A stretch of 64,000 bases of DNA. Origin: Deltaproteobacteria bacterium (GTDB taxonomy: Bacteria; Desulfobacterota; Binatia; UTPRO1). Of the stretch, positions 1 to 64,000 are shown piece by piece. The position numbers were made by a program, and so were the translations under genes. The stretch covers positions 1 through 64,000 of the forward strand of contig JADLHM010000025.1 in the NCBI GenBank assembly GCA_020848745.1. Direction: 5' to 3'. How positions within the stretch are numbered: the first letter of the stretch is position 1; each line of letters starts with the position of its first letter. The notes below the pieces were generated by a model. It searched no databases. It was not told the origin of the DNA and saw only the letters and a list, made by a program, of their open reading frames with translations.

Positions 1-33
1 GAGCGCCGTCGCATCGCGGCGTCGCACGTCCTC

Positions 34-54
34 GGAATACCTTCCAGGTATTCC
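34..54. repeat. Perfect 9-bp inverted repeat at left edge
   Basis: Positions 34-42 (GGAATACCT) and 46-54 (AGGTATTCC) form a perfect hairpin with a 3-base loop. It lies in the non-coding stretch before the dppB-like gene. The flanking sequence is unusually simple in codon terms and may be part of a dispersed intergenic repeat, but no second copy was noticed in this window. No T-run follows, so it is not a clear intrinsic terminator. Confidence 0.5.
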
Positions 55-204
55 TGCGGGTTGCTCCTTGCGCTGCTCGGCGCTCTTCGCCCGGCTCGGT
101 CCGGGGATTTCTTCACAACCTCTGAGCGCACGCGGCCGCGCGCTCCGCGCGGGGAGCCCCATCCATCTGGCGGAGGCGCGCGACGCTCGCTAGGGTCGGC
201 GCCG

Positions 205-1143
205 ATGCCGCGACTCGCGCTCCGTCGTCTCGCGCTCACCGTCCCGACGATGCTCGCGGCCGCGACCCTCGTCTTTCTCCTGGTCCACCTCGTCCCCGGG
301 GACCCCGTCGACGTGATGCTCGGCGAGAGCGCAGCCCCGGCGGACCGCGAGGCGCTCCGCCGGAGGCTCGGCCTCGACCGGCCGGTCGCCGTGCAGTACG
401 CGGCCTTCCTCGCCGGGCTCGCGCGGGGCGAGCTCGGCCGCTCGCTCGTCCACGGGACGCCGGTCGCGCGCCTCCTCGCCGAGCGCCTCCCCGCGACCGC
501 GGAGCTGACATTCGCGGCGCTGGCCGTCGCCGTCGCGCTGGCGCTGCCCCTCGGGCTCGCCGCGGCGGCGCGCCCCGGCACCTGGATCGACCGCGGATCG
601 GTCGGGTTGGCGCTCCTCGGGGTCTCGGTGCCGAGCTTCTGGCTCGGGCCGATGCTCATCATCCTCTTCGCGATCGATCTCGGTTGGCTGCCGGTCTCCG
701 GCCGCGGGACGTGGGCGCACCTCGTGCTGCCGGCCGCGACCCTCGGCTTCGGCATGGCGGCGATCCTGACGCGCATGACGCGTGCGAGCGTCCTCGACTG
801 CCTCGCGGAGGACTACGTCCGCACCGCGCGCGCCAAGGGCGTGAGCCGCGGCCGCATCCTGGCGCGCCACGCGCTCCGCAACGCGCTCGCCCCGGTCGTG
901 ACCATCCTCGGCCTCCAGTTCGGCGCCCTCCTCGCCGGCACGGTCATCACCGAGACGATCTTCGCGTGGCCCGGCCTCGGCCGGCTCCTCATCGACGCCA
1001 TCAATCAGCGCGACTACCCGGTGGTGCAGGGCTGCATCCTCGCCATCGCGGCCGGGTTCGTGGTCGCCAACGCGCTCGCCGACGTCGTGAACGGGTGGCT
1101 CGACCCCCGGATCGGCGCCGCCGCGACCCGCGCCCGCTCGTGA
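205..1143 (+). CDS. dppB: ABC transporter permease, DppB family
   Basis: Integral-membrane permease of a peptide/nickel-type ABC importer (312 aa). It has the N-terminal DppB/OppB pattern (one membrane helix, then VHLVPGDPV at about residues 28-36), a G-L-D-R-P-V-A-V-Q-Y segment near residue 52, and the inner-membrane signature for docking the ATPase (EDYVRTARAKGVSRGRIL, about residues 208-225). Start chosen at ATG 205: an open frame continues upstream but its translation is low-complexity and lacks family homology. The gene overlaps the next permease. The solute-binding protein and ATPases are not in the window; they may lie upstream or elsewhere. Substrate cannot be told from a permease. 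Confidence 0.9.
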   Translation: MPRLALRRLALTVPTMLAAATLVFLLVHLVPGDPVDVMLGESAAPADREALRRRLGLDRPVAVQYAAFLAGLARGELGRSLVHGTPVARLLAERLPATAELTFAALAVAVALALPLGLAAAARPGTWIDRGSVGLALLGVSVPSFWLGPMLIILFAIDLGWLPVSGRGTWAHLVLPAATLGFGMAAILTRMTRASVLDCLAEDYVRTARAKGVSRGRILARHALRNALAPVVTILGLQFGALLAGTVITETIFAWPGLGRLLIDAINQRDYPVVQGCILAIAAGFVVANALADVVNGWLDPRIGAAATRARS

Positions 1144-1964
1144 GAGCACGCACCCACTCGCTGCGCATGCTGCTCGGCGCAACGCTCCTCGCGGCACTGC
1201 TCGTCGTCGCGGCCGCCGCCACCTGGATCGCGCCGTACGACCCGACCACGCAGGTGCTCGCTGAGAACCTCGCGCCGCCGAGCGCGGCGCACCCGCTCGG
1301 GCAGGACAAGCTCGGGCGCGACATCCTCGCACGCGTCGTCTACGGCACGCGCGTGTCGCTCGCGGTCGGCGTCGTGACGGTCCTCGTGTCGCTCGGGATC
1401 GGCGCCACGATCGGCGCGCTCGCGGGCTTCGCGGGCGGCTGGGTCGACGAGGTCGTCATGCGGGTCGTCGACGTGCTGCTCGCCTTCCCCGGCCTGCTCC
1501 TCGCCATCGCACTCACGGGCGTCCTCGGGCCGAGCCTCCGCAACGTCGTCATCGCCCTCTGCCTGATCGGCTGGACCGGCTACGCGCGCCTCGCGCGCGG
1601 CGAGGTCGTGCGCCTGCGCGAGCGCGAGTTCGTGGAGGCGGCGCGCGCGCTCGGCGTGCCGGAGCGCCGCATTCTCGTCCGTCACGTCGCGCCGCTCCTC
1701 GCGACGCCGATGCTCGTGCAGGCGACGTTCGGCATGGCGGCGGCGATCGTCGCCGAGGCGTCGCTCAGCTTCCTCGGGCTCGGCGCCCAGCCGCCGACGC
1801 CGTCGTGGGGCGCGATGCTGAACGACGGCCGCGCGTTCGTGCTCGTGGCGCCGCACCTCACCGTCTTTCCCGGGCTCGCGATCCTCGTGACGGTGCTCGG
1901 GCTGAACTTCCTGGGGGACGGCCTCCGCGACCGCCTCGACGTCCGGATGCCGACCGAGCTCTGA
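1140..1964 (+). CDS. dppC: ABC transporter permease, DppC family
   Basis: Second permease of the importer (274 aa). An N-terminal helix is followed by the DppC hallmark HPLGQDKLGRDILARVVYG (about residues 44-62) and the ATPase-docking loop EREFVEAARALGVPERRIL (about residues 160-178). The GTG at 1140 overlaps the dppB stop in a GTGA arrangement, which implies translational coupling; an in-frame ATG at 1167 is the alternative. The gene ends 49 bases before the stop of the convergent histidine kinase, and no ATPase gene follows, so the transporter operon is incomplete here. Confidence 0.9.
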   Translation: MRARTHSLRMLLGATLLAALLVVAAAATWIAPYDPTTQVLAENLAPPSAAHPLGQDKLGRDILARVVYGTRVSLAVGVVTVLVSLGIGATIGALAGFAGGWVDEVVMRVVDVLLAFPGLLLAIALTGVLGPSLRNVVIALCLIGWTGYARLARGEVVRLREREFVEAARALGVPERRILVRHVAPLLATPMLVQATFGMAAAIVAEASLSFLGLGAQPPTPSWGAMLNDGRAFVLVAPHLTVFPGLAILVTVLGLNFLGDGLRDRLDVRMPTEL

Positions 1965-2013
1965 CGCCCCTCCCGCGCGAGATTCCGATCCCGCGCGCGG
2001 AGCGCTGCGCCGC

Positions 2014-3498
2014 TCACGACCGCGGCGCCGCATCGGCCGCGGGGAGGCGCACGGTGACGGCGGTCCCCTGCCCGCACGCCGACGCGACCTCGATGCGCCC
2101 GCCGTGGCGCGCGACGATGGCGCGCGAGATCGCGAGGCCGAGGCCGCTTCCGCGCCCAGACTCCTTCGTGGTGACGAACGGATCGAAGACGCTCGGCAGG
2201 AGGTCGGCCGCGATGCCGCCGCCGTCGTCGCGGACGACCACGCAGACGTCTCCGCCGTCGCGCGCGAGCGCGAGCCAGAGGTTGCCCCCGGACGCAAGCG
2301 CGTCGAGCGCGTTCATCAGGAGGTTGATGACGACCTGGTTGATCTCCGCGGGCACGCAGACGACGGGGGGCACGTCGGCGTAATCCTCGTGGACGGTCAC
2401 GCCGGGCGGGACGCGATAGCGCAGGAGCGCCAAGGTGGCGACGAGCCCGGGCGCGAGCGGCGCCGCGCGCCGCACCGTTCCCTTGCCGCCGCGACCGAAA
2501 TCGCGGAGCTGCGCGAGGAGGCCCGTCGCGCGGCTCGTCGCCTCGGCGCAGTTCGCGAGCAGGAGCGGCGTCTCCCGCCGCGCCTCCGCGGCGTCGGCGA
2601 GCGCGGCGCTCGCGGCCGCCGGCGGCACGCCGGCGAGGCCGCCGAGCGCGCAGGTCGCGAGCGCGCGCTCGTAGGCGCGCACCGCCTCCGTGAGGGGCTC
2701 GATCGTGCCGGCGAGGACCGCGAGCGGATTCCCGAGCTCGTGGGCCATGCCGGCGACCAGGAGCTGCAAGGTCTTCATGCGGTCGGTCTCGACGAGCCCC
2801 GCCTCCGCGCGCGCGAGCCGATCGTACGCGTCCCGCAGCGAGGCGTGCGTCGCGGTGACCCGACGGAGCGAACGCGCGAGCCGGCGATGGGTGCCCGCGA
2901 GGTCGCGCTCGTTCTTGATCAGCCGGCGCGTCAGCACTCCGCCCACGAGCACGAGGAGGAGGAGCGTGGTCCCGAGCGAGGCGAGACGGACGGCGGTCTC
3001 CGCGGCGGCGACGGGCCGCCCGGCGTCCCCGAGCCCGGCCGGACCCGCGAGCGACGCGACGGCCAGGAGCGCGAGGCTCATGGCGCCCATCGCCGCGCCG
3101 AGCCCGACGTCGACCACGATCGCGGTCGTGAGCACCTGGACGACATAGAGGAAGAGGAACGGGCTCGCGGTGCCGCCCGTCCGCGCCACGACGTAGGTGA
3201 TGAGCACCGCGTCGCCCACCCCCGTCCATGCCAGCATCTGCGGAATGCGCTCCCACCGCGCGATCCGACCCGCCGCGAGCCGATTCATGACGCCGCCGAC
3301 GACCGCCGCGACGAGCGCCGGGCCGAGCGCCGGCAGCACGCCGCGCAGCCATCCGGCGACAGCGACCGCGAGGAACACGACGATGACGGTGGCACGCACC
3401 CGCACCGACCAGCGCAGCCGGTCGCGCGTGACGCGGACGCGCGCGCGCCGCGCATGGCGGCGGAGCGCGCGGACCATGCGGCGGCACCAGCGGGTCAT
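2014..3498 (-). CDS. Membrane sensor histidine kinase
   Basis: Orphan two-component kinase (494 aa from the ATG at 3498). About six hydrophobic helices occupy the N-terminal third and form an integral-membrane sensor. A linker follows, then an H-box AGMAHELGNPLAVL with the likely phospho-acceptor His near residue 253. The ATPase domain carries the N-box NQVVINLLMNALDA, the G1 box DDGGG and the G2 box GSGLGL. The HELGNP H-box resembles the NtrB/HisKA-like group. The frame is open up to 3621, but the extra residues are Arg/Ala-rich and unconserved in character, so the later ATG is preferred. No response regulator is adjacent, so the partner is unknown. Confidence 0.85.
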   Translation of the reverse strand: MTRWCRRMVRALRRHARRARVRVTRDRLRWSVRVRATVIVVFLAVAVAGWLRGVLPALGPALVAAVVGGVMNRLAAGRIARWERIPQMLAWTGVGDAVLITYVVARTGGTASPFLFLYVVQVLTTAIVVDVGLGAAMGAMSLALLAVASLAGPAGLGDAGRPVAAAETAVRLASLGTTLLLLVLVGGVLTRRLIKNERDLAGTHRRLARSLRRVTATHASLRDAYDRLARAEAGLVETDRMKTLQLLVAGMAHELGNPLAVLAGTIEPLTEAVRAYERALATCALGGLAGVPPAAASAALADAAEARRETPLLLANCAEATSRATGLLAQLRDFGRGGKGTVRRAAPLAPGLVATLALLRYRVPPGVTVHEDYADVPPVVCVPAEINQVVINLLMNALDALASGGNLWLALARDGGDVCVVVRDDGGGIAADLLPSVFDPFVTTKESGRGSGLGLAISRAIVARHGGRIEVASACGQGTAVTVRLPAADAAPRS

Positions 3499-3650
3499 GC
3501 GCGCCAGCCAAGCCCGTGCGTCCGGCGTCGGGCAACGGCGGCGCCGGCTACGCGTATCCGTTCGCGCCGCCCCTCGTTCTGGAGCCCCGATGCTGTTAGA
3601 AGGGCGTCCGTGACGCGTCATCCCCCGCGGCTCCGCATCCCCCGTTCCGC

Positions 3651-4445
3651 ATGACCGAAGCGCACGTCGAGCTTTCGCGCGTGCGCGTGGCGTTCGGCAC
3701 GCGCGAGGTGTTGCGGGATCTGTCGTGCCGCTTCCCGCGCGGCAGGATCTCGGTGATCCTCGGCGGCAGCGGCTCGGGCAAGAGCACGTTGCTGCGGACG
3801 ATCGGCGGCCTCGTGCAGCCGCGCGCCGGCGCGGTCGTCGTCGACGGCGAAGACGTCACCCGGCTCTCGGAGTCCGAGCTCTACCGGGTCCGCAAGAAGC
3901 TCGGGATGATGTTCCAGCAGGGCGCGCTCCTCGACTCGCTGACGGTGTTCGACAACCTCGCGTTCCCGCTCCGCGAGCACACGCGCCTCTCGGCGCGCGA
4001 GATCGCCGACGCCGTCCACGCGTGCATCGAAGCGGTAGGCCTGCAGAACGTCGACGCGCTCCTGCCGGGACAGCTCTCGGGCGGGATGGTGAAGCGCGTC
4101 GCGCTCGCCCGCGCCATCGTGCGCGAGCCCGTCATCCTGCTCTGCGACGAGCCGTTCTCCGGTCTCGACCCGATCTCGGCGCGCCGGATCGAAGGGCTCC
4201 TCGTCGAGATCAACCGGCTCCGCGGTGTCACCTTGATCGTCGTCTCGCACAGCATTCCGTCGACCATGCGGATGGCCGATCACGTCGTCGTGCTCCTCCC
4301 CGACGGACCGGTCGAAGGCACCCCGGCGGAACTGCGGGCGAGCACCGATCCGCGCATCGTCGCGTTCCTGAGCGACGGCGAGGATCCGTCGGTCGGCGCG
4401 CCCGACGACCTCCCCGGCACGTCCGCCGCCGCGAGGCCCGCGTGA
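3651..4445 (+). CDS. mlaF: Mla phospholipid transport ATPase MlaF
   Basis: Cytoplasmic ATPase of the MlaFED complex, which moves phospholipids between inner and outer membranes (264 aa). Walker A is GGSGSGKST (residues 38-46), the Q-loop is MMFQQGALLDSLTV, the ABC signature is LSGGMVKRVALARA, Walker B is VILLCDEPFSGLDP, and the H-loop is VVSHS. The signature variant LSGGM rather than LSGGQ, with the Q-loop QQGALLDSLTV, is typical of MlaF/Mkl ATPases. It is first in a five-gene operon; the permease starts 13 bases after its stop. No mlaB (STAS protein) gene follows in the operon. Confidence 0.95.
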   Translation: MTEAHVELSRVRVAFGTREVLRDLSCRFPRGRISVILGGSGSGKSTLLRTIGGLVQPRAGAVVVDGEDVTRLSESELYRVRKKLGMMFQQGALLDSLTVFDNLAFPLREHTRLSAREIADAVHACIEAVGLQNVDALLPGQLSGGMVKRVALARAIVREPVILLCDEPFSGLDPISARRIEGLLVEINRLRGVTLIVVSHSIPSTMRMADHVVVLLPDGPVEGTPAELRASTDPRIVAFLSDGEDPSVGAPDDLPGTSAAARPA

Positions 4446-4458
4446 GAGGCGCGCGCTG

Positions 4459-5235
4459 ATGCTGCGGCCGGTCCAGGATCTCGGGTGGGCGGCGCTGCGC
4501 TTCGTCGCCGACCTCGGCGCGCTCGCGACCTTCACGCTCCAGGTGGTGCGCGCGACCGTGATGCCGCCCTGGCGCTTCCGGCTCTTCCTCGACGAGCTCT
4601 ACAAGCTCGGCGTGCTGTCGCTCGTCATCATCTGCGTCTGCGGGCTCGCGGTCGGCATGGTGCTCGGCCTCCAGGGATACAATACGCTGGTGCGATTCGG
4701 CGCGGCCGAATCGCTCGGGGCGGTGGTGGGACTGAGCCTCGTCCGCGAGCTCGGGCCGGTACTGACGGCGCTGCTCGCGACGGGACGCGCCGGCTCCGCG
4801 ACCGCCGCCGAGATCGGCACGATGGTCGCGACCGAACAGCTCGACGGGCTCCGCATGATGTCGGTGGACCCGGTCGACCTCGTCGTGCAGCCGAAGGTCT
4901 CGGCGATGATCGCCGTGATGCCGCTCCTCTCGGCGCTCTTCATTGTGTGCGGCCTCGCCGGCGGATATCTCGTCGGCGTGGGGCTGATGGGGCTCGACGG
5001 CGGCAACTACCTGGCGAGCCTGCAATCGGCGGTCGATTTCCGCGACGATGTCCTCGGAAGCCTGCTGAAAGCGCTCATCTTCGGCGTGCTGGTCGGCCTG
5101 ATCGCGACCTATCGCGGCTACCACGCGGCGCCGACGTCGGCGGGCGTGAGCGCCGCCACGACGTCCACCGTGGTCGTCGGATCGGTCAGCATCCTCATCT
5201 TCGACTACTTCGTGACCGCCCTCTGGGGAGTGTGA
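4459..5235 (+). CDS. mlaE: Mla permease MlaE
   Basis: Inner-membrane permease of the Mla/MCE transporter (258 aa). Family hallmarks are the region VVGLSLVRELGPVLTALLATGRAGSA (split here as VVGLSLVRELGP and LLATGRAGSA), EIGTMVATEQLDGLRMM, and a C-terminal GYHAAPTSAGVSAATTS followed by a last helix. Length and helix pattern are normal. It lies between the ATPase and the MCE subunit, with only two bases separating its stop from the mlaD start, which supports one transcript and coupled translation. Confidence 0.95.
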   Translation: MLRPVQDLGWAALRFVADLGALATFTLQVVRATVMPPWRFRLFLDELYKLGVLSLVIICVCGLAVGMVLGLQGYNTLVRFGAAESLGAVVGLSLVRELGPVLTALLATGRAGSATAAEIGTMVATEQLDGLRMMSVDPVDLVVQPKVSAMIAVMPLLSALFIVCGLAGGYLVGVGLMGLDGGNYLASLQSAVDFRDDVLGSLLKALIFGVLVGLIATYRGYHAAPTSAGVSAATTSTVVVGSVSILIFDYFVTALWGV

Positions 5236-5237
5236 CC

Positions 5238-5711
5238 ATGACTCGATCCCCCCTCCGCGACCTCGTCGTCGGCCTCTTCGTTCTCGCCGGACTCGGCGCG
5301 ATCGCCTACCTCTCGATCAGCGTCGGCGGGCTCTCCTACAGCGGCCCGGGCGGCCTCACCCTCTACGCGTCCTTCGATCAGACCGGCGGGCTCAAGGTGC
5401 GCGCACCGGTGGTCATCTCCGGCGTCAAGGTCGGCCAGATCTCCGACATCGAGCTCGGCGAGGACTACCGCGCTCGAGCCACCCTCGACCTCGACCCGAA
5501 TCTCGCGCTGCCGACCGATACGACCGCGTCCATCCAGACGGCCGGCCTCCTCGGCGACCGCTACGTCGCGCTCCAACTCGGCGGCGAGGAGCAGATGCTG
5601 AAGCCCGGCGACGAGATCACCTTCACCGAATCGGCGGTGATTCTCGAGCGCCTGATCGGCAAACTGGTGCACAACGCTCCCGGCGAGAGCGACACGAAGA
5701 AAGAAGAGTAG
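5238..5711 (+). CDS. mlaD: MCE-domain substrate-binding subunit MlaD
   Basis: Periplasmic, membrane-anchored MCE protein that forms the hexameric lipid tunnel on MlaE (157 aa). One N-terminal helix (about residues 8-28) is followed by a single MCE domain: LYASFDQTGGLKVRAPVVIS, then GVKVGQISDIEL and the loop TAGLLGDRYVALQLGG. Start at ATG 5238, two bases after the mlaE stop; longer in-frame readings run antiparallel to real mlaE codons and are not credible. A short charged tail (DTKKEE) follows the domain. The length is slightly below E. coli MlaD (183 aa). Confidence 0.93.
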   Translation: MTRSPLRDLVVGLFVLAGLGAIAYLSISVGGLSYSGPGGLTLYASFDQTGGLKVRAPVVISGVKVGQISDIELGEDYRARATLDLDPNLALPTDTTASIQTAGLLGDRYVALQLGGEEQMLKPGDEITFTESAVILERLIGKLVHNAPGESDTKKEE

Positions 5712-5722
5712 AGGAGCACCCG

Positions 5723-6478
5723 ATGGCCCTGATGCGAACGATGCCCGCCCTGCTGATCGCGCTCGCACTCGCGGCGCCCGCCGCCGCGCGCGCGGAGGAG
5801 CAGCCGGGTGCCGACTACGACCCGTGGCAGCGCATGAACCGCGGTATCTTCTGGTTCAACGACCAGTGCGACGTCTACGTCCTCGAGCCCGTCGCCAAGG
5901 GCTGGGACGTGGTGATGCCCGAGCGCGCCGAGACCAGCATCTCCAATTTCTTCGCGAATCTGCGTTTTCCGGTGGTGATGGTGAACAACCTGCTGCAGGG
6001 GAAGCCCGGCGCGGCGGCGATCGACGTCGGCCGCTTCATGGTGAACACCAGCTTCGGCATCGCCGGTCTGTTCGACCCCGCGACCCTCTGGGGCCTGACC
6101 AAGCACAACGAGGACTTCGGGCAGACGCTCGGCGTCTGGGGCGTCCCGCCGGGGCCGTATCTCGTGCTCCCGCTCTTCGGACCGTCCAACCCGCGCGACA
6201 CGGCCGGCATGCCGGTCGACTACGTGCTCAGCATCACGCCGCTCGTCCTCAACTCGTTCTGGTGGACGGGGGCCGGGGTCGTGAACGTCGTCAACACCCG
6301 GGCCCAGTACCTGGACGAGGTCCGCAACGCGAAGGAGGCGTCCCTCGACTATTACGTCTTCGCGCGGAACGCGTACTATCAGCGGCGCACGGCGCTCGTG
6401 AACGACCAACAGGAGGAGAGCGGCCAGGCGCCGACCGACGATCTCTATGACCTCAACGCCATCGAAGGCTCGAAATAG
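5723..6478 (+). CDS. mlaA: MlaA/VacJ outer-membrane component, no lipobox
   Basis: Outer-membrane component that extracts mislocalised phospholipids and hands them to MlaC (251 aa). VacJ-family motifs are clear: DYDPWQRMNRGIFWFND near residue 31, SNFFANLRFPVVMVNNLLQG, GRFMVNTSFGIAGLFDPA, HNEDFGQTLGVWGVPPGPYLVLP, and FGPSNPRD. The N-terminal signal peptide (ALLIALALAAPAAARA) has no cysteine, so the usual lipoprotein modification is absent; signal peptidase I cleavage after ARA is the likely outcome. Its end overlaps the next gene by 32 bases. The tail QEESGQAPTDDLYDLNA is low complexity. Confidence 0.92.
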   Translation: MALMRTMPALLIALALAAPAAARAEEQPGADYDPWQRMNRGIFWFNDQCDVYVLEPVAKGWDVVMPERAETSISNFFANLRFPVVMVNNLLQGKPGAAAIDVGRFMVNTSFGIAGLFDPATLWGLTKHNEDFGQTLGVWGVPPGPYLVLPLFGPSNPRDTAGMPVDYVLSITPLVLNSFWWTGAGVVNVVNTRAQYLDEVRNAKEASLDYYVFARNAYYQRRTALVNDQQEESGQAPTDDLYDLNAIEGSK

Positions 6479-7082
6479 CTTCTCCGCGCTCGTCGCCGTG
6501 CTCGCGCTGGCAGCCGCCGTGCCACGCGCGGCGTGGTCGGCGGAAGACGCCGCCGCGGCCGTCGTCGAGAAGACGACGAGCGGCGTGATCGCGATCCTCC
6601 TCGACCAGAGCTTGTCGACCGAGGCGAAGCGCAAGCGCGTCGAGGACGTCGTGCTCCAGAGCGTCGACTTCGAGACGCTCTCCAAGCTCGTGCTCGCCCG
6701 CAACTGGAGCCGCTTCGACGAGGGGCAGCGCGACGAGTTCATGGACCTCTTCAAGAACCACCTCTCGATGACCTACGGACGGAACGTCGAGAACTACAAG
6801 GAAGAGAAGGTGCAGATCACCGGGACGCGGTCCGAGAGCGGCGGCGACGCCACCGTGAAGACGAAGGTCGTCCGCGGCGGCGCCAACGACATCCTGGTCG
6901 ATTACCGCCTGCGCCAGAAGGGCGGAACCTGGAAGATCATCGACGTGGTGATCGAAGGCGTGAGCCTGGTCTCGAACTTCCGCTCGCAGTTTCAGGACGT
7001 CGTGTCGAACGGCGGGCCCGAGCGCCTGCTCGCCCTCCTGCGCGAGAAGAACGCCAAGGGCGAGCCGCTCAAGGCGAGCTGA
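6447..7082 (+). CDS. mlaC: Periplasmic phospholipid carrier MlaC
   Basis: Soluble shuttle that carries phospholipid between MlaA and MlaD (211 aa, close to E. coli MlaC). A signal peptide (about residues 12-32, cleavage near WSA) is followed by Tol_Tol_Ttg2 family features: VDFETLSKLVLARNWSRFDE, FMDLFKNHLSMTYGRNVENY, then VDYRLRQKGGTWKIIDVVIE, GVSLVSNFRSQF. The start ATG at 6447 lies inside mlaA, a 32-base overlap; a later start would remove the signal peptide. Its 3' end overlaps the convergent TPR gene by 14 bases. Confidence 0.92.
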   Translation: MTSTPSKARNSFSALVAVLALAAAVPRAAWSAEDAAAAVVEKTTSGVIAILLDQSLSTEAKRKRVEDVVLQSVDFETLSKLVLARNWSRFDEGQRDEFMDLFKNHLSMTYGRNVENYKEEKVQITGTRSESGGDATVKTKVVRGGANDILVDYRLRQKGGTWKIIDVVIEGVSLVSNFRSQFQDVVSNGGPERLLALLREKNAKGEPLKAS

Positions 7083-7884
7083 GCGCGCGCGGCGCCCCGA
7101 GCGGTTGGCCGGCCTTCGCCTTCTTCTCGAGCGACTCCGCTTCGGTGCCGCCGACCATGTCGCCGACGAGCACGTATTGCCGCATCGCCTCGTGGAACGC
7201 GGCGACGGCCTTGTCGCGCTTCCCGAGCGCCGCGTAGACGTAACCGAGCGTCTTGTGGGAAGCCGCGTCGCGGGGATTCAGGCGGACGGCCGTCTCGAGC
7301 TCGGTCGCGGCGCGATCGTTCATGCCGCGCTCCGCGAACACGGCGCCGAGCTTGGCGTGGGTGGCCGCGTCGTTCGGCGACGCCGCCGCGGCCTTGGCGT
7401 AGACCTCCTCGGCACGCGCGCTCTGCCCCTGGTCTTCGAGCTCGGCGCCGAGCTCGAGCGCCGCGCTCGCCGACGTGGGATTCGCCTTCACGGCCTCCTC
7501 GAACGCGGCGAGCGCCTCGCTTCTCTTGCCGCCCTGTCGCGCGAGCAGGCCGCGCGTCACGTACACGCCCTCGAGCCCCTCGCGCGCCTCCTCCATGTTC
7601 GGATCGATGCGGATCGCCTCGTTGAAGTGCTTGATCGCGTAGTCGTTCATGCCGACCCGGACCTGGCACGTCGCGAGGTGGTAGTGCGCGAGCGCGTTTT
7701 CGGGATCCTTGTCGAGGATCTTCGAGTAGTTCGACGACGCGAGGCTCCATTGGCCACGCGACTCGAGGCTCGCGGCTTCGGAGAACAGGCGGTCGATCTC
7801 CTCCTGCGTGCCGGCGAAGGCGGGGGCCGCGAGCGTCACGAGGGCGGCGACGAGCAGCATCGAGGTGCGTCGTGGCATGAGCAT
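7069..7884 (-). CDS. Secreted TPR-repeat protein
   Basis: Exported tetratricopeptide-repeat protein (271 aa) of unknown specific role. A signal peptide (LLVAALVTLAAPAFAG, residues 10-25) is followed by about five or six TPR units of 34 residues, for example WSLASSNYSKILDKDPENAL, ALAHYHLATCQVRVGMNDYA, AATHAKLGAVFAERGMNDRA and AASHKTLGYVYAALGKRDKA. TPR proteins are scaffolds for complexes, here presumably periplasmic. It is last in a minus-strand run headed by htrA/PBP and starts 13 bases after the Fpg stop, which suggests co-transcription. Confidence 0.85.
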   Translation of the reverse strand: MLMPRRTSMLLVAALVTLAAPAFAGTQEEIDRLFSEAASLESRGQWSLASSNYSKILDKDPENALAHYHLATCQVRVGMNDYAIKHFNEAIRIDPNMEEAREGLEGVYVTRGLLARQGGKRSEALAAFEEAVKANPTSASAALELGAELEDQGQSARAEEVYAKAAAASPNDAATHAKLGAVFAERGMNDRAATELETAVRLNPRDAASHKTLGYVYAALGKRDKAVAAFHEAMRQYVLVGDMVGGTEAESLEKKAKAGQPLGAPRALSSP

Positions 7885-7897
7885 GTCTCCTCTGGGG

Positions 7898-8710
7898 TCA
7901 ACGCTGACACTGGGGACAATAGAACGAGCTCCGGCCGACGATCACGCGCCGGCGGATCACGCCGCCGCAGCGGCGGCACGGCTCACCGGCGCGCTCGTAC
8001 ACCCGGAACGTGTGCTGGAAAGCCCCCGGCTCGCCGCGCTCGTCGCGGTAGTCGGAGATCGACGAGCCGCGCAGCTCGATCGCCTCGGCGAGCACGCGCC
8101 CGGTCTCGGCGACGATGCGTGCGGCGTCGGCGCGCGTCACCCGCGAGGTGCGCCGGCCCGGGCGGATGCCGGCGCCGAACAAGATCTCGTTGACGTAGAT
8201 GTTGCCGAGACCGGCGACCACCTGCTGGTCCATGAGCAGGCTCTTCACCGCCCGGCGTTGCCGGCGGGCGACGCCGTGCAGGAAGTCGGCGGAGAACTCG
8301 GCGGCGAGGGGCTCCGGCCCGAGCGCCGCGAGCTCGGTGAGCGCATCGGCGGGGCCGATCCGCATGAGCCCGAAGCGGCGCGGGTCGTGGAAGCGCACGG
8401 TCCGGCCGTCGTCGAGCGCGGCCACGACGTGGGTGTGAATCCGCCGCGGCTCGCTCGCCGGCAGCACGACCATCGTCCCCGTCATGCCGAGATGCACGAG
8501 CCAACTGGCGCCGTCATCGAGGTCGAGAAGCAGGTACTTGGCGCGCCGGCGCACGCGCTCGATGCGCCGCCCGGTCAGCCGGGCCGCGAAGTCGCGCGCG
8601 AGCCGCCGGCGCAGGCGGCGCTCGTGGACCTCGACCGCCGTGATGCGGCGCCCCGTAACGGCGCCGGCGAGCCCGCGCCGCACCGTCTCGACTTCGGGGA
8701 GCTCCGGCAC
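7898..8710 (-). CDS. mutM: Formamidopyrimidine-DNA glycosylase (Fpg/MutM)
   Basis: Base-excision repair glycosylase/AP lyase that removes 8-oxoguanine and formamidopyrimidines (270 aa). It begins with the invariant PELPEVETVRRGL, whose Pro becomes the N-terminal catalytic residue after Met removal, followed by the catalytic Glu. It carries RAKYLLLDLDDG around residue 56, the helix-two-turn-helix DQQVVAGLGNIYVNEILF, and the C-terminal zinc finger with CRRC and CPQC pairs, including the DNA-binding Arg in GRSSFYC. Eight bases separate its start from the rsmA stop, within one operon. Confidence 0.96.
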   Translation of the reverse strand: MPELPEVETVRRGLAGAVTGRRITAVEVHERRLRRRLARDFAARLTGRRIERVRRRAKYLLLDLDDGASWLVHLGMTGTMVVLPASEPRRIHTHVVAALDDGRTVRFHDPRRFGLMRIGPADALTELAALGPEPLAAEFSADFLHGVARRQRRAVKSLLMDQQVVAGLGNIYVNEILFGAGIRPGRRTSRVTRADAARIVAETGRVLAEAIELRGSSISDYRDERGEPGAFQHTFRVYERAGEPCRRCGGVIRRRVIVGRSSFYCPQCQR

Positions 8711-8718
8711 GGGAGGCT

Positions 8719-9612
8719 CTAACGCGTCGACTGCGGGGTTCGTCGCGGCACACCGGCCGCGTCGAGCGCCCGCCCGACGGCGTCGGAAAGCCGCGCGAAC
8801 GTCGCGAGATCGAGCGTCTCGCCGCGCGCGCGGGGATCGACGCCGGCCGCCGCGAACACCTCCTCCCAGACCGACGGGGGGAGCGCCGCGGGCTCGGTGA
8901 GCGTCTGTACGGCGTTCCGCAGCATCTTCCGACGCTGATTGAAGGCCGCGCGGACGATCGCGGCGAGGAGACGCGGCTCGGCGACCGGCACACGCGGGTT
9001 CGGCGCGAGCCGGACGCGCAGCACCTCCGAGGCGACCTGCGGGCGCGGATAGAACGCCGACGACGAGACGCGGAAGCGGCCGATCGGCTCCGCGTAGAGC
9101 TGGAAGAGCACCGACGGACCGCCGTACGCGCGTGTCCCGACCTTCGCCAGCAGCCGGTCGGCGACCTCCTTCTGCACCATGACCGTCAGGTCGGGGAACA
9201 CGTGGCGCTCCTCGATCAGGCGGAAGAGGATCGGCACCGATACGTTGTACGGCAGGCTCGCGACCACCTTCACGTCGGTCTCGGGGATCTCGCCCCGCAG
9301 ATCCACCTCGAGGGCATCGCCCTCGATCACCTTCACCTCGGGATGGGCGGCGAACTTGCGGCGCAGGACGATGGCCAGCCCGCGGTCGTACTCGACGATG
9401 TAGAGCCGGGCGGCGCGCACCGCGAGCACGTCGGTGAGCGCGCCGACCCCGGGTCCGATCTCGAGCACCGCGTCGCGGGCGGACACCTGCGCGAGGTCGA
9501 GCATGCGACCGATCACGCCCTGGTCGACGAGGAAGTGCTGGCCGAGGCTCTTGCGGGGCGCGAGACCTTCGCGCTGCAGGAGCGCGCGCGTTTCGGCGGC
9601 GAGACGGCTCAT
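8719..9612 (-). CDS. rsmA: 16S rRNA dimethyladenosine transferase RsmA (KsgA)
   Basis: SAM-dependent enzyme that dimethylates two adjacent adenines in helix 45 of 16S rRNA (297 aa). Motifs: RKSLGQHFLVD near residue 20, SAM motif I VLEIGPGVGALTDVLA, motif II acid in YIVEYD, and motif IV SLPYNVSVPILFRL. The canonical motif IV is NLPY, so the Asn-to-Ser change is noted. The start ATG at 9612 overlaps the tsaD stop as ATGA, which implies translational coupling; the frame remains open further upstream but inside tsaD. Confidence 0.94.
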   Translation of the reverse strand: MSRLAAETRALLQREGLAPRKSLGQHFLVDQGVIGRMLDLAQVSARDAVLEIGPGVGALTDVLAVRAARLYIVEYDRGLAIVLRRKFAAHPEVKVIEGDALEVDLRGEIPETDVKVVASLPYNVSVPILFRLIEERHVFPDLTVMVQKEVADRLLAKVGTRAYGGPSVLFQLYAEPIGRFRVSSSAFYPRPQVASEVLRVRLAPNPRVPVAEPRLLAAIVRAAFNQRRKMLRNAVQTLTEPAALPPSVWEEVFAAAGVDPRARGETLDLATFARLSDAVGRALDAAGVPRRTPQSTR

Positions 9613-10616
9613 ACCCCGATCGGCAGGGTCGCCGCCGCGTTCAGCGTGAGATCGTGACGCTCGCCGCGCAGAAGCCGCGCGCGCCCGGCGTACCCGATCA
9701 TCGCCGCGTTGTCGGTGCAGTACGCGAAGCGCGGAAACGCGACGTCGAAACCGGCCGCGGTGCCCGCCTCGCTCATCGCGGTCCGCAGGCGGCTGTTGGC
9801 CGAGACGCCGCCGGACACGACGATCGTCGTCGCGCCGAGCTCCTCGGCGGCGCGCAGCGTCGGGGCGACGAGCATGTCGACGATCGCCTCCTGGAAGCTG
9901 GCGCACACGTCCTCGAGCGGGCGCGCGCCGCCGTCGAGCCCCCCTCCGGAAGCGAGCAGATACTGCCGGAGCGACGTCTTCACACCGCTGAAGCTGAAGT
10001 CGTAGCCGCCGCTCTTGAGCGCGGCGCGCGGGAAGCGGATCGCGCCGCGGTCGCCGGCGGCGGCACGCCGATCGATCTCGCGACCGCCGGGGAAGCCGAG
10101 CCCGAGCATCTTGGCGCCCTTGTCGAAGGCCTCGCCCGCCGCGTCGTCGCGCGTCCGCCCGAGCTGACGGTACCGGCCGACGCCCTCGACGAGATAGAGG
10201 CTCGTGTGCCCGCCGGAGACGAGGAGCCCCAGGTACGGAAAGGCGACGGGACGGTCCAGCAGAATCGCGAGCAGGTGGCCTTCGAGGTGATTCACGCCGA
10301 CGAACGGCAGCGCGCGCTCGAAGGCGATGCCCTTCGCCACCTGCAAACCGACCAGCAGGGAGCCGACGAGTCCCGGGCCGTACGTCGCCGTGACGCCCTC
10401 GATCGCGTCGAGCCCGAGGCCGGCGTCGGCGAGCGCGCGCTCGATGACGGGGAGGATCGTCACCAGGTGCTGTCGGGACGCGAGCTCGGGCACGATGCCG
10501 CCGTATTTCCCGTGCACCATGTCCTGCGAGGCGACGATGCTCGCGCGAACGCCGCTCGCGTCGAGCACGGCCGCCGCGGTGTCGTCACAGGAAGTCTCGA
10601 TGGCCAGCACGCGCAT
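9609..10616 (-). CDS. tsaD: tRNA threonylcarbamoyladenosine transferase TsaD
   Basis: Catalytic subunit for t6A37 modification of ANN-decoding tRNAs (335 aa). The start MRVLAIETSCDDTAAAVLD is the family's nucleotide-binding N-terminus. The metal-binding HLEGH lies in GVNHLEGHLLA, with VSGGHTSLY and the C-terminal FPRFAYCTDNAAMIGYAG also present. It is normally encoded with tsaB/tsaE partners elsewhere. It lies between a TPR lipoprotein gene (3-base gap) and rsmA (4-base overlap) in a minus-strand housekeeping run. Confidence 0.96.
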   Translation of the reverse strand: MRVLAIETSCDDTAAAVLDASGVRASIVASQDMVHGKYGGIVPELASRQHLVTILPVIERALADAGLGLDAIEGVTATYGPGLVGSLLVGLQVAKGIAFERALPFVGVNHLEGHLLAILLDRPVAFPYLGLLVSGGHTSLYLVEGVGRYRQLGRTRDDAAGEAFDKGAKMLGLGFPGGREIDRRAAAGDRGAIRFPRAALKSGGYDFSFSGVKTSLRQYLLASGGGLDGGARPLEDVCASFQEAIVDMLVAPTLRAAEELGATTIVVSGGVSANSRLRTAMSEAGTAAGFDVAFPRFAYCTDNAAMIGYAGRARLLRGERHDLTLNAAATLPIGV

Positions 10617-10619
10617 GCG

Positions 10620-11279
10620 TCAGGGAGCTCCGCCGCCCGTTTCCTTGCCACGTCGCGCGGCGCCTGTCAGCGCCTCCGCGGCGACGCGGTTCCCGGGCCA
10701 CGCATCGAGGGAGCGGCGATAGGCGGCATCGGCCTCGGTCGTCCTCCCGGCCCCGGCGAGGAGCTTGCCGCGAAGCTCCTCGACGCGGCTCCTCCAGTAG
10801 GGCTCGTGCGCGAGCTTCTGGCCGGCGCGGTCGAGGAACCGCTGCGCCAGGTCCGGCTGGCTCATCTCGGCATGGGCGCGGGCGAGGAAGAAATACGAGT
10901 ACGGCACGCGCGCATCGACCGCGATCGCGCGCTCGAGCAGCTCGATCGCGCGCGCGGTCTCGCCGGCAGCGAGACGCTGGCGACCTTCCTCGGCGAGGCG
11001 GAGCGCGTTGGCGCGGGCGGCCGGCGTGTTGGCGTCGATCTTGGCGGTGAGCGGTCCGTCATCGGGACGGACCTCGCTCGGACGGATGGGCGGAGGAGGA
11101 ACCGGCGCCGCCGGTGGCCGCGCCCGCGCGATCTCGACCCGTGGACGATCGTGATCGCCCCCGCGGCTCGCGCGCGCACGCTCCGTCCGCGTGGCCGCGG
11201 ACGTGCAGGCCGAGAGCGCACACGCGAGCGCCACGGTGAGCGCGAGCCCCCGATCGCACCACGTCACCTTCCGAACCAT
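10620..11279 (-). CDS. TPR-containing lipoprotein
   Basis: Probable outer-membrane lipoprotein (about 219 aa). The N-terminus has a basic start, the hydrophobic stretch GLALTVALACALSAC and a lipobox LSAC near residue 26, followed by a Pro-rich linker (PPAAPVPPPPIRPSE). Two to three TPR-like units follow (LAEEGRQRLAAGETARAIEL, YFFLARAHAEMSQPDLAQRF, AYRRSLDAWPGNRVA). Start taken at the ATG at 11279; another ATG lies three codons upstream. Its start overlaps the 3' end of the class A PBP gene by 16 bases, a layout that suggests a helper for peptidoglycan synthesis (compare LpoA/LpoB-type PBP activators), but that role is only inference. Confidence 0.75.
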   Translation of the reverse strand: MVRKVTWCDRGLALTVALACALSACTSAATRTERARASRGGDHDRPRVEIARARPPAAPVPPPPIRPSEVRPDDGPLTAKIDANTPAARANALRLAEEGRQRLAAGETARAIELLERAIAVDARVPYSYFFLARAHAEMSQPDLAQRFLDRAGQKLAHEPYWRSRVEELRGKLLAGAGRTTEADAAYRRSLDAWPGNRVAAEALTGAARRGKETGGGAP

Positions 11280-13639
11280 CGTCGCCACAATCCCCCTCCC
11301 TTCGGCCGCGGAGGCTCCGACTCGTCACCGGCGCCTGGCGTTCCGCGTTCGTCGAGCGCCGCGCCTCCGTGCAGCGGACAATCGGCCGTCGGCGCATCGG
11401 CTTCGAGAAATGCTTCGACGACCGTTCGCGGGCAAGCGGCAGTCGCGCGGCCGCCGCTCTCCGGATCGACCGTCGCGAGGACGATGCCTTGCGGAACCTC
11501 GAAGTCGCGCGCCGGCCGCCCGGCGGTCGCGCGTCGCATGAAGGCGCTCCAGATCGGCAACGCCGCCTGCGCGCCCGAGAGCCCGAGCGACTGCCGTCGA
11601 TCGAAGCCGACCCAGACGACCGTCACGAGGTCCGGCGTGTATCCGGCGAACCAGGCGTCGCCGTAGTCGTTGGTGGTACCGGTCTTGCCGGCGGCGGGGA
11701 TCCGAAAACCGAGGGTCCGGGCCGCGCTGCCGGTCCCACGGTCGATCGCGCCCTCGAGGACGTGGGTCACGAGATACGTGGCCTGCGGCGACACGACGCT
11801 CGCGATGTCGAGCGGCCGCCCCTCGATCAAGGTGTCGCGCTCGTCCGCGACCTGGGTGATCGCGCGCGGCGTCGTCCGCTGCCCCTGGCTCGCGAACACG
11901 GCGTAGACCTCCGCGACCACGAGCGGCGTCGTCTCGAGCCCGCCGAGCACGATGGCAGGAAGCGCCGGCAGCGGCCCGGGAAAGCCGAGGTGCTCCGCGG
12001 CGTCGAGGACGCGCGGCAGCCCGATCTCGAACGCGAGGCGCGCGGTGGCCGCATTCAGGCTGTCCTCGAGGGCCTCGCGCGCCGTCACCATGCCGCGATA
12101 GCGGTCCTTGTAGTTGCCCGGCGTCCAGGTGCGGCCCTCGTAGGTCCACGCGAACGCCGCATCCTCCAGGCGCGAGGTCGGCGTGAAGTGCGGTTCGCCC
12201 GCGTCGGGGTCGAAGGCGGCATAGTACACGACCGGCTTGAACACCGAGCCGGGCTGACGGGCAGCGTCGGTCGCGCGATTGAACTGGGTGATGCGGTAGT
12301 CGCGCCCGCCCACCATCGCCTTGATCTCGCCGGTCGCCGGGTGGATCGCGACGAGCGCCCCTTCGAGCTGCTCCTCGGGCTCGTCGCGACGCAGCTTCGG
12401 GTGGAGCCGCTCGAGCTCGGCGAGCCCGTCCCGCACGGCCGCCTCGGCGGCCGCCTGCATCTCCCCGTCGAGCGAGGTGAAGACGCGGAGGCCTTCGGCC
12501 GTCAACGCTTCCGGCGGATATGCGTTCTGCAGCTGACGCCGGACCGTATCCACGAAGTACGGGGCGTTGGTGCGGTCGGTCACGTACGGCCGGAGCGCGA
12601 GCGGCTCGGCGCGCGCGGCCTCCGCCTCCTGCGGCGTGATCGCGCCGTGCTCCGCCATCGCCGTGAGCACGACGTCGCGCCGCGCCTGCGCCCGCATCGG
12701 GCTCCGGAAGGGCGAGTTGGCGTTGGGCGCGCGGATGAGACCCGCGAGGAGCGCCGTCTCGCCGATCGTGAGATCGGAGAGCTGCTTTCCGAAGTAGAAC
12801 TGCGCGGCTTCGGCCACGCCGAAGATCCCCTTGGCCCCACTCTGCCCGAGGTAGATCTCGTTGAGATAGTGCTCGAGGATCTGCTCCTTCGCGTAGCGCC
12901 GCTCGGTGACGATCGCCATGAGGAGCTCGCGCGCCTTGCGGCTCCACGTGCGCTCCTCCGTCAGGAAGAAGTTCTTCATCAGCTGCTGCGTGAGCGTGCT
13001 GCCCCCCTCGACGACGCGGCCGGCGGCGACGTTCCGCACGAGGGCTCGCACGACCCCCCGCACGTCGATGGCGCCGTGCTCGAAGAACCGGCTGTCCTCG
13101 GCAGCGAGAACCGCTTGCACCAAGCGCGGCGGGATCTCGGCGAGCGTCACCACGGAGCGCTCCTCCCACACCTGATCGTAGAGCCCGGCGAGCGGCTCGG
13201 GCTCGAGCCGCGCGTCGAAGACCTCCTCGTCGGTCACGAGGTCGCCGATACGGGTGACGACGCCGTGATCGAGCGTCAGGCGGAGCGCGCGGCCGGTCTC
13301 GGGATGAAGCGGATAGCGGAACGCGTGCAGGTGGACGTCGAGCGACTCGCCGCCGGGATCGCGGTGGAACTCGCCGCGGCCGCGCACGACGTCGACCTCG
13401 CGATACCCGAGGCGCTTCAAGCGCTCGAGCACCCCCGTTCCGGCGATCTCGAGCCCGGGATAGAGCGCGAAGGCGCCCGTGTAGACGCGCGACGGCACCG
13501 CCCAGGCGCGGCCGTCGAGCTTCGCCGCGACGGTGCGCTCGAGGGTGCGATACGCGGCCGTGGCGTAGACGAGCGCGGCGGCCGCCAGCGACGCCGGCAC
13601 CGCGAACGCGATCCAGCGACGAGAGCGCGGCGGCCTCAT
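11264..13639 (-). CDS. mrcB: Class A penicillin-binding protein, PBP1B type
   Basis: Bifunctional peptidoglycan glycosyltransferase/transpeptidase (791 aa). After one N-terminal helix comes a UB2H-like segment (VPSRVYTGAFALYPG to FRYPLHPETG), which marks the PBP1B rather than PBP1A type. The GT51 domain has EDSRFFEH and GGSTLTQQLMKNFFL near residues 180-230. The transpeptidase has the SxxK motif in PGSVFKP, the SxN motif in EDSLNAA, and KTGTTND. A Cys-containing tail (ATAACPRT, TADCPLH) ends in GGGLWRRWFGR. It sits directly downstream of htrA and overlaps the TPR lipoprotein gene. Confidence 0.94.
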   Translation of the reverse strand: MRPPRSRRWIAFAVPASLAAAALVYATAAYRTLERTVAAKLDGRAWAVPSRVYTGAFALYPGLEIAGTGVLERLKRLGYREVDVVRGRGEFHRDPGGESLDVHLHAFRYPLHPETGRALRLTLDHGVVTRIGDLVTDEEVFDARLEPEPLAGLYDQVWEERSVVTLAEIPPRLVQAVLAAEDSRFFEHGAIDVRGVVRALVRNVAAGRVVEGGSTLTQQLMKNFFLTEERTWSRKARELLMAIVTERRYAKEQILEHYLNEIYLGQSGAKGIFGVAEAAQFYFGKQLSDLTIGETALLAGLIRAPNANSPFRSPMRAQARRDVVLTAMAEHGAITPQEAEAARAEPLALRPYVTDRTNAPYFVDTVRRQLQNAYPPEALTAEGLRVFTSLDGEMQAAAEAAVRDGLAELERLHPKLRRDEPEEQLEGALVAIHPATGEIKAMVGGRDYRITQFNRATDAARQPGSVFKPVVYYAAFDPDAGEPHFTPTSRLEDAAFAWTYEGRTWTPGNYKDRYRGMVTAREALEDSLNAATARLAFEIGLPRVLDAAEHLGFPGPLPALPAIVLGGLETTPLVVAEVYAVFASQGQRTTPRAITQVADERDTLIEGRPLDIASVVSPQATYLVTHVLEGAIDRGTGSAARTLGFRIPAAGKTGTTNDYGDAWFAGYTPDLVTVVWVGFDRRQSLGLSGAQAALPIWSAFMRRATAGRPARDFEVPQGIVLATVDPESGGRATAACPRTVVEAFLEADAPTADCPLHGGAALDERGTPGAGDESEPPRPKGGGLWRRWFGR

Positions 13640-13697
13640 GGGGATCGACCACCGGGACCGGCGCGCGCGGGGCGCGGCGCGATCCCGGCGCTCGCGC

Positions 13698-15275
13698 TCA
13701 TGTGGGGGGCTTCAACGCCAAGAAGATCGTGTTGTCGCCGCGGCGGACCAACAAGAGCACGTTCTTGCCCTTCTCGACCTTCTTGAGCGCGGCCTTGTAG
13801 TCGCCGACGTCCTCGACGGCCTGCCGGTTCACCTCCAGGATCACGTCGCCGCGCCGGATGCCCGCCTCGTCCGCGGCCGAGCCGGACTCGACGCTGCTCA
13901 CGACGACGCCCTTGGTCTCGGTGACGCCGAGGTTCTCGGCGATCTCCGGCGTGAGCGTCTGGACGCTCAGCCCGAGCTTCTCGCTGTCGCCCGCGCTCGC
14001 GAGCTGCGCCTCGTCGTCCTGGAGCTCGGCGATCGTGACCGTGAACTCCATCGACTCCTTGTCGCGCATCACCTTGAGGGTGACCTGCTTGTCGAGCGGT
14101 GTGCGCGCGACCAGCATCGGCAGCTCGTTCGACTCGCTCACCGGATGGCCGTCGAACTCGACGATGACATCGCCCACCTTCACGCCGGCCGCCGCGGCGG
14201 GGCCGCTGGCGACGACGTCGGCCACGAGCGCGCCACGCGCCTGATCGAGGCCGAGCGACTCGGCGATCTCGGGCGTCACCTTCTGGATGAGCACGCCGAG
14301 CCAGCCGCGCGTGACCTTGCCCTTCTCGCGCAGCTGCGGAACCAGCTCCTTCGCAAGATTCACCGGAATCGCGAAGCCGATGCCGATGTTGCCGCCGGTG
14401 CGGCTGAAGATCGCCGAGTTGATCCCCACCACCTCGCCCCGCAGGTTCAGCAGCGGCCCCCCGGAATTGCCGGGATTGATGGCGGCGTCGGTCTGAATGT
14501 AGTCGTCGTAGTTGCCGGCGCCGATGAAGCGTCCCTTGGCGCTCACGATACCCGACGTTACGGAGTGGTCGAGGCCGAACGGATTGCCGATCGCCATCAC
14601 CCACTCACCGACGCGCAGCGTGTCGGAGTCGCCGAGCGTCACGGCCGTGAGGCCGCTCACGCCGTCGATCTTCAGCAACGCGAGGTCGGTCTTCGGATCC
14701 TTGCCGACGAGGGTCGCCTTGTGCTCCTGCTCGTTGTCGAGGCGGACGACGATCTCGTCGGCGTTCTCGACCACGTGGTTGTTGGTGAGGATGTAGCCCT
14801 CGGGGTCGATGACGAAGCCCGAGCCGAGGCTGCGTTGCGGCTGCTGCCGCTGCCGCGGGCCCGGACCGAAGAAGCGCTCGAAGGGCTCGGTGAAGTCGCG
14901 CGGATCGCCTTCGCCGAAGGGCCATTGCGGACCGGGTTGACCGGGGCCGCGGAAGCGCGGCGTGTCCGCCTGCTCCGTGCGCTGCGCACGCGTCGAGATG
15001 TTGACGACGACGGGGCTCAGCCGTTCCGCGAGCGAGGCGAAATCGGGCGCGATGATCACCGCGCCCGTCGCCGGCGCGACGAGTCCGGCGGGGCTCGGCG
15101 CCGACGCCTCCGCGACGGGAGCGTTCGCGGCCGGCGCGCGCGCGATCGCGGGCTTCGCCGCCGGCGCCCCGACCGTACCCTGTTTGCGCCCCGGCAAGCC
15201 GAACTGCAACGTCGCGGCAACGCCGACGATGATGCCGATCGCGAGCGCGAGCAGCGCTCCCCTCATGGTACGCAC
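13698..15275 (-). CDS. degQ: Periplasmic serine protease, HtrA/DegQ family
   Basis: Envelope quality-control protease/chaperone (525 aa). An N-terminal anchor or signal (GALLALAIGIIVGVAATL) precedes a linker and a trypsin-like domain with catalytic His in TNNHVVENADEI, Asp in KTDLALLKID, and Ser in NPGNSGGPLLNL. Two PDZ domains follow (RGWLGVLIQKVTPEIAESLG and LGLSVQTLTPEIAENLGVTE). The start is GTG 15275 because AGGAGGTG lies 10 bases upstream of it; an ATG three codons later is too far from that site. A longer frame upstream lacks support. Confidence 0.94.
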   Translation of the reverse strand: MRTMRGALLALAIGIIVGVAATLQFGLPGRKQGTVGAPAAKPAIARAPAANAPVAEASAPSPAGLVAPATGAVIIAPDFASLAERLSPVVVNISTRAQRTEQADTPRFRGPGQPGPQWPFGEGDPRDFTEPFERFFGPGPRQRQQPQRSLGSGFVIDPEGYILTNNHVVENADEIVVRLDNEQEHKATLVGKDPKTDLALLKIDGVSGLTAVTLGDSDTLRVGEWVMAIGNPFGLDHSVTSGIVSAKGRFIGAGNYDDYIQTDAAINPGNSGGPLLNLRGEVVGINSAIFSRTGGNIGIGFAIPVNLAKELVPQLREKGKVTRGWLGVLIQKVTPEIAESLGLDQARGALVADVVASGPAAAAGVKVGDVIVEFDGHPVSESNELPMLVARTPLDKQVTLKVMRDKESMEFTVTIAELQDDEAQLASAGDSEKLGLSVQTLTPEIAENLGVTETKGVVVSSVESGSAADEAGIRRGDVILEVNRQAVEDVGDYKAALKKVEKGKNVLLLVRRGDNTIFLALKPPT

Positions 15276-15407
15276 CGTGAATTCACCTCCTGGAGCGCCG
15301 CGGTGGAGCGATCCGACGCGGCCGCGATTCGGCTCGCCCCCGCGATTTCGTCCATCACCGGGGCTGGTTGCCAGCACACCGCCTCTCGAACTACCCGAAT
15401 GCGGGGG

Positions 15408-15824
15408 CTAGCGTTTACGGGACACCTCGACGTAGCGCATGCGCAGATCGTAGAGCATCGACGAGAGCAGCTGGTCCTCGGCGGGCTCGAGATTGCCCGT
15501 CGTCTTGTCGCGCAGGACACCGAGCAGGTCGATCATCTGCTTCGCGGCCGACAGATCCGATCCGTGCGGCGCTTCCGGACCCGGAATCTCCCCGAGGTGC
15601 ATGAGGGCCTGCGTGGAGAGGCCCATGACGAACGTCGTGAAGTTGATCTCGTGCGGCGGCGGCTCGCCGTCCGCGGGGCGCTGCGGCTCGGCCGCGGCCG
15701 CCGACACGGGCTCGGGCGCCGGTGCCCCACGCTTCTCTTCGGCCGGCTCCGCGCCGTCCACGAACCGACGCCGATCGGAAACCTTGAAGCCGCGCGACGG
15801 CTGCCCTTCTTCGTCCTTGCCCAT
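15408..15824 (-). CDS. DUF1844 domain protein
   Basis: Small soluble protein (138 aa). A charged, Pro/Ala-rich N-terminal half precedes a DUF1844-type C-terminal domain: INFTTFVMGLSTQALMHLGE, then AAKQMIDLLGVLRDKTTGNL and EDQLLSSMLYDLRMRYVEV. DUF1844 proteins are widespread in delta-proteobacteria and related phyla; their function is unknown. The start ATG 15824 is eight bases after the htpX stop, so it is probably translated from the htpX transcript. An upstream continuation of the frame runs through htpX and is not real. Confidence 0.85.
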   Translation of the reverse strand: MGKDEEGQPSRGFKVSDRRRFVDGAEPAEEKRGAPAPEPVSAAAAEPQRPADGEPPPHEINFTTFVMGLSTQALMHLGEIPGPEAPHGSDLSAAKQMIDLLGVLRDKTTGNLEPAEDQLLSSMLYDLRMRYVEVSRKR

Positions 15825-15832
15825 CTTGGCGT

Positions 15833-16702
15833 CTACCTGGCCGCGTGCCCGAGCTCGGCAGCGACCCGTTGCAGCCGCTCGATGCGTTGCTCGAGCGGCG
15901 GGTGAGTGCTGAAGAGATTCTGCAGCATCGAAGCGCGCAGCGGATTGACGATGAACATATGCGCCGTCTGCGGGCTCGCGTCGAGGGGGATCGCGGCCGA
16001 ACCGCCCGCGATCTTGCGCAGCGCCGAGGCCAGCGCCTCCGGATCGCGCACGAGCCGCGCGCCGGTGTCGTCCGCCTGGAACTCCCGCGACCGCGAAATC
16101 GCCATCTGGATCAGCATCGCGGCGAGCGGCGCGAGGATCATCGTGACGACGAGGCCGAGCGCGCCGCCGCCCTGGTCCCGCTCCTCGCGGCGGCCGCCGC
16201 CGAACAGCATCGCCCATTGCGCCATCCGGGCGAGCATCATGATCGCGCCCGCGAGCGTCGCGGCGATCGAGCTGATGAGGATGTCGCGGTTGGTGACGTG
16301 GGCGAGCTCGTGCGCCAGCACGCCCTGCAGCTCGCGCCGCGTGAGCAGTCGGCGGATGCCCGCCGTCACCGCAACGGCCGCATGGTGCGGGTTCCGGCCC
16401 GTCGCGAACGCGTTCGGCGACTCGCTCGGGATCAGGAAGAGCCGCGGCATCGGCATCTGGTTCTGCTGCGCCAACGTCTTCACGATGGCGTACAGCTCGG
16501 GGTCGTCTTGCTCGCGAATCTCCTGCCCGCCGTACATGGCGATGACGATCCGATCGGAGAACCAGTAGCTTCCGAAGTTCATGACCGCGGCGAACACGAG
16601 GGCCGTCGCAGCTCCCTGGGGCCCCCCGAGCAACTGCCCGATCCAGACGATCAATCCGGTGAGCGCGGCGAGGAGCACTGTCGTACGCAACGTATTGTTC
16701 AT
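15833..16702 (-). CDS. htpX: Membrane zinc metalloprotease HtpX
   Basis: M48-family inner-membrane protease that clears damaged membrane proteins (289 aa). Two N-terminal helices (LLAALTGLIVWIGQLLGG, ATALVFAAVMNFGSYWFSD) precede NAFATGRNPHHAAVAVTAGI and the zinc site VLAHELAHVTNRD (HEXXH). Two further helices follow, then REFQADDTGARLVRDPEAL with the third zinc ligand Glu, and a C-terminal FSTHPPLEQRIERL. A GAGGT site 7 bases before ATG 16702 supports the start. A good promoter lies about 135 bases upstream (16836-16864). Confidence 0.95.
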   Translation of the reverse strand: MNNTLRTTVLLAALTGLIVWIGQLLGGPQGAATALVFAAVMNFGSYWFSDRIVIAMYGGQEIREQDDPELYAIVKTLAQQNQMPMPRLFLIPSESPNAFATGRNPHHAAVAVTAGIRRLLTRRELQGVLAHELAHVTNRDILISSIAATLAGAIMMLARMAQWAMLFGGGRREERDQGGGALGLVVTMILAPLAAMLIQMAISRSREFQADDTGARLVRDPEALASALRKIAGGSAAIPLDASPQTAHMFIVNPLRASMLQNLFSTHPPLEQRIERLQRVAAELGHAAR

Positions 16703-16835
16703 GGGGCGACCTCGATGACGCGATGACGAATCCCGGGCGGGTGTTTCGGCCAGACGCCGGATCGGGGCGAGTGGCGGAGGACGCGGAGCACCCGCACCGG
16801 CGCGGCAAATGTGACCATGCGATGGATTCGCGGGG

Positions 16836-16864
16836 ACGCTAATGCCGGGGCTTGGGGGTGTCAA
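16836..16864 (-). promoter_or_regulatory. Sigma-70-type promoter for htpX-DUF1844
   Basis: Read on the minus strand, TTGACA (16864-16859), 17 bases, TAGCGT (16841-16836). The -35 is consensus and the spacing ideal. It begins just past the stop of the GT9 gene and points into htpX, giving a leader of about 125 bases. Confidence 0.65.
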
Positions 16865-16865
16865 G

Positions 16866-17750
16866 CTACGGTGGCGCTTTGAGCGAACCGAGACGCGACC
16901 GGACCTCGCGTACGACCGCGTCGAGGGCGCGTCGCCCGACCTCGACCGCCTCCAGCCGGCCGCCGAGCGGGCGCCAGCGCGCCGCCCGCGTCTCCGTGAA
17001 CAGCACCACGCCGGCGCGCGCGAGCGCACCCGCGAGGTGGCTCATGCCCGAATCGTTGCCGAGCCAGCGCGGGGCGCTCGCGATCAACGCCGCGGCATCC
17101 GTGATGGCGAGGTGGACGAGCGGCGGCCGTCCGAACGCGCGCCACGTGCCGGCGCGTGCCTCCTCCGCCGGGCCGAGCAGCACGACGACCTCGCCGCCCG
17201 CCGCCTCCCAGGCATCGGCGACGCGGCGGAAGCCCTCGAGCGCCCACACCTTCCCGGGAGCGCCCGCGCCGGGGTGCAGTACGAGGCGGCGCGCCTCCGG
17301 CCCCCGCCACGGAAGCGGCAGCGACGACGGCGGCGCCGTCGCGCGCGGTACGCCGACGCGCGGCACGACGCCGAGCGCGGTCGCGTAGTCGACGCTCGCA
17401 TGGTGCGGCGCGTCCGCGCGCGGAACCTCGTGGAGCGCGAACGGAACACCGAGCGCCGCCAGCCGACGCGACACCGCACCGTCGCGGTCGCCCCGTCGCA
17501 GCCAGGCGTGGACGCGATCGACCGTCCGCAGTCGCTCCGCGAGCGACGCGTCGAGCGCGCCCCCGAAGAGCGAAGCCATCGCCGCGCCGTCGATCGGCGG
17601 CCCGAGCTCGGCGTCTGGGAGCACCATGCGCGCGACGGGGAGCAGCGCGCGCTGCACGCAGAGCTCCACGCGCTCCCCGCGGGTCGCGATCGCGGCGAGC
17701 GCGGGCGCGAGCATGCAGAGGTCTCCGAGCGCGCCCGGATAGAGCACCAT
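16866..17750 (-). CDS. Glycosyltransferase family 9 (heptosyltransferase-like)
   Basis: ADP-heptose:LPS heptosyltransferase-family enzyme (294 aa), probably adding a core LPS sugar at the cytoplasmic face. It has the N-terminal [20 protein letters not shown] Rossmann start, a central [19 protein letters not shown] nucleotide-sugar segment, and the family motif [15 protein letters not shown] near residue 240. It is shorter than E. coli WaaC/WaaF (about 320-350 aa), and donor and acceptor cannot be assigned. Start at ATG 17750; a GTG three codons upstream is also possible. It is divergent from cysK. Confidence 0.85.
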
Positions 17751-17789
17751 GTGACGCACTCAGCGCCTCACGCCGCGGGTCGCGTCGCG

Positions 17790-17819
17790 TTGACTGGTCC
17801 GGAAAACGACGGCTATCAT
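17790..17819 (+). promoter_or_regulatory. Promoter of cysK-larE, near-leaderless
   Basis: TTGACT (17790-17795), 18 bases, TATCAT (17814-17819). The cysK ATG begins 9 bases after the -10 element, so transcription would start about 3 bases before or at the start codon. No Shine-Dalgarno site is present in the gap. Confidence 0.65.
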
Positions 17820-17828
17820 CCGCCGCTC

Positions 17829-18767
17829 ATGTCGTCGTCCGCGGTCACCGCCGACTCCCTCCTCGATCTGGTCGGCAACACCCCGGTCGTGCGATTGAAC
17901 CGGATCGTCCCGCAAGGCTCCGCGGAGATCTGGGCGAAGCTCGAGTCGTTCAACCCGGGCGGAAGCGTGAAGGACCGCATCTGCCTCGCGATGATCGAGG
18001 AGGCCGAGCGCACGGGCCGGCTCCGACCGGGCGCGACGATCGTCGAGCCGACCAGCGGCAACACCGGCATCGGCCTCGCGCTCGTATGCGCGATCAAAGG
18101 GTACCACCTCATCCTCACGATGCCGGACACGATGAGCGAGGAACGTCGCAGCCTGCTGACCGCGTACGGCGCGAGGCTCGTGCTCACGCCCGACACCCGT
18201 GGCATGCACGGCGCCATCCGCAAAGCGGAAGAGATCGTCACCGAGCACCCCGACTACTTCATGCCGCAGCAGTTCGCGAATCCGGCGAACCCCGAAGTGC
18301 ACCGCCGAACGACCGCGCGCGAGCTTCTCGGACAGTTCGACCGCATCGACGCCTTCGTGGCGGGCGTCGGAACGGGCGGCACGGTGACGGGCGTCGGCGA
18401 GGTGTTGCGCGAGCACGTGCCCGGGATCCTCGTCGTCGCCGTCGAGCCCGCCGCCTCCCCGGTGCTCTCGGGTGGAGAGCCCGGATTCCACACGATCCAG
18501 GGATGGGGCGCCGGCTTCGTGCCCGAGATCCTCAACACGAAGGTGTACCACGAGGTGATGGCCGTGACGGACGCGGCGGCAGCCGCCTGCACGCGCCGCC
18601 TCGCCCGCGAAGAAGGCATCCTCGGCGGCATCTCGTGCGGCGGGGTGTGCGTCGCGGCGCTGGAGATCGCGAAGCGCCTCGGCCCCGGGAAGATCGTGGT
18701 GACGGTCTTCCCCGATACGGGCGAGCGCTACCTCACGACGGACCTCTTCCACGCCGAAGGCATCTGA
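17829..18767 (+). CDS. cysK: Cysteine synthase A (O-acetylserine sulfhydrylase)
   Basis: PLP enzyme that makes cysteine from O-acetylserine and sulfide (312 aa). [15 protein letters not shown] opens the protein; the PLP lysine is in [15 protein letters not shown] near residue 45. The substrate loop is [14 protein letters not shown], the PLP phosphate loop is [15 protein letters not shown], and [15 protein letters not shown] is near the C-terminus. It begins almost at the predicted transcript start and ends three bases before larE, so sulfur assimilation is coupled with a sulfur-transfer enzyme. An open frame continues far upstream, but it is antisense to the GT9 gene. Confidence 0.96.
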
Positions 18768-18770
18768 CCC

Positions 18771-19601
18771 ATGCGCGAGGACGCGCTCGCGGCCAAGCTC
18801 GCCGCGCTACGCGCCGGCCTGAACGAACTCGGCGCGACGCTGCTCGCCTTCTCGGGCGGCGTCGACTCGTCGTTCGTCCTGCGGATCGCCCACGAAGTCC
18901 TCGGCGGCCGCCTGACCGCGCTCACCTCCGTCTCGCCGACGAATCCCGAGCACGATACGTCGCACGCGGTCGCGCTCGCGCGCTCGCTCGGCGTGCGACA
19001 CCTGCTGATCCCGTCGAACGAGCTCGAAGTGCCGGGCTATGCCGCCAACCCGACGAACCGCTGCTACCTCTGCAAGAACCGCCTCTACGAGATCTGCGCC
19101 GCGGAGGCTCGGCGGCTCGGCATCGCGTCCATCATCGACGGCGTGAACGCCGATGACCTCGCCGACTACCGGCCGGGCCTGCGCGCGGCGGACGAGCGCG
19201 GCGTCCGCCATCCGCTGGTCGATTCGGGCATCGGCAAGGAGCACGTACGCGCCTTGAGCCGGGCGCACGGGCTCGCGAGCTGGGACCGTCCCGCCAGCCC
19301 GTGCCTGTCGTCCCGATTTCCGTACGGGACCGCGATCACACCGGAAAGCCTGCGCATGGTGGCGACCGCGGAGGACGGACTCCGGACGCTCGGTTTTCGG
19401 ACGCTCCGCGTCCGCTTCCACGGCACGTTGGCGCGCGTCGAGATCGACGCCGCCGAGCTGCCGCACCTCGCGGATTCCACGCTCCGGACCGCGCTCGTGG
19501 CCGTCGTCCGCGCGGCGGGATTCGCGTCCGTGGAAATCGATCCGCAGGGGTTCCGGTCCGGCAGCCTGAACGCGGGGCTCAGCGGACGAGTGCACCCCTG
19601 A
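18771..19601 (+). CDS. larE: LarE-type ATP-dependent sacrificial sulfur transferase
   Basis: PP-loop ATPase that sulfurates the pyridinium dicarboxylate precursor of the nickel-pincer (NPN) cofactor in the Lar pathway (276 aa). Seen: PP-loop FSGGVDSS near residue 27, NRCYLCKNRLYEIC, a D-G-V-N-A-D-D segment, and PASPCLSSRFPYG, whose Cys178 fits the sacrificial cysteine of known LarE. The C-terminal domain has RVRFHGTLARVEID. It follows cysK by three bases. No larA, larB or larC is in the window, so the acceptor is unproven. The family also contains uncharacterised PP-loop enzymes. Confidence 0.88.
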   Translation: MREDALAAKLAALRAGLNELGATLLAFSGGVDSSFVLRIAHEVLGGRLTALTSVSPTNPEHDTSHAVALARSLGVRHLLIPSNELEVPGYAANPTNRCYLCKNRLYEICAAEARRLGIASIIDGVNADDLADYRPGLRAADERGVRHPLVDSGIGKEHVRALSRAHGLASWDRPASPCLSSRFPYGTAITPESLRMVATAEDGLRTLGFRTLRVRFHGTLARVEIDAAELPHLADSTLRTALVAVVRAAGFASVEIDPQGFRSGSLNAGLSGRVHP

Positions 19602-19611
19602 CGAAGAAAGT

Positions 19612-20292
19612 TCAGCCAGCGGAAGCCGCGAGCACGCGCTCCGCCCAGGCCAGATCTTCCCGCGTCGTGATCTTCCGGTTGCTCGGGTGCCCCGGCACGA
19701 TGGCCACCTCGACGCCGAGGCGCTCGACGAGTGCGGCATCGTCGGTCGCCACCTCGTCGCGCGGGGCCTCGACATGCGCGCGGCGGAGCAGATCGGCGGC
19801 GAAGACTTGCGGTGTCTGCGCGAGCCAAAGATCGGCGCGCGGAACGGTCGCGACGATCCGCCCGTCGCGCACGCGCTTCACCGAATCGAGCACCGGCGTC
19901 GCGAGGATCGCGGCCCCCGTCGTCCGCGCCGCGGCGATACACGCAGCGACGTCGGTGGAGCGCACGAGCGGACGCGCGGCGTCATGCACGGCCACGATCG
20001 CGCAGCTCGGGTCGAGCGCGGCGATGCCTCTCGCGACCGAGCGCTGCCGCTCCGCACCGGCCGACGCGAACCGGATGGGCAACGCGAGGGACTCGAGCAT
20101 CCGCGCGCAGCGTTCGCGCTCCTCGTCGGCGACGACGACGATCAGACGCGCGATGTCGGGAACGCCGACGAAGCGGCTCGCCGCCACCGCGAGCATCGGA
20201 CGTCCGCCGAGCGGCTGGAACTGCTTCGGAACGGCACCGCCGAAGCGCCGTCCGGTACCCCCCGCGACGAGGATGACCTCGACGTCGGACAT
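19612..20292 (-). CDS. ispD: 2-C-methyl-D-erythritol 4-phosphate cytidylyltransferase IspD
   Basis: Third enzyme of the MEP isoprenoid pathway; it forms CDP-methylerythritol (226 aa). The N-terminal nucleotide loop is VEVILVAGGTGRRFGG followed by VPKQFQPLGGRPML, with the essential Arg and Lys. HDAARPLVRSTDVAACI is the family motif near residue 105, and the catalytic Lys region is NRKITTREDLAWAE at the end. It directly follows carD on the minus strand, a common carD-ispD(-ispF) arrangement, but no ispF follows here. Confidence 0.94.
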   Translation of the reverse strand: MSDVEVILVAGGTGRRFGGAVPKQFQPLGGRPMLAVAASRFVGVPDIARLIVVVADEERERCARMLESLALPIRFASAGAERQRSVARGIAALDPSCAIVAVHDAARPLVRSTDVAACIAAARTTGAAILATPVLDSVKRVRDGRIVATVPRADLWLAQTPQVFAADLLRRAHVEAPRDEVATDDAALVERLGVEVAIVPGHPSNRKITTREDLAWAERVLAASAG

Positions 20293-20304
20293 CGGATCCA
20301 CGCC

Positions 20305-20796
20305 TCAATGGGCGAAGATCGTCTTCAGCTCCTCCATGATCTTGTCCTCGGAGTGCGACTTGGCGATCGCGAGCTCCTTCACCAGGAGGTTGCGCGCCGT
20401 GTCGAGCATCTTGCGCTCGCCGAATGACAGTTCCTTGTCGCCCTTGAGGACGAAGAGGTCGCGCAGCACCTTGGCGATCTCGAGGACCGAACCGGTCTTG
20501 ATCTTCTCGGTGTACTCGCGGTAGCGGCGATTCCACGTCTGCTGGTCGATCTCGACCTTCTTGTCCCGCAGGATCTTGTAGACCTTCGCGACCATGTCGC
20601 GGCCGATGATGCGGCGCAGACCCACGCTCCCGACGTTCTCCGTCGGGATCATGATGGTCATGTCGCTGTCGAGAATGCGCAGCATGTAGAACTTGCGGGC
20701 GGTACCGGAGATCGTCTTCGTCTGGATGCTCTCGATGACGCCGACGCCGTGCGCCGGATAGACGACCTTCTCACCGACCTTGAACGTATTGGTCAC
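20305..20796 (-). CDS. carD: CarD-family transcription regulator
   Basis: RNA polymerase-binding regulator (163 aa). The N-terminal Tudor-like RNAP-interaction domain reads FKVGEKVVYPAHGVGVIESI, then ISGTARKFYMLRILDSDMTI and MIPTENVGSVGLRRII. The C-terminal helical DNA-binding part follows, with IDQQTWNRRYREYTEKIKTG, LFVLKGDKELSFGERKML. The start is GTG 20796, with GGAGGAG six bases upstream; a longer frame to 20862 overlaps the promoter and is unlikely. CarD stabilises open complexes, especially at rRNA promoters in other bacteria. Confidence 0.94.
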   Translation of the reverse strand: MTNTFKVGEKVVYPAHGVGVIESIQTKTISGTARKFYMLRILDSDMTIMIPTENVGSVGLRRIIGRDMVAKVYKILRDKKVEIDQQTWNRRYREYTEKIKTGSVLEIAKVLRDLFVLKGDKELSFGERKMLDTARNLLVKELAIAKSHSEDKIMEELKTIFAH

Positions 20797-20833
20797 GCTG
20801 GCTCCTCCGTTGGGACCGAAACCGCAGTTTCCG

Positions 20834-20862
20834 AGTGTAGCGGAGCCCGGGCCGTAAGTCAA
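20834..20862 (-). promoter_or_regulatory. Promoter of carD-ispD
   Basis: On the minus strand, TTGACT (20862-20857), 17 bases, TACACT (20839-20834). The predicted start, near 20827, gives a leader of about 30 bases that carries the GGAGGAG ribosome site. The -10 hexamer is the same as the one upstream of groEL. Confidence 0.7.
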
Positions 20863-20934
20863 TCGTTTTTCGGTGCAGCGGATGTCCTAACTATCTAACT
20901 CCATTGAGCTTCCGCCACGCCGGCAGCGCGTAAG

Positions 20935-21867
20935 TCATCCTCCCGCTGGTGCCCGCAAGGTACCGATCCACTGATTCACGTCGGCGCAACCGCGGCGCCG
21001 GAGGCCGGCCGCGATCCCCGCCGCGATGCGTTCGGTGGCCCGCGGGTCCGTGAGCGACGCCGTGCCGACCTGGACCGCCTTGGCCCCGACCAGAAGGAAC
21101 TCGAGCGCATCGTCGGCGTCGCCTATGCCGCCCATGCCGATCACGGGGATCTTCACCGCCCGCACCGTGTCGTGGACCATCCGCAGGGCGATGGGCTTGA
21201 TGGCGGGGCCCGACAGACCGCCCGTGCCGTTCGTCAGCACCGGCCGACGGGTCTCGAGGTCGACGGCGAGACCGAGGAAGGTGTTGACGAGGCTCACGGC
21301 GTCCGCGCCCTCCTCCTCGGCGACGCTCGCGAACGCGGTGATGTCGGTGACGTTCGGGGAGAGCTTCACCCAGAGCGGCAGCCGACATCGCGCCCGCACC
21401 GAGCGGACGACCTGCCGGGTGAGGTCGGGATCGGTAGCGATGATCCGCCCCCATTCCCGCTTGTTCGGACAGGACACGTTGATCTCGACGGCCGCGAGCC
21501 CCTCGGCGTCCGAGAGCCGCGCCGCCACTTCCGCGAATTCCTCGGGCGCGTGTCCCCAGCAGTTGGCGACGATCGGCGTGTCGATCTCGCGGAGCAGCGG
21601 GAGCTTCTCCTCCACGAACGCGCGGACACCGACGTTCTGGAGCCCGATCGCGTTCAGCATACCCGCCGACGTCTCCAGGATCCGGGGCGCGGGGTGACCG
21701 CGGTGCGGCTCCAGCGAGAGCCCTTTCACCACGATGGCGCCGATCGCGGTGAGGTCCATCACCCCGGCGAACTCGAGGCCGTATCCGAAGGTCCCGGACG
21801 CGGCGATCACGGGATTGCGCAACGTCAGGCCGCCTCCGACGTCGACCGCGAGACGGGGCTCAGCCAT
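20935..21867 (-). CDS. pyrD: Dihydroorotate dehydrogenase, class 1B type
   Basis: FMN enzyme of pyrimidine synthesis (310 aa). Typical PyrD segments are LRNPVIAASGTFGYGLEF, GAIVVKGLSLEPHRGHPAPR, and MLNAIGLQNVGVRAF. The active-site loop AAVEINVSCPNKREWG has Cys as catalytic base, the class 1 signature. KLSPNVTDI and the phosphate loop PVIGMGGIGDADDALEFLLVGA follow. Class 1B enzymes normally need the PyrK electron-transfer subunit, which is not in the window. The start overlaps the rimI stop by 8 bases. Confidence 0.94.
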   Translation of the reverse strand: MAEPRLAVDVGGGLTLRNPVIAASGTFGYGLEFAGVMDLTAIGAIVVKGLSLEPHRGHPAPRILETSAGMLNAIGLQNVGVRAFVEEKLPLLREIDTPIVANCWGHAPEEFAEVAARLSDAEGLAAVEINVSCPNKREWGRIIATDPDLTRQVVRSVRARCRLPLWVKLSPNVTDITAFASVAEEEGADAVSLVNTFLGLAVDLETRRPVLTNGTGGLSGPAIKPIALRMVHDTVRAVKIPVIGMGGIGDADDALEFLLVGAKAVQVGTASLTDPRATERIAAGIAAGLRRRGCADVNQWIGTLRAPAGG

Positions 21868-22348
21868 CGCGCAGCGGCAGGCGGAGAATCAGGGCGTCCT
21901 CGCCCCGCCCGTAGTAGTCGAGCCGCTCGCCGACTTGCTCGAAACCGAACCGCTCGTACAAGCGACGGCCGGCGTCGTTGCCGCGACGGACCTCCAACGT
22001 CACCGCTTCGGCGCCGTGGCGCCGCGCTTCCTCGATCACTTCGCGCATGAGCGCCGCCCCGAGGCCGCGGCCGCGCGCCCGGGGATCGACCGCCACGTTC
22101 AATACGTGCATCTCATCGGCGACGACCCACCGGCAAACGTACCCGGCGACGTGTCCGTCGGCATCACACGCGAGCCGGATACGGGAGAAGCGCACGGCGA
22201 GCTCCTGGAGGAACAGCGGACCCGTCCAGGGATGCGCGAAGGAGACGCGCTCAATCGCCACGACTTCGGGCACGTCCTCCGCGACCATGTCGCGGAAGAC
22301 CCACGTGTACGTCGACGCGACGGAAGTACGAGAGCACGTGACCTCCAT
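21860..22348 (-). CDS. rimI: Ribosomal protein S18-alanine N-acetyltransferase RimI
   Basis: GNAT acetyltransferase (162 aa). RDMVAEDVPEVVAIERVSFAHPW matches the RimI N-terminus, and the acetyl-CoA site is VAVDPRARGRGLGAALMREV (Q/RxxGxG/A motif). LEVRRGNDAGRRLYERFGF and a DYYGRGEDALIL end are typical of RimI. The start ATG 22348 gives a slightly long N-terminus; a later ATG at the MVAED residues is possible. Translation is probably coupled with pyrD. The gene lies downstream of a promoter with an embedded inverted repeat. Confidence 0.88.
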   Translation of the reverse strand: MEVTCSRTSVASTYTWVFRDMVAEDVPEVVAIERVSFAHPWTGPLFLQELAVRFSRIRLACDADGHVAGYVCRWVVADEMHVLNVAVDPRARGRGLGAALMREVIEEARRHGAEAVTLEVRRGNDAGRRLYERFGFEQVGERLDYYGRGEDALILRLPLRDG

Positions 22349-22383
22349 CGCGTACCGGTCCTGACGATCTCCCAACGGGCGCG

Positions 22384-22413
22384 ATTGTGCGCGCCTGCAC
22401 GACGCACTGTCAA
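22384..22413 (-). promoter_or_regulatory. Promoter of rimI-pyrD
   Basis: On the minus strand, TTGACA (22413-22408), 18 bases, CACAAT (22389-22384). The -35 is consensus. It lies inside a long inverted repeat (22392-22423), so binding of a dimeric protein there would block the promoter. Confidence 0.55.
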
Positions 22414-22423
22414 CGTGCAGGCG
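22392..22423. promoter_or_regulatory. 10-bp dyad operator candidate
   Basis: CGCCTGCACG (22392-22401) and CGTGCAGGCG (22414-22423) are perfect inverted copies separated by 12 bases that contain the -35 hexamer of the rimI promoter. The site lies between the divergent rimI and DacA-like genes and could serve either. Confidence 0.5.
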
Positions 22424-22507
22424 GCGCGAAGAGCCGCGTTGCCCGGTCCATCGATCGTATGGTAGGCGACCCGCTCGATCGGTCCGCGGCAGCGCGGAGA
22501 GGGGTGG

Positions 22508-23608
22508 ATGCGAATGTTCAGGAGGCAACGCGCAGCGCTCGTCATCGCAGCGATCGTGTTCGGGTGGGTGGGCCGCGCCGACGCCGGTCACATGCTCTTC
22601 GACGTCGCGGATCGCCGCCTCCTGGAAGCCTCCGACGTGGACACCACGATCCCGCCGGGTCGCATCGCAGATCTGTTGCTCGTCACCGTACTGCGCGAGC
22701 GTATCGCGTCCGGCGACCTCTCGTTCGCGGACCGCGTGACGGTACTGCCGGTGGCCGGGGATCGCGGACCCCGTTTGAGCGCCCAGGAGCCGGTCGAGGT
22801 CGGCGAGCTCCTGCAACTGCTCCTTCTCAGCGACTCGCGAACGGCGGCGAAGACGCTCGCCTGGGCGGCGGGTCCGAGCATCGGGCGGTGCCTCACCCGC
22901 ATGCAGCAACTCGCCAAACGGCTCGGCCTCGCCCACACGAGCGTCGCGAACGACTGGCCCTTCGCGGCGTCCCTCACGAGCGGCGGCGGTGCGGGTCAGC
23001 AAGGAGCGACCACCGCGCGCGAGCTCGGGCGCCTGGCGTTGATCGTGGTGACGGACGCCGAGTTGCGGCGACGGCTCGACCTCGATGGCGTGCCGATCTC
23101 GAACGGCGGACTTATCGTGCGCGCCACCGATCCCTTGATCGCCGTCGAACCGACCGTCGCCCCGACGGCGGCGGCGGCGACCGCGCGCCTCGCACTGGTG
23201 GAACGCGACGGCCTCGAGCTCCTCGTCGTAGCGACCGGGCCGCGCTCGACGGACGAGCTCGCAGCGACGATCGCCCACGGCTTTCAGCGCTACCGGCGGA
23301 TCGAGCTCGTCCACGAGGGGCAAGCCGTCGGGCCGACGGTGCGCGTGCGCGGCGGAATCATCCCCACGTTCAAGGCGGTCGCCGCCGAAGGATGGGCGCT
23401 CACCACGCAACAGGCTTCGCCGCCGGCGCTCGCCTTTCGGCTGCAGCTGCCGGCGGAGATCGCCGCCCCCGTCGAGGTACGCCAGGCGGTCGGGGAGCTC
23501 GTCGTCGAGCAGGAAGGCCGCCTGCTCGCCGTGGTGCCGCTGGTGGCGCCGCAGGCCATCGCACCGAGCGGCTGGCTCGACACCGCCCACCGCGGCGACC
23601 TCCCATGA
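22508..23608 (+). CDS. Inactive D-Ala-D-Ala carboxypeptidase (DacA) homologue
   Basis: Secreted protein (366 aa) that aligns end to end with PBP5-type peptidase S11 proteins but lacks all three catalytic motifs. A signal peptide ends near residue 26 (RADAG). The SxxK position reads IPPGRIAD (Gly51 and Ala54 for Ser and Lys), the SGN position reads SDS (108-110), and the KTG position reads EPT (214-216). Fold features remain: the helix RLGLAHTSVANDWPF and a PBP5_C domain (VRVRGGIIPTFKAVA to VPLVAPQAI, about 280-355). Probably a non-enzymatic peptidoglycan-binding or regulatory protein. An intact frame argues against simple decay. Confidence 0.8.
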   Translation: MRMFRRQRAALVIAAIVFGWVGRADAGHMLFDVADRRLLEASDVDTTIPPGRIADLLLVTVLRERIASGDLSFADRVTVLPVAGDRGPRLSAQEPVEVGELLQLLLLSDSRTAAKTLAWAAGPSIGRCLTRMQQLAKRLGLAHTSVANDWPFAASLTSGGGAGQQGATTARELGRLALIVVTDAELRRRLDLDGVPISNGGLIVRATDPLIAVEPTVAPTAAAATARLALVERDGLELLVVATGPRSTDELAATIAHGFQRYRRIELVHEGQAVGPTVRVRGGIIPTFKAVAAEGWALTTQQASPPALAFRLQLPAEIAAPVEVRQAVGELVVEQEGRLLAVVPLVAPQAIAPSGWLDTAHRGDLP

Positions 23609-23642
23609 GGCCGGAGCGCGCCGAGCGACGACGGTGCGCGGA

Positions 23643-23921
23643 CTACTCGGTGCGCTCCTTGTCCGGCGCCGCCTTGTCGCCTTCGTCACGCTGCGCCCGT
23701 CCCGACTCCCCGCGCGGGGTCCGCACGAGCGCCTCGAGATCGTACAGATACCAAGCGTCGTCCACGCGATCGTAGCGCCACACGCGGCCGGTCTGGCTGT
23801 CGAGCACGAATGTCCCCTGTTCGGCAGCTCCGCCGAACGTGTACCGCGCGTTCTCGTGGGCTTGCGCCTGCGCCGTCGACGCTGCCAGCAACAGCAGTGC
23901 CGCGACCAACCCGCCTCTCAT
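23643..23921 (-). CDS. Small secreted protein of unknown function
   Basis: Short exported protein (92 aa): a signal peptide (GLVAALLLLAASTAQAQA) followed by about 45 residues, ENARYTFGGAAEQGTFVLDS then QTGRVWRYDRVDDAWYLYDL, and a charged tail (DEGDKAAPDKERTE). The middle part looks like a single beta-hairpin or propeller-blade unit with Trp and Tyr residues. I do not recognise the family. ATG 23921 has GAGG 7 bases upstream, and a promoter with a palindrome precedes it. It is convergent with the DacA-like gene and divergent from groEL. Confidence 0.7.
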   Translation of the reverse strand: MRGGLVAALLLLAASTAQAQAHENARYTFGGAAEQGTFVLDSQTGRVWRYDRVDDAWYLYDLEALVRTPRGESGRAQRDEGDKAAPDKERTE

Positions 23922-23961
23922 GGGGAACCTCGTCAAGCGCCTCGGATCGATCATCGTGAAC

Positions 23962-23976
23962 GGCGCAAATTGCGCC
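23962..23976. promoter_or_regulatory. 15-bp palindrome, operator candidate
   Basis: GGCGCAA-A-TTGCGCC is a perfect 7-bp dyad around one base. It sits about at the predicted transcript start of the small secreted protein and upstream of groEL, a suitable repressor site. It does not resemble CIRCE. Confidence 0.45.
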
Positions 23977-23977
23977 T

Positions 23978-24006
23978 GCTGTAGCCGAAGCGTTGTGGCA
24001 GTGCAA
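23978..24006 (-). promoter_or_regulatory. Promoter of small secreted protein
   Basis: On the minus strand, TTGCAC (24006-24001), 17 bases, TACAGC (23983-23978). It points to the gene starting at 23921, with the palindrome 23962-23976 at its start site. Confidence 0.45.
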
Positions 24007-24042
24007 GCGAGGATGCGACGGAAACATCCGCGATCCGGGCTC

Positions 24043-24070
24043 TTGCATGCGCGATCGGAATGCTTACACT
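24043..24070 (+). promoter_or_regulatory. groEL: Promoter of groEL
   Basis: TTGCAT (24043-24048), 16 bases, TACACT (24065-24070). The leader of roughly 42 bases contains AAAGGAG upstream of the ATG at 24119. No CIRCE element and no clear sigma-32 promoter is seen, so heat-shock control is not evident. Confidence 0.5.
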
Positions 24071-24118
24071 CGCGGCGCTCTCTCGGAACCAACCACGACA
24101 CTCGAAAGGAGTTCTCTC

Positions 24119-25750
24119 ATGGGCGCCAAGACCGTCCATCTGCACGATCGAGCCCGCGACGGCATCCTGGCCGGCGTCAACGTGCTCGCCGACGCCGCGA
24201 AGGTCACCCTCGGACCGCGTGGCCGAAACGTCCTCCTCCAGCGCAGCTTCGGCGCGCCCTTGATCACCAAAGACGGCGTCACGGTCGTCAAGGAGATCGA
24301 GCTCGAAGGCAAGTTCGAGAACATGGGGGCCATGCTGGTCCGCGAGGTCGCGAGCAAGACGTCCGACGTTGCCGGCGACGGCACGACGACCGCGACCGTG
24401 CTCGCACAGGCGATCGTCCGCGAAGGCCTCCGACTACTCGCCGCCGGTTACGACCCCATGAACCTCAAGCGCGGCATCGATCTCGCGGTGGAGCGCGCCG
24501 TCGAGCACATCAAGAGCCAGAGCAAGCCGGTCAAGGACCGCGAGCGCATCGCGCAGGTCGGGACGGTATCCGCCAACGGCGACGCCACGATCGGCAGCCT
24601 CCTCGCCGAGGCGATGGACAAGGTCGGCAAGGAGGGGGTGATCACCGTCGAGGAAGCGAAGGGACTCGAAACCACCCTCGATGTCGTCGAGGGCATGCAA
24701 TTCGATCGCGGCTACCTGTCACCGTACTTCGCCACCAACGCCGAAAAGATGCTGGTCGAGGTCGACGAGCCCTACATCCTCTTCCACGAGAAGAAGATCT
24801 CCAATATGCGCGACCTCGTGCCCCTCCTGGAGCGCATCGCCCAGAGCGGCCGGCCGATCGTGCTCGTCGCCGAGGAGATCGAAGGCGAAGCCCTCGCCAC
24901 CCTCGTCGTCAACAAGATCAGGGGCAGCCTCAAGTGCGCGGCCGTGAAGGCCCCGGGATTCGGCGACCGCCGCAAGGCGATGCTCGAAGACATGGCGATT
25001 CTCACCGGCGGCAAGGTGATCGCCGAAGAGCTCGGCCTCAAGCTCGAGAACGTGACGCTCAACGATCTCGGGCGGTGCAAGCGCCTCGTGATGGATAAGG
25101 ACAACACGACCATCGTCGGCGGCGCGGGCAAGAAGGACGCGATCCAGGCGCGCATCGCCCAGATTCGCGCCCAGATCCAGGAAACCACCTCGGACTACGA
25201 CCGCGAGAAGCTGCAGGAACGGCTCGCCAAGTTGGCCGGAGGCGTCGCCGTGCTTCGGGTCGGGGCTGCGACCGAGGTCGCGATGAAGGAGAAGAAGGCG
25301 CGCGTCGACGACGCCATGCACGCCACCAAAGCGGCGGTCGAGGAGGGCATCGTCCCCGGCGGCGGCGTCGCCCTCCTGCGGGCGCAGAGCGCGCTCGCGG
25401 ATGTCAAGGTCGAGGGCGACCTCGCGGTCGGCGTCGGTATCGTTCGGCGCGCGATGGAAGAGCCGCTCCGACAGATCGTGCACAACGCCGGGGGTGAGCC
25501 GTCGGTCGTGGTCAACCGCGTGCGGGAAGGCAAGGACGACTTCGGCTACAACGCCCTCGCCGGCACGTACGAGCCGCTGGCGAAAGCGGGCGTCATCGAT
25601 CCGGCCAAGGTGGTGCGGTCGGCCCTGCAAAACGCCGCGAGTGTCGCGAGCCTCCTGATCACCACCGAGGCCGCCATCGCGAACAAGCCGGAGAAGAAGA
25701 GCGGGGCGCCCGCCGGCGGAGGCGAGGAAGACTACGGAGACGACTACTGA
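24119..25750 (+). CDS. groEL: 60-kDa chaperonin GroEL, not paired with groES
   Basis: Chaperonin subunit (543 aa). Recognisable segments are [40 protein letters not shown], the ATP site [17 protein letters not shown] with the catalytic Asp, [21 protein letters not shown], and [15 protein letters not shown]. The C-terminus [19 protein letters not shown] is acidic instead of the usual GGM repeats, and the N-terminus [15 protein letters not shown] departs from the AAKxVKF consensus. No groES gene is adjacent, so this may be a secondary chaperonin. ATG 24119 follows an AAAGGAG site. Confidence 0.95.
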
Positions 25751-25803
25751 CCGCGGATGAGGCGAAGACGCGGCATAGGCGGTCGGCGTCAGCTTGCGAC
25801 CGT

Positions 25804-25812
25804 TGATATTCT
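25804..25812 (+). promoter_or_regulatory. Extended -10 promoter candidate for lipoprotein
   Basis: TTGATATTCT (from 25803) reads as a TGN-extended -10 (TG-A-TATTCT, 25804-25812) with no good -35 hexamer. It lies about 65 bases upstream of the small lipoprotein gene in the gap after groEL. Confidence 0.35.
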
Positions 25813-25875
25813 GTGCCAAACGCAATCGAGTTGGAGCAACGTCGTGAGGCGTGCAATTCCAAGGAGGTGAGAACG

Positions 25876-26130
25876 ATGCGGAACGGGAAAATCAGGGTTG
25901 CCGGAGTCGCGGCCGCGATCATGCTGACGTCGACGCTCGGCATGGGTTGCGCGAAGGATTCGTCGAAGGCGCTGTCGGCGGCGGACCGCTCCGAGGCGGC
26001 CGCTGCGAAGGCCGAGTCCGCGGCGTCGCGCGCCGAGGCGGCGGCCGGCCGTGTCGAGGACGCGGCCCGTCGCGCCGAGGCGGCGGCTCAGAAGGCCGAA
26101 GCCATCTTCATGAAGCATATGCGCAAGTAG
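25876..26130 (+). CDS. Braun-type (Lpp-like) lipoprotein with Ala coiled coil
   Basis: Small abundant-type lipoprotein (84 aa). The signal peptide ends at a lipobox-like LGMGC with Cys25, followed by a short AKDSSKALS spacer. Residues 35-76 are six uninterrupted heptads of pattern AAx(K/R)xEx (AADRSEA, AAAKAES, AASRAEA, AAGRVED, AARRAEA, AAQKAEA), then IFMKHMRK with Lys84 last. The architecture (lipidated Cys, Ala-rich heptads, C-terminal Arg-Lys) is that of Braun lipoprotein, whose terminal Lys is linked to peptidoglycan by an L,D-transpeptidase. No sequence-level homology is claimed. AGGAGGTG 8 bases before ATG 25876 is an excellent ribosome site, and a strong terminator follows. Confidence 0.8.
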   Translation: MRNGKIRVAGVAAAIMLTSTLGMGCAKDSSKALSAADRSEAAAAKAESAASRAEAAAGRVEDAARRAEAAAQKAEAIFMKHMRK

Positions 26131-26163
26131 CGACTCGGGGTCCTGAACATGGAGTTCAGAAAG

Positions 26164-26194
26164 GGCGGCGTCCTTCGGGACAGCCGCCTTTTTT
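26164..26194 (+). terminator. Intrinsic terminator with TTCG loop
   Basis: Stem GGCGGC+GTCC (26164-26173), loop TTCG (26174-26177), GGAC (26178-26181), one bulged A, GCCGCC (26183-26188), then six T (26189-26194). It lies 33 bases after the lipoprotein stop and directly before the stop of the convergent dehydrogenase. Confidence 0.9.
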
Positions 26195-26197
26195 GTT

Positions 26198-27238
26198 TCA
26201 AGCGTCGAACGTGACGATCGTCTTGAGGGCGGACGTCATCGCGGCCGTCCGATACGCCTCGGCCACCTGCTCGAGCGGGAACTCGTGCGTGACGACCTGG
26301 GCCCGCCGCACCACGCCGCGCTCGATCAGGTCGAGCGCCTCACGCGTGTCGTTCGGCCCGCACGAATAGCTCGGCACCAGGCGAATCTCCCGGAAGTAGA
26401 GGTCGTGCGGAACGATCGCGAGGCGATCGTCGGGTCGACCCGCCGTGAAGAAGACGGCGGTCGCGCCGCGGCCGGCAAGGCGAATCCCGAGCTCCATGGC
26501 CTCGACGCTGCCCGGTCCAATGATCACGGCGTCGGCCATGTCGCCCCCGGTGAGCTCGCCGACGGCTTCCACCGGGTCGCGCTCGTCGACGTGGACGACC
26601 GCGTGCGCTCCGAGCTCGCGCGCGCGGTCGAGGCGGAACGGCACCCGGTCGAGGCCGATGACCTGCGCCGCACGGGCATGACGCGCGAGAACCACGTGGA
26701 GCTGCCCCATGATCCCGAGCCCGATCACGACGACGCGCTCGCCGCCACGCAGCGCCGCGCGACGGATCGATTTCACCGTGCATGCCAGCGGCTCGATCAG
26801 CGCGGCGTCGGCGAACGTCACGTGCGCGGGCAAGCGCAACGTATCGGCGCTCACCTGACCGGCGGGCACCGCGAAGTACTCCGCCATGCCGCCGGGAACG
26901 AGCTTGCCGCTACGCCACGCGAGGCACTGCACGTACTCGCCGCGCGCGCACAAGCGGCAGGTCATGCACGGCGCGTGATGATGCACGAAGACGCGCTCGC
27001 CGGGCCGGAAGTCCACGACGTCGGGTGCGACCGCCGCCACCTCGCCCGCGGGCTCGTGCCCGAAGACGAGCGGCGCTTTGCGCTGCATGTACCAGCCCAT
27101 GATGTCGCCGGTACAGATCCCGCACGCGCGCGTGCGCACCAGGATCTCGCCGGAACCGAGCGGCGGTACGTCCATCTCGGTGACGTCGACCGAGAGATCC
27201 CGGTCGAGGCGAGCGGCACGCATGGTGCGGGGGATCAT
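26198..27238 (-). CDS. Zinc-dependent medium-chain alcohol dehydrogenase
   Basis: MDR-family oxidoreductase (346 aa) of the threonine/sorbitol dehydrogenase type. Catalytic zinc ligands lie in TRACGICTGDIMG and the GHEPAGEV motif. The structural zinc lobe is CMTCRLCARGEYVQC. The Rossmann fold is VVVIGLGIMGQLHVVLARHA followed by the acidic GLDRV that selects NAD. ALIEPLACTVKSI holds the third catalytic ligand region. Substrate unknown. A similar but distinct enzyme lies immediately upstream on the same strand. Confidence 0.88.
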   Translation of the reverse strand: MIPRTMRAARLDRDLSVDVTEMDVPPLGSGEILVRTRACGICTGDIMGWYMQRKAPLVFGHEPAGEVAAVAPDVVDFRPGERVFVHHHAPCMTCRLCARGEYVQCLAWRSGKLVPGGMAEYFAVPAGQVSADTLRLPAHVTFADAALIEPLACTVKSIRRAALRGGERVVVIGLGIMGQLHVVLARHARAAQVIGLDRVPFRLDRARELGAHAVVHVDERDPVEAVGELTGGDMADAVIIGPGSVEAMELGIRLAGRGATAVFFTAGRPDDRLAIVPHDLYFREIRLVPSYSCGPNDTREALDLIERGVVRRAQVVTHEFPLEQVAEAYRTAAMTSALKTIVTFDA

Positions 27239-27275
27239 GGGAGAGCGCGCGGCGCCTTCCGCGAGCGAACGTGAA

Positions 27276-28310
27276 TCACGCGCCTTGCGGCACGAGCGCG
27301 TACTTGATGCCCTGACCTTGCTGCAGAAGGCTCAGCACCTGATGCAGCTCCGGAAAGGAGTAGGTCCCGGTGATCAGCGGACGACCGTCGATGTGTCCTT
27401 CGCCAAGCAGCGATTGTGCCTTGCGCACGTCGCGCGGCGTGAAGTGGAAGGGGCTCATCAGCGTGATCTGATCGTAGTGCAGTCGCGCCGTATCGAAGGA
27501 AACGCGGGTGCCGGACGGGCAACCGCCGAACAGCACGACGGTACCGCCGCGCCGCGCGTAGTGGATGGCCTGCTCCCACACGCTCGGCTGTCCCGTGCAC
27601 TCGATCACGACATCCGCACCGCGGCCCTGGGTGGCGTCGAGGATCTCTGCCTGCGCCTGGTCCGGCTCGGACGCCAGGATCACCTTGGCGCCGAGATCCT
27701 CGGCCATCTGCGCACGGTACTGACGCCGTCCGAGCACGATCACGTCGTGCACACCCGACGCCTTCAGCACCAACAGATGCAGCAGGCTGATCGCTCCCGC
27801 GCCGATGATCAGCACGGTGTCGTCCGCTCGCACCCGCAGGCGGTCGATCGCATGCACCACGCACGACAGCGGCTCGAGAAGCGCGGCTTCGGCGTACCCG
27901 AGCGAGTCCGTCTTCGGAAACATGTTGGTCTCGACGACCGCCGCGGGCAGCTTCACGTACTCGGCGTAGGCCCCGAGCACCATGTTCTCCATGACAGTCG
28001 TACAGAGATTCTCTTGCTCGTGTCGGCAGTAGTAGCAGGTCTTGCAGGGAGCGGTTGGCACCGCCATCACCGCATCGCCCTCACGGAAGCCGCGGACGCC
28101 CTTCCCCGCGAACGCGACGTCACCCGCGAACTCGTGCCCGAAAAGCGTCGGCATCGGCATCTTCGGATGGCCGCGCAGAAAGGCCTTGAGGTCGGTTCCG
28201 CAGGTGAGCGCCGTCGATACCCTCACGACGACCTCACCGGGCCCGGGTACGGGCGTATCGACCTCTTCGTAAGAGATCTTCCCGGGCTCGAGCAGAAGAT
28301 GTGCCAACAT
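27276..28310 (-). CDS. Zinc-dependent medium-chain dehydrogenase, second copy
   Basis: MDR-family dehydrogenase (344 aa). Catalytic zinc: STALTCGTDLKAFLRG and LFGHEFAGDV, with LLEPLSCVVHAI. Structural zinc: CKTCYYCRHEQENLC. Cofactor fold: VLIIGAGAISLLHLLVLKAS, then VIVLGRR, whose Arg instead of Asp/Glu at the beta-2 end hints at NADP preference. A typical VVIECTGQPSVWEQAIHYAR follows. Start ATG 28310; an open frame extends upstream without homology. Together with its neighbour it forms a tandem pair that may oxidise related or sequential substrates. Confidence 0.88.
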   Translation of the reverse strand: MLAHLLLEPGKISYEEVDTPVPGPGEVVVRVSTALTCGTDLKAFLRGHPKMPMPTLFGHEFAGDVAFAGKGVRGFREGDAVMAVPTAPCKTCYYCRHEQENLCTTVMENMVLGAYAEYVKLPAAVVETNMFPKTDSLGYAEAALLEPLSCVVHAIDRLRVRADDTVLIIGAGAISLLHLLVLKASGVHDVIVLGRRQYRAQMAEDLGAKVILASEPDQAQAEILDATQGRGADVVIECTGQPSVWEQAIHYARRGGTVVLFGGCPSGTRVSFDTARLHYDQITLMSPFHFTPRDVRKAQSLLGEGHIDGRPLITGTYSFPELHQVLSLLQQGQGIKYALVPQGA

Positions 28311-28436
28311 ATGACCCGCCACGCCCCCCTGGTGCCGGCAACTCGCCGGAGCGCGCCGGCGACGCAATTCGCTCTCGTCTACTGACGGGGTACCACCTTG
28401 TCAAGGCGAACGGCCCGTGTCGACGATTCACGCGCG

Positions 28437-28955
28437 TCACGAACGGCGGACCTTCTCCTCGAGTCGCTTCAGCACGACGTCCGGCACCAGACCTTCGACG
28501 TCCCCGCCCAACGTAACGACTTCTTTGACAAGACGCGAGCTCGTATAGAAATGCGCTTCGCCCGCCATCATGAAGATCGTCTCGAGGTTCGATTTGAGAT
28601 GCCGATTCATCATCGTCATCTGGAATTCGTATTCGAAGTCGGCCACGGCGCGAAGCCCGCGGATGATGACCTTCGCGTTCATCCGCTCCACGTAGTCGAC
28701 GAGCAGTCCGTTGAAGCGATCGGCGATCACGCGACCGCCGTAGCGTCGGAACACGTCCGCAATCATCTTCACCCGCTCGTCGGGCGTGAACATCGCGCTG
28801 TCCTTGTGGATGTTGTACGCGACCGCCACGATGACGCGATCGAACACCTGCAGGCTGCGCTCGATGATGTCGACGTGGCCGTTGGTGATCGGGTCGAACG
28901 AGCCGGCGTAGACGGCGACGCTCGTATCGGCACCTCTCCGTTTACGCGCCGGCAT
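28437..28955 (-). CDS. coaD: Phosphopantetheine adenylyltransferase CoaD
   Basis: Penultimate CoA biosynthesis step; joins 4'-phosphopantetheine and ATP to dephospho-CoA (172 aa). The nucleotidyltransferase motif is AVYAGSFDPITNGHVDIIER. Also seen: VAVAYNIHKDSAMFTPDERV, the IIRGLRAVADFEYEFQMTMM substrate region, and the end-motif HFYTSSRLVKEVVTLGGDV (the ISSSxVRE equivalent reads TSSRLVKE). Start ATG 28955 overlaps the 3' end of rsmD by 14 bases, the frequent rsmD-coaD operon. Confidence 0.95.
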   Translation of the reverse strand: MPARKRRGADTSVAVYAGSFDPITNGHVDIIERSLQVFDRVIVAVAYNIHKDSAMFTPDERVKMIADVFRRYGGRVIADRFNGLLVDYVERMNAKVIIRGLRAVADFEYEFQMTMMNRHLKSNLETIFMMAGEAHFYTSSRLVKEVVTLGGDVEGLVPDVVLKRLEEKVRRS

Positions 28956-29523
28956 GCTCACCCGTCCGCGAAGCGCCGGCGCGGTAGAACGCGATGTTCG
29001 TATCCCCATATCGTCTGTTGAGCTCCTGCGAGAACCGCCCGACAGTCCGGGCCGCCGGCTCGCCGCGACCGTGCTCGACCACGACCCACCCCCCGTCGAC
29101 GACGAGCTCCGACTCGTCGAGCGCCGCCAGCGTGCGCTCGACCCACCCCTGGCCGTACGGCGGGTCGATGAACACCCGATCGAAGCGGCGTCCCGAGGCG
29201 GCAAGGTGCCTGATGGCACGATCCGCCGGCATCGTCAGAACCTCGCCGACGAGGCCCGTGGCCGTGAGATTGGCCGTGATGGCTTCGCTCGCGGCGCGCG
29301 CCGGGTCGACGAACACCGCCTCACGAGCGCCGCGGCTCAACGCTTCGAGGCCGAGCGTCCCCGCGCCCGCGAACAGGTCGAGCACGGCGCACCCCTCGAA
29401 GCTCTCACGGCTTTCCAGCATCGAAAACACGGCCTCTTTCACCCGATCGGCGGTCGGACGCACGAGCCGTCCCTTGGGAGCGCGCAGCCGCCGTCCGCGC
29501 GCGATACCTGCCACGATGCGCAT
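28942..29523 (-). CDS. rsmD: 16S rRNA m2G966 methyltransferase RsmD
   Basis: SAM-dependent rRNA guanine-N2 methyltransferase (193 aa). The family start is MRIVAGIARGRRLRAPKG, then RPTADRVKEAVFSML. SAM motif I is AVLDLFAGAGTLGLEALSRG and the catalytic motif is FDRVFIDPPYGQGW. The C-terminus is ELNRRYGDTNIAFYR. It is first of the rsmD-coaD pair, and is divergent from cofC. Confidence 0.94.
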   Translation of the reverse strand: MRIVAGIARGRRLRAPKGRLVRPTADRVKEAVFSMLESRESFEGCAVLDLFAGAGTLGLEALSRGAREAVFVDPARAASEAITANLTATGLVGEVLTMPADRAIRHLAASGRRFDRVFIDPPYGQGWVERTLAALDESELVVDGGWVVVEHGRGEPAARTVGRFSQELNRRYGDTNIAFYRAGASRTGEHAGA

Positions 29524-29669
29524 GTTGCCAGGCTACGAACGCATGTCCGAAATGCGGTTCGGCTCTTTACATGCGGCGCCGAGAGGCCGCAAGCGAAGCA
29601 CGCCCCCGAGCGGCGCGCTTGACTCGCACAGGGGCCCCTTCTAGTGCAGCGCCACCCGAGGAACCGGTC

Positions 29670-30329
29670 GTGAAGATCGCCCTGCTTCCCGCGAAGCCGC
29701 TCGCCTTCGCCAAGACGAGGCTCGCACCCCTCCTCTCGGACGCGGAGCGCGCGCGTCTCGCCGCCGCCATGTTCCTCGACGTCCTCCGCGCCCTCACGAC
29801 GGCGCGCGCGGTCGAGGCGGCCGTCGTCGTGACCGCCGACCCGACGCTCGCCGCGCACGCACGCCGAGCCGGTGCGGTCGTCGTCGACGAGGGGACACCA
29901 CGCGGGTTGAACGCCGCCGTCACGCTCGGCACCGACACGGCCGCGCGGCTCGGCGCCACGAGCACGCTCGTCGTCCTGTCCGACGTGCCGCTCGTGCAGG
30001 CCGCGGACATCGACGATCTCCTTCACCGCGCCCCGGCGCACGGCGCCCTGGTCGTCCCCTCGAAGGAAGGGACGGGAACGAACGCCATGCTCCGCACGCC
30101 CTCCACCGTATTCCCGCCGTCTTTCGGCGGCCGAAGCCTCGAACGTCACGTCGCGGCCGCCGAACGGGCCGGCCTTCCCTGCACGATCGTGCGCAACGCC
30201 CGGTTCGAGCTCGACCTCGACACGCCCGAGGACTTGAGCACGTTCGCGAGTGAGCGCAGCGCCACCGAAACGTACCGCGAGCTGACGCGGCTCGGGGGCT
30301 CGACGCTGCGGATCAGCGCCCGCGTCTAG
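29670..30329 (+). CDS. cofC: CofC/FbiD-like guanylyltransferase (F420 pathway)
   Basis: Probable phospholactate or phosphoenolpyruvate guanylyltransferase (219 aa), the enzyme that supplies the activated lactyl unit of coenzyme F420. Segments: VKIALLPAKPLAFAKTRLAP opens the protein, then FLDVLRALTTARAVEAAVVV, TLVVLSDVPLVQAADIDDLL, VVPSKEGTGTNAMLRTPSTV and NARFELDLDTPEDL. The start is GTG 29670, with GAGGA 8 bases upstream; the frame upstream is Arg/Ala-rich and unconvincing. No other F420 gene is in the window. Its stop overlaps the convergent ygfZ stop by four bases. Confidence 0.85.
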   Translation: MKIALLPAKPLAFAKTRLAPLLSDAERARLAAAMFLDVLRALTTARAVEAAVVVTADPTLAAHARRAGAVVVDEGTPRGLNAAVTLGTDTAARLGATSTLVVLSDVPLVQAADIDDLLHRAPAHGALVVPSKEGTGTNAMLRTPSTVFPPSFGGRSLERHVAAAERAGLPCTIVRNARFELDLDTPEDLSTFASERSATETYRELTRLGGSTLRISARV

Positions 30330-31384
30330 GCGGGAAACGGCAACGCACGCACGATCACCGCCGACCCGCCCGAGACGCCGAGCGCGAGCTCGCTGCCCGG
30401 CTCGAAATGCCCGCGGCGGACGTATGCAAGACCGATCGTTCGGCCGAGCCGCCACGATCGCCCGGCGCTCGTCACCCATCCGACCTCGCGATCGCCCACG
30501 AAGAGACGAGCGCCCGGCGAGGGAACGCTTTCACTTTCGCCCTCGACCTCGATGCCGACGAGCCTTCGGTTCACATGCCCGCGCGCCGTGACCCGCTCCA
30601 TGACCTCCTGACCGAGATAACACCCTTTGCGAAAGCTGATCGCCGCCTCGTAGGGCGCCTCGAGCGCCAGCGTGTCGACCAGGACGTCACGGCCGTGGCG
30701 CGGAACGCCGCCCTCGATGCGCAGCACCTCGAACGCATCGGTGCCCGCGGGGCGTCCGCCCGCCGCGACGCAGCGGTCCCACCACACCGCAGCCCCGGCC
30801 GATGGGATGCGGCACAGGAACCCGCCCGCCCCGGGCATCGACATGCGCACGACGTGCGGCTCGCCGTCCGCAATCGCGGCCGGCGCGTGCGCGCAGGGGT
30901 CGTTGGGCGCGGAAAGTCCGAGCCTGGCGAGCACGTCGGACGCGTCCGGACCGAGCAACGCAAACGCGTACCCCGGCGCCGCGGGCACGAGATCCACGTC
31001 GTCGGCCACGACGAACCGCTCGAGCGCCGTGCGCACCGTCGAGGCCGCGCCGACGCCATCGAGCGCGATCACGTCCTCGCCGGCGAGCACGACGAGGTCG
31101 CCGACGACCTTGCCTTGCTCGCTCAAGAGCAGCGCGCGGCAGCCGCTCCCGGGCGCGAGCTTCACGACGTCGTTCGACAGCATCCCCTGGAGGAATCCGA
31201 TCCGATCCGCGCCCGTCGCTCGTAGGCGCTCGATCCACGGCAACTCGACCACGGCCGCCGCATCACGCATCGCCGCATACTCCGCCACGGCATCGCCGAA
31301 ATGCGCGGCGACCGGGCGCTCCGCCTCGGCGACGAGCGCGGCGCCGCGGGACCGCATCGCGGCAACGAGCGCGTCCTCAGTCAT
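30326..31384 (-). CDS. ygfZ: Folate-binding Fe-S maintenance protein YgfZ
   Basis: GcvT-like tetrahydrofolate-binding protein that helps maintain or repair iron-sulfur enzymes (352 aa). Seen: VVELPWIERLRATGADRIGF, FLQGMLSNDVVKL, and the family signature KGCYLGQEVMERVTARGHVN (usual form KGCYxGQE) with its functional Cys. The C-terminal barrel is GREVGW-like (DREVGWVTSAG). The start ATG 31384 overlaps the preceding small gene's stop in ATGACTGA. It lies in the same run as the RND-cNMP-binding exporter. Confidence 0.92.
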   Translation of the reverse strand: MTEDALVAAMRSRGAALVAEAERPVAAHFGDAVAEYAAMRDAAAVVELPWIERLRATGADRIGFLQGMLSNDVVKLAPGSGCRALLLSEQGKVVGDLVVLAGEDVIALDGVGAASTVRTALERFVVADDVDLVPAAPGYAFALLGPDASDVLARLGLSAPNDPCAHAPAAIADGEPHVVRMSMPGAGGFLCRIPSAGAAVWWDRCVAAGGRPAGTDAFEVLRIEGGVPRHGRDVLVDTLALEAPYEAAISFRKGCYLGQEVMERVTARGHVNRRLVGIEVEGESESVPSPGARLFVGDREVGWVTSAGRSWRLGRTIGLAYVRRGHFEPGSELALGVSGGSAVIVRALPFPA

Positions 31385-31778
31385 CGCCGAGCTCCACCGC
31401 CGCCCGCCGGCGAATGAAGGCACGATGGCGCGCGGGTCCCCGCGGCCACGTCCACCACCCCTCGGCCGTCCTGAAGTCCGGCGCGAACTCCAGCACGACC
31501 TCGCCGTCGCCGGTGCTCTGTCGCCAGACTCCCGTGAACGATCGGCCGTAGAACCGCCCGCTCACGACGGCGCCGCGAAAGTCGAAGCGAAACGACAGGC
31601 GGTCTTCTTCAACCGTCACGCTGTGGACAGGAAACGCGACGTGGCGGTGGTCGTCAAGCTCGTTGGCCCGTCCGCCGAACCAGCCGTACTCGTACCAACC
31701 GCTCGCGAGCTCATGCGCCGCACGCACCGCGGTGCTTCCGGCATTCGGTGCGTCGTCGTGCGAAGAAGGGCGCGGCAC
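31377..31778 (-). CDS. Conserved-looking hypothetical protein
   Basis: Soluble protein (133 aa) of unknown family. Its sequence is rich in aromatic residues and beta-type patterning: SGWYEYGWFGGRANELDDHR, HVAFPVHSVTVEEDRLSFRF, GRFYGRSFTGVWRQSTGDGE, then WWTWPRGPARHRAFIRRR. It could be a small beta-barrel with a ligand pocket, but that is a guess. It starts 4 bases after the RND gene stop and overlaps ygfZ by 8 bases, so it is embedded in a three-gene operon. No signal peptide is seen. Confidence 0.7.
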   Translation of the reverse strand: MPRPSSHDDAPNAGSTAVRAAHELASGWYEYGWFGGRANELDDHRHVAFPVHSVTVEEDRLSFRFDFRGAVVSGRFYGRSFTGVWRQSTGDGEVVLEFAPDFRTAEGWWTWPRGPARHRAFIRRRAAVELGDD

Positions 31779-31782
31779 GGCG

Positions 31783-34554
31783 TCACCGTGCCGCGGCGAG
31801 CCGGTCCGTCGTGCGCTCGACGTAGTCGCTGAGGATGCGGGTCAGGTTGAGAAACACGGTGGCCGCGATGCGCGGATAGCGCCGCTGGAGGCGCTCGAGG
31901 AACCGTTGGTCGACTGCCAGTAGCTCGAGATCCTCGACGGCGATGATGTCGGCGGTCCGTTGCTGTCGCCGGACGAGCCCCATCTCACCGAAGACGTCGC
32001 CCCGCTTCAGCTGATGCACGAGCCGTCGGCGTCCGTCGGCGCCCTGCACGACGACGTCGGCACGACCGTTGATGATCACGTACATCTCCTCCCCGAGCTC
32101 GCCCTGACGAACGGCCGCCTCGCCGGCCGGAACGTTCTGCAAGCGGCCGAGCAGGACGGCGATCCGCGCCTGCGCGCGGCGCAGGCCATGGAACAGCCGC
32201 ACCGTCTTGTGAGGATCCTTGCCGAGCTTCACGAACAACAGGTCCCAGAGCGTAACGATCCGCGTCTGGGCGAGCAACGCGGGGAGCAAGACGACGTTGG
32301 TCACCAAGGCGGCGAGCATGGTCGCGGCCGACAGGCTGCCGAAGTCGCGGATCGGCACGAAGTCCGAGAGACGCATCACGAGAAATCCGAGCGTCAAGGC
32401 GACGGAGGTGTACACGATCGGCCGGCCGACCGTGCTGAGCGCGGCGGACAGCGATTGCCGCTCGTCGTAGGTCACCTGCAGCTCGCGGTTGAAGCGCACC
32501 ATGTAGTGGATCGTATTGTCGACGGCGATCCCGAGCGCGATCGCCGCGATGATGCTGGTGCCGATGTTCAGCATGATGTTCGACCACCCGAGGATCCCGA
32601 AGAAGAACATCACCGGCACGATGTTCGGCAGCATCGCGATGAACCCGACCTTGGCCGACAGGAACAAGAGCGACATCACGACGAAGATCACCGCGAGCGC
32701 CACGCTCACGCTCTTCACCTGCCCCCACACCACGTCGTCGGTCGTCCCGTTCAAGAGGATGATGCTGCCGGTGGGCTCGGCCGGCATGCCGGGGTGCTGC
32801 TCCGCCCACGCGCGGATGCGGCTCACCACCTCGGCAATCTCCGTGGAAGTCTCGAAGCGGGTGCGCACGAGGACGTTTGCCTGCCCGAAGTCGCGCGCGA
32901 TGACCGATCGAAACGTATCGGGATTCTGCCGAACGAGCGCGAGCACCTCGCCGAGGCGACTCGGGTCGTCCCAGAAGCTCTTCACATCCGCGGGCTTCAC
33001 CTCGTTGCCCTGCTCGTCGACGACGATGTCGCCGCTCGCGCGCAAGCCCGCGTCGAGGAGGTCGAGGTAGTCGGTGAAGGCCACCGTTCGGCTGACGCCG
33101 GGGAGGCTCTCGAGATAGCGCTGCAGCTCGCGCAGCTCGCGCAGCGCGCGCATGTCGAGCATCGACTGCGGCTGGCCCGTTCCGACGACGACGTAGAAGG
33201 GCAGGGCGCCGGCGATCCGCGAGCTGATCGCGGTGTGCGCGAAGCGCACGGGCGAATCACGCGGAAAGTAGGCGAGGAAGTTCGTGTCCGCCTCGATACG
33301 CGGCAACGCCATGACCGACAGCGCCACGAGGCCGGCGGCGACGATGAAGATGACGCGCCGATGGCGAATGTCGATCTGCGCGAGGCGCGAAAGCGCCTGC
33401 CCGAGGCCGCCCCGCTCTCCTTCCGCTGGCACCCGGCGGTAGCGGCGCTCCGGCATCACCATGATGAGCGCGGGGACCAACGTCATGGCCAGCAGGAACA
33501 AGAACGTAATGCCGATCACCGAATACATCCCGAGCGCCCGTACGGCCTGAATCGAGTTCAGGAGCAACGCGGAGAAGCCGATCATGGTCGCGAGCCCGGA
33601 GATGAACACCGGCAGTCCCGCTTGCCGGAGCGCGCGATGCACGGGATGCTCCGTGCCCGTCGGGGTCTCGAGCTCGAGATAGTAGCGCGCGACGACGTGC
33701 GTAGCGTACGAACTGCCGATCACGATCAGGAGCGAGGGCAGCACCAGTGTCCCAAGCGAGATCGGCTCCCCGATCCATCCCATGACGCCCATCGTCCAGA
33801 GCACGCCGACGAGCACGCAGAGCAACGGCAAGACGACGCCGCGACGCGTACGAAACGAGAAGAACAGCACCGCGATCATGAGCGCGAGGCTGGCCGGCGT
33901 GAGCACGGCCAGATCCCGGCGCATGAGATCGAGGCCCCTCACTTTCAGGTGGGAGAGTCCGGTCATGTAGAACCGCTCCGGACTCGCTTCGTCGTAGGCG
34001 TCGGCGAGGATCTGCTCGAGCGCGCGGTCGATCCGTTGCGCCGCCTCCTCGCCAGGCTCGTCGTCCTCGAAGAACACGTTGATCGCGGCACCGTGGCTGT
34101 CCGGAGAAATCAGGTTGCCGGCGAAGAGCGGATTGTCCTTGATGCGCGCGCGCAGCCGATCGCGCGCCTCCGTCGTCTTCGGGACCTCGGGGATCAGCAG
34201 CGGCGGGTTCAAGACGTCGGCGATCGGATCACGGACGTTGGTGAGGCTGATGACTTGCGCGACGCCGTCGATCGCGGCGACGCGTGTCGTGACCGTGCGG
34301 ATCTTCTCGAGCGTGGAGGCCGACAACACGTCCGGCGCCAGCACGCCGACGATGTCGATCTCGTCGTTGCCGAACCGTTCGATGACCTGGGCGTAGAGCG
34401 CTTGGCCGGGATCGTCGCGCGGCAGCAGCGTCCCGACCGAGCTGTCGACGCGCAGATGCCGCGCGCCCGCGCCGAGCAGCACCGTCACGACCGCCACCAC
34501 CGCCAGTACGAGCCATGGGAACCGGATGATGGCTCGGTACGCCGCGTCGGCCAT
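31783..34554 (-). CDS. RND/MMPL exporter fused to cyclic-nucleotide-binding domain
   Basis: Inner-membrane RND-superfamily transporter (923 aa). Helix 1 ([17 protein letters not shown]) is followed by a periplasmic loop with [15 protein letters not shown], an SSD-like helix cluster (residues about 240-400), a second periplasmic loop, and a second cluster with [20 protein letters not shown], the typical GxxxD site. Residues about 801-923 form a CNB domain: [20 protein letters not shown], then [20 protein letters not shown] with the Glu and Arg of the phosphate-binding cassette. Exporters of this class move lipids or hopanoids; the CNB end implies cytoplasmic gating by a nucleotide or a protein partner. 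Start at ATG 34554. Confidence 0.88.
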
Positions 34555-34562
34555 GGCGCGCG

Positions 34563-34592
34563 AGCATTCGCCAGCGGTCCGGAGGTTGTCAA
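34563..34592 (-). promoter_or_regulatory. Promoter of RND-CNB operon
   Basis: On the minus strand, TTGACA (34592-34587), 18 bases, AATGCT (34568-34563). The -35 is consensus and the -10 weak. Its -35 shares bases with the -35 of the divergent hydrolase promoter, so only one polymerase could bind at a time. Confidence 0.4.
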
Positions 34593-34614
34593 GGTCGTGG
34601 GCCGACGCTAGAAG
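34586..34614 (+). promoter_or_regulatory. Leaderless promoter of BadI/MenB-like gene
   Basis: TTGTCA (34586-34591), 17 bases, TAGAAG (34609-34614), with the ATG at 34622. Expected transcription start coincides with the start codon. No Shine-Dalgarno site lies in between. Confidence 0.55.
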
Positions 34615-34621
34615 CGCGGCC

Positions 34622-35383
34622 ATGCAGCTCACCGACGTTCTCTACGAGAAGCGCGACGGCACGGCGTGGATCACGATCAATCGGCCCGAACGGCGCAACG
34701 CGTTTCGCGGCGAGACCGTGCAGGACTTGATCGCGTGCGTGCGCGACGCGTGGCGGGACCGCGACGTCGGCGTCCTCGTGCTGACCGGCGCGGGCGACAA
34801 AGCCTTCTGCAGCGGCGGCGATCAGAAGGAAAGCTACGTCGGGCTCGACGACGTCGCGACGCTCCATGCCGCGCTCCGCAACGTCCCGAAGCCCGTGATC
34901 GCGATGGTGAACGGCTACGCGATCGGCGGGGGCCACGTCCTGCACGTCGTCTGCGACCTCTCGGTCGCGGCCGACACCGCGATCTTCGGTCAGACCGGTC
35001 CTCGCGTCGGCAGCGTCGACCCGGGGTTCGGCACGGCGTACCTCGCGCGCGTCATCGGCGAGAAGAAGGCCCGCGAGATCTGGTACCTCTGCCGGCAGTA
35101 CAGCGCCGCCGAGGCGCTCGCCATGGGGCTCGTGAACAAGGTCGTCCCGGCCGCGGATCTCCGCACGGAGGTCGAAGCCTGGTGCGCCGACCTCCTCGCG
35201 AAGAGCCCGACGGCGCTCCGCATCGCGAAGCAGTCGTTCAACGCCGACAGCGACCACCTCCACGGTATCGGCGGGCTCGGGTTCAGCGCGGTGGAGCTCT
35301 ACTACCAGAGCGCCGAAGCGAAGGAGGGCAAACAGGCGTTCGTGGAAAAGCGCGCTCCGGATTTCCGGAAGCACGCCAGGTGA
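34622..35383 (+). CDS. BadI/MenB-type crotonase (ring-cleaving or ring-forming)
   Basis: Crotonase-superfamily enzyme (253 aa). The oxyanion-hole regions are [14 protein letters not shown] and [60 protein letters not shown], and [21 protein letters not shown] are shared by 1,4-dihydroxynaphthoyl-CoA synthase (MenB) and 2-ketocyclohexanecarboxyl-CoA hydrolase (BadI). The GSVDPG form, the short N-terminus and [16 protein letters not shown] favour BadI, which opens the ring in alicyclic/benzoate degradation, over MenB; this assignment rests on memory of the families. No menaquinone or benzoate genes are beside it. Confidence 0.82.
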
Positions 35384-35392
35384 CGCGCCGGC

Positions 35393-35698
35393 TCAGATCT
35401 GGACGAGCACCGCGCCGCCCTCCACCTTGACGGCGTACGTTGCGACCTTGCAGGCGGCGTCGTCGGTGTTGACGCCCGTACGCGCGTCGAAGCGCCACTC
35501 GTGCCACGGGCACGCGACGACGGTGCCCACGAGCTCGCCCTCGCCGAGCGGCCCTCCCTGATGCGGACACGTATCGTCGATGGCGTAGAAGGTGCCGTCG
35601 CAATTGAACACCGCGATGGGTTTGCCGCCCGCCTCGACCGAGACGCCGGTGCCGACGGGCACGTCCTTCACCTCTGCCACCTTCACGAACTCGGACAT
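35393..35698 (-). CDS. Rieske-type ferredoxin
   Basis: Small soluble [2Fe-2S] protein (101 aa). The Rieske ligands are CPHQGG and CPWHEW (CxH-x15-CxxH), within DDTCPHQGGPLGEGELVGTV and CPWHEWRFDARTG. No signal peptide. The type resembles ferredoxin components of ring-hydroxylating dioxygenases or NirD-like proteins; neither partner is adjacent. ATG 35698 is chosen because the protein then begins SEFVKVAEVKDVPVGTG, the normal domain start. It is convergent with the BadI/MenB-like gene. Confidence 0.9.
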   Translation of the reverse strand: MSEFVKVAEVKDVPVGTGVSVEAGGKPIAVFNCDGTFYAIDDTCPHQGGPLGEGELVGTVVACPWHEWRFDARTGVNTDDAACKVATYAVKVEGGAVLVQI

Positions 35699-35762
35699 CC
35701 GCTCGCCCTCGCCGATTCCTGCGGCGCGCACCGCGCCGCCTTGCCGTCGAAATCAGCGCACA

Positions 35763-35791
35763 CTAGTGCACCGTCGTCGAGATAGCGTCAA
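35763..35791 (-). promoter_or_regulatory. Possible promoter of Rieske gene
   Basis: On the minus strand, TTGACG (35791-35786), 17 bases, CACTAG (35768-35763). The -35 is good and the -10 poor; a better-looking TAGTGT lies at 20-base spacing. Uncertain. Confidence 0.3.
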
Positions 35792-35918
35792 TCGGATCGC
35801 GTTCCTCGGCGTCCCTCGCAAGGAACGCCTCGGACGAAGGTAACGCCCCTCGTCGGGGCCGGGCCGGAGCGGAAGGCGAGCTCCGATCCCGAGCGGGTAC
35901 GGCGGCTCGCGGAGCGTC

Positions 35919-35960
35919 CTCGTCGCCGCGGCGAGCGAAGCGCTCGCCCGCGGCGACGAG
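35919..35960. repeat. 19-bp GC-rich hairpin
   Basis: CTCGTCGCCGCG+GCGAGCG (35919-35937), loop AAG, CGCTCGC (35941-35947), one bulged C, CGCGGCGACGAG (35949-35960). All 19 pairs match. No T-run follows on either strand, so it may be a Rho-dependent-end or mRNA-stability structure downstream of the activator-like gene. Confidence 0.7.
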
Positions 35961-35967
35961 GGGAGGC

Positions 35968-35985
35968 CGACGGCGCGCGCCGTCG
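35968..35985. repeat. 18-bp perfect palindrome
   Basis: CGACGGCGC followed directly by GCGCCGTCG. It lies 8 bases from the large hairpin and about 25 bases past the stop of the activator-like gene. Confidence 0.6.
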
Positions 35986-36010
35986 CGACCTCGTAGAACC
36001 GCGGCCGCGG

Positions 36011-36940
36011 CTACGCCGCCGCTTCGCCGCGCAAGCCGAACGTCTTGATCTTGCGCATCAAGGTATTGCGGCCGATCCCGAGGCGGCGCGCCGCGAGACT
36101 CTGGTTCCAGTTGCAGCTGCTGAGCACGCCCGCGATGTAGTCGCGCTCGAGCTGACGCAGCGGAAAGACGTCCGGCGCGGCGAAACGCCGGGGACGGCGG
36201 CCGAGCACGGCACGGATGCGCTCCGGCGTGACCTCGGTGCCCCGGGAGAGGGCGAGCACCGCCTCGAGCGTCTGCTCGAGCTCACGCGCATTCCCCGGCC
36301 ACGCGTAGCTCATGAGTTCCGCGACAGCGAGTCGCGAGAGCCCCGGACGCGGCGCACCCGCGGCCTCGCACCACTCCTCCACCACCCGGTCCGCGACAAC
36401 CGCGATGTCCTCCCGGCGCTCGCGCAAGGGCGGCAACGCGATCCGTACGACCGCGAGCCGGAAGAAGAGATCCCGCCGGAAGCGGCCGAGACGCGTCAGC
36501 TCCTCGAGCGGCGCCGCCGTGCCGGCGATGATCCGCACGTCGTGGTCGTGATCGCGCTGGGCGAGCGACAGCGTCATCTGCGCCTGCAGCCGCGGCGGGA
36601 GCACGTCGACGGCGTTCAGGTAGACGGTCGCCCGCGGCGCGTTCGGCGCGAGCGCACCGCCGTCCTCCGAGAAGAGCACGCGCTCGATTTCGGCCTCCCC
36701 GAGCTTCTCGAGAGAGATGGCGATGAAGGGCTCGGACGCATGCGGTCCCTGCCGATAGATGCGCTCGGCCAGGATCCGCTTCCCGGTACCGCTTTCGCCG
36801 TGAATGACCATGTTGACGTTGGCGTGGGCGAGATGGCCGAGCGCCCGCTCGACCTCGCGGATCGGGGCGCTCGTCCCCGCGAGCCATACGTTGGACCCGA
36901 CCGGTACACTCACCGACTCTCGAAACGATGGAACAGACAT
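36011..36940 (-). CDS. Degenerate sigma-54 activator (bEBP) with Fis HTH
   Basis: AAA+ protein of the bacterial enhancer-binding family (309 aa) without an N-terminal receiver. Walker A is GESGTGKR (residues 48-55). The GAFTGA loop that contacts sigma-54 is absent: residues 89-104 read LFSEDGGALAPNAPRA. Walker B, normally LFLDEI, reads VYLNAV (Asn109, Ala110). Later parts persist: DVRIIAGTAAPLEEL, GRFRRDLFFRLAVVRIALPP, LRERREDI, and a Fis-type helix-turn-helix CNWNQSLAARRLGIGRNTLM. It probably binds DNA without driving sigma-54 open complexes. It is divergent from the NarL-type regulator. Confidence 0.85.
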   Translation of the reverse strand: MSVPSFRESVSVPVGSNVWLAGTSAPIREVERALGHLAHANVNMVIHGESGTGKRILAERIYRQGPHASEPFIAISLEKLGEAEIERVLFSEDGGALAPNAPRATVYLNAVDVLPPRLQAQMTLSLAQRDHDHDVRIIAGTAAPLEELTRLGRFRRDLFFRLAVVRIALPPLRERREDIAVVADRVVEEWCEAAGAPRPGLSRLAVAELMSYAWPGNARELEQTLEAVLALSRGTEVTPERIRAVLGRRPRRFAAPDVFPLRQLERDYIAGVLSSCNWNQSLAARRLGIGRNTLMRKIKTFGLRGEAAA

Positions 36941-37145
36941 GGCTGGATTCCCCCCTGAGGCAAAGGCGCCGAGTCGCGCAGGCTCGTACTAGGACGTACG
37001 CGGAATCCCCTCTAGGTCGAACTGTCGGGTCATCACCCTACGCATCTGGGAAAAAGGAAGTACCGGCGCTTGGCAGTTGCCGAGGGCCGATGGTAGCGTC
37101 CGCGAAACCACACGCTTCCGGAGAAATCGCCACAGAATCCGCGAG

Positions 37146-37802
37146 ATGAAGAACGAACGAACCAAGGTGCTGCTGGCCGACGATCACACGATCGTCCGTG
37201 AAGGCATCCTCTCCCTCCTCCAGGCGCACCAGGGAATCGCCGTCGTCGGCACCGCGGAGAACGGCCAGGAGGCGATCGAGAAGGCGCGCCGGACCTTCCC
37301 GGACATCGTCGTCATGGACATCGCGATGCCGCTCCTGAACGGCATCGAGGCGACCCGTCAGCTCGGCCGCGTCCTGCCGCAGACGAAGGTGATCGTGCTG
37401 ACGATGTACGCCGACGAGGAGTACGTGCTACGTGCGCTGCAGGCCGGCGTCCGCGGCTATCTGCTCAAACGATCGGCCGCGGCCGAGTTGCTCCAGGCGA
37501 TCCAGAAGGTCGAGCGCGGAGACTTCTACCTGAGCTCCGAGATCTCGCACGTCGTGGTCGAGCGCTTCCTCGCGTCGCCGCAGCCGACCGAAGAAACGAC
37601 GGCCCTCACCGAGCGCGAGCGACAGATCCTGCAGCTCGTCGCGGAAGGCCACACCAATCGTCAGATCGCGATCGCCCTCGGCATCACGCCGAAGACGGTG
37701 GACACCCACCGCACGCGGATGATGACCAAGCTCGACATCCACGACACGCCGGGCCTCGTGCGCTACGCGATCCGCAAGGGCATCGTCACCGCCGACAATT
37801 AG
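37146..37802 (+). CDS. NarL/FixJ-family response regulator
   Basis: Two-component response regulator (218 aa). Receiver domain: KVLLADDHTIVREGI holds the acidic pair, IVVMDIAMPLLNGIEA the phospho-acceptor Asp near residue 59, VIVLTMYADEEYVL the Thr switch, and GYLLKRSAAAELLQA the Lys. The C-terminal LuxR-type HTH is LTERERQILQLVAEGHTNRQ followed by IAIALGITPKTVDTHRTRMM. No histidine kinase is adjacent. It shares a roughly 200-base intergenic region with the degenerate activator and overlaps the L,D-transpeptidase stop by 4 bases. Confidence 0.93.
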   Translation: MKNERTKVLLADDHTIVREGILSLLQAHQGIAVVGTAENGQEAIEKARRTFPDIVVMDIAMPLLNGIEATRQLGRVLPQTKVIVLTMYADEEYVLRALQAGVRGYLLKRSAAAELLQAIQKVERGDFYLSSEISHVVVERFLASPQPTEETTALTERERQILQLVAEGHTNRQIAIALGITPKTVDTHRTRMMTKLDIHDTPGLVRYAIRKGIVTADN

Positions 37803-38809
37803 GTCGCCTTCTCGACCGCGGGCCTCTTCGTGATGTCGACCGGGATGCCGCGCTTCTCCCGCACGGCGGAGAGAAAACGCCCGGCGTCGATGCGCTCGGC
37901 GACGCCCGCCTTCTTGGCCTCCCCACGCGCGTAGCGATCGAAGTCGCGGATGCGCCCGTAGACGTCGGCGTGCACCTCGACGTAGACACGCGCGTCGCGC
38001 GTCCCGAACTTCACCGGCTGGTAGACGAGTTCGCCGGGCGTACCGGGTGCGACGTTCGGATACAGGACTTCCAGATCCTCGGGATAGAGGCGGATGCAGC
38101 CATGGGTCGTCAGCCGGCCGATCGACCACGGGTCGTTCGTACCGTGGATCGCATAGAGCCCGTGCGACAGCCGCAGACGGTACGCGCCCATCGGGTTGTC
38201 TGGCCCCGGCGGTACGACCCGCTGCGGGTTGTCCATCGTACGCAGGATGCTGTCGGGAACGATCCAGGTGGGATTGGCGTCCTTGGATCGGATCGTGAAC
38301 GGGCCGATCGGGCTCGGCGCCTCTTCGGTGCCGATGCCGACGGCCCATGTCCGGAGCGACACCAGGTCGCCCGGCCGCGCGTTGGTCGGGAACACGTACA
38401 TCCGCATCTCGGGGATGTTCACGACGAGACCCCGGTACCGTGAGCGCGGGAGAATCCACCGCGACGGCACGACGACCTCCGCCCCGGGCGTCGGAACCCA
38501 CTCGTCCACCGACGGATTCGCGTCACGCAGCTCGTGGAAGCCGAGCCCCGCCTCGCGCGCGACCTCCAGGAGCGTCTCGCCCTGCTTCACGCGGTGGTAC
38601 TGCATGCGGCCGACGATTCCGGGCAGCTCGTCCGCCGCAGGCACACGAGCGAGCGCGGCGGTGATCTTCTCGGGCTCCGCGGCTGCCGGACGGCGCCGAC
38701 CGAGCCAGATCGGACCGCACGCCGACGTTCCTACGAGCAGCAGCGCCGTCGCGAGCCCGATCAGACGCCGCGGGGCTCGCCCTTTCGCCTCAGAGCCAGG
38801 TCGTCGCAT
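37799..38809 (-). CDS. LysM-YkuD L,D-transpeptidase (lipoprotein)
   Basis: Periplasmic L,D-transpeptidase (336 aa) that makes 3-3 peptidoglycan cross-links or attaches proteins to peptidoglycan. N-terminus: basic, LIGLATALLLVGTSAC with a possible lipobox Cys. A LysM domain (YHRVKQGETLLEVAREAGLG to VVVPSRWIL) is followed by YkuD: VVNIPEMRMYVFP, then GLYAIHGTNDPWSIGR and the catalytic THGCIRLYPEDLEVL. This layout resembles E. coli ErfK/YbiS-type enzymes that anchor Lpp. Start ATG 38809; an upstream extension overlaps a small gene. Confidence 0.92.
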   Translation of the reverse strand: MRRPGSEAKGRAPRRLIGLATALLLVGTSACGPIWLGRRRPAAAEPEKITAALARVPAADELPGIVGRMQYHRVKQGETLLEVAREAGLGFHELRDANPSVDEWVPTPGAEVVVPSRWILPRSRYRGLVVNIPEMRMYVFPTNARPGDLVSLRTWAVGIGTEEAPSPIGPFTIRSKDANPTWIVPDSILRTMDNPQRVVPPGPDNPMGAYRLRLSHGLYAIHGTNDPWSIGRLTTHGCIRLYPEDLEVLYPNVAPGTPGELVYQPVKFGTRDARVYVEVHADVYGRIRDFDRYARGEAKKAGVAERIDAGRFLSAVREKRGIPVDITKRPAVEKAT

Positions 38810-39002
38810 AGTCCACCAACCCCTCCAGCTGGCGGACCTTCGCGCCCCACGCCGGCCGATCGGCCGGCAACGCCGCATCGTAGGCGAGGCGCGTCTCCGC
38901 CAGGCACCCTTCCATGATGTCGAGACAGCGCGCGGTGAGTTCCCGGCTGCGTCGCCGCGTGCGCGCGCGCACGATCTCCTGGAAGTCGATGATCTCCGCC
39001 AC
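38790..39002 (-). CDS. Small helical protein, unknown
   Basis: 70-aa protein with GTG start at 39002, overlapping the L,D-transpeptidase start by 20 bases. Sequence character: AEIIDFQEIVRARTRRRSRE, LTARCLDIMEGCLAETRLAY, then WGAKVRQLEGLVDYATTWL. It is amphipathic and helical with no signal peptide. The frame is more protein-like than the overlapping alternative 38761-39039. There is no clear ribosome site, so the call is tentative. Confidence 0.5.
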   Translation of the reverse strand: MAEIIDFQEIVRARTRRRSRELTARCLDIMEGCLAETRLAYDAALPADRPAWGAKVRQLEGLVDYATTWL

Positions 39003-39214
39003 CGCGACGGATCATGGCGCGAAGGATCGCACGCGGCAAGTTTGACCCTCGATCGCGATTACTCTAGTTGAACCGGCGCGATGCGCGTGAGCCACCTGGC
39101 GATCGACCGCTTCGAGGCGGGCGACGCCGAGACCGCGATCTTCTCGCCGCGCTGCGCCTTCGGCGTGGCGATCAGGTCCCCGGAGCACCCCGCGCTGCCG
39201 GCCGCGAGGCCCGC

Positions 39215-39976
39215 GTGATTCCCTGCGCCCTCCCGGGCGACACCGTCCCGCTCCGCGCCGTGTCGTTCGACGCCGCGGGCACGCTCTTCCACCCGGTACG
39301 TCCGATCGGCGAGCTCTACGCCATGGTCGCCGCGCGCCACGGCGTCACGGCGGACGCGACGGATCTCGACCGCCGCTTCCGCGCCGCGTTCCGCGCCGCA
39401 CCGCCGCTCGCGTTCCCACCCCTCGCTGAGCCCGAGCGCAGGCGACGCGAGAAGGGCTGGTGGCACGCGATCGTGCGCGAGGTCTTCGCCGGGAGCCCGG
39501 TCGCGGACTTCGACGGCTACTTCGACGCGCTCTTCGCCTTCTTCGCGGGCGCAGAGGCGTGGCGCGCCGACCCCGACGCCGCCCCGCTCCTCGCGCGGCT
39601 CCGCGCCGCGGGCGTCCGCGTCCTCGTCGTCTCGAACTTCGACGCCCGCGTCCGCGACGTGCTCGCGGCGCTCGGCCTCGCCGGCGCCGTCGACGCCGTC
39701 ACCATCTCGAGCGAAGCCGGCGCGGCGAAGCCCGACCCGCGCATCTTCGCGCGCGCCCTCGCCGACGCGAGTCTGCGTGCGCACGAGGTGCTGCACGTCG
39801 GCGACAGCGCCCGCGAAGACCTGCCGGCGGCACGCGGCGCGGGCCTCGAGGTCGTGCTGGTCGGCGGCCCGGAGCTCGCGGCCGAAGCGCCCGATGCGAC
39901 CTGCGTCCCGCGTCTCGCCGACGCCGCCGTCTACATCGAGCGACGCCTGCCCCGTCCCCCGCGCGACGTCCGGTAG
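39215..39976 (+). CDS. HAD-superfamily hydrolase (REG-2-like)
   Basis: Haloacid-dehalogenase-type phosphatase (253 aa). Motif I VSFDAAGTLFHP has the nucleophile Asp (the +2 general acid Asp is replaced by Ala, as in several REG-2/dehalogenase members). A helical cap follows. Motif II is VLVVSNFDARVR, motif III GAAKPDPRIFARAL, motif IV VLHVGDSAREDLPAARGAGL. Substrate unknown. The start is GTG 39215, which overlaps the stop of a possible 45-codon upstream frame (39081-39218) as GTGA. Confidence 0.82.
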   Translation: MIPCALPGDTVPLRAVSFDAAGTLFHPVRPIGELYAMVAARHGVTADATDLDRRFRAAFRAAPPLAFPPLAEPERRRREKGWWHAIVREVFAGSPVADFDGYFDALFAFFAGAEAWRADPDAAPLLARLRAAGVRVLVVSNFDARVRDVLAALGLAGAVDAVTISSEAGAAKPDPRIFARALADASLRAHEVLHVGDSAREDLPAARGAGLEVVLVGGPELAAEAPDATCVPRLADAAVYIERRLPRPPRDVR

Positions 39977-39979
39977 CCC

Positions 39980-40939
39980 CTACCAGCGCAGCGTCTCGCC
40001 GAGCGGCGGCGTCCAGAGGCGGTCCGCCGCGACGCCCCGCCGCGCGCCCTCGGCGTGAAAGCGGCGCGGGGCCTCGTCGAGCGGCTCGTCGGTGAGATCG
40101 AAGGTCCCGTAGTGGATGCCGAGCATCCGCTCGGCGCCGGCGTCGAGCCCCGCCTGCAAGGCCTCCTCGGGATCGAGATGGATCGGCCGCATCATGCGCG
40201 GCGGGTCGTACGCGCCGATCGGGAGCGCGGCGAGCCCGAAGGGCCCGAGCTTCGCGCCGATCTCGCGGAATCCCGGAAAGTAGCCGGAGTCACCCGCGAA
40301 ATAGAAGCGTCGGGTCGGGCCCGTCACGACCCATCCCGACCAGAGGCTCGCGCAGTCGTCGGTGAGCCGCCGCCCGCTCCAATGCTGCGCCGGCACGCAG
40401 TGGATCTCTAGGCCCGCGAGCGCGCGGCGATCCCACCAGTCGAGCTCCTCGACGGGTCCGACGCCCGCGGCACGCAGCCAACGGGCGTCGCCGAGCGGCA
40501 CGAAGAAGCGCGTGCCCTTCGCTGCGAGCCACCGCAGCGTCGGCAGGTCGAGGTGGTCGTAGTGGTTGTGGGAGATCAGGACGAAGTCGACCGGCGGCAA
40601 CGCCTCGAGCGCGAGCGCCGGCGGCGCGAAACGCTTCGGACCGACGAACGACACCGGGAACGGCTTCGCGGACCAGATCGGATCGGTAAGGAACGTCCGG
40701 TGATCCATCTGCACGAGCACCGTCGCGTGACCGATCCAGGTGACCGTCGGCTCGCTGTGGCGCGCGTTCTCGCGCAGGAAGACCCCGTCGTTCGCTACCC
40801 GGGGCGGCGCGCCCGGACGGTCGCGGAAGAACCCCGCGAGACGTCGGGCCAGGAACGGCACCAGCACGTCGAGCCCGCCGCGGTCGATGATCGCGGGGTT
40901 CCGAAACCGCCCGTTGCCGTGATGCGCCGGTCGCTCCAT
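39980..40939 (-). CDS. Metallo-beta-lactamase-fold hydrolase, NAPE-PLD-like
   Basis: Zinc-dependent hydrolase (319 aa) similar to N-acyl-phosphatidylethanolamine phospholipase D/UlaG proteins. Metal site: VLISHNHYDHLDLPTL (HxHxDH), CVPAQHWSGR, FYFAGDSGYFPGF and the late GIHYGTFDL. VTWIGHATVLVQMD is the family's typical entry strand. No signal peptide. A phospholipid phosphodiesterase role is plausible in a window rich in lipid-transport genes but not demonstrable. Start ATG 40939. Confidence 0.85.
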   Translation of the reverse strand: MERPAHHGNGRFRNPAIIDRGGLDVLVPFLARRLAGFFRDRPGAPPRVANDGVFLRENARHSEPTVTWIGHATVLVQMDHRTFLTDPIWSAKPFPVSFVGPKRFAPPALALEALPPVDFVLISHNHYDHLDLPTLRWLAAKGTRFFVPLGDARWLRAAGVGPVEELDWWDRRALAGLEIHCVPAQHWSGRRLTDDCASLWSGWVVTGPTRRFYFAGDSGYFPGFREIGAKLGPFGLAALPIGAYDPPRMMRPIHLDPEEALQAGLDAGAERMLGIHYGTFDLTDEPLDEAPRRFHAEGARRGVAADRLWTPPLGETLRW

Positions 40940-41084
40940 CCCCACTCGCCTGCCAACGCTGAGCTACCAGAGGAACGCCCCCCTGGCCACCCGCGGGCGC
41001 TCCGGAGGACTATCTCGAGCACGACATCTGTGTGTAGAAGATCTTCGGCCGCTTCCACGACCTGCTCGTCTCGGAGGTCCTGAC

Positions 41085-41954
41085 ATGCTCGTCTCCATCG
41101 ATGGTCGTCTCGTTCCGCGCGCCGACGCGCGCATCTCGGTCTTCGATCACGGCCTGCTCTACGGCGACGGGGTGTTCGAGGGCATTCGCGTCTACGATCG
41201 CCGGATCTTCCGGCTCGACGCGCACCTCGCGCGGCTGGAAGCGTCGGCGCACGCGATCGCGCTCGCGCTGCCGATGGATCGCGCCGCGCTCGCAACCGTC
41301 GTACGTGACGCGGTGCGCGCGAATCGCCAGGTCGACGGCTACATCCGCCTCGTGGTGACCCGCGGCGAGGGACCGCTCGGCCTCGACCCGACGACGTGCA
41401 CGCGCCCCACCGTCATCGTCATCGTCGCCGATCTCGCCGTGTACCCCGCCGAGCGCTACACCTCGGGCATCCGCGTCGTCACCGCGGCGACGCGGCAGGT
41501 GCCCGCGGCGAGCGTCGATCCCCGCATCAAATCGCTCAACTACCTGAAAAACGTGCTCGCGCGGTTGGAGGCGCACCAGGCCGGCGCCGCCGAAGCGCTG
41601 ATGCTGAATCCGGAAGGATTCGTCGCGGAGTGCACGGCCGACAACGTCTTCGTCGTGCGTGGGCAGCGGATCCTGACGCCACCCGCGACCGACGGCGCCC
41701 TCGACGGCATCACCGCCGGTGTCGTTCGCGACCTCGCCCGCGCGGCGGGCTTCGGGTGGGACGAGCGCCGACTCGCGCGCTACGACCTCTTCGTCGCCGA
41801 CGAGTGCTTCCTCACCGGAACGGGCGCCGAGATCATCCCGGTCGTGTCGCTCGACGGCCGTCGCATCGGCACCGGCGAGCCGGGACCCGCCACCCGGCGG
41901 CTGTCGGCGGCCTTCCACGAGCTCGCCGCGCGCGAGGGCGATCCCGTCTTCTGA
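41085..41954 (+). CDS. Class IV aminotransferase (IlvE/Dat-like)
   Basis: PLP-dependent fold-type IV enzyme (289 aa). ISVFDHGLLYGDGVFEGIRV is the family N-terminus, PRIKSLNYLKNVLARLEA carries the PLP Lys, MLNPEGFVAECTADNVFVV the cofactor Glu region, and DECFLTGTGAEIIPVVSLDG the C-terminal motif. It could be a branched-chain aminotransferase, D-amino acid aminotransferase or aminodeoxychorismate lyase; the YGDGVFEGIR form and TGTGAEI favour IlvE. GGAGGT seven bases before ATG 41085 is a strong ribosome site. Confidence 0.88.
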   Translation: MLVSIDGRLVPRADARISVFDHGLLYGDGVFEGIRVYDRRIFRLDAHLARLEASAHAIALALPMDRAALATVVRDAVRANRQVDGYIRLVVTRGEGPLGLDPTTCTRPTVIVIVADLAVYPAERYTSGIRVVTAATRQVPAASVDPRIKSLNYLKNVLARLEAHQAGAAEALMLNPEGFVAECTADNVFVVRGQRILTPPATDGALDGITAGVVRDLARAAGFGWDERRLARYDLFVADECFLTGTGAEIIPVVSLDGRRIGTGEPGPATRRLSAAFHELAAREGDPVF

Positions 41955-41977
41955 AGGCCGCGCGCCGCGGCCGCCGG

Positions 41978-42256
41978 TTAGCTCCCTCCGCTCAACTCTT
42001 CGCGGCGGGCCCGGCGCTCGATCATCTCGTCGAGCTCGTCGATCGAGATCGCCGAGGCCAACGCGAACTCCGTGGGGAGCGCGCGATACGGAAGGACGGC
42101 CTCGATCTCGCCCGGACGGTGCGCCGCGGGCATGTGCCGCCGCGCCAGCCCGATGTCCCAGAAATAGTACGGCGGCGGAATCTCGCCGTCGTACGCGCTC
42201 GCCAGCTCCTTCTCGAGGTTGCGGGGTACGTGCCGTCCGAGGCTGGACATCATCAT
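41978..42256 (-). CDS. Hypothetical 92-aa protein
   Basis: Small protein with three consecutive Met codons at its start and AGGAGG six bases upstream of the first, so expression is likely. It reads MMMSSLGRHVPRNLEKELAS, then AYDGEIPPPYYFWDIGLARR, LPTEFALASAISIDELDEMI and ERRARREELSGGS. It is soluble, with a Pro/aromatic centre (PPPYYFWD) and a helical acidic-basic tail. I do not recognise the family. It is divergent from the glycosyltransferase gene. Confidence 0.65.
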   Translation of the reverse strand: MMMSSLGRHVPRNLEKELASAYDGEIPPPYYFWDIGLARRHMPAAHRPGEIEAVLPYRALPTEFALASAISIDELDEMIERRARREELSGGS

Positions 42257-42378
42257 TCTGCGCCTCCTGCTCACGGAATTAGGCGCGCGCTGCTCCCATC
42301 GCGGCAAGCACCTCCGATCCCCACAGGCGCGGGAAAAAATCCCTACGCGTTCCGGTCTCTCCATCGGCCGCGGGCGAC

Positions 42379-44100
42379 GTGGACGCTCCCGAGACCCCGT
42401 GCTACGCCGCGCGGCTCGTGCACGCCCCTCTCCTCTCGCGCCGTCGGGCGTCCCTGGCCGCGGGCATCGTCGCCCTGGTCGCGGTCGTCGCGCTCGCGCT
42501 CTTCGTGGACCTCGGGCGGCCGGCCTTCTGGGATCCGGGCGAGAGCCGCTACGCCGAGACCGTGCGGGAGATGACCGCGACCGGCAACTGGATTGCGCCG
42601 ACGCTCGCGTTCGCTCGCTACTACGACAAGCCACCCCCGTACTTCTGGGTCGTGGCCGGCTCGTTTGCCGCCTTCGGCCGGACCGAGTGGGCGGCGCGCC
42701 TGCCGTCGGCCGTGGCCGCGGTGGCGACGATCGCACTCGTGGTCGCCTTCGGCTGGTCGCGCGTCGGCCCCCGCGCCGCGCTCGGCGCCGGCGTGGTGCT
42801 CGTGACGGCGGCGCAGCTCGTCGCGCTCGGCCGCTCGGTCCGGATGGACATGCTGTTGACGTTTCTCACCAGCGCGACCCTGCTACAGAGCTTCCTCCTC
42901 CTCGCCGACGACGGCCGGCCCGCCGCGCGTTCGCGGCCGTCGGCGACATGGCCTCTCTACGTGACGACCGTGCTCGGGATCCTCGTGAAGGGACCGGTCG
43001 GACTCGTGCTGCCGCTCCTCGTGATCGGCGCGTTCGTGCTCGCGACCCACACGCCGCTCCGTGCCGCGCGGCTCCGCCCGGGCGTGGTCTCGATCGTGGC
43101 CATCGCCGGCCTCTTCTCGTGGTACGTCGTGCAGGCCGTCTACACCCCCGACTACCTCTGGACCTTCCTCTGGCAGCACAACCTCGGCCGCTTCGCCGGC
43201 CGCGCGCTCGCGGGGCATGCCGAGCCGATCTGGTTCTACGCCTGGATCCTGCCGGTCACCTTCCTGCCTTGGACCCTGTTCCTGCCGGGCGCAGTCAGGC
43301 GCGCGTTCGTCCGCGCCCGGCGCGGCGACCGGCTCGCCACGTTCCTCCTCCTCTGGTGCGCGCTGCCGTTCGTCTTCTTCAGCCTCTCGCGCGCGAAGCT
43401 CGCGACGTACCTCCTGCCGATCTTCCCCGCGCTGGCACTGATCGTCGCGACCTACCTCGACCGCGTGCTTCGAGCCCCCGTGGCGACGCGCGCCCGCGCG
43501 CTCGCCGTCCCCTCGCTCCTCTGGTCGGGCGCCCTGACGACCGTCGCGCTCGGCGCGCCGATCGGCGTCGCGATCTCCCACCCGAGCTATGCCCGCGCCG
43601 CGCTCGCCGCGCTGCCGCTCGCGGCGTTCGGCGCGGCGGGATGGTGGCTCCGCCGGCGTGCGGCCTGGCGCGCCGTCCCGGCGCTGATCGCGGCGGGGAT
43701 GCTCACGCTGCAGGTCCTCTTCTTCCGCGTCGGCGCCCCGGCCGTGGACGATTTCGCGAGCCTCCGCGATGCCGCTCGGGCGGCGGACGCGCTCCCGGCG
43801 AACACGCTCGTATTCGCGTACAAGACCCGCGGGCACTCGTTCACGTACTACGGAGGCCGGAGCCTGCTGCGCGTCCGCTCGCCTGCCGCCGTCGCGGCGG
43901 CGCTCGGCCGCCGGACACCGACGGCGGCGCTCGTAAAGACCCGCCATTTCGAGGCGATCGGCGCGCACCTGACCCGGCCGGCCTGCGTCTGGTGGCGGAG
44001 CCCGTCGGGCCGGGCGCTCATCGCGAACGTGCCGACGCCCGACGGCTCCGGCGTATTGCTCGCCGCCCCGGGCGATCCCGCCGCGGGCGACGGCTGTTGA
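42379..44100 (+). CDS. ArnT-like family 39 glycosyltransferase
   Basis: Polytopic membrane glycosyltransferase (573 aa) that uses polyprenyl-phosphate sugars. The first periplasmic loop carries FWDPGESRYAETVREM, with the conserved acidic pair DPGE/ESRYAE as in ArnT/PMT proteins, and YYDKPPPYFWVVAG follows. About 11-12 helices are present, then a periplasmic C-terminal domain (LVFAYKTRGHSFTYYGGRSL). Such enzymes modify lipid A (for example with aminoarabinose) or other glycans. Start GTG 42379 without an obvious ribosome site; no ATG fits. Confidence 0.82.
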   Translation: MDAPETPCYAARLVHAPLLSRRRASLAAGIVALVAVVALALFVDLGRPAFWDPGESRYAETVREMTATGNWIAPTLAFARYYDKPPPYFWVVAGSFAAFGRTEWAARLPSAVAAVATIALVVAFGWSRVGPRAALGAGVVLVTAAQLVALGRSVRMDMLLTFLTSATLLQSFLLLADDGRPAARSRPSATWPLYVTTVLGILVKGPVGLVLPLLVIGAFVLATHTPLRAARLRPGVVSIVAIAGLFSWYVVQAVYTPDYLWTFLWQHNLGRFAGRALAGHAEPIWFYAWILPVTFLPWTLFLPGAVRRAFVRARRGDRLATFLLLWCALPFVFFSLSRAKLATYLLPIFPALALIVATYLDRVLRAPVATRARALAVPSLLWSGALTTVALGAPIGVAISHPSYARAALAALPLAAFGAAGWWLRRRAAWRAVPALIAAGMLTLQVLFFRVGAPAVDDFASLRDAARAADALPANTLVFAYKTRGHSFTYYGGRSLLRVRSPAAVAAALGRRTPTAALVKTRHFEAIGAHLTRPACVWWRSPSGRALIANVPTPDGSGVLLAAPGDPAAGDGC

Positions 44101-44129
44101 GCCCAGGGCCGATGGCCCGAACGGGGACT

Positions 44130-44158
44130 TTGACGCACTGAGACGACGCGGCTAGAGT
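44130..44158 (+). promoter_or_regulatory. Leaderless promoter of DUF4912-GH57 operon
   Basis: TTGACG (44130-44135), 17 bases, TAGAGT (44153-44158). The GTG start of the next gene at 44165 coincides with the expected transcription start, and no ribosome site is present. Confidence 0.6.
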
Positions 44159-44164
44159 CGCGTC

Positions 44165-45082
44165 GTGACTCGGGTTCCAAGCGACCGCCCCGTGAAGCTC
44201 GAGGCGATTGTCGTCGCCGAGCGACTGGCGGCGACGGTCCGCCGCCAGCTGTTGGCGGTCGCGCAGGCGAGCCTCCGCATGGTCCGCGATCTCCTCGCCC
44301 ATCTCCCGGCCGACGGACCCGCGAGTGCGACCGAGCCGGCCACGAACGCGCCGGGCGAAACGGCGGAGCCCACCGCCGCCGCACGCAAGCCCGCGGCGCC
44401 GGCACCCGCCGCGGACCTGCTGCGCGCGAGCGGCAGGCTGCCGACCTCATACGGGACCGATCGTCTGGTGCTCCTCGCCCGCGATCCGCACTGCCTCTAC
44501 GCATACTGGGACGTGTCGCGCGGACGCGACGAGGCAGCGCGGGCCGAGGCGGGCGTGGCGACGCTCCGCCTCGTGCTGCGCACCTACGACGTCACCCAGA
44601 TCGCGTTCGACGCCGAGCCGCCGCGGCGCTTCCAGGATTTCGCGATCGGCGGGGACGCCCGCTCGCTCTACGCGTACGTCGGCAAACCGGCCGCCTGCTT
44701 CGTAGCCGAGGTCGGCTACCTCCGCCCGGACGGCGCGTTCTTCCCCTTGGCGCGCTCGCTTCCGGTCTGGACGCCGCGCACCGACCAACCCGGAACCGCC
44801 CCCGGACGCTGGATGACCGTCGGGTGGAACGAACGGCGCGGGGCGGGCGAGATCGCGCCGATCGGCACCACGACGGGCGCGACGCCGAAAACGGCCGACG
44901 CGCAACCGGCATCGGCCGCTCCCTCCGAAGCGACGCGCGCGGCCGTCGTCCGTCCGGCCCCTTCGTCCTGGCCCGGACCGGCGCCGAGCGCCGCGCAGCG
45001 CGGCAGCTGGAGTCTCGTGCGCGGCGGCCTCGCGAGCCCGACGACCGTCGACACGCCGCCCGCTACCCGCTCCGGGCGTTGA
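44165..45082 (+). CDS. DUF4912 domain protein
   Basis: 305-aa soluble protein with a DUF4912 core: LPTSYGTDRLVLLARDPHCL, YAYWDVSRGRD, then LVLRTYDVTQIAFD, RSLYAYVGKPAACFVAEVGY and FFPLARSLPVWTPR (about residues 90-215). The fold is thought to be a carbohydrate-binding-like beta-sandwich; function unknown. N-terminal helices and a long low-complexity Ala/Pro/Thr tail flank the core. Its stop overlaps the next start by one base (TGATG). Pairing with a GH57 branching enzyme is a recurring arrangement and suggests glucan binding. Confidence 0.85.
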   Translation: MTRVPSDRPVKLEAIVVAERLAATVRRQLLAVAQASLRMVRDLLAHLPADGPASATEPATNAPGETAEPTAAARKPAAPAPAADLLRASGRLPTSYGTDRLVLLARDPHCLYAYWDVSRGRDEAARAEAGVATLRLVLRTYDVTQIAFDAEPPRRFQDFAIGGDARSLYAYVGKPAACFVAEVGYLRPDGAFFPLARSLPVWTPRTDQPGTAPGRWMTVGWNERRGAGEIAPIGTTTGATPKTADAQPASAAPSEATRAAVVRPAPSSWPGPAPSAAQRGSWSLVRGGLASPTTVDTPPATRSGR

Positions 45083-46665
45083 TGGCGGCCGAGCCCGGCC
45101 TGCTGGCCCTCGTCCTGCAAGCGCACCTCCCCTGGGTGCGCCATCCCGAGTACGAGTCCTTCCTCGAAGAGGACTGGCTCTTCGAGGCGATCACCGAGAC
45201 CTACCTCCCGCTGCTCGGCACCTTCGAGAGGCTCACCGACGACGGCATCCCGTATCGGGTCACGATCTCGCTCTCGCCGCCGCTCCTCAACATGCTCGCC
45301 GATCCGCTCCTGCAGGCGCGCTACGAGCGCTATCTCGAACAGCGCATCGGGCTCGCCGAACGCGAGGTCGCGCGCACGCGCCACGACCCGAGCTTCGCGC
45401 CGCTCGCGCGCCACTACCTGACGGCGTTCCGGCGCGCGCACGAGACCTACACGGGCCGCTACCGGCGGAACCTGATCGCCGCCTTCGCCGCGCTCGCCGA
45501 CACCGACGGCGTGCGCCTCATGACATCGGCGGCGACGCACGGCTGTTTGCCGCTCCTCGGCGTCAACGAGCAGACGGTGCGGATGCAGGTGATGCTCGGC
45601 ATGAGCGAGTTCCGCCGCTTCTTCGGACGGCCCGCGTCGGGCTTCTGGCTCCCCGAATGCGCGTACTACTCGGGGCTCGACCGCGTCCTCGCCGACGCCG
45701 GCGTGCGCTACACCTGCGTCGACACGCACGCGATCGAGCTCGCGTCGTCGCCGCCGGTCTACGGCGTCCACGCCCCGATCTTCTGTCCGGCGGGCGTCGC
45801 CGCCTTCGGTCGTGACGCCGAGTGCGCCCGCCAGGTCTGGAGCTCCGTCGAGGGCTATCCCGGCGACTTCGATTACCGGGAGTTCTACCGCGACGTCGGC
45901 TTCGACCTGCCCCTCGAGGACCTCCGGCCGTTCGTGCCCGAGACCGGCGAGCGCACCTACACCGGGATCAAATACTACCGCGTGACCGGCACGGGCGATC
46001 ACAAGGAGCCCTACAATCCCGAATGGGCGCGGGCGAAGGCGGAGCTCCACGCCGCCCATTTCGTCGAGAGCCGCGCGCGGCAGGTGGCCCGCCTGCGGGA
46101 CGCGTCGGGACGCGCGCCCCTCCTCACCGTACCCTTCGACGCCGAGCTCTTCGGCCACTGGTGGTACGAGGGACCGACGTGGCTCGACTTCCTCTGCCGC
46201 CACGTCGCGGCCCAGGACGCCTTCCGGCTGACGACGCTCGACGAGTACCTCGACGCGCACCCGACCCACCAGGTCGCCGAGCCGAACACCAGCTCGTGGG
46301 GCTTCAAGGGCTACCACGAGGTCTGGCTGTCCGGCGCCAACGATTGGATCTACGGCCACCTGCACCACGCCGCCGATCGCATGGTCGCGCTGGCGCGTCG
46401 CCACCCGGACGCGCGCGGGCTCGTGAAGCGCGCGCTCGATCAGGCGGCGCGCGAGCTCCTGCTGGCGCAGGCGAGTGATTGGGCCTTCATCATCGCGCGC
46501 GGCACGGTCGTCGACTACGCCGTCCGGCGCACGACCGAGCACCTCGAGCGCTTCGGACGGATCGCCGACGAGATCGAGCGCAGCTCGATCGACGCATGCC
46601 GACTCGCGGCGATCGAGGCGGCGGACAACCTCTTCCCGACGATCGACGCCGGCCGCTACGCCTGA
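45082..46665 (+). CDS. GH57 1,4-alpha-glucan branching enzyme (DUF1957)
   Basis: Glycogen-type branching enzyme of glycoside hydrolase family 57 (527 aa, the usual size for this subgroup). LVLQAHLPWVRHPEYESFLE opens the barrel. The nucleophile Glu is in GFWLPECAYYSGLD and the acid/base Asp in TVPFDAELFGHWWYEGPTWL. The C-terminal helical domain is typical (NTSSWGFKGYHEVWLSGAND, AQASDWAFII). It is coupled to the DUF4912 protein and overlaps the convergent MMPL gene by 10 bases. It implies cytoplasmic alpha-glucan storage. Confidence 0.93.
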   Translation: MAAEPGLLALVLQAHLPWVRHPEYESFLEEDWLFEAITETYLPLLGTFERLTDDGIPYRVTISLSPPLLNMLADPLLQARYERYLEQRIGLAEREVARTRHDPSFAPLARHYLTAFRRAHETYTGRYRRNLIAAFAALADTDGVRLMTSAATHGCLPLLGVNEQTVRMQVMLGMSEFRRFFGRPASGFWLPECAYYSGLDRVLADAGVRYTCVDTHAIELASSPPVYGVHAPIFCPAGVAAFGRDAECARQVWSSVEGYPGDFDYREFYRDVGFDLPLEDLRPFVPETGERTYTGIKYYRVTGTGDHKEPYNPEWARAKAELHAAHFVESRARQVARLRDASGRAPLLTVPFDAELFGHWWYEGPTWLDFLCRHVAAQDAFRLTTLDEYLDAHPTHQVAEPNTSSWGFKGYHEVWLSGANDWIYGHLHHAADRMVALARRHPDARGLVKRALDQAARELLLAQASDWAFIIARGTVVDYAVRRTTEHLERFGRIADEIERSSIDACRLAAIEAADNLFPTIDAGRYA

Positions 46666-49067
46666 CCGCGCGCCCGCGGTGCCGCGAGCAGCCGCAGGCC
46701 GACCGGCACCAGGGTGAGCGCCATCAGGAGCCCGACCGTGCTGCCGAGCGCGCCGGCGAGGCCGAGGTCGCGCAGACCGTCGAAGTCCGAGAACACGAGC
46801 GCGCCGAAGCCCGCGGCGGTCGTGAGCGCGGTCGCGGCGATCGGCGGCCCTTCGTCGCGCAACGTCGCCGCGATGCCGTCGGGCCCGTCGATCGTGCCGG
46901 CGCGATGCAGGAGGAACATGCCCTCGTCGACGGTGATACCGAGCAGCACCGGCAGCACCAGCGCCGAATACGCGTGGAGCGGAATGCCGGCGAGGCGGAA
47001 GAGCGCCAGCACGGCGGCGACCTCGCCGAGTACGACGACCGTCGCGATCACGACGTCGCGCGCGCGGCGGAGCGCCGCCACGAGGGCGAGCACGACGAGC
47101 AGCGCCGCCACGACCCCGATGCGCGGCAGGTCGTGGCGGAGCGACGCTCTGAGATTCGTCTCGAGGCGTCCGTAGCCCGTGAAGACGGCGGTCGGCTCGA
47201 CGGCGTGCACGGCCGCCTCGATCCGCGCGACGGCGTCGGCCCCGCCGCGCGGCTGCACGTAGATCGCGAGCACCGTCTCGTCGCCGTCGACCGCGAGATA
47301 GCGCGACAGCAGGATCGCCGAAGGGGTCGCCTCGAGCTCCGGAAGATCGAGCAGTTCGCGCGGCGGCCGGCGCATCGCGGCGAGGACGGCCGCGAACCGA
47401 TCGGCGGCGAATCCGGTCTCGCGGAGCGCGCGCTCGAGCGCGTCGGCCTTCGCCGGGAGATCGAGCGCGTCGCGCTCGACGAGACGCGCCGCTTGGGTCG
47501 CGAGCGCCGGCACGAGGGTGCTGAGCGCGTCGACCGTCTCCGCGTCGGGCACCGTCGCGAGCGTCTCGACCACGCGATCGGCGCGCCCGCGCGCCTCCGC
47601 GGGATCGCGATCCGCGACCATCGCGATCACCTGCCCCGGCCGGCCGCCGAACGTCCCGTAGATCTCCTCCTGCACCCGGAGCGGCTCGAGCGCGCTCGGA
47701 CGGATGCCGACGATCGCCGCGGCGAGCGGCGGCGGCCCCTGGACCGCCACCACGACCACCGGCGCAAGGACGACCGCGGCGGTCACGAGCGCGCGGCGGC
47801 GCGTGCCGGCGAGCCACGCGAAGAGCCGTGTCCAGCGCGCCGCCGGTGCGGCGGGAGGCGCGCCGCGCTCGAGCCAGCGCCCGACCTCCGGCGTCACGAG
47901 GAGGATCGCGACCGCCGTCAGCACCTCGCCCGCGGCGCAGAGCACCCCGAGCTGGCGGACGGCGCGGATCTCCGAGAGGCCGAGCGCCGCGAAGGCGGCA
48001 GCGGCGGTCACGGCCGCGAGCAGCACCGCACGCGCGGTCGTGCGGCGGGCGACGGCGGCGGCGGCACGCGCGTCGAGACCGGCGCGACGCGCCTCGAGCA
48101 GCGCGGCGTACACGTGCACGCCCGTGTCGACGCCGACGCCGATCACGACCGACATGAAGGCGACCGCGATCGCCGAAAGACCGCCCGGCAGCACCGCGGC
48201 GAGCGCCGCCGTCCAGAGCGTCCCCAGGAGCAACGGCGGCAGCACCGCCACCAGCGCGCGGATGCGCCGGAAGAGCGCCACGAACACCACCGACGCCAGC
48301 ACGGTCGCAACGGGCCCCGAGCGCATCAGGTCGCTCTTGATCATCGTCTCGGTCGCGGCCGCGATCGCGTGCCCGCCCGTGTCGCCGATCTCGACCCCCG
48401 GATGCGCGGCGCGGAGCGGAGCCAGCACCGCCGCCATGTCGCGCGCGAAGGCGCGCGCGTCGGCCGACACGAGCGCCTGGCCGCGCCCCTTCACGAGCAC
48501 GAGGCAGGTCCGTCCGCCGTCGCTCGTGACGCGCCCGTCGGATTGCGCGCGGAGGCCGCTCGTCGCCGCTGCGCTCTCGAACGCGATCTGGGTGAGGCGC
48601 AGAGGGTCGCGCGCGACGAGCGCGACGAGCGGCCCGCTCCCGGGAAGGGCGAGCAGCCGTCGGCTCTCGCCGAGCCGCGCCCGCATCCCGTCGGGCGTGA
48701 GCGCCGCCGCGAGGCGGGTCCGGACTCCGGCGTTCGCGTGCCGCCACACGAGCCACGGATCCAGCTGTCGCGAAGCGCCGATGCGGTCGACGGCGATCGC
48801 GATGCTCGGACGCGCCGCGAGGGCGGCCGCGATCTCCGCGCAGAGTCGGCGGTTCAGGTCCGGATCGTCGCTGCGGACCATGACGGCGCCGAGATCGCCG
48901 CCGCCGAAGGCGCGGACGTAGCGCCTGAGCGCGACGGCGTCGCCGCGATCCGGAAGGAGCGAGCCGACGTTGGGATCGAGCCGCCACCTGCCGCTCACGA
49001 CCCAGAGCGACGCGCCGGTCGCCGCGAGGAGCGCCGCCAGCGCGAGCGTGCGCGCGCGACCGGTCAT
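46656..49067 (-). CDS. RND/MMPL-family exporter
   Basis: Large inner-membrane transporter (803 aa) of the MMPL/HpnN-like RND type. Helix 1 (TLALAALLAATGASLWVV) precedes WRLDPNVGSLLPDRGD, two periplasmic loops, and two six-helix clusters. VVIGVGVDTGVHVYAALLEA and LPVLLGITVDEGMFLLHRAG are the transmembrane Gly/Asp motifs of each half. Hopanoid or lipid export is the usual role, but the substrate is not determinable. It follows exbD by 55 bases, so an ExbBD proton motor is encoded with it. Confidence 0.85.
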   Translation of the reverse strand: MTGRARTLALAALLAATGASLWVVSGRWRLDPNVGSLLPDRGDAVALRRYVRAFGGGDLGAVMVRSDDPDLNRRLCAEIAAALAARPSIAIAVDRIGASRQLDPWLVWRHANAGVRTRLAAALTPDGMRARLGESRRLLALPGSGPLVALVARDPLRLTQIAFESAAATSGLRAQSDGRVTSDGGRTCLVLVKGRGQALVSADARAFARDMAAVLAPLRAAHPGVEIGDTGGHAIAAATETMIKSDLMRSGPVATVLASVVFVALFRRIRALVAVLPPLLLGTLWTAALAAVLPGGLSAIAVAFMSVVIGVGVDTGVHVYAALLEARRAGLDARAAAAVARRTTARAVLLAAVTAAAAFAALGLSEIRAVRQLGVLCAAGEVLTAVAILLVTPEVGRWLERGAPPAAPAARWTRLFAWLAGTRRRALVTAAVVLAPVVVVAVQGPPPLAAAIVGIRPSALEPLRVQEEIYGTFGGRPGQVIAMVADRDPAEARGRADRVVETLATVPDAETVDALSTLVPALATQAARLVERDALDLPAKADALERALRETGFAADRFAAVLAAMRRPPRELLDLPELEATPSAILLSRYLAVDGDETVLAIYVQPRGGADAVARIEAAVHAVEPTAVFTGYGRLETNLRASLRHDLPRIGVVAALLVVLALVAALRRARDVVIATVVVLGEVAAVLALFRLAGIPLHAYSALVLPVLLGITVDEGMFLLHRAGTIDGPDGIAATLRDEGPPIAATALTTAAGFGALVFSDFDGLRDLGLAGALGSTVGLLMALTLVPVGLRLLAAPRARGQA

Positions 49068-49122
49068 CGCGGATGGCGACGCGCCGTCGACGCCTTCATG
49101 CCGCCGCCCTCCCGCCGGCGAT

Positions 49123-49530
49123 CTACTTGCCGGGCGGCGCGGTCGCGATGGCGAGGCGGTCGGCGCCGGCCTCGCGGGCGATCGCCATCAGCTGCACGGC
49201 GTCCTCGAGAATGATCGTCCGGTCGCCGCGCAGGATGACGCCCTTGTCCTCGCGCGTCGCGAGCGCCTTGGCGAGCTCGTCACGGAGCTTGGCGCGCTCG
49301 ATCGCGACGCCGTTCAGCTCGATGGTGTGGTCGGCGGCAGCGGTGATCGTGATCCCCGTCGTCTCGGGGTTGCCGCCCTGCGCCGACGGCAACGACACTT
49401 TCGAGCCCTGCTGCATCATCGCCGTGCTCGTCACCATGAAGATGATGAGGAGCACGAGGAAGATGTCGGTGAGCGGCGTGACGTTGATCTCGGCGACGAT
49501 CGCTTCGCCGTCGTCGCCGTCACTGAGCAG
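49123..49530 (-). CDS. exbD: ExbD/TolR biopolymer transport protein, unusual start
   Basis: Component of a proton-driven ExbBD/TolQR-type motor (about 135 aa). The membrane helix and its essential Asp are encoded as EINVTPLTDIFLVLLIIFMV. The frame contains no ATG or GTG before this helix: the first GTG (49455) would delete the Asp and half of the helix. The best start is CTG 49530, giving LLSDGDDGEAIVAEINVTPL and the normal family length, 10 bases after the exbB stop. The periplasmic domain is ITITAAADHTIELNGVAIER, then GDRTIILEDAVQLMAIARE. A frameshift or sequence error is the alternative. Confidence 0.82.
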   Translation of the reverse strand: MLSDGDDGEAIVAEINVTPLTDIFLVLLIIFMVTSTAMMQQGSKVSLPSAQGGNPETTGITITAAADHTIELNGVAIERAKLRDELAKALATREDKGVILRGDRTIILEDAVQLMAIAREAGADRLAIATAPPGK

Positions 49531-49540
49531 CCGCGCTGCC

Positions 49541-50182
49541 CTACGCTCGCGGCGCCGTCCGTTCGGACGTGCGCAGTCGGAGGAGCAGGTCGTCGGTGCG
49601 TTCCCGCAGATCGGCGCTCTCGTTCCCGATCCGGACCATGAATGCGTTGTAGGCGAAGATCGCGAGCACGCCGACCAGAAGACCCGCGGCGGTCGCGATG
49701 AGGGCCTCCGAGATGCCCGCCGCGACGACCGCGAAGCCTCCCGAGCCCGTGGCCGCCATGTTCTCGAAGGCCCGGATGATGCCGACGACCGTGCCGAGGA
49801 GGCCGATGAACGGCGCCAAGCTGCCGATCGTTCCGAGCAGCCAGACGTAGCGCTTGAGCGAGCGCGTCGCGGCGCTCACCTGCCGGGTCGCGACGTGCAG
49901 GCGCGTGTCCTCGTCGGCGTCGGTCACCGACAGCACGCCGCGGTAGACGAGCCCGAGGAGCGAGTCGTCGCGCCGGGTGACGGCGACGACCTCCGGGACC
50001 CCGCCCTCCTGCCACGCTTCGAGGGCGGCACGATGGAAGCGCTCCGAGCGGCGCGACGCCGACGACAGCGCCCACAGGCGTTCGGCGATCACCCCGACGC
50101 TCACCACCGAGCAGAGCGCCAACGGGGCCATCACGATCCCGCCCTGACGCACGAGATCGAAGACCCCGGCCTCGCCGATCAT
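49541..50182 (-). CDS. exbB: ExbB/TolQ/MotA proton channel protein
   Basis: Three-helix membrane protein (213 aa) of the ExbB/TolQ family. Helix 1 is IVMAPLALCSVVSVGVIAER. The conserved pore block is YVWLLGTIGSLAPFIGLLGT followed by VVGIIRAF, and helix 3 is GISEALIATAAGLLVGVLAI, with the conserved Thr. Start ATG 50182 (an ATG 12 codons earlier is less likely). It is followed by exbD at 10 bases. No TonB or Tol-Pal gene is in the window. Confidence 0.93.
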   Translation of the reverse strand: MIGEAGVFDLVRQGGIVMAPLALCSVVSVGVIAERLWALSSASRRSERFHRAALEAWQEGGVPEVVAVTRRDDSLLGLVYRGVLSVTDADEDTRLHVATRQVSAATRSLKRYVWLLGTIGSLAPFIGLLGTVVGIIRAFENMAATGSGGFAVVAAGISEALIATAAGLLVGVLAIFAYNAFMVRIGNESADLRERTDDLLLRLRTSERTAPRA

Positions 50183-50243
50183 GCCGAGCTGCTTAGCCGA
50201 GCGGCTGCATGCTTGCAATTCGCTCCGCGGAATCGAGGACGCG

Positions 50244-51242
50244 TCACTCGGCGGCGGCGAGCTTCGACGTCTTCGACCAGAAGAGCACGACCGGCGCCGC
50301 GATGTAGATCGACGAGTAGGTGCCGGTCAGGAAGCCGACGATCAACGTGAAGGCGAAGGGCTCGAGCCCGGGACCGCCGAGGAAGTAGAGCGCGAACAGC
50401 ACGAGGAGCGCGGTCCCCGTCGTCAGGATCGTCCGCGAGAGCGTCTCGTTGATGCTGAGGTTGATGACGTCGGCGAGGCTCGCGCGGCGCATCTTCTTCA
50501 GGTTCTCGCGCACGCGGTCGGAGACGATGATCGTGTCGTGCACCGAGAAGCCGATCACGGTCAGCATGGCGGCGAGCGTCGTCAGATCGAAGATCGTGCG
50601 CGACACGACGAGCGCGAGCAGCGCGATCATGACGTCGTGGGCGAGCGCGATGACCGCGCCGATGCCGAAGCTCAGCTCGAAGCGGAAGGCGATGTAGATG
50701 CCCATGAAGATCGTGGTGAACGCGACCGCCAGGAAGCCGCGCTGGCGCAGCTCGGCGCCGACCTTCGGCCCGACGCTCTCGACGCTCAGGATCTCGAAGC
50801 TCTGCTCGCCCGCGTGCGCCTTCGCGAGCGCGGCCTTGATGGTCTCGGCGACGCTGTTCATCGCCGTCGCGGTCTCGGGCTCGAAGCGCAGCAGGAACTC
50901 CTTCCCCTGCCCGCCGAACTCCTGGACGGTGAGGTCGGGCAGGTCGAGAGCCCCGAGGTCTTCACGAAGCGCGTGCGCGGTGGTGGCGTCCTTGAAGCGC
51001 ACCCGCACGTCGGTGCCGCCCGCGAAGTCGATCCCGAAGTTCAGCCCCCAGGTCACCAGCAGGACGACCGAGAGAGCGTTCAGGAGGGAGGACAGGATCA
51101 GGAAGAACTTGCGCTTTCCGACGAAGTCGAAATTGACGTTCGGCGAGAGCAACTCCGTGAACTTGTGGGCCTGGGCCGGCGCGGCGGCACCGACGCGCTC
51201 ACGGCCGGAGCGGCTCTCAGTGCGAACTCGGGAATTGCTCAC
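50244..51242 (-). CDS. secF: Protein-export membrane protein SecF without SecD
   Basis: Accessory Sec translocon subunit (332 aa), normally partnered with SecD. Seen: the short N-terminal soluble part, FDFVGKRKFFLILSSLL, GLNFGIDFAGGTDVRVRF (the SecF D1/D2 motif), VESVGPKVGAELRQRGFLA, ALAHDVMIALLALV (the DV motif), GFSVHDTIIVSDRVRENLKK and RTILTTGTALLVLFALYFLGG. SecD is usually directly upstream, but the 213 bases upstream and the next genes hold none, so SecD must be elsewhere. It may be co-transcribed with exbB-exbD-MMPL. Confidence 0.93.
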   Translation of the reverse strand: MSNSRVRTESRSGRERVGAAAPAQAHKFTELLSPNVNFDFVGKRKFFLILSSLLNALSVVLLVTWGLNFGIDFAGGTDVRVRFKDATTAHALREDLGALDLPDLTVQEFGGQGKEFLLRFEPETATAMNSVAETIKAALAKAHAGEQSFEILSVESVGPKVGAELRQRGFLAVAFTTIFMGIYIAFRFELSFGIGAVIALAHDVMIALLALVVSRTIFDLTTLAAMLTVIGFSVHDTIIVSDRVRENLKKMRRASLADVINLSINETLSRTILTTGTALLVLFALYFLGGPGLEPFAFTLIVGFLTGTYSSIYIAAPVVLFWSKTSKLAAAE

Positions 51243-51455
51243 TTCGTCTCCTTCTCCTGATGAGGGTCACCCGCCTCCGGCGCTCTCGGCGGCGAGCGGT
51301 GCGCTCGAGTCGTGCGTGGAATGCGTCGCCCCGCCGGCGGGTCGTCGTGCCCTACCAGATCGTGCGGCAAGCGGCCAGAGCCCCGGCACGCTCGCCGCGA
51401 CGGGCATCGAACCTCGGCGCCGGGCCCACGAGCGAGCCCGCCCGGGAAGCCTCGC

Positions 51456-51911
51456 TCAGTGGACCCAGCCGCCGTCGGGACCGTTCGGCTCGTCCGCGTC
51501 GACGACCGGCGGGCGGACGGCGCCGTTGCCGTACCCTTCCCGCCGAGGCGGCTCGGGCGGCGCGGCGTCCGGCACCGGGACGAGGTCCACCAGGCGACCC
51601 ACGACCGGAACCGAGCGCAACAGCTCGGCGCCGCTCGCCAGCATCGCGCACGCCCCCGGGGCATTGGACTGGACCCACGCGGCGGCGTCCCCGACGAGCG
51701 CGGCTGCTCGCTGGCAGAGCGTCGCGACGTCCCAACCCGTCGTCTCCGACGCCGCCTCCGGCGATGGGCCGAGCCCCGCCTTGCGCTTGGCGTGGTCGAT
51801 GTCCCGCCAGAGCTGACGCATGCGCACCGCCTCGTAGCCGCGCGGACGATCGTCGGACTCGACGCGCGTCGGCTTCCGCCCACCCCGCTTTCCGCCACCC
51901 GCCCCCTTCAT
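51456..51911 (-). CDS. Hypothetical protein with central hydrophobic stretch
   Basis: 151-aa protein with GGGAGG six bases before ATG 51911. The basic N-terminus (KGAGGGKRGGRKPTRV) is followed by RMRQLWRDIDHAKRKAGLGP, a hydrophobic/alanine segment (AAALVGDAAAWVQSNAPGAC, AMLASGAELLRSVPVVGRLV) and a Pro/acidic tail. It may associate with membranes weakly. I do not recognise the family. Overlapping frames (51239-51898, 51352-51930) are Arg/Ala-rich shadows. No function is inferred. Confidence 0.6.
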   Translation of the reverse strand: MKGAGGGKRGGRKPTRVESDDRPRGYEAVRMRQLWRDIDHAKRKAGLGPSPEAASETTGWDVATLCQRAAALVGDAAAWVQSNAPGACAMLASGAELLRSVPVVGRLVDLVPVPDAAPPEPPRREGYGNGAVRPPVVDADEPNGPDGGWVH

Positions 51912-51959
51912 GCGCCGCCTCCCTTACCATCGCGCCGCGCCGGCGTCACGACGGGGCGC

Positions 51960-53207
51960 TCACGCGGCGTGCGCCAGGCGCCACGCCGGAGGACGCAGCC
52001 GCGAGATGCAGAAGGCCGCCGCGAGCGTCATCACCTCGATCGCGAGGATCGCGGGAACGTAGCTACCGGTACGGTCGCGCAGCCACCCGACGAGCGGCAC
52101 CGCGACCGCTTGCGAGAAGACGATGATGGGCCCCATGCGGCCGGCGATCGCGCCGTAGTGGCGGCGCCCGAAGCACTCGCCGAGCACGGTCGCCTGCAAC
52201 GTCGCGTTGCCGCCCATCGCGTAGCCATAGACGACGACATAGAGCGCGAGGAGGGCCGGGATCCGCGCGAACGGCAGGAGCAGCAGGCCCACCGCCTGCG
52301 CGAGGAAGCAGCCGACGATGACCCGCCGCTGCTCCACCCGCTCGAGCAGCGCCCCGAAGCCGAGCTTGCCGACGACTCCGACGCCGGCCGTCGCGCCGAG
52401 GGCGAGCGCGGCGTGCGCCGGGCTCACGCCGATGTCGATCAGGAGCGGCATCTGGTGCAGCAGCACCGCGGAGAGCCCCATGACCGTCAACGAGAACGCG
52501 CCCGCGATCAGCCAGAAATTCGGGTCGCGGACCGCGTCGCGCGGCGTGACGGAGTGCTCGATCTCGAAGGCGAGCCCGGGCGCGTCGCCGACCGGCAGGC
52601 GCTCCTCGGCGGGCAGCTCCGCCGGCGGCTTCCGCATGACGAGCGCGATCGGCGCGACGCCGGTTCCGATCACGAGCGCGCCGAGCACGACGAACGCCTG
52701 CCGCCACCCGAAGCGCGCGATCAGCGTCTGCGCCAGCGGCACGAAGATCACGCCCCCCATGGAGATGCCGGCCGTCGCGAGGCCGAGCGCGCGCCCGCGC
52801 CGCCGCAGGAACCAGCCCGCCACCGCGCTGTTGCTCGGGATCGGGCCGAGCGCGGTCGAGCCGAGCGACACGCAAACGGCCATCAGCGCGTAGTACTGCG
52901 CCAGCGAGCGCACCTGGGAGAGCAGCATGAAGGTGCCTCCGAGCACGAGCGCCCCGAAGAGCTGCGAGCGCCGCGGACCGTGGCGGTCGACGACGCGGCC
53001 GACGAACGGCGACCAGAGCGCCCCGACGATCGACACCGACGAGAAGCCCCACGAGACCTGCGCGCGGCTCCAGCCGAACTCCTGGATCAAGGGCGTGAAG
53101 AAGACGCCGAAGCTGTAGAAGACGCAGCCGACGTTCAGGCAGTGCGTGAGGAAGGCGACCGCGACGATGCGCCAGCCGTAGTAGGAGGTTCGTCGAGCGC
53201 GCGGCAC
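51960..53207 (-). CDS. MFS transporter, monocarboxylate/OFA type
   Basis: Twelve-helix major facilitator (415 aa). TSYYGWRIVAVAFLTHCLNV opens it. The loop 2-3 motif is SPFVGRVVDRHGPRRSQLFG, and FLRRRGRALGLATAGISMGG marks helix 5. A cytoplasmic central loop (PAELPAEERLPVGDAPG) is followed by helices 7-12 with GKLGFGALLERVEQRRVIVG. It resembles oxalate/formate antiporter-like and monocarboxylate transporters (MCT). Start GTG 53207 is provisional. No adjacent catabolic gene reveals the substrate. Confidence 0.85.
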   Translation of the reverse strand: MPRARRTSYYGWRIVAVAFLTHCLNVGCVFYSFGVFFTPLIQEFGWSRAQVSWGFSSVSIVGALWSPFVGRVVDRHGPRRSQLFGALVLGGTFMLLSQVRSLAQYYALMAVCVSLGSTALGPIPSNSAVAGWFLRRRGRALGLATAGISMGGVIFVPLAQTLIARFGWRQAFVVLGALVIGTGVAPIALVMRKPPAELPAEERLPVGDAPGLAFEIEHSVTPRDAVRDPNFWLIAGAFSLTVMGLSAVLLHQMPLLIDIGVSPAHAALALGATAGVGVVGKLGFGALLERVEQRRVIVGCFLAQAVGLLLLPFARIPALLALYVVVYGYAMGGNATLQATVLGECFGRRHYGAIAGRMGPIIVFSQAVAVPLVGWLRDRTGSYVPAILAIEVMTLAAAFCISRLRPPAWRLAHAA

Positions 53208-53428
53208 GAACCGCGCATTGTGGAGAGCGCGCGCGGCTGCGGCAAGGTTTGGCGCCCGAGGTCGGCCTCGGCGAGGAGCGCCTCGCGGCACGTGCCTTGC
53301 TTCCGAGGTGGACGTCGCTCTCCGTCTCGCCCGCGGAGCCGGGAGAAGCGAGCGCATCGGGCCGGAGATCAGATGTCGCGTTGTCACCAAAATGCCGTTC
53401 GCCACGCCCGTGTCGCGGAGTGGCGCGG

Positions 53429-55270
53429 GTGACCGCGTCGCTCGCGGGGGTGGCGCTGGCCGGCGCCGGCCTCGGTATCGGCATCGGCCTTCTGATCCGT
53501 CAGGACCGGCGCGCGAAGCGGACGGCCGCGCTGCTGCGCGGCCAGACCCGATTGCTCGAGATGATCGCGCTCGGGAAGCCGCACGGCGAGGTGCTCGAAG
53601 CGCTCTGTACGCTCGTCGAGCAGCAGGTGCCCGGCATGCTCTGTTCGGTGCTCCTCCTCGACGGCGACCGGCTCCGCCACGGCGCGGCGCCGGGCCTTCC
53701 CGCCGACTACTGCCGGGCGATCGACGGCATCACGATCGGACCGACCATCGGGTCCTGCGGCACGGCGGCGTACTCGCGCGCGCCGGTGGTCGTCACCGAC
53801 ATCGCCCACGACCCGCTCTGGAACGACTACCGCGACATCGCGCTCGCCCACGGCCTCGCGGCCTGCTGGTCGTTTCCCATCCTCGCGGGCGACGGGCGCT
53901 GCCTCGGAACGTTCGCGATGTACTACCGCCGCATCCGCACCCCGGCACGCGGCGACTGGCGCCTGATCGAGGTCGCGACCGACGTGGCCAAGGTCGCGCT
54001 CGAACGCCACCGCATCACGATCGAGCTGGCGCGCTCGACGGCGCGCGTCGCCGAGGAGTCGCGCGTGTCGAGCGCGCTCGCGCACGTCGGCCACGAAATG
54101 ATCTCGTCGCTCGACACCCCGGTGCTCCTCGACCGGCTCTGCCAGCTCACGACCGAGCTGCTCTCGTGCGATCTGAGTGCGACCGTCCTGCACGACCCGA
54201 CCCACCAGGTGCTCATGCCGCGCGCCTGGCACGGCTACACGCCGGAGCAGGTGGCGACGCTGCGGACGATGCGCCTCTCCGAAGCCTCGGTCGCGCCGCT
54301 GCTGCGGGCGCTCGAGCGCGACGGCGAAGCGCAGCTCCGGACCGACGCCGTCGTCGACCCGCCGAGCGCGCGCCTCCTCGCCGAGTACGGTGTCACCCAC
54401 AGTCTCTTCGTGGCGCTCCGCCGCGGCCGCGACGTGATCGGCTTCCTCTGCGCCGCCCAGCGCGGACGCACGACGCCCTTCACCCCGTTGCAGCGCCGTC
54501 TGGGCGCCGGCATCGCGCAGATCGGCTCGATGGCCCTCGCGAACGCCCGCCTCGTGGAAGAGGTCCAGCAGGCGAGCCGACTCAAGACGGAGTTCGTGTC
54601 GACGATGTCGCACGAGCTCCGCACGCCCCTGAGCGTGATCCTCGGCTACGCCGACATGCTCGACGAGCCCGGACTCGATCCCGACGAGCACCGCCGCACG
54701 CTCGCGCGCATCCGCCGCGCCGGCCTCGAGCTTCTCGAGATGATCGAGACCACGCTCAACATCGGTCGCCTCGAAGCCGGCCGGGACCCGGCGTGCATCG
54801 AGCCGGTCGACGTCTCCGTGCTGCTCGACGAGCTCGCCGCGGAGTTCACCGCCGTGCATCAGTCGCCGGCGACCGCTCTGCGGTGGCACCACCCCGCCGG
54901 TCTCGTCCTCGACACCGACCGCCGGAAGCTCCGCGTGATCCTGAAGAATCTCGTCGCCAACGCCCTCAAGTTCACGACGCGCGGCGAGGTGCGCATCGCG
55001 ACCACGATGCACGGCGACCGCTGCACCTTCACCGTCCACGACACGGGCATCGGGATCGCTGCCGACCGCCTGCCCGTCATCTTCGAGATGTTCCGCCAGG
55101 GCGACAGCTCCGACACGCGATCGTACGGCGGCGTCGGGCTCGGTCTGTACATCGTGCAGCGCTTCCTCGACCAGCTCGGCGGCGACATCGCGGTCGCGAG
55201 CGCGCTCGGTCGCGGGACGACCTTCACCGTGACGCTGCCGGCGCGCGCCGCGCTTTCGCTGACGGCGTGA
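53429..55270 (+). CDS. GAF-domain hybrid-less sensor histidine kinase
   Basis: Sensor kinase (613 aa). One N-terminal helix (LAGVALAGAGLGIGIGLLIR) is followed by a GAF domain (ALCTLVEQQVPGMLCSVLLL to LGTFAMYYRR, about residues 50-190) with a CGTAAY pocket, and a second GAF (about 220-380). The HisKA H-box is FVSTMSHELRTPLSVILGYA. HATPase boxes are ILKNLVANALKFT, DTGIGIAADRLP and GVGLGLYIVQ. GAF domains commonly sense small molecules or redox state. Start GTG 53429 with GGAG upstream; the frame before it is not protein-like. Confidence 0.88.
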   Translation: MTASLAGVALAGAGLGIGIGLLIRQDRRAKRTAALLRGQTRLLEMIALGKPHGEVLEALCTLVEQQVPGMLCSVLLLDGDRLRHGAAPGLPADYCRAIDGITIGPTIGSCGTAAYSRAPVVVTDIAHDPLWNDYRDIALAHGLAACWSFPILAGDGRCLGTFAMYYRRIRTPARGDWRLIEVATDVAKVALERHRITIELARSTARVAEESRVSSALAHVGHEMISSLDTPVLLDRLCQLTTELLSCDLSATVLHDPTHQVLMPRAWHGYTPEQVATLRTMRLSEASVAPLLRALERDGEAQLRTDAVVDPPSARLLAEYGVTHSLFVALRRGRDVIGFLCAAQRGRTTPFTPLQRRLGAGIAQIGSMALANARLVEEVQQASRLKTEFVSTMSHELRTPLSVILGYADMLDEPGLDPDEHRRTLARIRRAGLELLEMIETTLNIGRLEAGRDPACIEPVDVSVLLDELAAEFTAVHQSPATALRWHHPAGLVLDTDRRKLRVILKNLVANALKFTTRGEVRIATTMHGDRCTFTVHDTGIGIAADRLPVIFEMFRQGDSSDTRSYGGVGLGLYIVQRFLDQLGGDIAVASALGRGTTFTVTLPARAALSLTA

Positions 55271-55430
55271 CCGCGCCGGCGCTGCGCCGCGATCCCGCCG
55301 CTTCCCGGGCCGTGTTCGAGCGGCGAGCGCCCGAGCGCCACGGCATCGCGGCAGGCGAGCTGCCATTCGACCTCGCCGCCGCGACCCACCCGGGGGCACA
55401 TTCCATCCCCGCCGGGCGCGGACAAGCGGG

Positions 55431-56960
55431 TCAGCGTGCGGCGACGAACGCGTCGAGGACGTTGCGCGTCGCCTGCTGCAGACGCGGGTCGGGGGCGGCG
55501 CGGTCGCCGAAGGCGTCGAGCCCGAGGCTCCAGCCGATGGTGCCGGCCGCGAACACCCACGCGCCGCTCGGCGCCTGGTGGATCGCCGAGGCGGCCTCGG
55601 CCGTCGTCCCGGCGAAGCTCGTGAAGGACGAGCCGGAGAGGAAGGCCGTGCTGTCGACGCGGGCTGCGGGGGACGGCGCGGCGGGATCGAACGCGTCGGT
55701 CTCGTAGCCGACGATCCCCGGGATCACGTCGCCGTCGGCGAGGCCCGTGTCGGCGTAGACCCAGTGGTGGGCGTTCCGCACGACGTAGTCGGCATAGGCG
55801 CCGTGACGGCCGCCCGCGATGATGGCCCCGTGCTGGACGCCGATGAGCGCCTGCTCCGGACGCGCGAGCTCCGGGTCGCGCCACCGGACCGTCGTCGTCC
55901 CGTCCCGCACCGGGTCGAGCGCGGCGTCCTTGTAGCAGACCATGACGCGATCCGGGGCGCCCGTCGCCGACGGCGCGAAGCGTACCTGCCAGTAGGCGGC
56001 GTTGGCGCCGAAGAAGCCGAGGTGCACGCCGCGATCGCGCGCGCGCTCGATCGCGTCGTACATCGCGCGCGACCAGTACTCGTCGTGTCCCACCGAGAGG
56101 AACGCCCGGCTCCGCAGCAGCCGCTCGCCGCGCGCGTGGGTGTCGACGTCGGTCGTGTAGACGACGTCGTAGCCCTCGCGCTCGAGGAAGCGCACGAAGT
56201 GGATCTCCCAGTCGAGGAGCTGGCCCGCGCCGTCGCGGGCGTAGGGCCGATCGAAGGAGACCGCGACGGCGCGCGCATTGCCGGCGATCGTGGGCGCGCC
56301 GAAGCTGTCGCCGTAGAGGCTCTTGCCGCGCCGTCCGTCCGAGGGATAGTCGTTGTACGCCTGATACGTCGTGACGCTCTGCTGATAGACGATGTCGGCG
56401 GGCCGCTCGTCGTCGCGCACGACGAACGGGACGAAATTCGCGAAGCGCGCCTCGGTCCGCACGACGGCGAGGTAGACGCCGCTCACCCACTCCGACGGCA
56501 CCGCGAGCTCGGCGCTCGGCGCCCAGTCGCACGCGATGAGCCCCGTCTCGGCGTCGACCGGACACTCGGCCTGCCGACTTCCCGTGAGCGGCCCGAGGCT
56601 CGCGGCGAGCGCGCCGCCGAGCCCCCCGTACCAGCCGATGCGGTAGACGTCGATCGTGTACGCCTGTGGCGGATCCACGCTGACGGAGAAGGTGATCGCC
56701 TCGCCGTGGTTCACGCTCGTGGCGGAGGCGTAGGCCTTCACCTGCTCCGCCGCGTCGTCGCCGCGCGCGTAGCCGTGGAGCCAGAACTGCCAGGTGTCGG
56801 TGCCGGGCCGCCGGTTCTCGTGGGCGACGACCGACTCCGTCCGTGCCAGCGACCGGGCGTCGCCTTGACCGCCCGAGCCGCACCCGGCCACGACGAGCAG
56901 CCCGACGGCCGTCGCCACCAACCACGGATCACGCTTCACCGCCGCTCGCGTGCGCCGCAC
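55431..56960 (-). CDS. Lipoprotein with N,N-dimethylformamidase-like domain
   Basis: Secreted lipoprotein (509 aa): LVATAVGLLVVAGC lipobox, then a beta-rich N-terminal domain (VKAYASATSVNHGEAITFSV, YTIDVYRIGWYGGLGG). It carries the dimethylformamidase beta-subunit C-terminal-like domain: VYQQSVTTYQAYNDYPSDG, EREGYDVVYTTDVDTH, FLSVGHDEYWSRAMYDAIER and GFFGANAAYWQVRF. In true DMFase a Tyr/Glu/His cluster holds iron; the GHDEYW stretch fits, from memory. Lipidation and export are unlike the cytoplasmic amidase, so the substrate is unknown. GTG 56960 has AGGAG five bases upstream. Confidence 0.8.
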   Translation of the reverse strand: MRRTRAAVKRDPWLVATAVGLLVVAGCGSGGQGDARSLARTESVVAHENRRPGTDTWQFWLHGYARGDDAAEQVKAYASATSVNHGEAITFSVSVDPPQAYTIDVYRIGWYGGLGGALAASLGPLTGSRQAECPVDAETGLIACDWAPSAELAVPSEWVSGVYLAVVRTEARFANFVPFVVRDDERPADIVYQQSVTTYQAYNDYPSDGRRGKSLYGDSFGAPTIAGNARAVAVSFDRPYARDGAGQLLDWEIHFVRFLEREGYDVVYTTDVDTHARGERLLRSRAFLSVGHDEYWSRAMYDAIERARDRGVHLGFFGANAAYWQVRFAPSATGAPDRVMVCYKDAALDPVRDGTTTVRWRDPELARPEQALIGVQHGAIIAGGRHGAYADYVVRNAHHWVYADTGLADGDVIPGIVGYETDAFDPAAPSPAARVDSTAFLSGSSFTSFAGTTAEAASAIHQAPSGAWVFAAGTIGWSLGLDAFGDRAAPDPRLQQATRNVLDAFVAAR

Positions 56961-57077
56961 GGGCTCCTCCCCTTCTCGACTACGTCCGTGGTCCCCCCGA
57001 TGTTTCGCCACACGGTCCCCGGGCACCCCGAACAAGCCGCGCCGGAACGACACCGCCCTGCGCCCCGCCCCATCACG

Positions 57078-58289
57078 CTACGCCGCGACTCGCGGCAGGC
57101 TGACCGTGAACTCCGACCCGCGTCCGACCTCGCTCGCGGCGCTGACGGTGCCGCCATGCGCCTCGACGATCGCCTTCGAAAGGTAGAGCCCGAGCCCGGT
57201 CCCCGGGATCGCGCGATCGCGGTGGAAGCGGGCGTACTTGGTGAAGAGCCGCTCCAGGTCCGCCGCGGCCAGGCCGTAGCCGGTATCCCGCACCCGCAGG
57301 CACACCGCCGCCGGCGTGCTCTCGACCTTCACTTCGATCCGGCCCCCGGTCGGCGTGTACTTGAGGGCGTTGCCGACGAGATTCGTGACGACGCGTCCGA
57401 GCTGGCGGCGATCGCCGTGCACCACGCCCGAGCCGCCCTCGTGGACCAGCGTGATGTTCTTCTCGGACGCCGTCGGACGATGGCGGCCCACGATCTCGCC
57501 GGCGAGGGCGCCGAAATCGAGGCGATCACGCGCGATGCCGGCGACGCCGCGGTCGATCGCGGCCATGTGCAGGTGGTTGGTCGCGAGATCGGCGACGGCC
57601 TTCAACGACTCGGTCACCGAGCTCGCGAGGCCGAGCATCTCCGGCGAGGAACCCTCGTCCTTCAGCCGGTCGGCCAGCATCTCCATGTAGCCGAGCGCGA
57701 CGTGGACGGGGTTGTTGATGTCGTGGCGCAGGGTCGCGAGGAACTCCTCGCGCGCCTCGTTGCGGGCCGCATCGAGCGCGAGCGCCGCCGACGTCGCGAC
57801 CAGCGCGAGCACGCGCCGGTGGTCCTCGAGCGCGGCCCCGTCGCCGCGCGTGTGCACCAGCAGCACGCCGATCGGGTTGCCGCGCACCGGCAGCGGCGCA
57901 GCGATCACGGCCGCGCCGGGAGCCGGCTCGGGCACCCATGGCAGCGGCGGGACGTCGCGGATCACGACCGGATCGGGTCCCGCGAGCGCCGCCGCGAACG
58001 GCTCGCGGTCGACGCGCATCTCGGCGGTCGGCTCGACGTCGTAGCTGGCCGGCACGACCGTTTGCAGGGTGCAGATGCGGCGCGGGCCGTCGACCGCGAC
58101 GAACGCGACCGCGTCGGCGTAGCGCTCTTCCCACACGAGCTCGACGAGCGCGCGGCACGCGGACGCGAAATCGGGAACGCGCGCGAGCCGCTCGTTCACG
58201 GCGCCGAGGAAGGCCATCTCCTCGATGCGCTGGAGCAGCGCGCTCTCGGTGCTCAGAGCCGCGGCGCCGCGGTCACTCGAAGGTGGCAT
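57078..58289 (-). CDS. Soluble GAF sensor histidine kinase
   Basis: Cytoplasmic histidine kinase (about 403 aa). An N-terminal GAF-like domain (LLQRIEEMAFLGAVNERLAR to GVLLVHTRGDGAA) precedes an H-box of unusual form, FLATLRHDINNPVHVALGYM (HDINNP rather than HELRTP). The ATPase domain has VVTNLVGNALKYTPTGG, RDTGYGLAAADL and IPGTGLGLYLSKAI. It overlaps the HDOD gene by 17 bases (44 if it starts at ATG 58316). It is third of a small signalling operon; no response regulator is adjacent. Confidence 0.87.
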   Translation of the reverse strand: MPPSSDRGAAALSTESALLQRIEEMAFLGAVNERLARVPDFASACRALVELVWEERYADAVAFVAVDGPRRICTLQTVVPASYDVEPTAEMRVDREPFAAALAGPDPVVIRDVPPLPWVPEPAPGAAVIAAPLPVRGNPIGVLLVHTRGDGAALEDHRRVLALVATSAALALDAARNEAREEFLATLRHDINNPVHVALGYMEMLADRLKDEGSSPEMLGLASSVTESLKAVADLATNHLHMAAIDRGVAGIARDRLDFGALAGEIVGRHRPTASEKNITLVHEGGSGVVHGDRRQLGRVVTNLVGNALKYTPTGGRIEVKVESTPAAVCLRVRDTGYGLAAADLERLFTKYARFHRDRAIPGTGLGLYLSKAIVEAHGGTVSAASEVGRGSEFTVSLPRVAA

Positions 58290-59127
58290 AGTTGAGCGCG
58301 TGGTCGAGGTCGGCATCGAACTGCTCGAGGATGGCGTCGAGGGTCTCGGGTTCGAGGGCGAGGCGCCCCCACGCGGTCGGATCGATCGGCGCGAGCCGAC
58401 GGTCGCCGCCCGATCCGTAGCCGAGCGCGCGCACCAGCGCGTTCGCGGCGTGCACGATCGCGGTTTCGTCGCGCGCCGTGCGCGCGCGCGACGGTGCGTG
58501 GTGCCAGGTGATCGGCTCGGCGAGGCACGCCGGGAAGCGCCACTTGTCGACGAGCCAGCCCGCGACCTCGCCGTGGTCCGTACCGAGCTCCTCGCGCTCC
58601 ACCTCGATGAACGAGCGGCCCGTCCGCCCGGCCGTGTCGACGATGTGGACGAAGGCGTCGGGCAGCTGCTTGTAGAGCACGACCTTCCCGAGGTCGTGCA
58701 GCAGCCCCGCGGCGGTCGCTTCCTCGGGGTTCGCGCGTCCGGTCACCTTGGCGATCGCACCGGCGGCGACGGCGCAGCCGAGCGAGTGCTCCCAGAAGCC
58801 CGGCAATCCGGAGAGCGCGCGCATGTCGAGCACGCTCGTCGAGAGGATGACGCTGCGGGTGACGGCGGTGCCGAGCATCACGAGCGCCTGTCCCACCTGA
58901 CTGACGCTGCCCTGCGCGTTGTAGAAGGCCGAGTTCGCGAGCCGCAGCACCTGCGACGTCAGCGACTGGTCGATCTCGATGAGCTCCGCGACGCTCGCCA
59001 GGTTGATCTCCGGGTCTTCGAGCGCGATCACGACGCGCTCGAGCAGCTTCGGCAAGGTCGGGAGCGAGCGCAGGCGGCTCACCTCCCAGCGGAACTTCTC
59101 CTTGGAGGTCGGCGCGGCGGCGGTCAC
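58273..59127 (-). CDS. HDOD-domain signalling protein
   Basis: HDOD protein (284 aa). LRSLPTLPKLLERVVIALED and SVAELIEIDQSLTSQVLRLA start the domain, followed by NSAFYNAQGSVSQVGQALVM, LGTAVTRSVILSTSV and an HD-like GLLHDLGKVVLYKQLPD. This last motif keeps His-Asp (LLHDLGK), so some phosphohydrolase activity cannot be excluded, though most HDOD proteins are non-catalytic scaffolds in signalling cascades. Its start overlaps the upstream small gene as ATGA. Confidence 0.9.
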   Translation of the reverse strand: MTAAAPTSKEKFRWEVSRLRSLPTLPKLLERVVIALEDPEINLASVAELIEIDQSLTSQVLRLANSAFYNAQGSVSQVGQALVMLGTAVTRSVILSTSVLDMRALSGLPGFWEHSLGCAVAAGAIAKVTGRANPEEATAAGLLHDLGKVVLYKQLPDAFVHIVDTAGRTGRSFIEVEREELGTDHGEVAGWLVDKWRFPACLAEPITWHHAPSRARTARDETAIVHAANALVRALGYGSGGDRRLAPIDPTAWGRLALEPETLDAILEQFDADLDHALNYATFE

Positions 59128-59480
59128 GACTCGCGTCCCTCCGTGGCGGCCGCGGCGCCGACGAACGCCGCCGCACGGCGCTCCAGGTGGCGCGCGATCG
59201 CGGTCCGGATCTCGAGGAGCGCCGGGGTCGGCGGCGCCGTGGAGAAGCGCGCCGCGAGTGCCTCCCGCTCCTCGTCGAGCGTCCGCACCTGCTCCCAGGG
59301 AGCCCGCTCGCCGGCGTCGTCCACCATCACGCTCTGGACCGCCATCTGCCGCAGCACCCGCACCACACCGAGCGAGAGGAGCGTGCCGACGCCCGCGACG
59401 AGCCGCCCGTTCGCGTCGCTGATCGGCCGTGCGAGCCGCATCTGCGGCGTCGCGTACTGGAGATGGATACGAACCCCCAT
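59124..59480 (-). CDS. Small protein resembling HD-GYP N-terminal region
   Basis: 118-aa protein beginning MGVRIHLQYATPQMRLARPI, then SDANGRLVAGVGTLLSLGVV and RVLRQMAVQSVMVDDAGERA. This pattern (polar start, MRLARPI, GRLVAGVGT, one predicted beta-alpha unit ending in VMVDD) is like the N-terminal region that precedes HD-GYP or HDOD domains in other proteins. The helical rest (EEREALAARFSTAPPTPALL) ends before ATGA overlap with the HDOD gene, so the sensor and HDOD parts seem split into two genes. Confidence 0.75.
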   Translation of the reverse strand: MGVRIHLQYATPQMRLARPISDANGRLVAGVGTLLSLGVVRVLRQMAVQSVMVDDAGERAPWEQVRTLDEEREALAARFSTAPPTPALLEIRTAIARHLERRAAAFVGAAAATEGRES

Positions 59481-59632
59481 GTGTCGCTCGCTGCTACGTC
59501 GCTTGGCATGACGTAGCGCACACCTCCCCGGGCAGATTGCCCCCGGGGGTTCGTTCGGCCGTCTCGGGGCGAAACTTGAGCGTGCCCGCGCGGCGCCGGC
59601 CGCGCCGCACGACCCGCCCCCTGCGCCGGCTC

Positions 59633-60772
59633 TTAGTGTCCGGGGGCGGCCGTCCCGCCGGGCTTGAAGCGGAAGACGTGGTACGGCGCGTGCGCGTGCT
59701 GGTGGCCGGGCGCGACGAACAGGACGTGCTGCAGCGCGCTGCACGTCACGTAGAGCCAGCCGCCGGGGCCGAAGCTCAGACCGTCGGGCCAGCGGAGCTT
59801 CGGATCCTTGACCAACGTCGTGAGCCTGCGGTCGGGACCCAGCGTCAGCACCGCGGAATGCTCCGGATCGGTAACGTAGACGTTGCCGGCGTCGTCGCTG
59901 CTGAGCCCGTCGCTGATGGTCTTCGGACCGTAGTCCTCGACCTCGGCGGCGAGCGCGGCGGCCGCGAGCGCCGGATCGTCGAGCGCGGCGGTCGCGATGC
60001 GGAACAGGCGATCGCCGTTCACGGGCGCATAGTAGAGCCACCGCCCTGCGCGATCGAGCGCGATCGAGTCGACGCCGATCCTGAGCGTGTAGACGCCGAG
60101 GACGACCATGTCGCGTCCCGCGGCGTTCATCACGTAGTCCTTCGGCAGCACCGACGGATGACGGTCGAGAAGCCGCCGGCTCGTCCGCCGCTCGACGTCG
60201 TACACGACGAGCGCCGGCGTCTGCGCGATCGGGCTCGACTCCGCGATGTAGATGCGCTTCCCGTCCGGCGAGACCGCGAAATCGTTCAGCATCGAGAGGA
60301 AGCCGGCGACGTTCTTCGGGAAGTCGTACTGGTGCACGACGCGGCGGGTGTCGACGTCGAACGCCAGAATGCGCGGCTGGCTTCGTGCGTACTCGGCGTG
60401 ATCGAGCACCCAGAGCCGCCCCTGCCGGTCGATACGCACCGAGAGCGGCGTCACGAAGTGGAGCGGGGTCTCTGGCTTCTGAAACGCCTCGTCCGGAAAC
60501 GGCACGGGCTTCCCGCCCACGAGCTCCGCTACCTTGATGAGCGGCTTCCCGTCGGGGTGCAGCGTGACGAACACGCGTCCGCTCGCCGACACCGCGATGT
60601 TGCCCGGCGGGTAGTCGAGCGCCGCCACCTGCTCGACTGCGCTCGCCGGGATGGCCGGCGCGGTGGTGCGGTCCTCCAGACGCACGCCGCCGCCGAAGAG
60701 GAGGCGGACGCCGAGCAAGAAAACCGCGAGCGCTACGACGAGCCCGACGAGGAGACGAACGAGGACGCGCAT
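59633..60772 (-). CDS. MRJP/yellow-like secreted beta-propeller protein
   Basis: Membrane-anchored or secreted propeller (379 aa). An N-terminal helix (LLVGLVVALAVFLLGVRLLF) is followed by SMP-30/major-royal-jelly-type blades: LDYPPGNIAVSASGRVFVTL, LWVLDHAEYARSQPRILAFD, LNDFAVSPDGKRIYIAESSP, GVDSIALDRAGRWLYYAPVN, TISDGLSSDDAGNVYVTDPE and WPDGLSFGPGGWLYVTCSAL. Bacterial members are often lactonases or of unknown role. Start ATG 60772; the upstream extension lacks homology. Confidence 0.82.
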   Translation of the reverse strand: MRVLVRLLVGLVVALAVFLLGVRLLFGGGVRLEDRTTAPAIPASAVEQVAALDYPPGNIAVSASGRVFVTLHPDGKPLIKVAELVGGKPVPFPDEAFQKPETPLHFVTPLSVRIDRQGRLWVLDHAEYARSQPRILAFDVDTRRVVHQYDFPKNVAGFLSMLNDFAVSPDGKRIYIAESSPIAQTPALVVYDVERRTSRRLLDRHPSVLPKDYVMNAAGRDMVVLGVYTLRIGVDSIALDRAGRWLYYAPVNGDRLFRIATAALDDPALAAAALAAEVEDYGPKTISDGLSSDDAGNVYVTDPEHSAVLTLGPDRRLTTLVKDPKLRWPDGLSFGPGGWLYVTCSALQHVLFVAPGHQHAHAPYHVFRFKPGGTAAPGH

Positions 60773-60852
60773 GCGCGCCGTGTAGCGAACGACCTCCGTG
60801 CCCGCAACGTCGGCCCGCGGCGTGCCGGAGCGGCGCCGGCCGCGGACGGAGG

Positions 60853-62229
60853 CTACCGCGGGTCGATGCGGTACACCGTGCCCGCGAGATCGACGACGTA
60901 GAGCTCGCCGGCCAGATCCTCGCCGAACGATGCCAGCGCCTCCATGGTCGCGCTCGACGTGAGCGCGTCCGTGAGCTCGACCTGGCTCACCGCCGCGCTG
61001 CCGTTCCACACGAACGACCGGATCCGTCCGGTGCAGAGGTCGCCGTGGAGATAGCGGCCGGCGAGCGCCGGGATCGCGCCGCCCCGATAGACGTGGCCGC
61101 CGATCACCGAGCAGTCCTCGGTGCCGGTGCCGTTGGCGTGCGGATACGCGATCGCCGGGAAGGTGACGCCGGTCGTGTCGCAGTCGTTGCGCGGCTCGAA
61201 ACATGCGAAGCCTTCGGTAACGTCCCAGCCGTAGTTGCGGCCGCCCTGGCCGCGCGGTTCGACGTCCACCTCCTCGAAGTCGCCTTGCCCGACGTCGCCG
61301 ATGTAGAGATCCCCGGTCAGGCGGTCGAAGCTGAAGCGGAACGGGTTGCGGAGGCCGTAGTCCCAGACGTCCGGATCGCCGCCCGCGAGATTGCCGGGCG
61401 GCGGCGCGTCCGAATCGACGTCGACGCGGAGCATCTTCCCGAGCTTGCTCTCGAGGTTCTGCGCCTGCTCCTCCGGATCGCCGGCCCCGCCGCCGTCGCC
61501 GAGCCCGGCGTAGAGGAAGCCGTCGGCGCCGAACGCGATCGTGCCGCCGTTGTGATTCGACGCGGACCGATGCGCGATCGTGCGGAGCACGCGGAGCGCG
61601 CTCGGCTCGGCGATCGTCGGATCGGCGGCGCGGCGCGCATATTCGGCGACGACGACGTCGCCGCGCGCGTCCGTGTAGTAGACGTAGAAGCGGCCGTTCC
61701 CGGCGTAGCCCGGATGGAACGCGAGGCCGAGGAGCCCCTGCTCACCGCCCTTGCCGGTGAGCGCCGTGACGTCGAGGAACGGGCGATCGAGCAGCGACCC
61801 GTTCTCGACGATACGCACGCGTCCCGGCTTCTCGACGACGTAGAGCCTCCCCGGATCGCCGGGAGCGCCGAGCGCGAGCAGCGGACCGTCGAGACCGGTC
61901 GCGACCGGCGTGAGCCGCAGCGCCGGCACGATCGGGCAGGCGGTGAACGCAGCCAGCCCGGCCGCGAGCCGGAGCACGTTCACGCCGTCGCTCACGCTCA
62001 GGGCGCCGGTGCCGTCGAGGTCGCAAAGCGCGGCCTCGCAGCGGCCGTCGAGCCCCGCGGCCGCCTGCAAGGCGCGCACCCCGTCGGTGACGGTGACGGC
62101 GCCGCTCCGATCGGCATCGCCGCAGACCTGCGCGGCCGCGGAGCCCGCGCGCGCGGCGACCGCCACCCCGAGCGCCACGGCACACGCGATCCGCGCGACC
62201 CGGCCGATACGAACCGCTCCTGCGAACAT
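60853..62229 (-). CDS. PQQ-type sugar dehydrogenase with dockerin-like repeats
   Basis: Secreted soluble glucose/sorbosone dehydrogenase-fold protein (458 aa). A signal peptide (residues about 10-34) is followed by two EF-hand/dockerin-like calcium loops, CGDADRSGAVTVTDGVRALQ and LCDLDGTGALSVSDGVNVLR. The propeller follows: LRLTPVATGLDGPLLALGAP, GGEQGLLGLAFHPGYAGNGR, RSASNHNGGTIAFGADGFLY, GLGDGGGAGDPEEQAQNLES, and VWDYGLRNPFRFSFD. The fold binds PQQ and calcium and oxidises sugars in known members. AGGAGG precedes ATG 62229. Confidence 0.88.
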   Translation of the reverse strand: MFAGAVRIGRVARIACAVALGVAVAARAGSAAAQVCGDADRSGAVTVTDGVRALQAAAGLDGRCEAALCDLDGTGALSVSDGVNVLRLAAGLAAFTACPIVPALRLTPVATGLDGPLLALGAPGDPGRLYVVEKPGRVRIVENGSLLDRPFLDVTALTGKGGEQGLLGLAFHPGYAGNGRFYVYYTDARGDVVVAEYARRAADPTIAEPSALRVLRTIAHRSASNHNGGTIAFGADGFLYAGLGDGGGAGDPEEQAQNLESKLGKMLRVDVDSDAPPPGNLAGGDPDVWDYGLRNPFRFSFDRLTGDLYIGDVGQGDFEEVDVEPRGQGGRNYGWDVTEGFACFEPRNDCDTTGVTFPAIAYPHANGTGTEDCSVIGGHVYRGGAIPALAGRYLHGDLCTGRIRSFVWNGSAAVSQVELTDALTSSATMEALASFGEDLAGELYVVDLAGTVYRIDPR

Positions 62230-62587
62230 GAACGTCCTCCTCCTCGCGAACGACGGCGCGCTCGGCGTGCCTACGCGCGCCGCCGCGGATCGGATGCGCG
62301 CGGGCGCCATCATGCCGGGCGCCTTCGGCGGGGCAAGCCACCCGGCTCGGTCCGGATGCCCGATCCGACGCCGCCACCGCATCCCCCGATCATTCCGCCA
62401 CCGTCACACTGTCACCGTCACACTTGACCATCGTGGCGCCGCCCGACTACGGTTCGAGCGTTCCACCATGCGACGACTCCCGGTCATCGGCAGCATCGAG
62501 CTCGCCTTCGTGAAGCCCCGGACGGACCACGCGCAGCCGGGCACGACCGGCAAGGCGCGCAACCCGAAGTAGCCGGCGGACGTCGAC
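62230..62587. other. Intergenic region with direct repeat and promoter
   Basis: 358 bases between divergent genes. It contains a direct repeat CACCGTCACACT at 62399-62410 and 62413-62424, and a promoter candidate at 62424-62453. A 34-codon frame (62468-62572, MRRLPVIGSIELAFVKPRTD...) ends 15 bases before the next gene; it is too short to call with confidence and no ribosome site is seen. The rest shows no protein-like frame. Confidence 0.5.
62424..62453 (+). promoter_or_regulatory. Promoter candidate for dehydrogenase gene
   Basis: TTGACC (62424-62429), 18 bases, TACGGT (62448-62453). It begins at the last base of the second 12-bp repeat unit, so the repeats lie immediately upstream of the -35, a normal activator position. 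Confidence 0.4.
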
Positions 62588-63469
62588 GTGCCGCGCATCG
62601 GCTGGATCGGTACCGGAATCATGGGCGCCTCGATGTGCGGGCACCTCGTGGACGCCGGCCACCCCACGACGATCTTCACCCGCACCCGGGCCAGCGCCGA
62701 GCCCCTCCTCGCGCGCGGCGCCGCCTGGGCCGACGCGCCGGCGGCGGTCGCCGCCGCCTCCGACGTGGTCTTCACGATGGTCGGGTATCCGGCGGACGTG
62801 CGTGAGGTCGTGCTCGGGCCTGCCGGCGTGCTCGCGGGCGCGGGACCCGGCACCATCCTCGTCGACATGTCGACGAGCGAGCCGGCGCTCGCACGCGAGA
62901 TCGACACCGCGGCGCGGGCACGGGGCGTCGCGGCGCTCGATGCGCCGGTCTCGGGCGGCGACGTCGGCGCGCGCGAGGCCCGCCTCTCGATCATGGTCGG
63001 CGGTGACGCCGCGGCGTTCGAACGCGTGCGGCCGCTCTTCGAGCGCCTGGGCCGGACGATCGTGCTCCAGGGCCCCGCGGGCTCGGGTCAGCACACGAAG
63101 ATGGTGAACCAGATCCTCATCGCGAGCGGCATGATCGGCGTTTGCGAGGCGCTGCTCTACGCCCGGCGGTGCGGTCTCGACGTCGCGACCGTCCTCGCGT
63201 CGGTCTCTGGCGGCGGCGCGGCCTCGTGGTCGCTCGCCAACTACGTCCCGCGCATCGAGCGCGGCGACCTCGAGCCCGGGTTCATGATCGAGCACTTCGT
63301 GAAGGACATGGGGATCGCGCTCGCGGAGGCGCGGCGCATGGGGCTCACGCTGCCGGGCCTCGAGCTCGCCGCGCGCCTCTACTCGAGCCTCGTCGCGGCG
63401 GGACACGGACGCAAGGGCATCCAGGCGCTCCTCCTGGCGCTCGACCGCTCGGATCCCGTCGCCCCCTGA
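62588..63469 (+). CDS. 3-hydroxyisobutyrate dehydrogenase-family oxidoreductase
   Basis: Beta-hydroxyacid dehydrogenase (293 aa). The NAD(P) fold is [20 protein letters not shown], then TIFTRTR, where Arg favours NADP. The substrate loop is [20 protein letters not shown], the catalytic Lys region [20 protein letters not shown], and the C-terminal [20 protein letters not shown]. Candidates include 3-hydroxyisobutyrate, tartronate semialdehyde or succinic semialdehyde reductases. Start GTG 62588. No pathway neighbours are present. Confidence 0.9.
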
Positions 63470-63513
63470 CGGGTCTTGAAGCCGCGAAGAGCTTCGCGCT
63501 AGGAGCCTGTCCG

Positions 63514-64000
63514 GTGCGTGGAACCTCGCGTCCGGGAGTGCTCGTCGGCGTCGCGTTGGTCCTGATCCTCGGGACCGCATGGCTCCTCCGCCGCGTGAAC
63601 GCCGAGCGGGCGCGCGACCGCGGCACGACGGTCGCCACGGCGCCGACCGCGGGCGCGCCCGCCGCGCCGAACGCGCGCCGGACGCCCCTCTGGCAGCCGG
63701 ATCCGAACGATCCCGAGCCCGCCGAGGATCTCGCCTACAAGGCCGATCCGCTGTCGCCGATGGTCGATCCCGCCGACGAATGGGCCCGTATCGACTTCGA
63801 CGAGATGCGGCGCGCGCTCCCCGACAACCTCTACTGGAAGATGGCCTTCCCGACGAAGGACCAGGCGTTGATCGACGAGCGCGCCCGCATCCGCGAGCAA
63901 TGGAACGTCGAGTACGGGAAGGTGATCTCGAACACCGCGACCGATCAGGAGATCGACGCCTTCTACGGTGAGCAGCAGAAGATCTCCGAGGACTACCTCG
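63514..64000 (+). CDS. Membrane-anchored protein of unknown function (incomplete)
   Basis: Gene runs off the right edge (162 codons seen). GTG 63514 has AGGAG eight bases upstream. One N-terminal helix (GVLVGVALVLILGTAWLLRR) is followed by a Pro/Ala-rich linker and an acidic soluble part: DEWARIDFDEMRRALPDNLY, WKMAFPTKDQALIDERARIR, EQWNVEYGKVISNTATDQEI, DAFYGEQQKISEDYL. The topology suggests a periplasmic helical domain behind an anchor. I do not recognise the family. Confidence 0.7.
   Translation, partial: MRGTSRPGVLVGVALVLILGTAWLLRRVNAERARDRGTTVATAPTAGAPAAPNARRTPLWQPDPNDPEPAEDLAYKADPLSPMVDPADEWARIDFDEMRRALPDNLYWKMAFPTKDQALIDERARIREQWNVEYGKVISNTATDQEIDAFYGEQQKISEDYL

Follow-up and report, generated by a model that had tools for sequence, protein, structure and literature searches.

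What does a cyclic-nucleotide-binding (CNB) domain do at the end of an RND exporter? The question is raised by one gene in the window, by which we mean the whole 64,000-nucleotide stretch of DNA analysed here. A preliminary description had an RND pump continuing without interruption into a CNB domain, and this is what we found. The open reading frame runs without a break from the ATG at 34554 to the end of the stop codon at 31783 on the minus strand, and its single product carries both Pfam domains. The gene and its parts are as follows.

31783..34554, minus strand: RND/MMPL-CNB fusion gene, one ORF of 923 amino acids plus stop (Pfam MMPL and cNMP_binding)
32260..34554, minus strand: RND transporter part, residues 1-765 (Pfam MMPL; 12 predicted TM helices and two periplasmic loops)
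33667..33741, minus strand: TM4, about residues 272-296, in the alignments G280-S281-S282-Y283-A-T-H286, relay Asp absent
32473..32565, minus strand: TM10, about residues 664-694, in the alignments G675-I-A-V-D679-N680-T-I-H683, Asp kept
32146..32271, minus strand: connector between TM12 and the CNB domain, about residues 762-803 (mean pairwise identity 0.64)
31879..32139, minus strand: core of the CNB domain, residues 806-892 (PF00027, E 1.9e-20; phmmer)
31939..32001, minus strand: phosphate-binding cassette, residues 852-872, with E857 and R866 in 43 of 43 fusions

A profile search had been proposed as a check, and both families came out far above their cut-offs. MMPL (PF03176, E 6.5e-40) matched in two stretches that cover both repeats, with 137.5 bits against a gathering cut-off of 20.5. 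The cNMP_binding match at residues 806-892 (E 1.9e-20) scored 73 bits against 27.5. An alternative GTG start 78 bases upstream would give a product of 949 amino acids; in the alignment, the ATG at 34554 agrees with the point where homology begins in relatives.

With phmmer, the CNB domain matched PKG, the PKA regulatory subunit, CRP and SthK. Its cassette reads F855-G856-E857-M858-G859-L860, followed by R866-T867-A868-D869. None of the 43 aligned fusions departs from Glu857, Arg866, Gly856 or Ala868, and the Glu and Arg to which the preliminary description had pointed, as contacts to ribose and phosphate, are thus retained throughout. The residue after Arg866 is variable (T, S, G, A, I). The cassette agrees with the canonical pattern of cAMP and cGMP binders tabulated by Kannan et al. 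(PMC2246266). A choice between cAMP and cGMP from Thr867 was rejected, since T or S after the Arg is found in both kinds of protein.

Mean pairwise identity among the fusions is 0.72 in the cassette, 0.67 in the CNB C-helices and 0.64 in the connector (residues 762-803), compared with 0.23-0.55 in the transporter regions (0.32-0.55 in the TM helices), all of which lie below the connector. Such conservation of cassette, connector and C-helices is expected if the CNB domain is coupled to the pump and not carried along. The full-length AlphaFold2 model has a mean pLDDT of 83, and of about 72-86 in its CNB part; a structure of the isolated CNB domain predicted from one sequence was discarded (pLDDT 39). 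The 12 TM helices of the model, together with the standard RND topology, would place the C-terminus in the cytosol. This is the compartment in which cyclic nucleotides reside. Class III nucleotidyl cyclases gave 11 matches in the window's genome, and at least one was found in 35 of 36 relatives.

Because of the invariant pocket Glu and Arg, the conserved connector and the presence of cyclases, a cyclic-nucleotide-regulated exporter is the best supported reading. The protein is, with fair probability, an inner-membrane secondary-active RND exporter of a lipid or hydrophobic molecule, regulated by cyclic nucleotide through its CNB domain. A class III cyclase would make the nucleotide, which would bind the cytosolic C-terminal CNB domain. 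On binding, the CNB C-helices and the connector would shift, and TM12 would change the transport cycle of the RND pump. The pump would take a hydrophobic substrate out of the inner membrane, and a LolA-like carrier in the periplasm would receive it; the genes of carrier and pump are linked in relatives, not at the window's locus. The ligand would most likely be cAMP. Nucleotide binding, the sign of regulation, the proton drive, the substrate class and the hand-over to LolA are steps that we infer.

The CNB domain could instead serve oligomerisation, localisation or protein docking, or bind another small molecule as in FNR and CooA, with no gating by cAMP or cGMP. Many domains of the CRP fold are not cyclic-nucleotide sensors, several bacterial CNB families have altered cassettes (Kannan et al., PMC2246266), and a CNB domain that answers other signals may still keep its cassette residues; the variable residue after Arg866 also fits. 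However, unlike those altered-cassette families, the fusions have a canonical cassette in which Glu857 and Arg866 are constant, and we hold this explanation to be unlikely.

The transporter part is modelled with 12 TM helices, and large loops follow TM1 and TM7, as seen from the AlphaFold2 secondary structure and the Foldseek matches. The best Foldseek matches were MmpL4, MmpL5, MmpL3, NPC1L1 and HpnN, which are transporters of lipids, siderophores or sterols. HAE3 (TIGR00921) was the top NCBIfam match and nearly full length (residues 11-761), below its curated cut-off (226.9 against 351.9 bits); the cut-offs of the HpnN models were likewise missed (TIGR03480, 143.5 against 751.85; NF052374, 71.5 against 1100). 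Pfam also gave matches to the sterol-sensing and Patched families. The transporter is an MMPL/HAE3-type RND protein with an HpnN-like fold. Sequence and model give it the same fold and domain order as HpnN and MmpL3/4/5; unlike the fusion, none of the solved RND relatives among the matches listed is described with a CNB domain.

Gly/Asp clusters had been described in both relay helices. This holds for TM10, with D679, but not for TM4, which lacks the Asp. In the phmmer alignment to MmpL4, S282 stands at the Asp and Y283 at the Tyr of the TM4 Asp-Tyr pair, and no acidic residue occurs in the TM4 segment G280-H286. Acids in both TM4 and TM10, as in an MmpL3/4-type relay, are thus not found, D679 alone being present. 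Group C of the fusions (see below) has Glu-Asp at positions 283-284 instead. MmpL3 has two crossed Asp-Tyr pairs; by comparison, the Y283-D679 pair would presumably remain, while the second pair would be lost (S282-N680). With the TM4 Asp missing, proton coupling may differ or depend on D679 alone, and it is plausible in the fusion. D679 and H683 are each present in 42 of 43 fusions, a near-invariance expected of an energised pump.

A quick-method tree of 52 rows, built from the RND part alone, divides the fusions into three groups: A (25 rows, with the window), B (7 rows; Solimonas and myxococcal-type MAGs) and C (9 rows; Desulfobacterales and Alphaproteobacteria). Three changes suffice on this tree, either one gain of the CNB domain plus two losses or up to three gains, its CNB-less relatives being thinly sampled and several of them on long branches. 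Members of all three groups (L104, L123 and L124) occur together in G003, a genome of the window's family.

Of the 16 fusions in groups B and C, 15 have a LolA_like gene directly upstream and in the same orientation (PF17131; the three of these genes that were tested gave E 4e-35 to 8e-59). In group A, the fusions with such a neighbour are L117, L121 and the partial L128. Of 44 fusions, 18 have a LolA_like gene within 400 bp and on the same strand; among 66 CNB-less RND homologues, 3 do (Fisher 2.7e-6, a value that is inflated, the loci being related and the CNB-less set more distant and diverse). At most group C loci the next gene encodes a secreted-looking protein of 450-530 amino acids, and the fusion often lies upstream of it. 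The one at L122 matches DUF1302, a putative outer-membrane protein; two others from group C gave no convincing Pfam match. At L122 (11749-14889, minus strand), two tandem LolA_like genes are followed by the RND-CNB fusion, with the DUF1302-type gene upstream, and the locus forms a compact candidate export operon.

Within the window's clade, no LolA or outer-membrane partner gene stands beside the fusion except in the basal branch, and at the window's locus an adjacent gene for a LolA-family periplasmic protein, as in AmeABCD, is absent. Several intact LolA_like genes occur elsewhere in the window's genome, and the copy on C70 shares 55% identity with the LolA_like protein next to the fusion at L117, which comes from another family. 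On C70 (about 63.5-66.0 kb; L129:5509-8010, plus strand), this LolA_like gene, a gene for an ABC-2 permease and one for a separate CNB protein seem to form an operon. Together with the L117-type linkage, this makes two cases in which LolA-like export goes with a CNB protein.

Lipid or small-molecule export had been suggested from the start. LolA-like genes by distant fusions and the MmpL/NPC1/HpnN fold speak for it; the substrate itself we infer. It is possible, and we put it forward tentatively, that a second messenger binding to the pump itself sets the export of lipids or hydrophobes to a LolA-like carrier, as a post-translational control directed at the outer membrane.

The signal could also run the other way, from membrane to cytosol, with the RND part as a Patched/SSD-like sensor of membrane lipid that controls the availability of cyclic nucleotide. 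The sterol-sensing and Patched matches, a TM4 without Asp and a clade without fixed partner genes around the window would fit such a sensor, but D679 and H683 of TM10 are almost invariant, as in an energised pump, and LolA-like carriers go with clades B and C, as the putative outer-membrane protein does with C. We consider a sensor of this kind quite improbable.

The fusion is not peculiar to the window. Fusions in one frame were found at the level of genus (93% and 87% identity), of family (71-72%) and in other families of the class (39-50%). A census probe spanning TM11-12, the connector and the CNB domain matched in 69 of the 148 genomes of the class; less six CNB-only matches and one cut at a contig end, this gives a single-frame fusion in 62. 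With a strict threshold, 24 of a phylum-wide sample of 395 had the fusion. Scanning of named genomes added Desulfobacterales, Solimonas, Thalassospira, Pacificispira, Rhodospirillaceae and myxococcal-type MAGs, and the fusion is thus present in Alpha- and Gammaproteobacteria besides Desulfobacterales. The Thalassospira marina copy, on a complete plasmid, is annotated merely as 'MMPL family transporter'. The survey of related genomes proposed in the preliminary description therefore shows that the fusion recurs in the class and in other phyla, and the remark that RND pumps are not normally fused to CNB domains is right for characterised pumps but not for genomes, where the architecture is widespread. 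The RND-CNB fusion is real, old and common to many uncultured bacteria and several proteobacteria. An artefactual joining of two genes by assembly or gene calling has next to no probability and was rejected, since no stop or frameshift separates the RND and CNB parts in relatives and single frames occur in dozens of separate assemblies, from 93% to about 27% identity, as well as on the named plasmid of T. marina.

In one genome (G011), the fusion is found as two overlapping frames (L127:8227-10945, minus strand). The break is near residue 368, between TM6 and TM7, inside the RND part and away from the RND-CNB join. The first frame continues out of register, and a true two-gene version is therefore less likely here than a frameshift (error or decay).

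The genes around the fusion in the window are as follows.

31377..31778, minus strand: 133-aa protein, co-directional, without a family; its only other occurrence is in the closest relative
30326..31387, minus strand: YgfZ/CAF17-like protein (GCV_T/GCV_T_C; TIGR03317 above cut-off), downstream of the fusion
34622..35383, plus strand: enoyl-CoA hydratase (PF00378, E 3.1e-68), divergent

The operon described with the 133-aa protein and ygfZ is confirmed in its order, and TIGR03317 supports the identity of YgfZ; there is a gap of 5 bp between the fusion and the 133-aa gene and an overlap between the latter and ygfZ. The 133-aa protein had no match in Pfam or NCBIfam and is outside the proposed mechanism. 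In each of the five family-f1 genomes for which flanks are available, YgfZ is adjacent or close to the fusion; this order is kept mainly in the window's family, and other group A branches have different neighbours. A function drawn from the window's own operon was rejected, because its neighbours are family- or genus-level and other branches differ. The identification as an RND exporter plus a CNB domain stands; the statement on the relay helices is half right, and the operon partners are uninformative. The window has a second MMPL/HAE3-like RND transporter, of 803 amino acids and without a CNB domain (46656-49067, minus strand), which matches the HpnN and BstA sterol-transporter models weakly and in each case below the cut-off.

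As far as we know, RND pumps are controlled mainly via transcription and small partner proteins. If the proposed regulation is true, a conserved second-messenger pocket on the pump itself would allow the export of lipids or hydrophobes to be switched directly and fast, and would make the pump a bacterial counterpart of SLC9C1. For SLC9C1, a sperm Na+/H+ exchanger, gating by a voltage sensor and by cyclic-nucleotide binding has been reported (PMC6052114). As is predicted for the fusion, it combines secondary-active transport and a CNB domain in one polypeptide (PMC6052114); it differs in its unrelated transporter fold, eukaryotic origin and voltage sensor, and its function has been shown, whereas the fusion is known from sequence.

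The closest likeness to the group C loci is AmeD of Castellaniella defragrans. According to the part of the report used here (PMC6394551), AmeD is an HAE3 RND protein whose co-expressed partners are a DUF1302 outer-membrane protein and a pair of periplasmic proteins, of which one belongs to the LolA superfamily, and deletion of ameABCD lowers monoterpene tolerance. The clade C fusions have the same types of partner alongside. In that part of the report no CNB domain is mentioned for AmeD; the window's fusion, in contrast, has no adjoining partner genes and no TM4 Asp.

Bacterial transporters with a fused CNB domain are known as NTT-HEAT-cNBD (PMC5381601) and MFS-CNBD (PMC10710835) proteins, which belong to another transporter superfamily and substrate class than the fusion. 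SthK and the mechanosensitive-channel CNB proteins (family 14, PMC2246266) also have a C-terminal, cytosolic CNB domain with a canonical cassette after the last TM helix, and the CNB domain of SthK aligns with that of the fusion; they are channels, whereas the fusion is a predicted exporter. No description of an RND-CNB protein was found in the open-access literature searched (weak evidence of absence), Kannan et al. in 2007 did not name an RND fusion among 30 CNB families (PMC2246266), and a dedicated RND-CNB model was not among the NCBIfam matches of the fusion. Transporter-CNB fusions are thus already known in other superfamilies, and the RND version is widespread and unnamed. The family extends over several classes, and its cultured members in Thalassospira, Pacificispira and Solimonas make it approachable by experiment.

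Other CNB proteins were seen in the window's genome. A 736-aa ORF with a cNMP-binding match (L129:9094-11402, minus strand) lies next to an overlapping frame in which another, weaker CNB match precedes hydrophobic segments; these are possibly two adjacent CNB membrane proteins. On contig C6, a protein of 1073 amino acids (L130:122-3343, minus strand) has a weak MFS match, HEAT and a CNB domain. It resembles the NTT-HEAT-cNBD fusions and is likely a second, putative transporter-CNB fusion in this genome.
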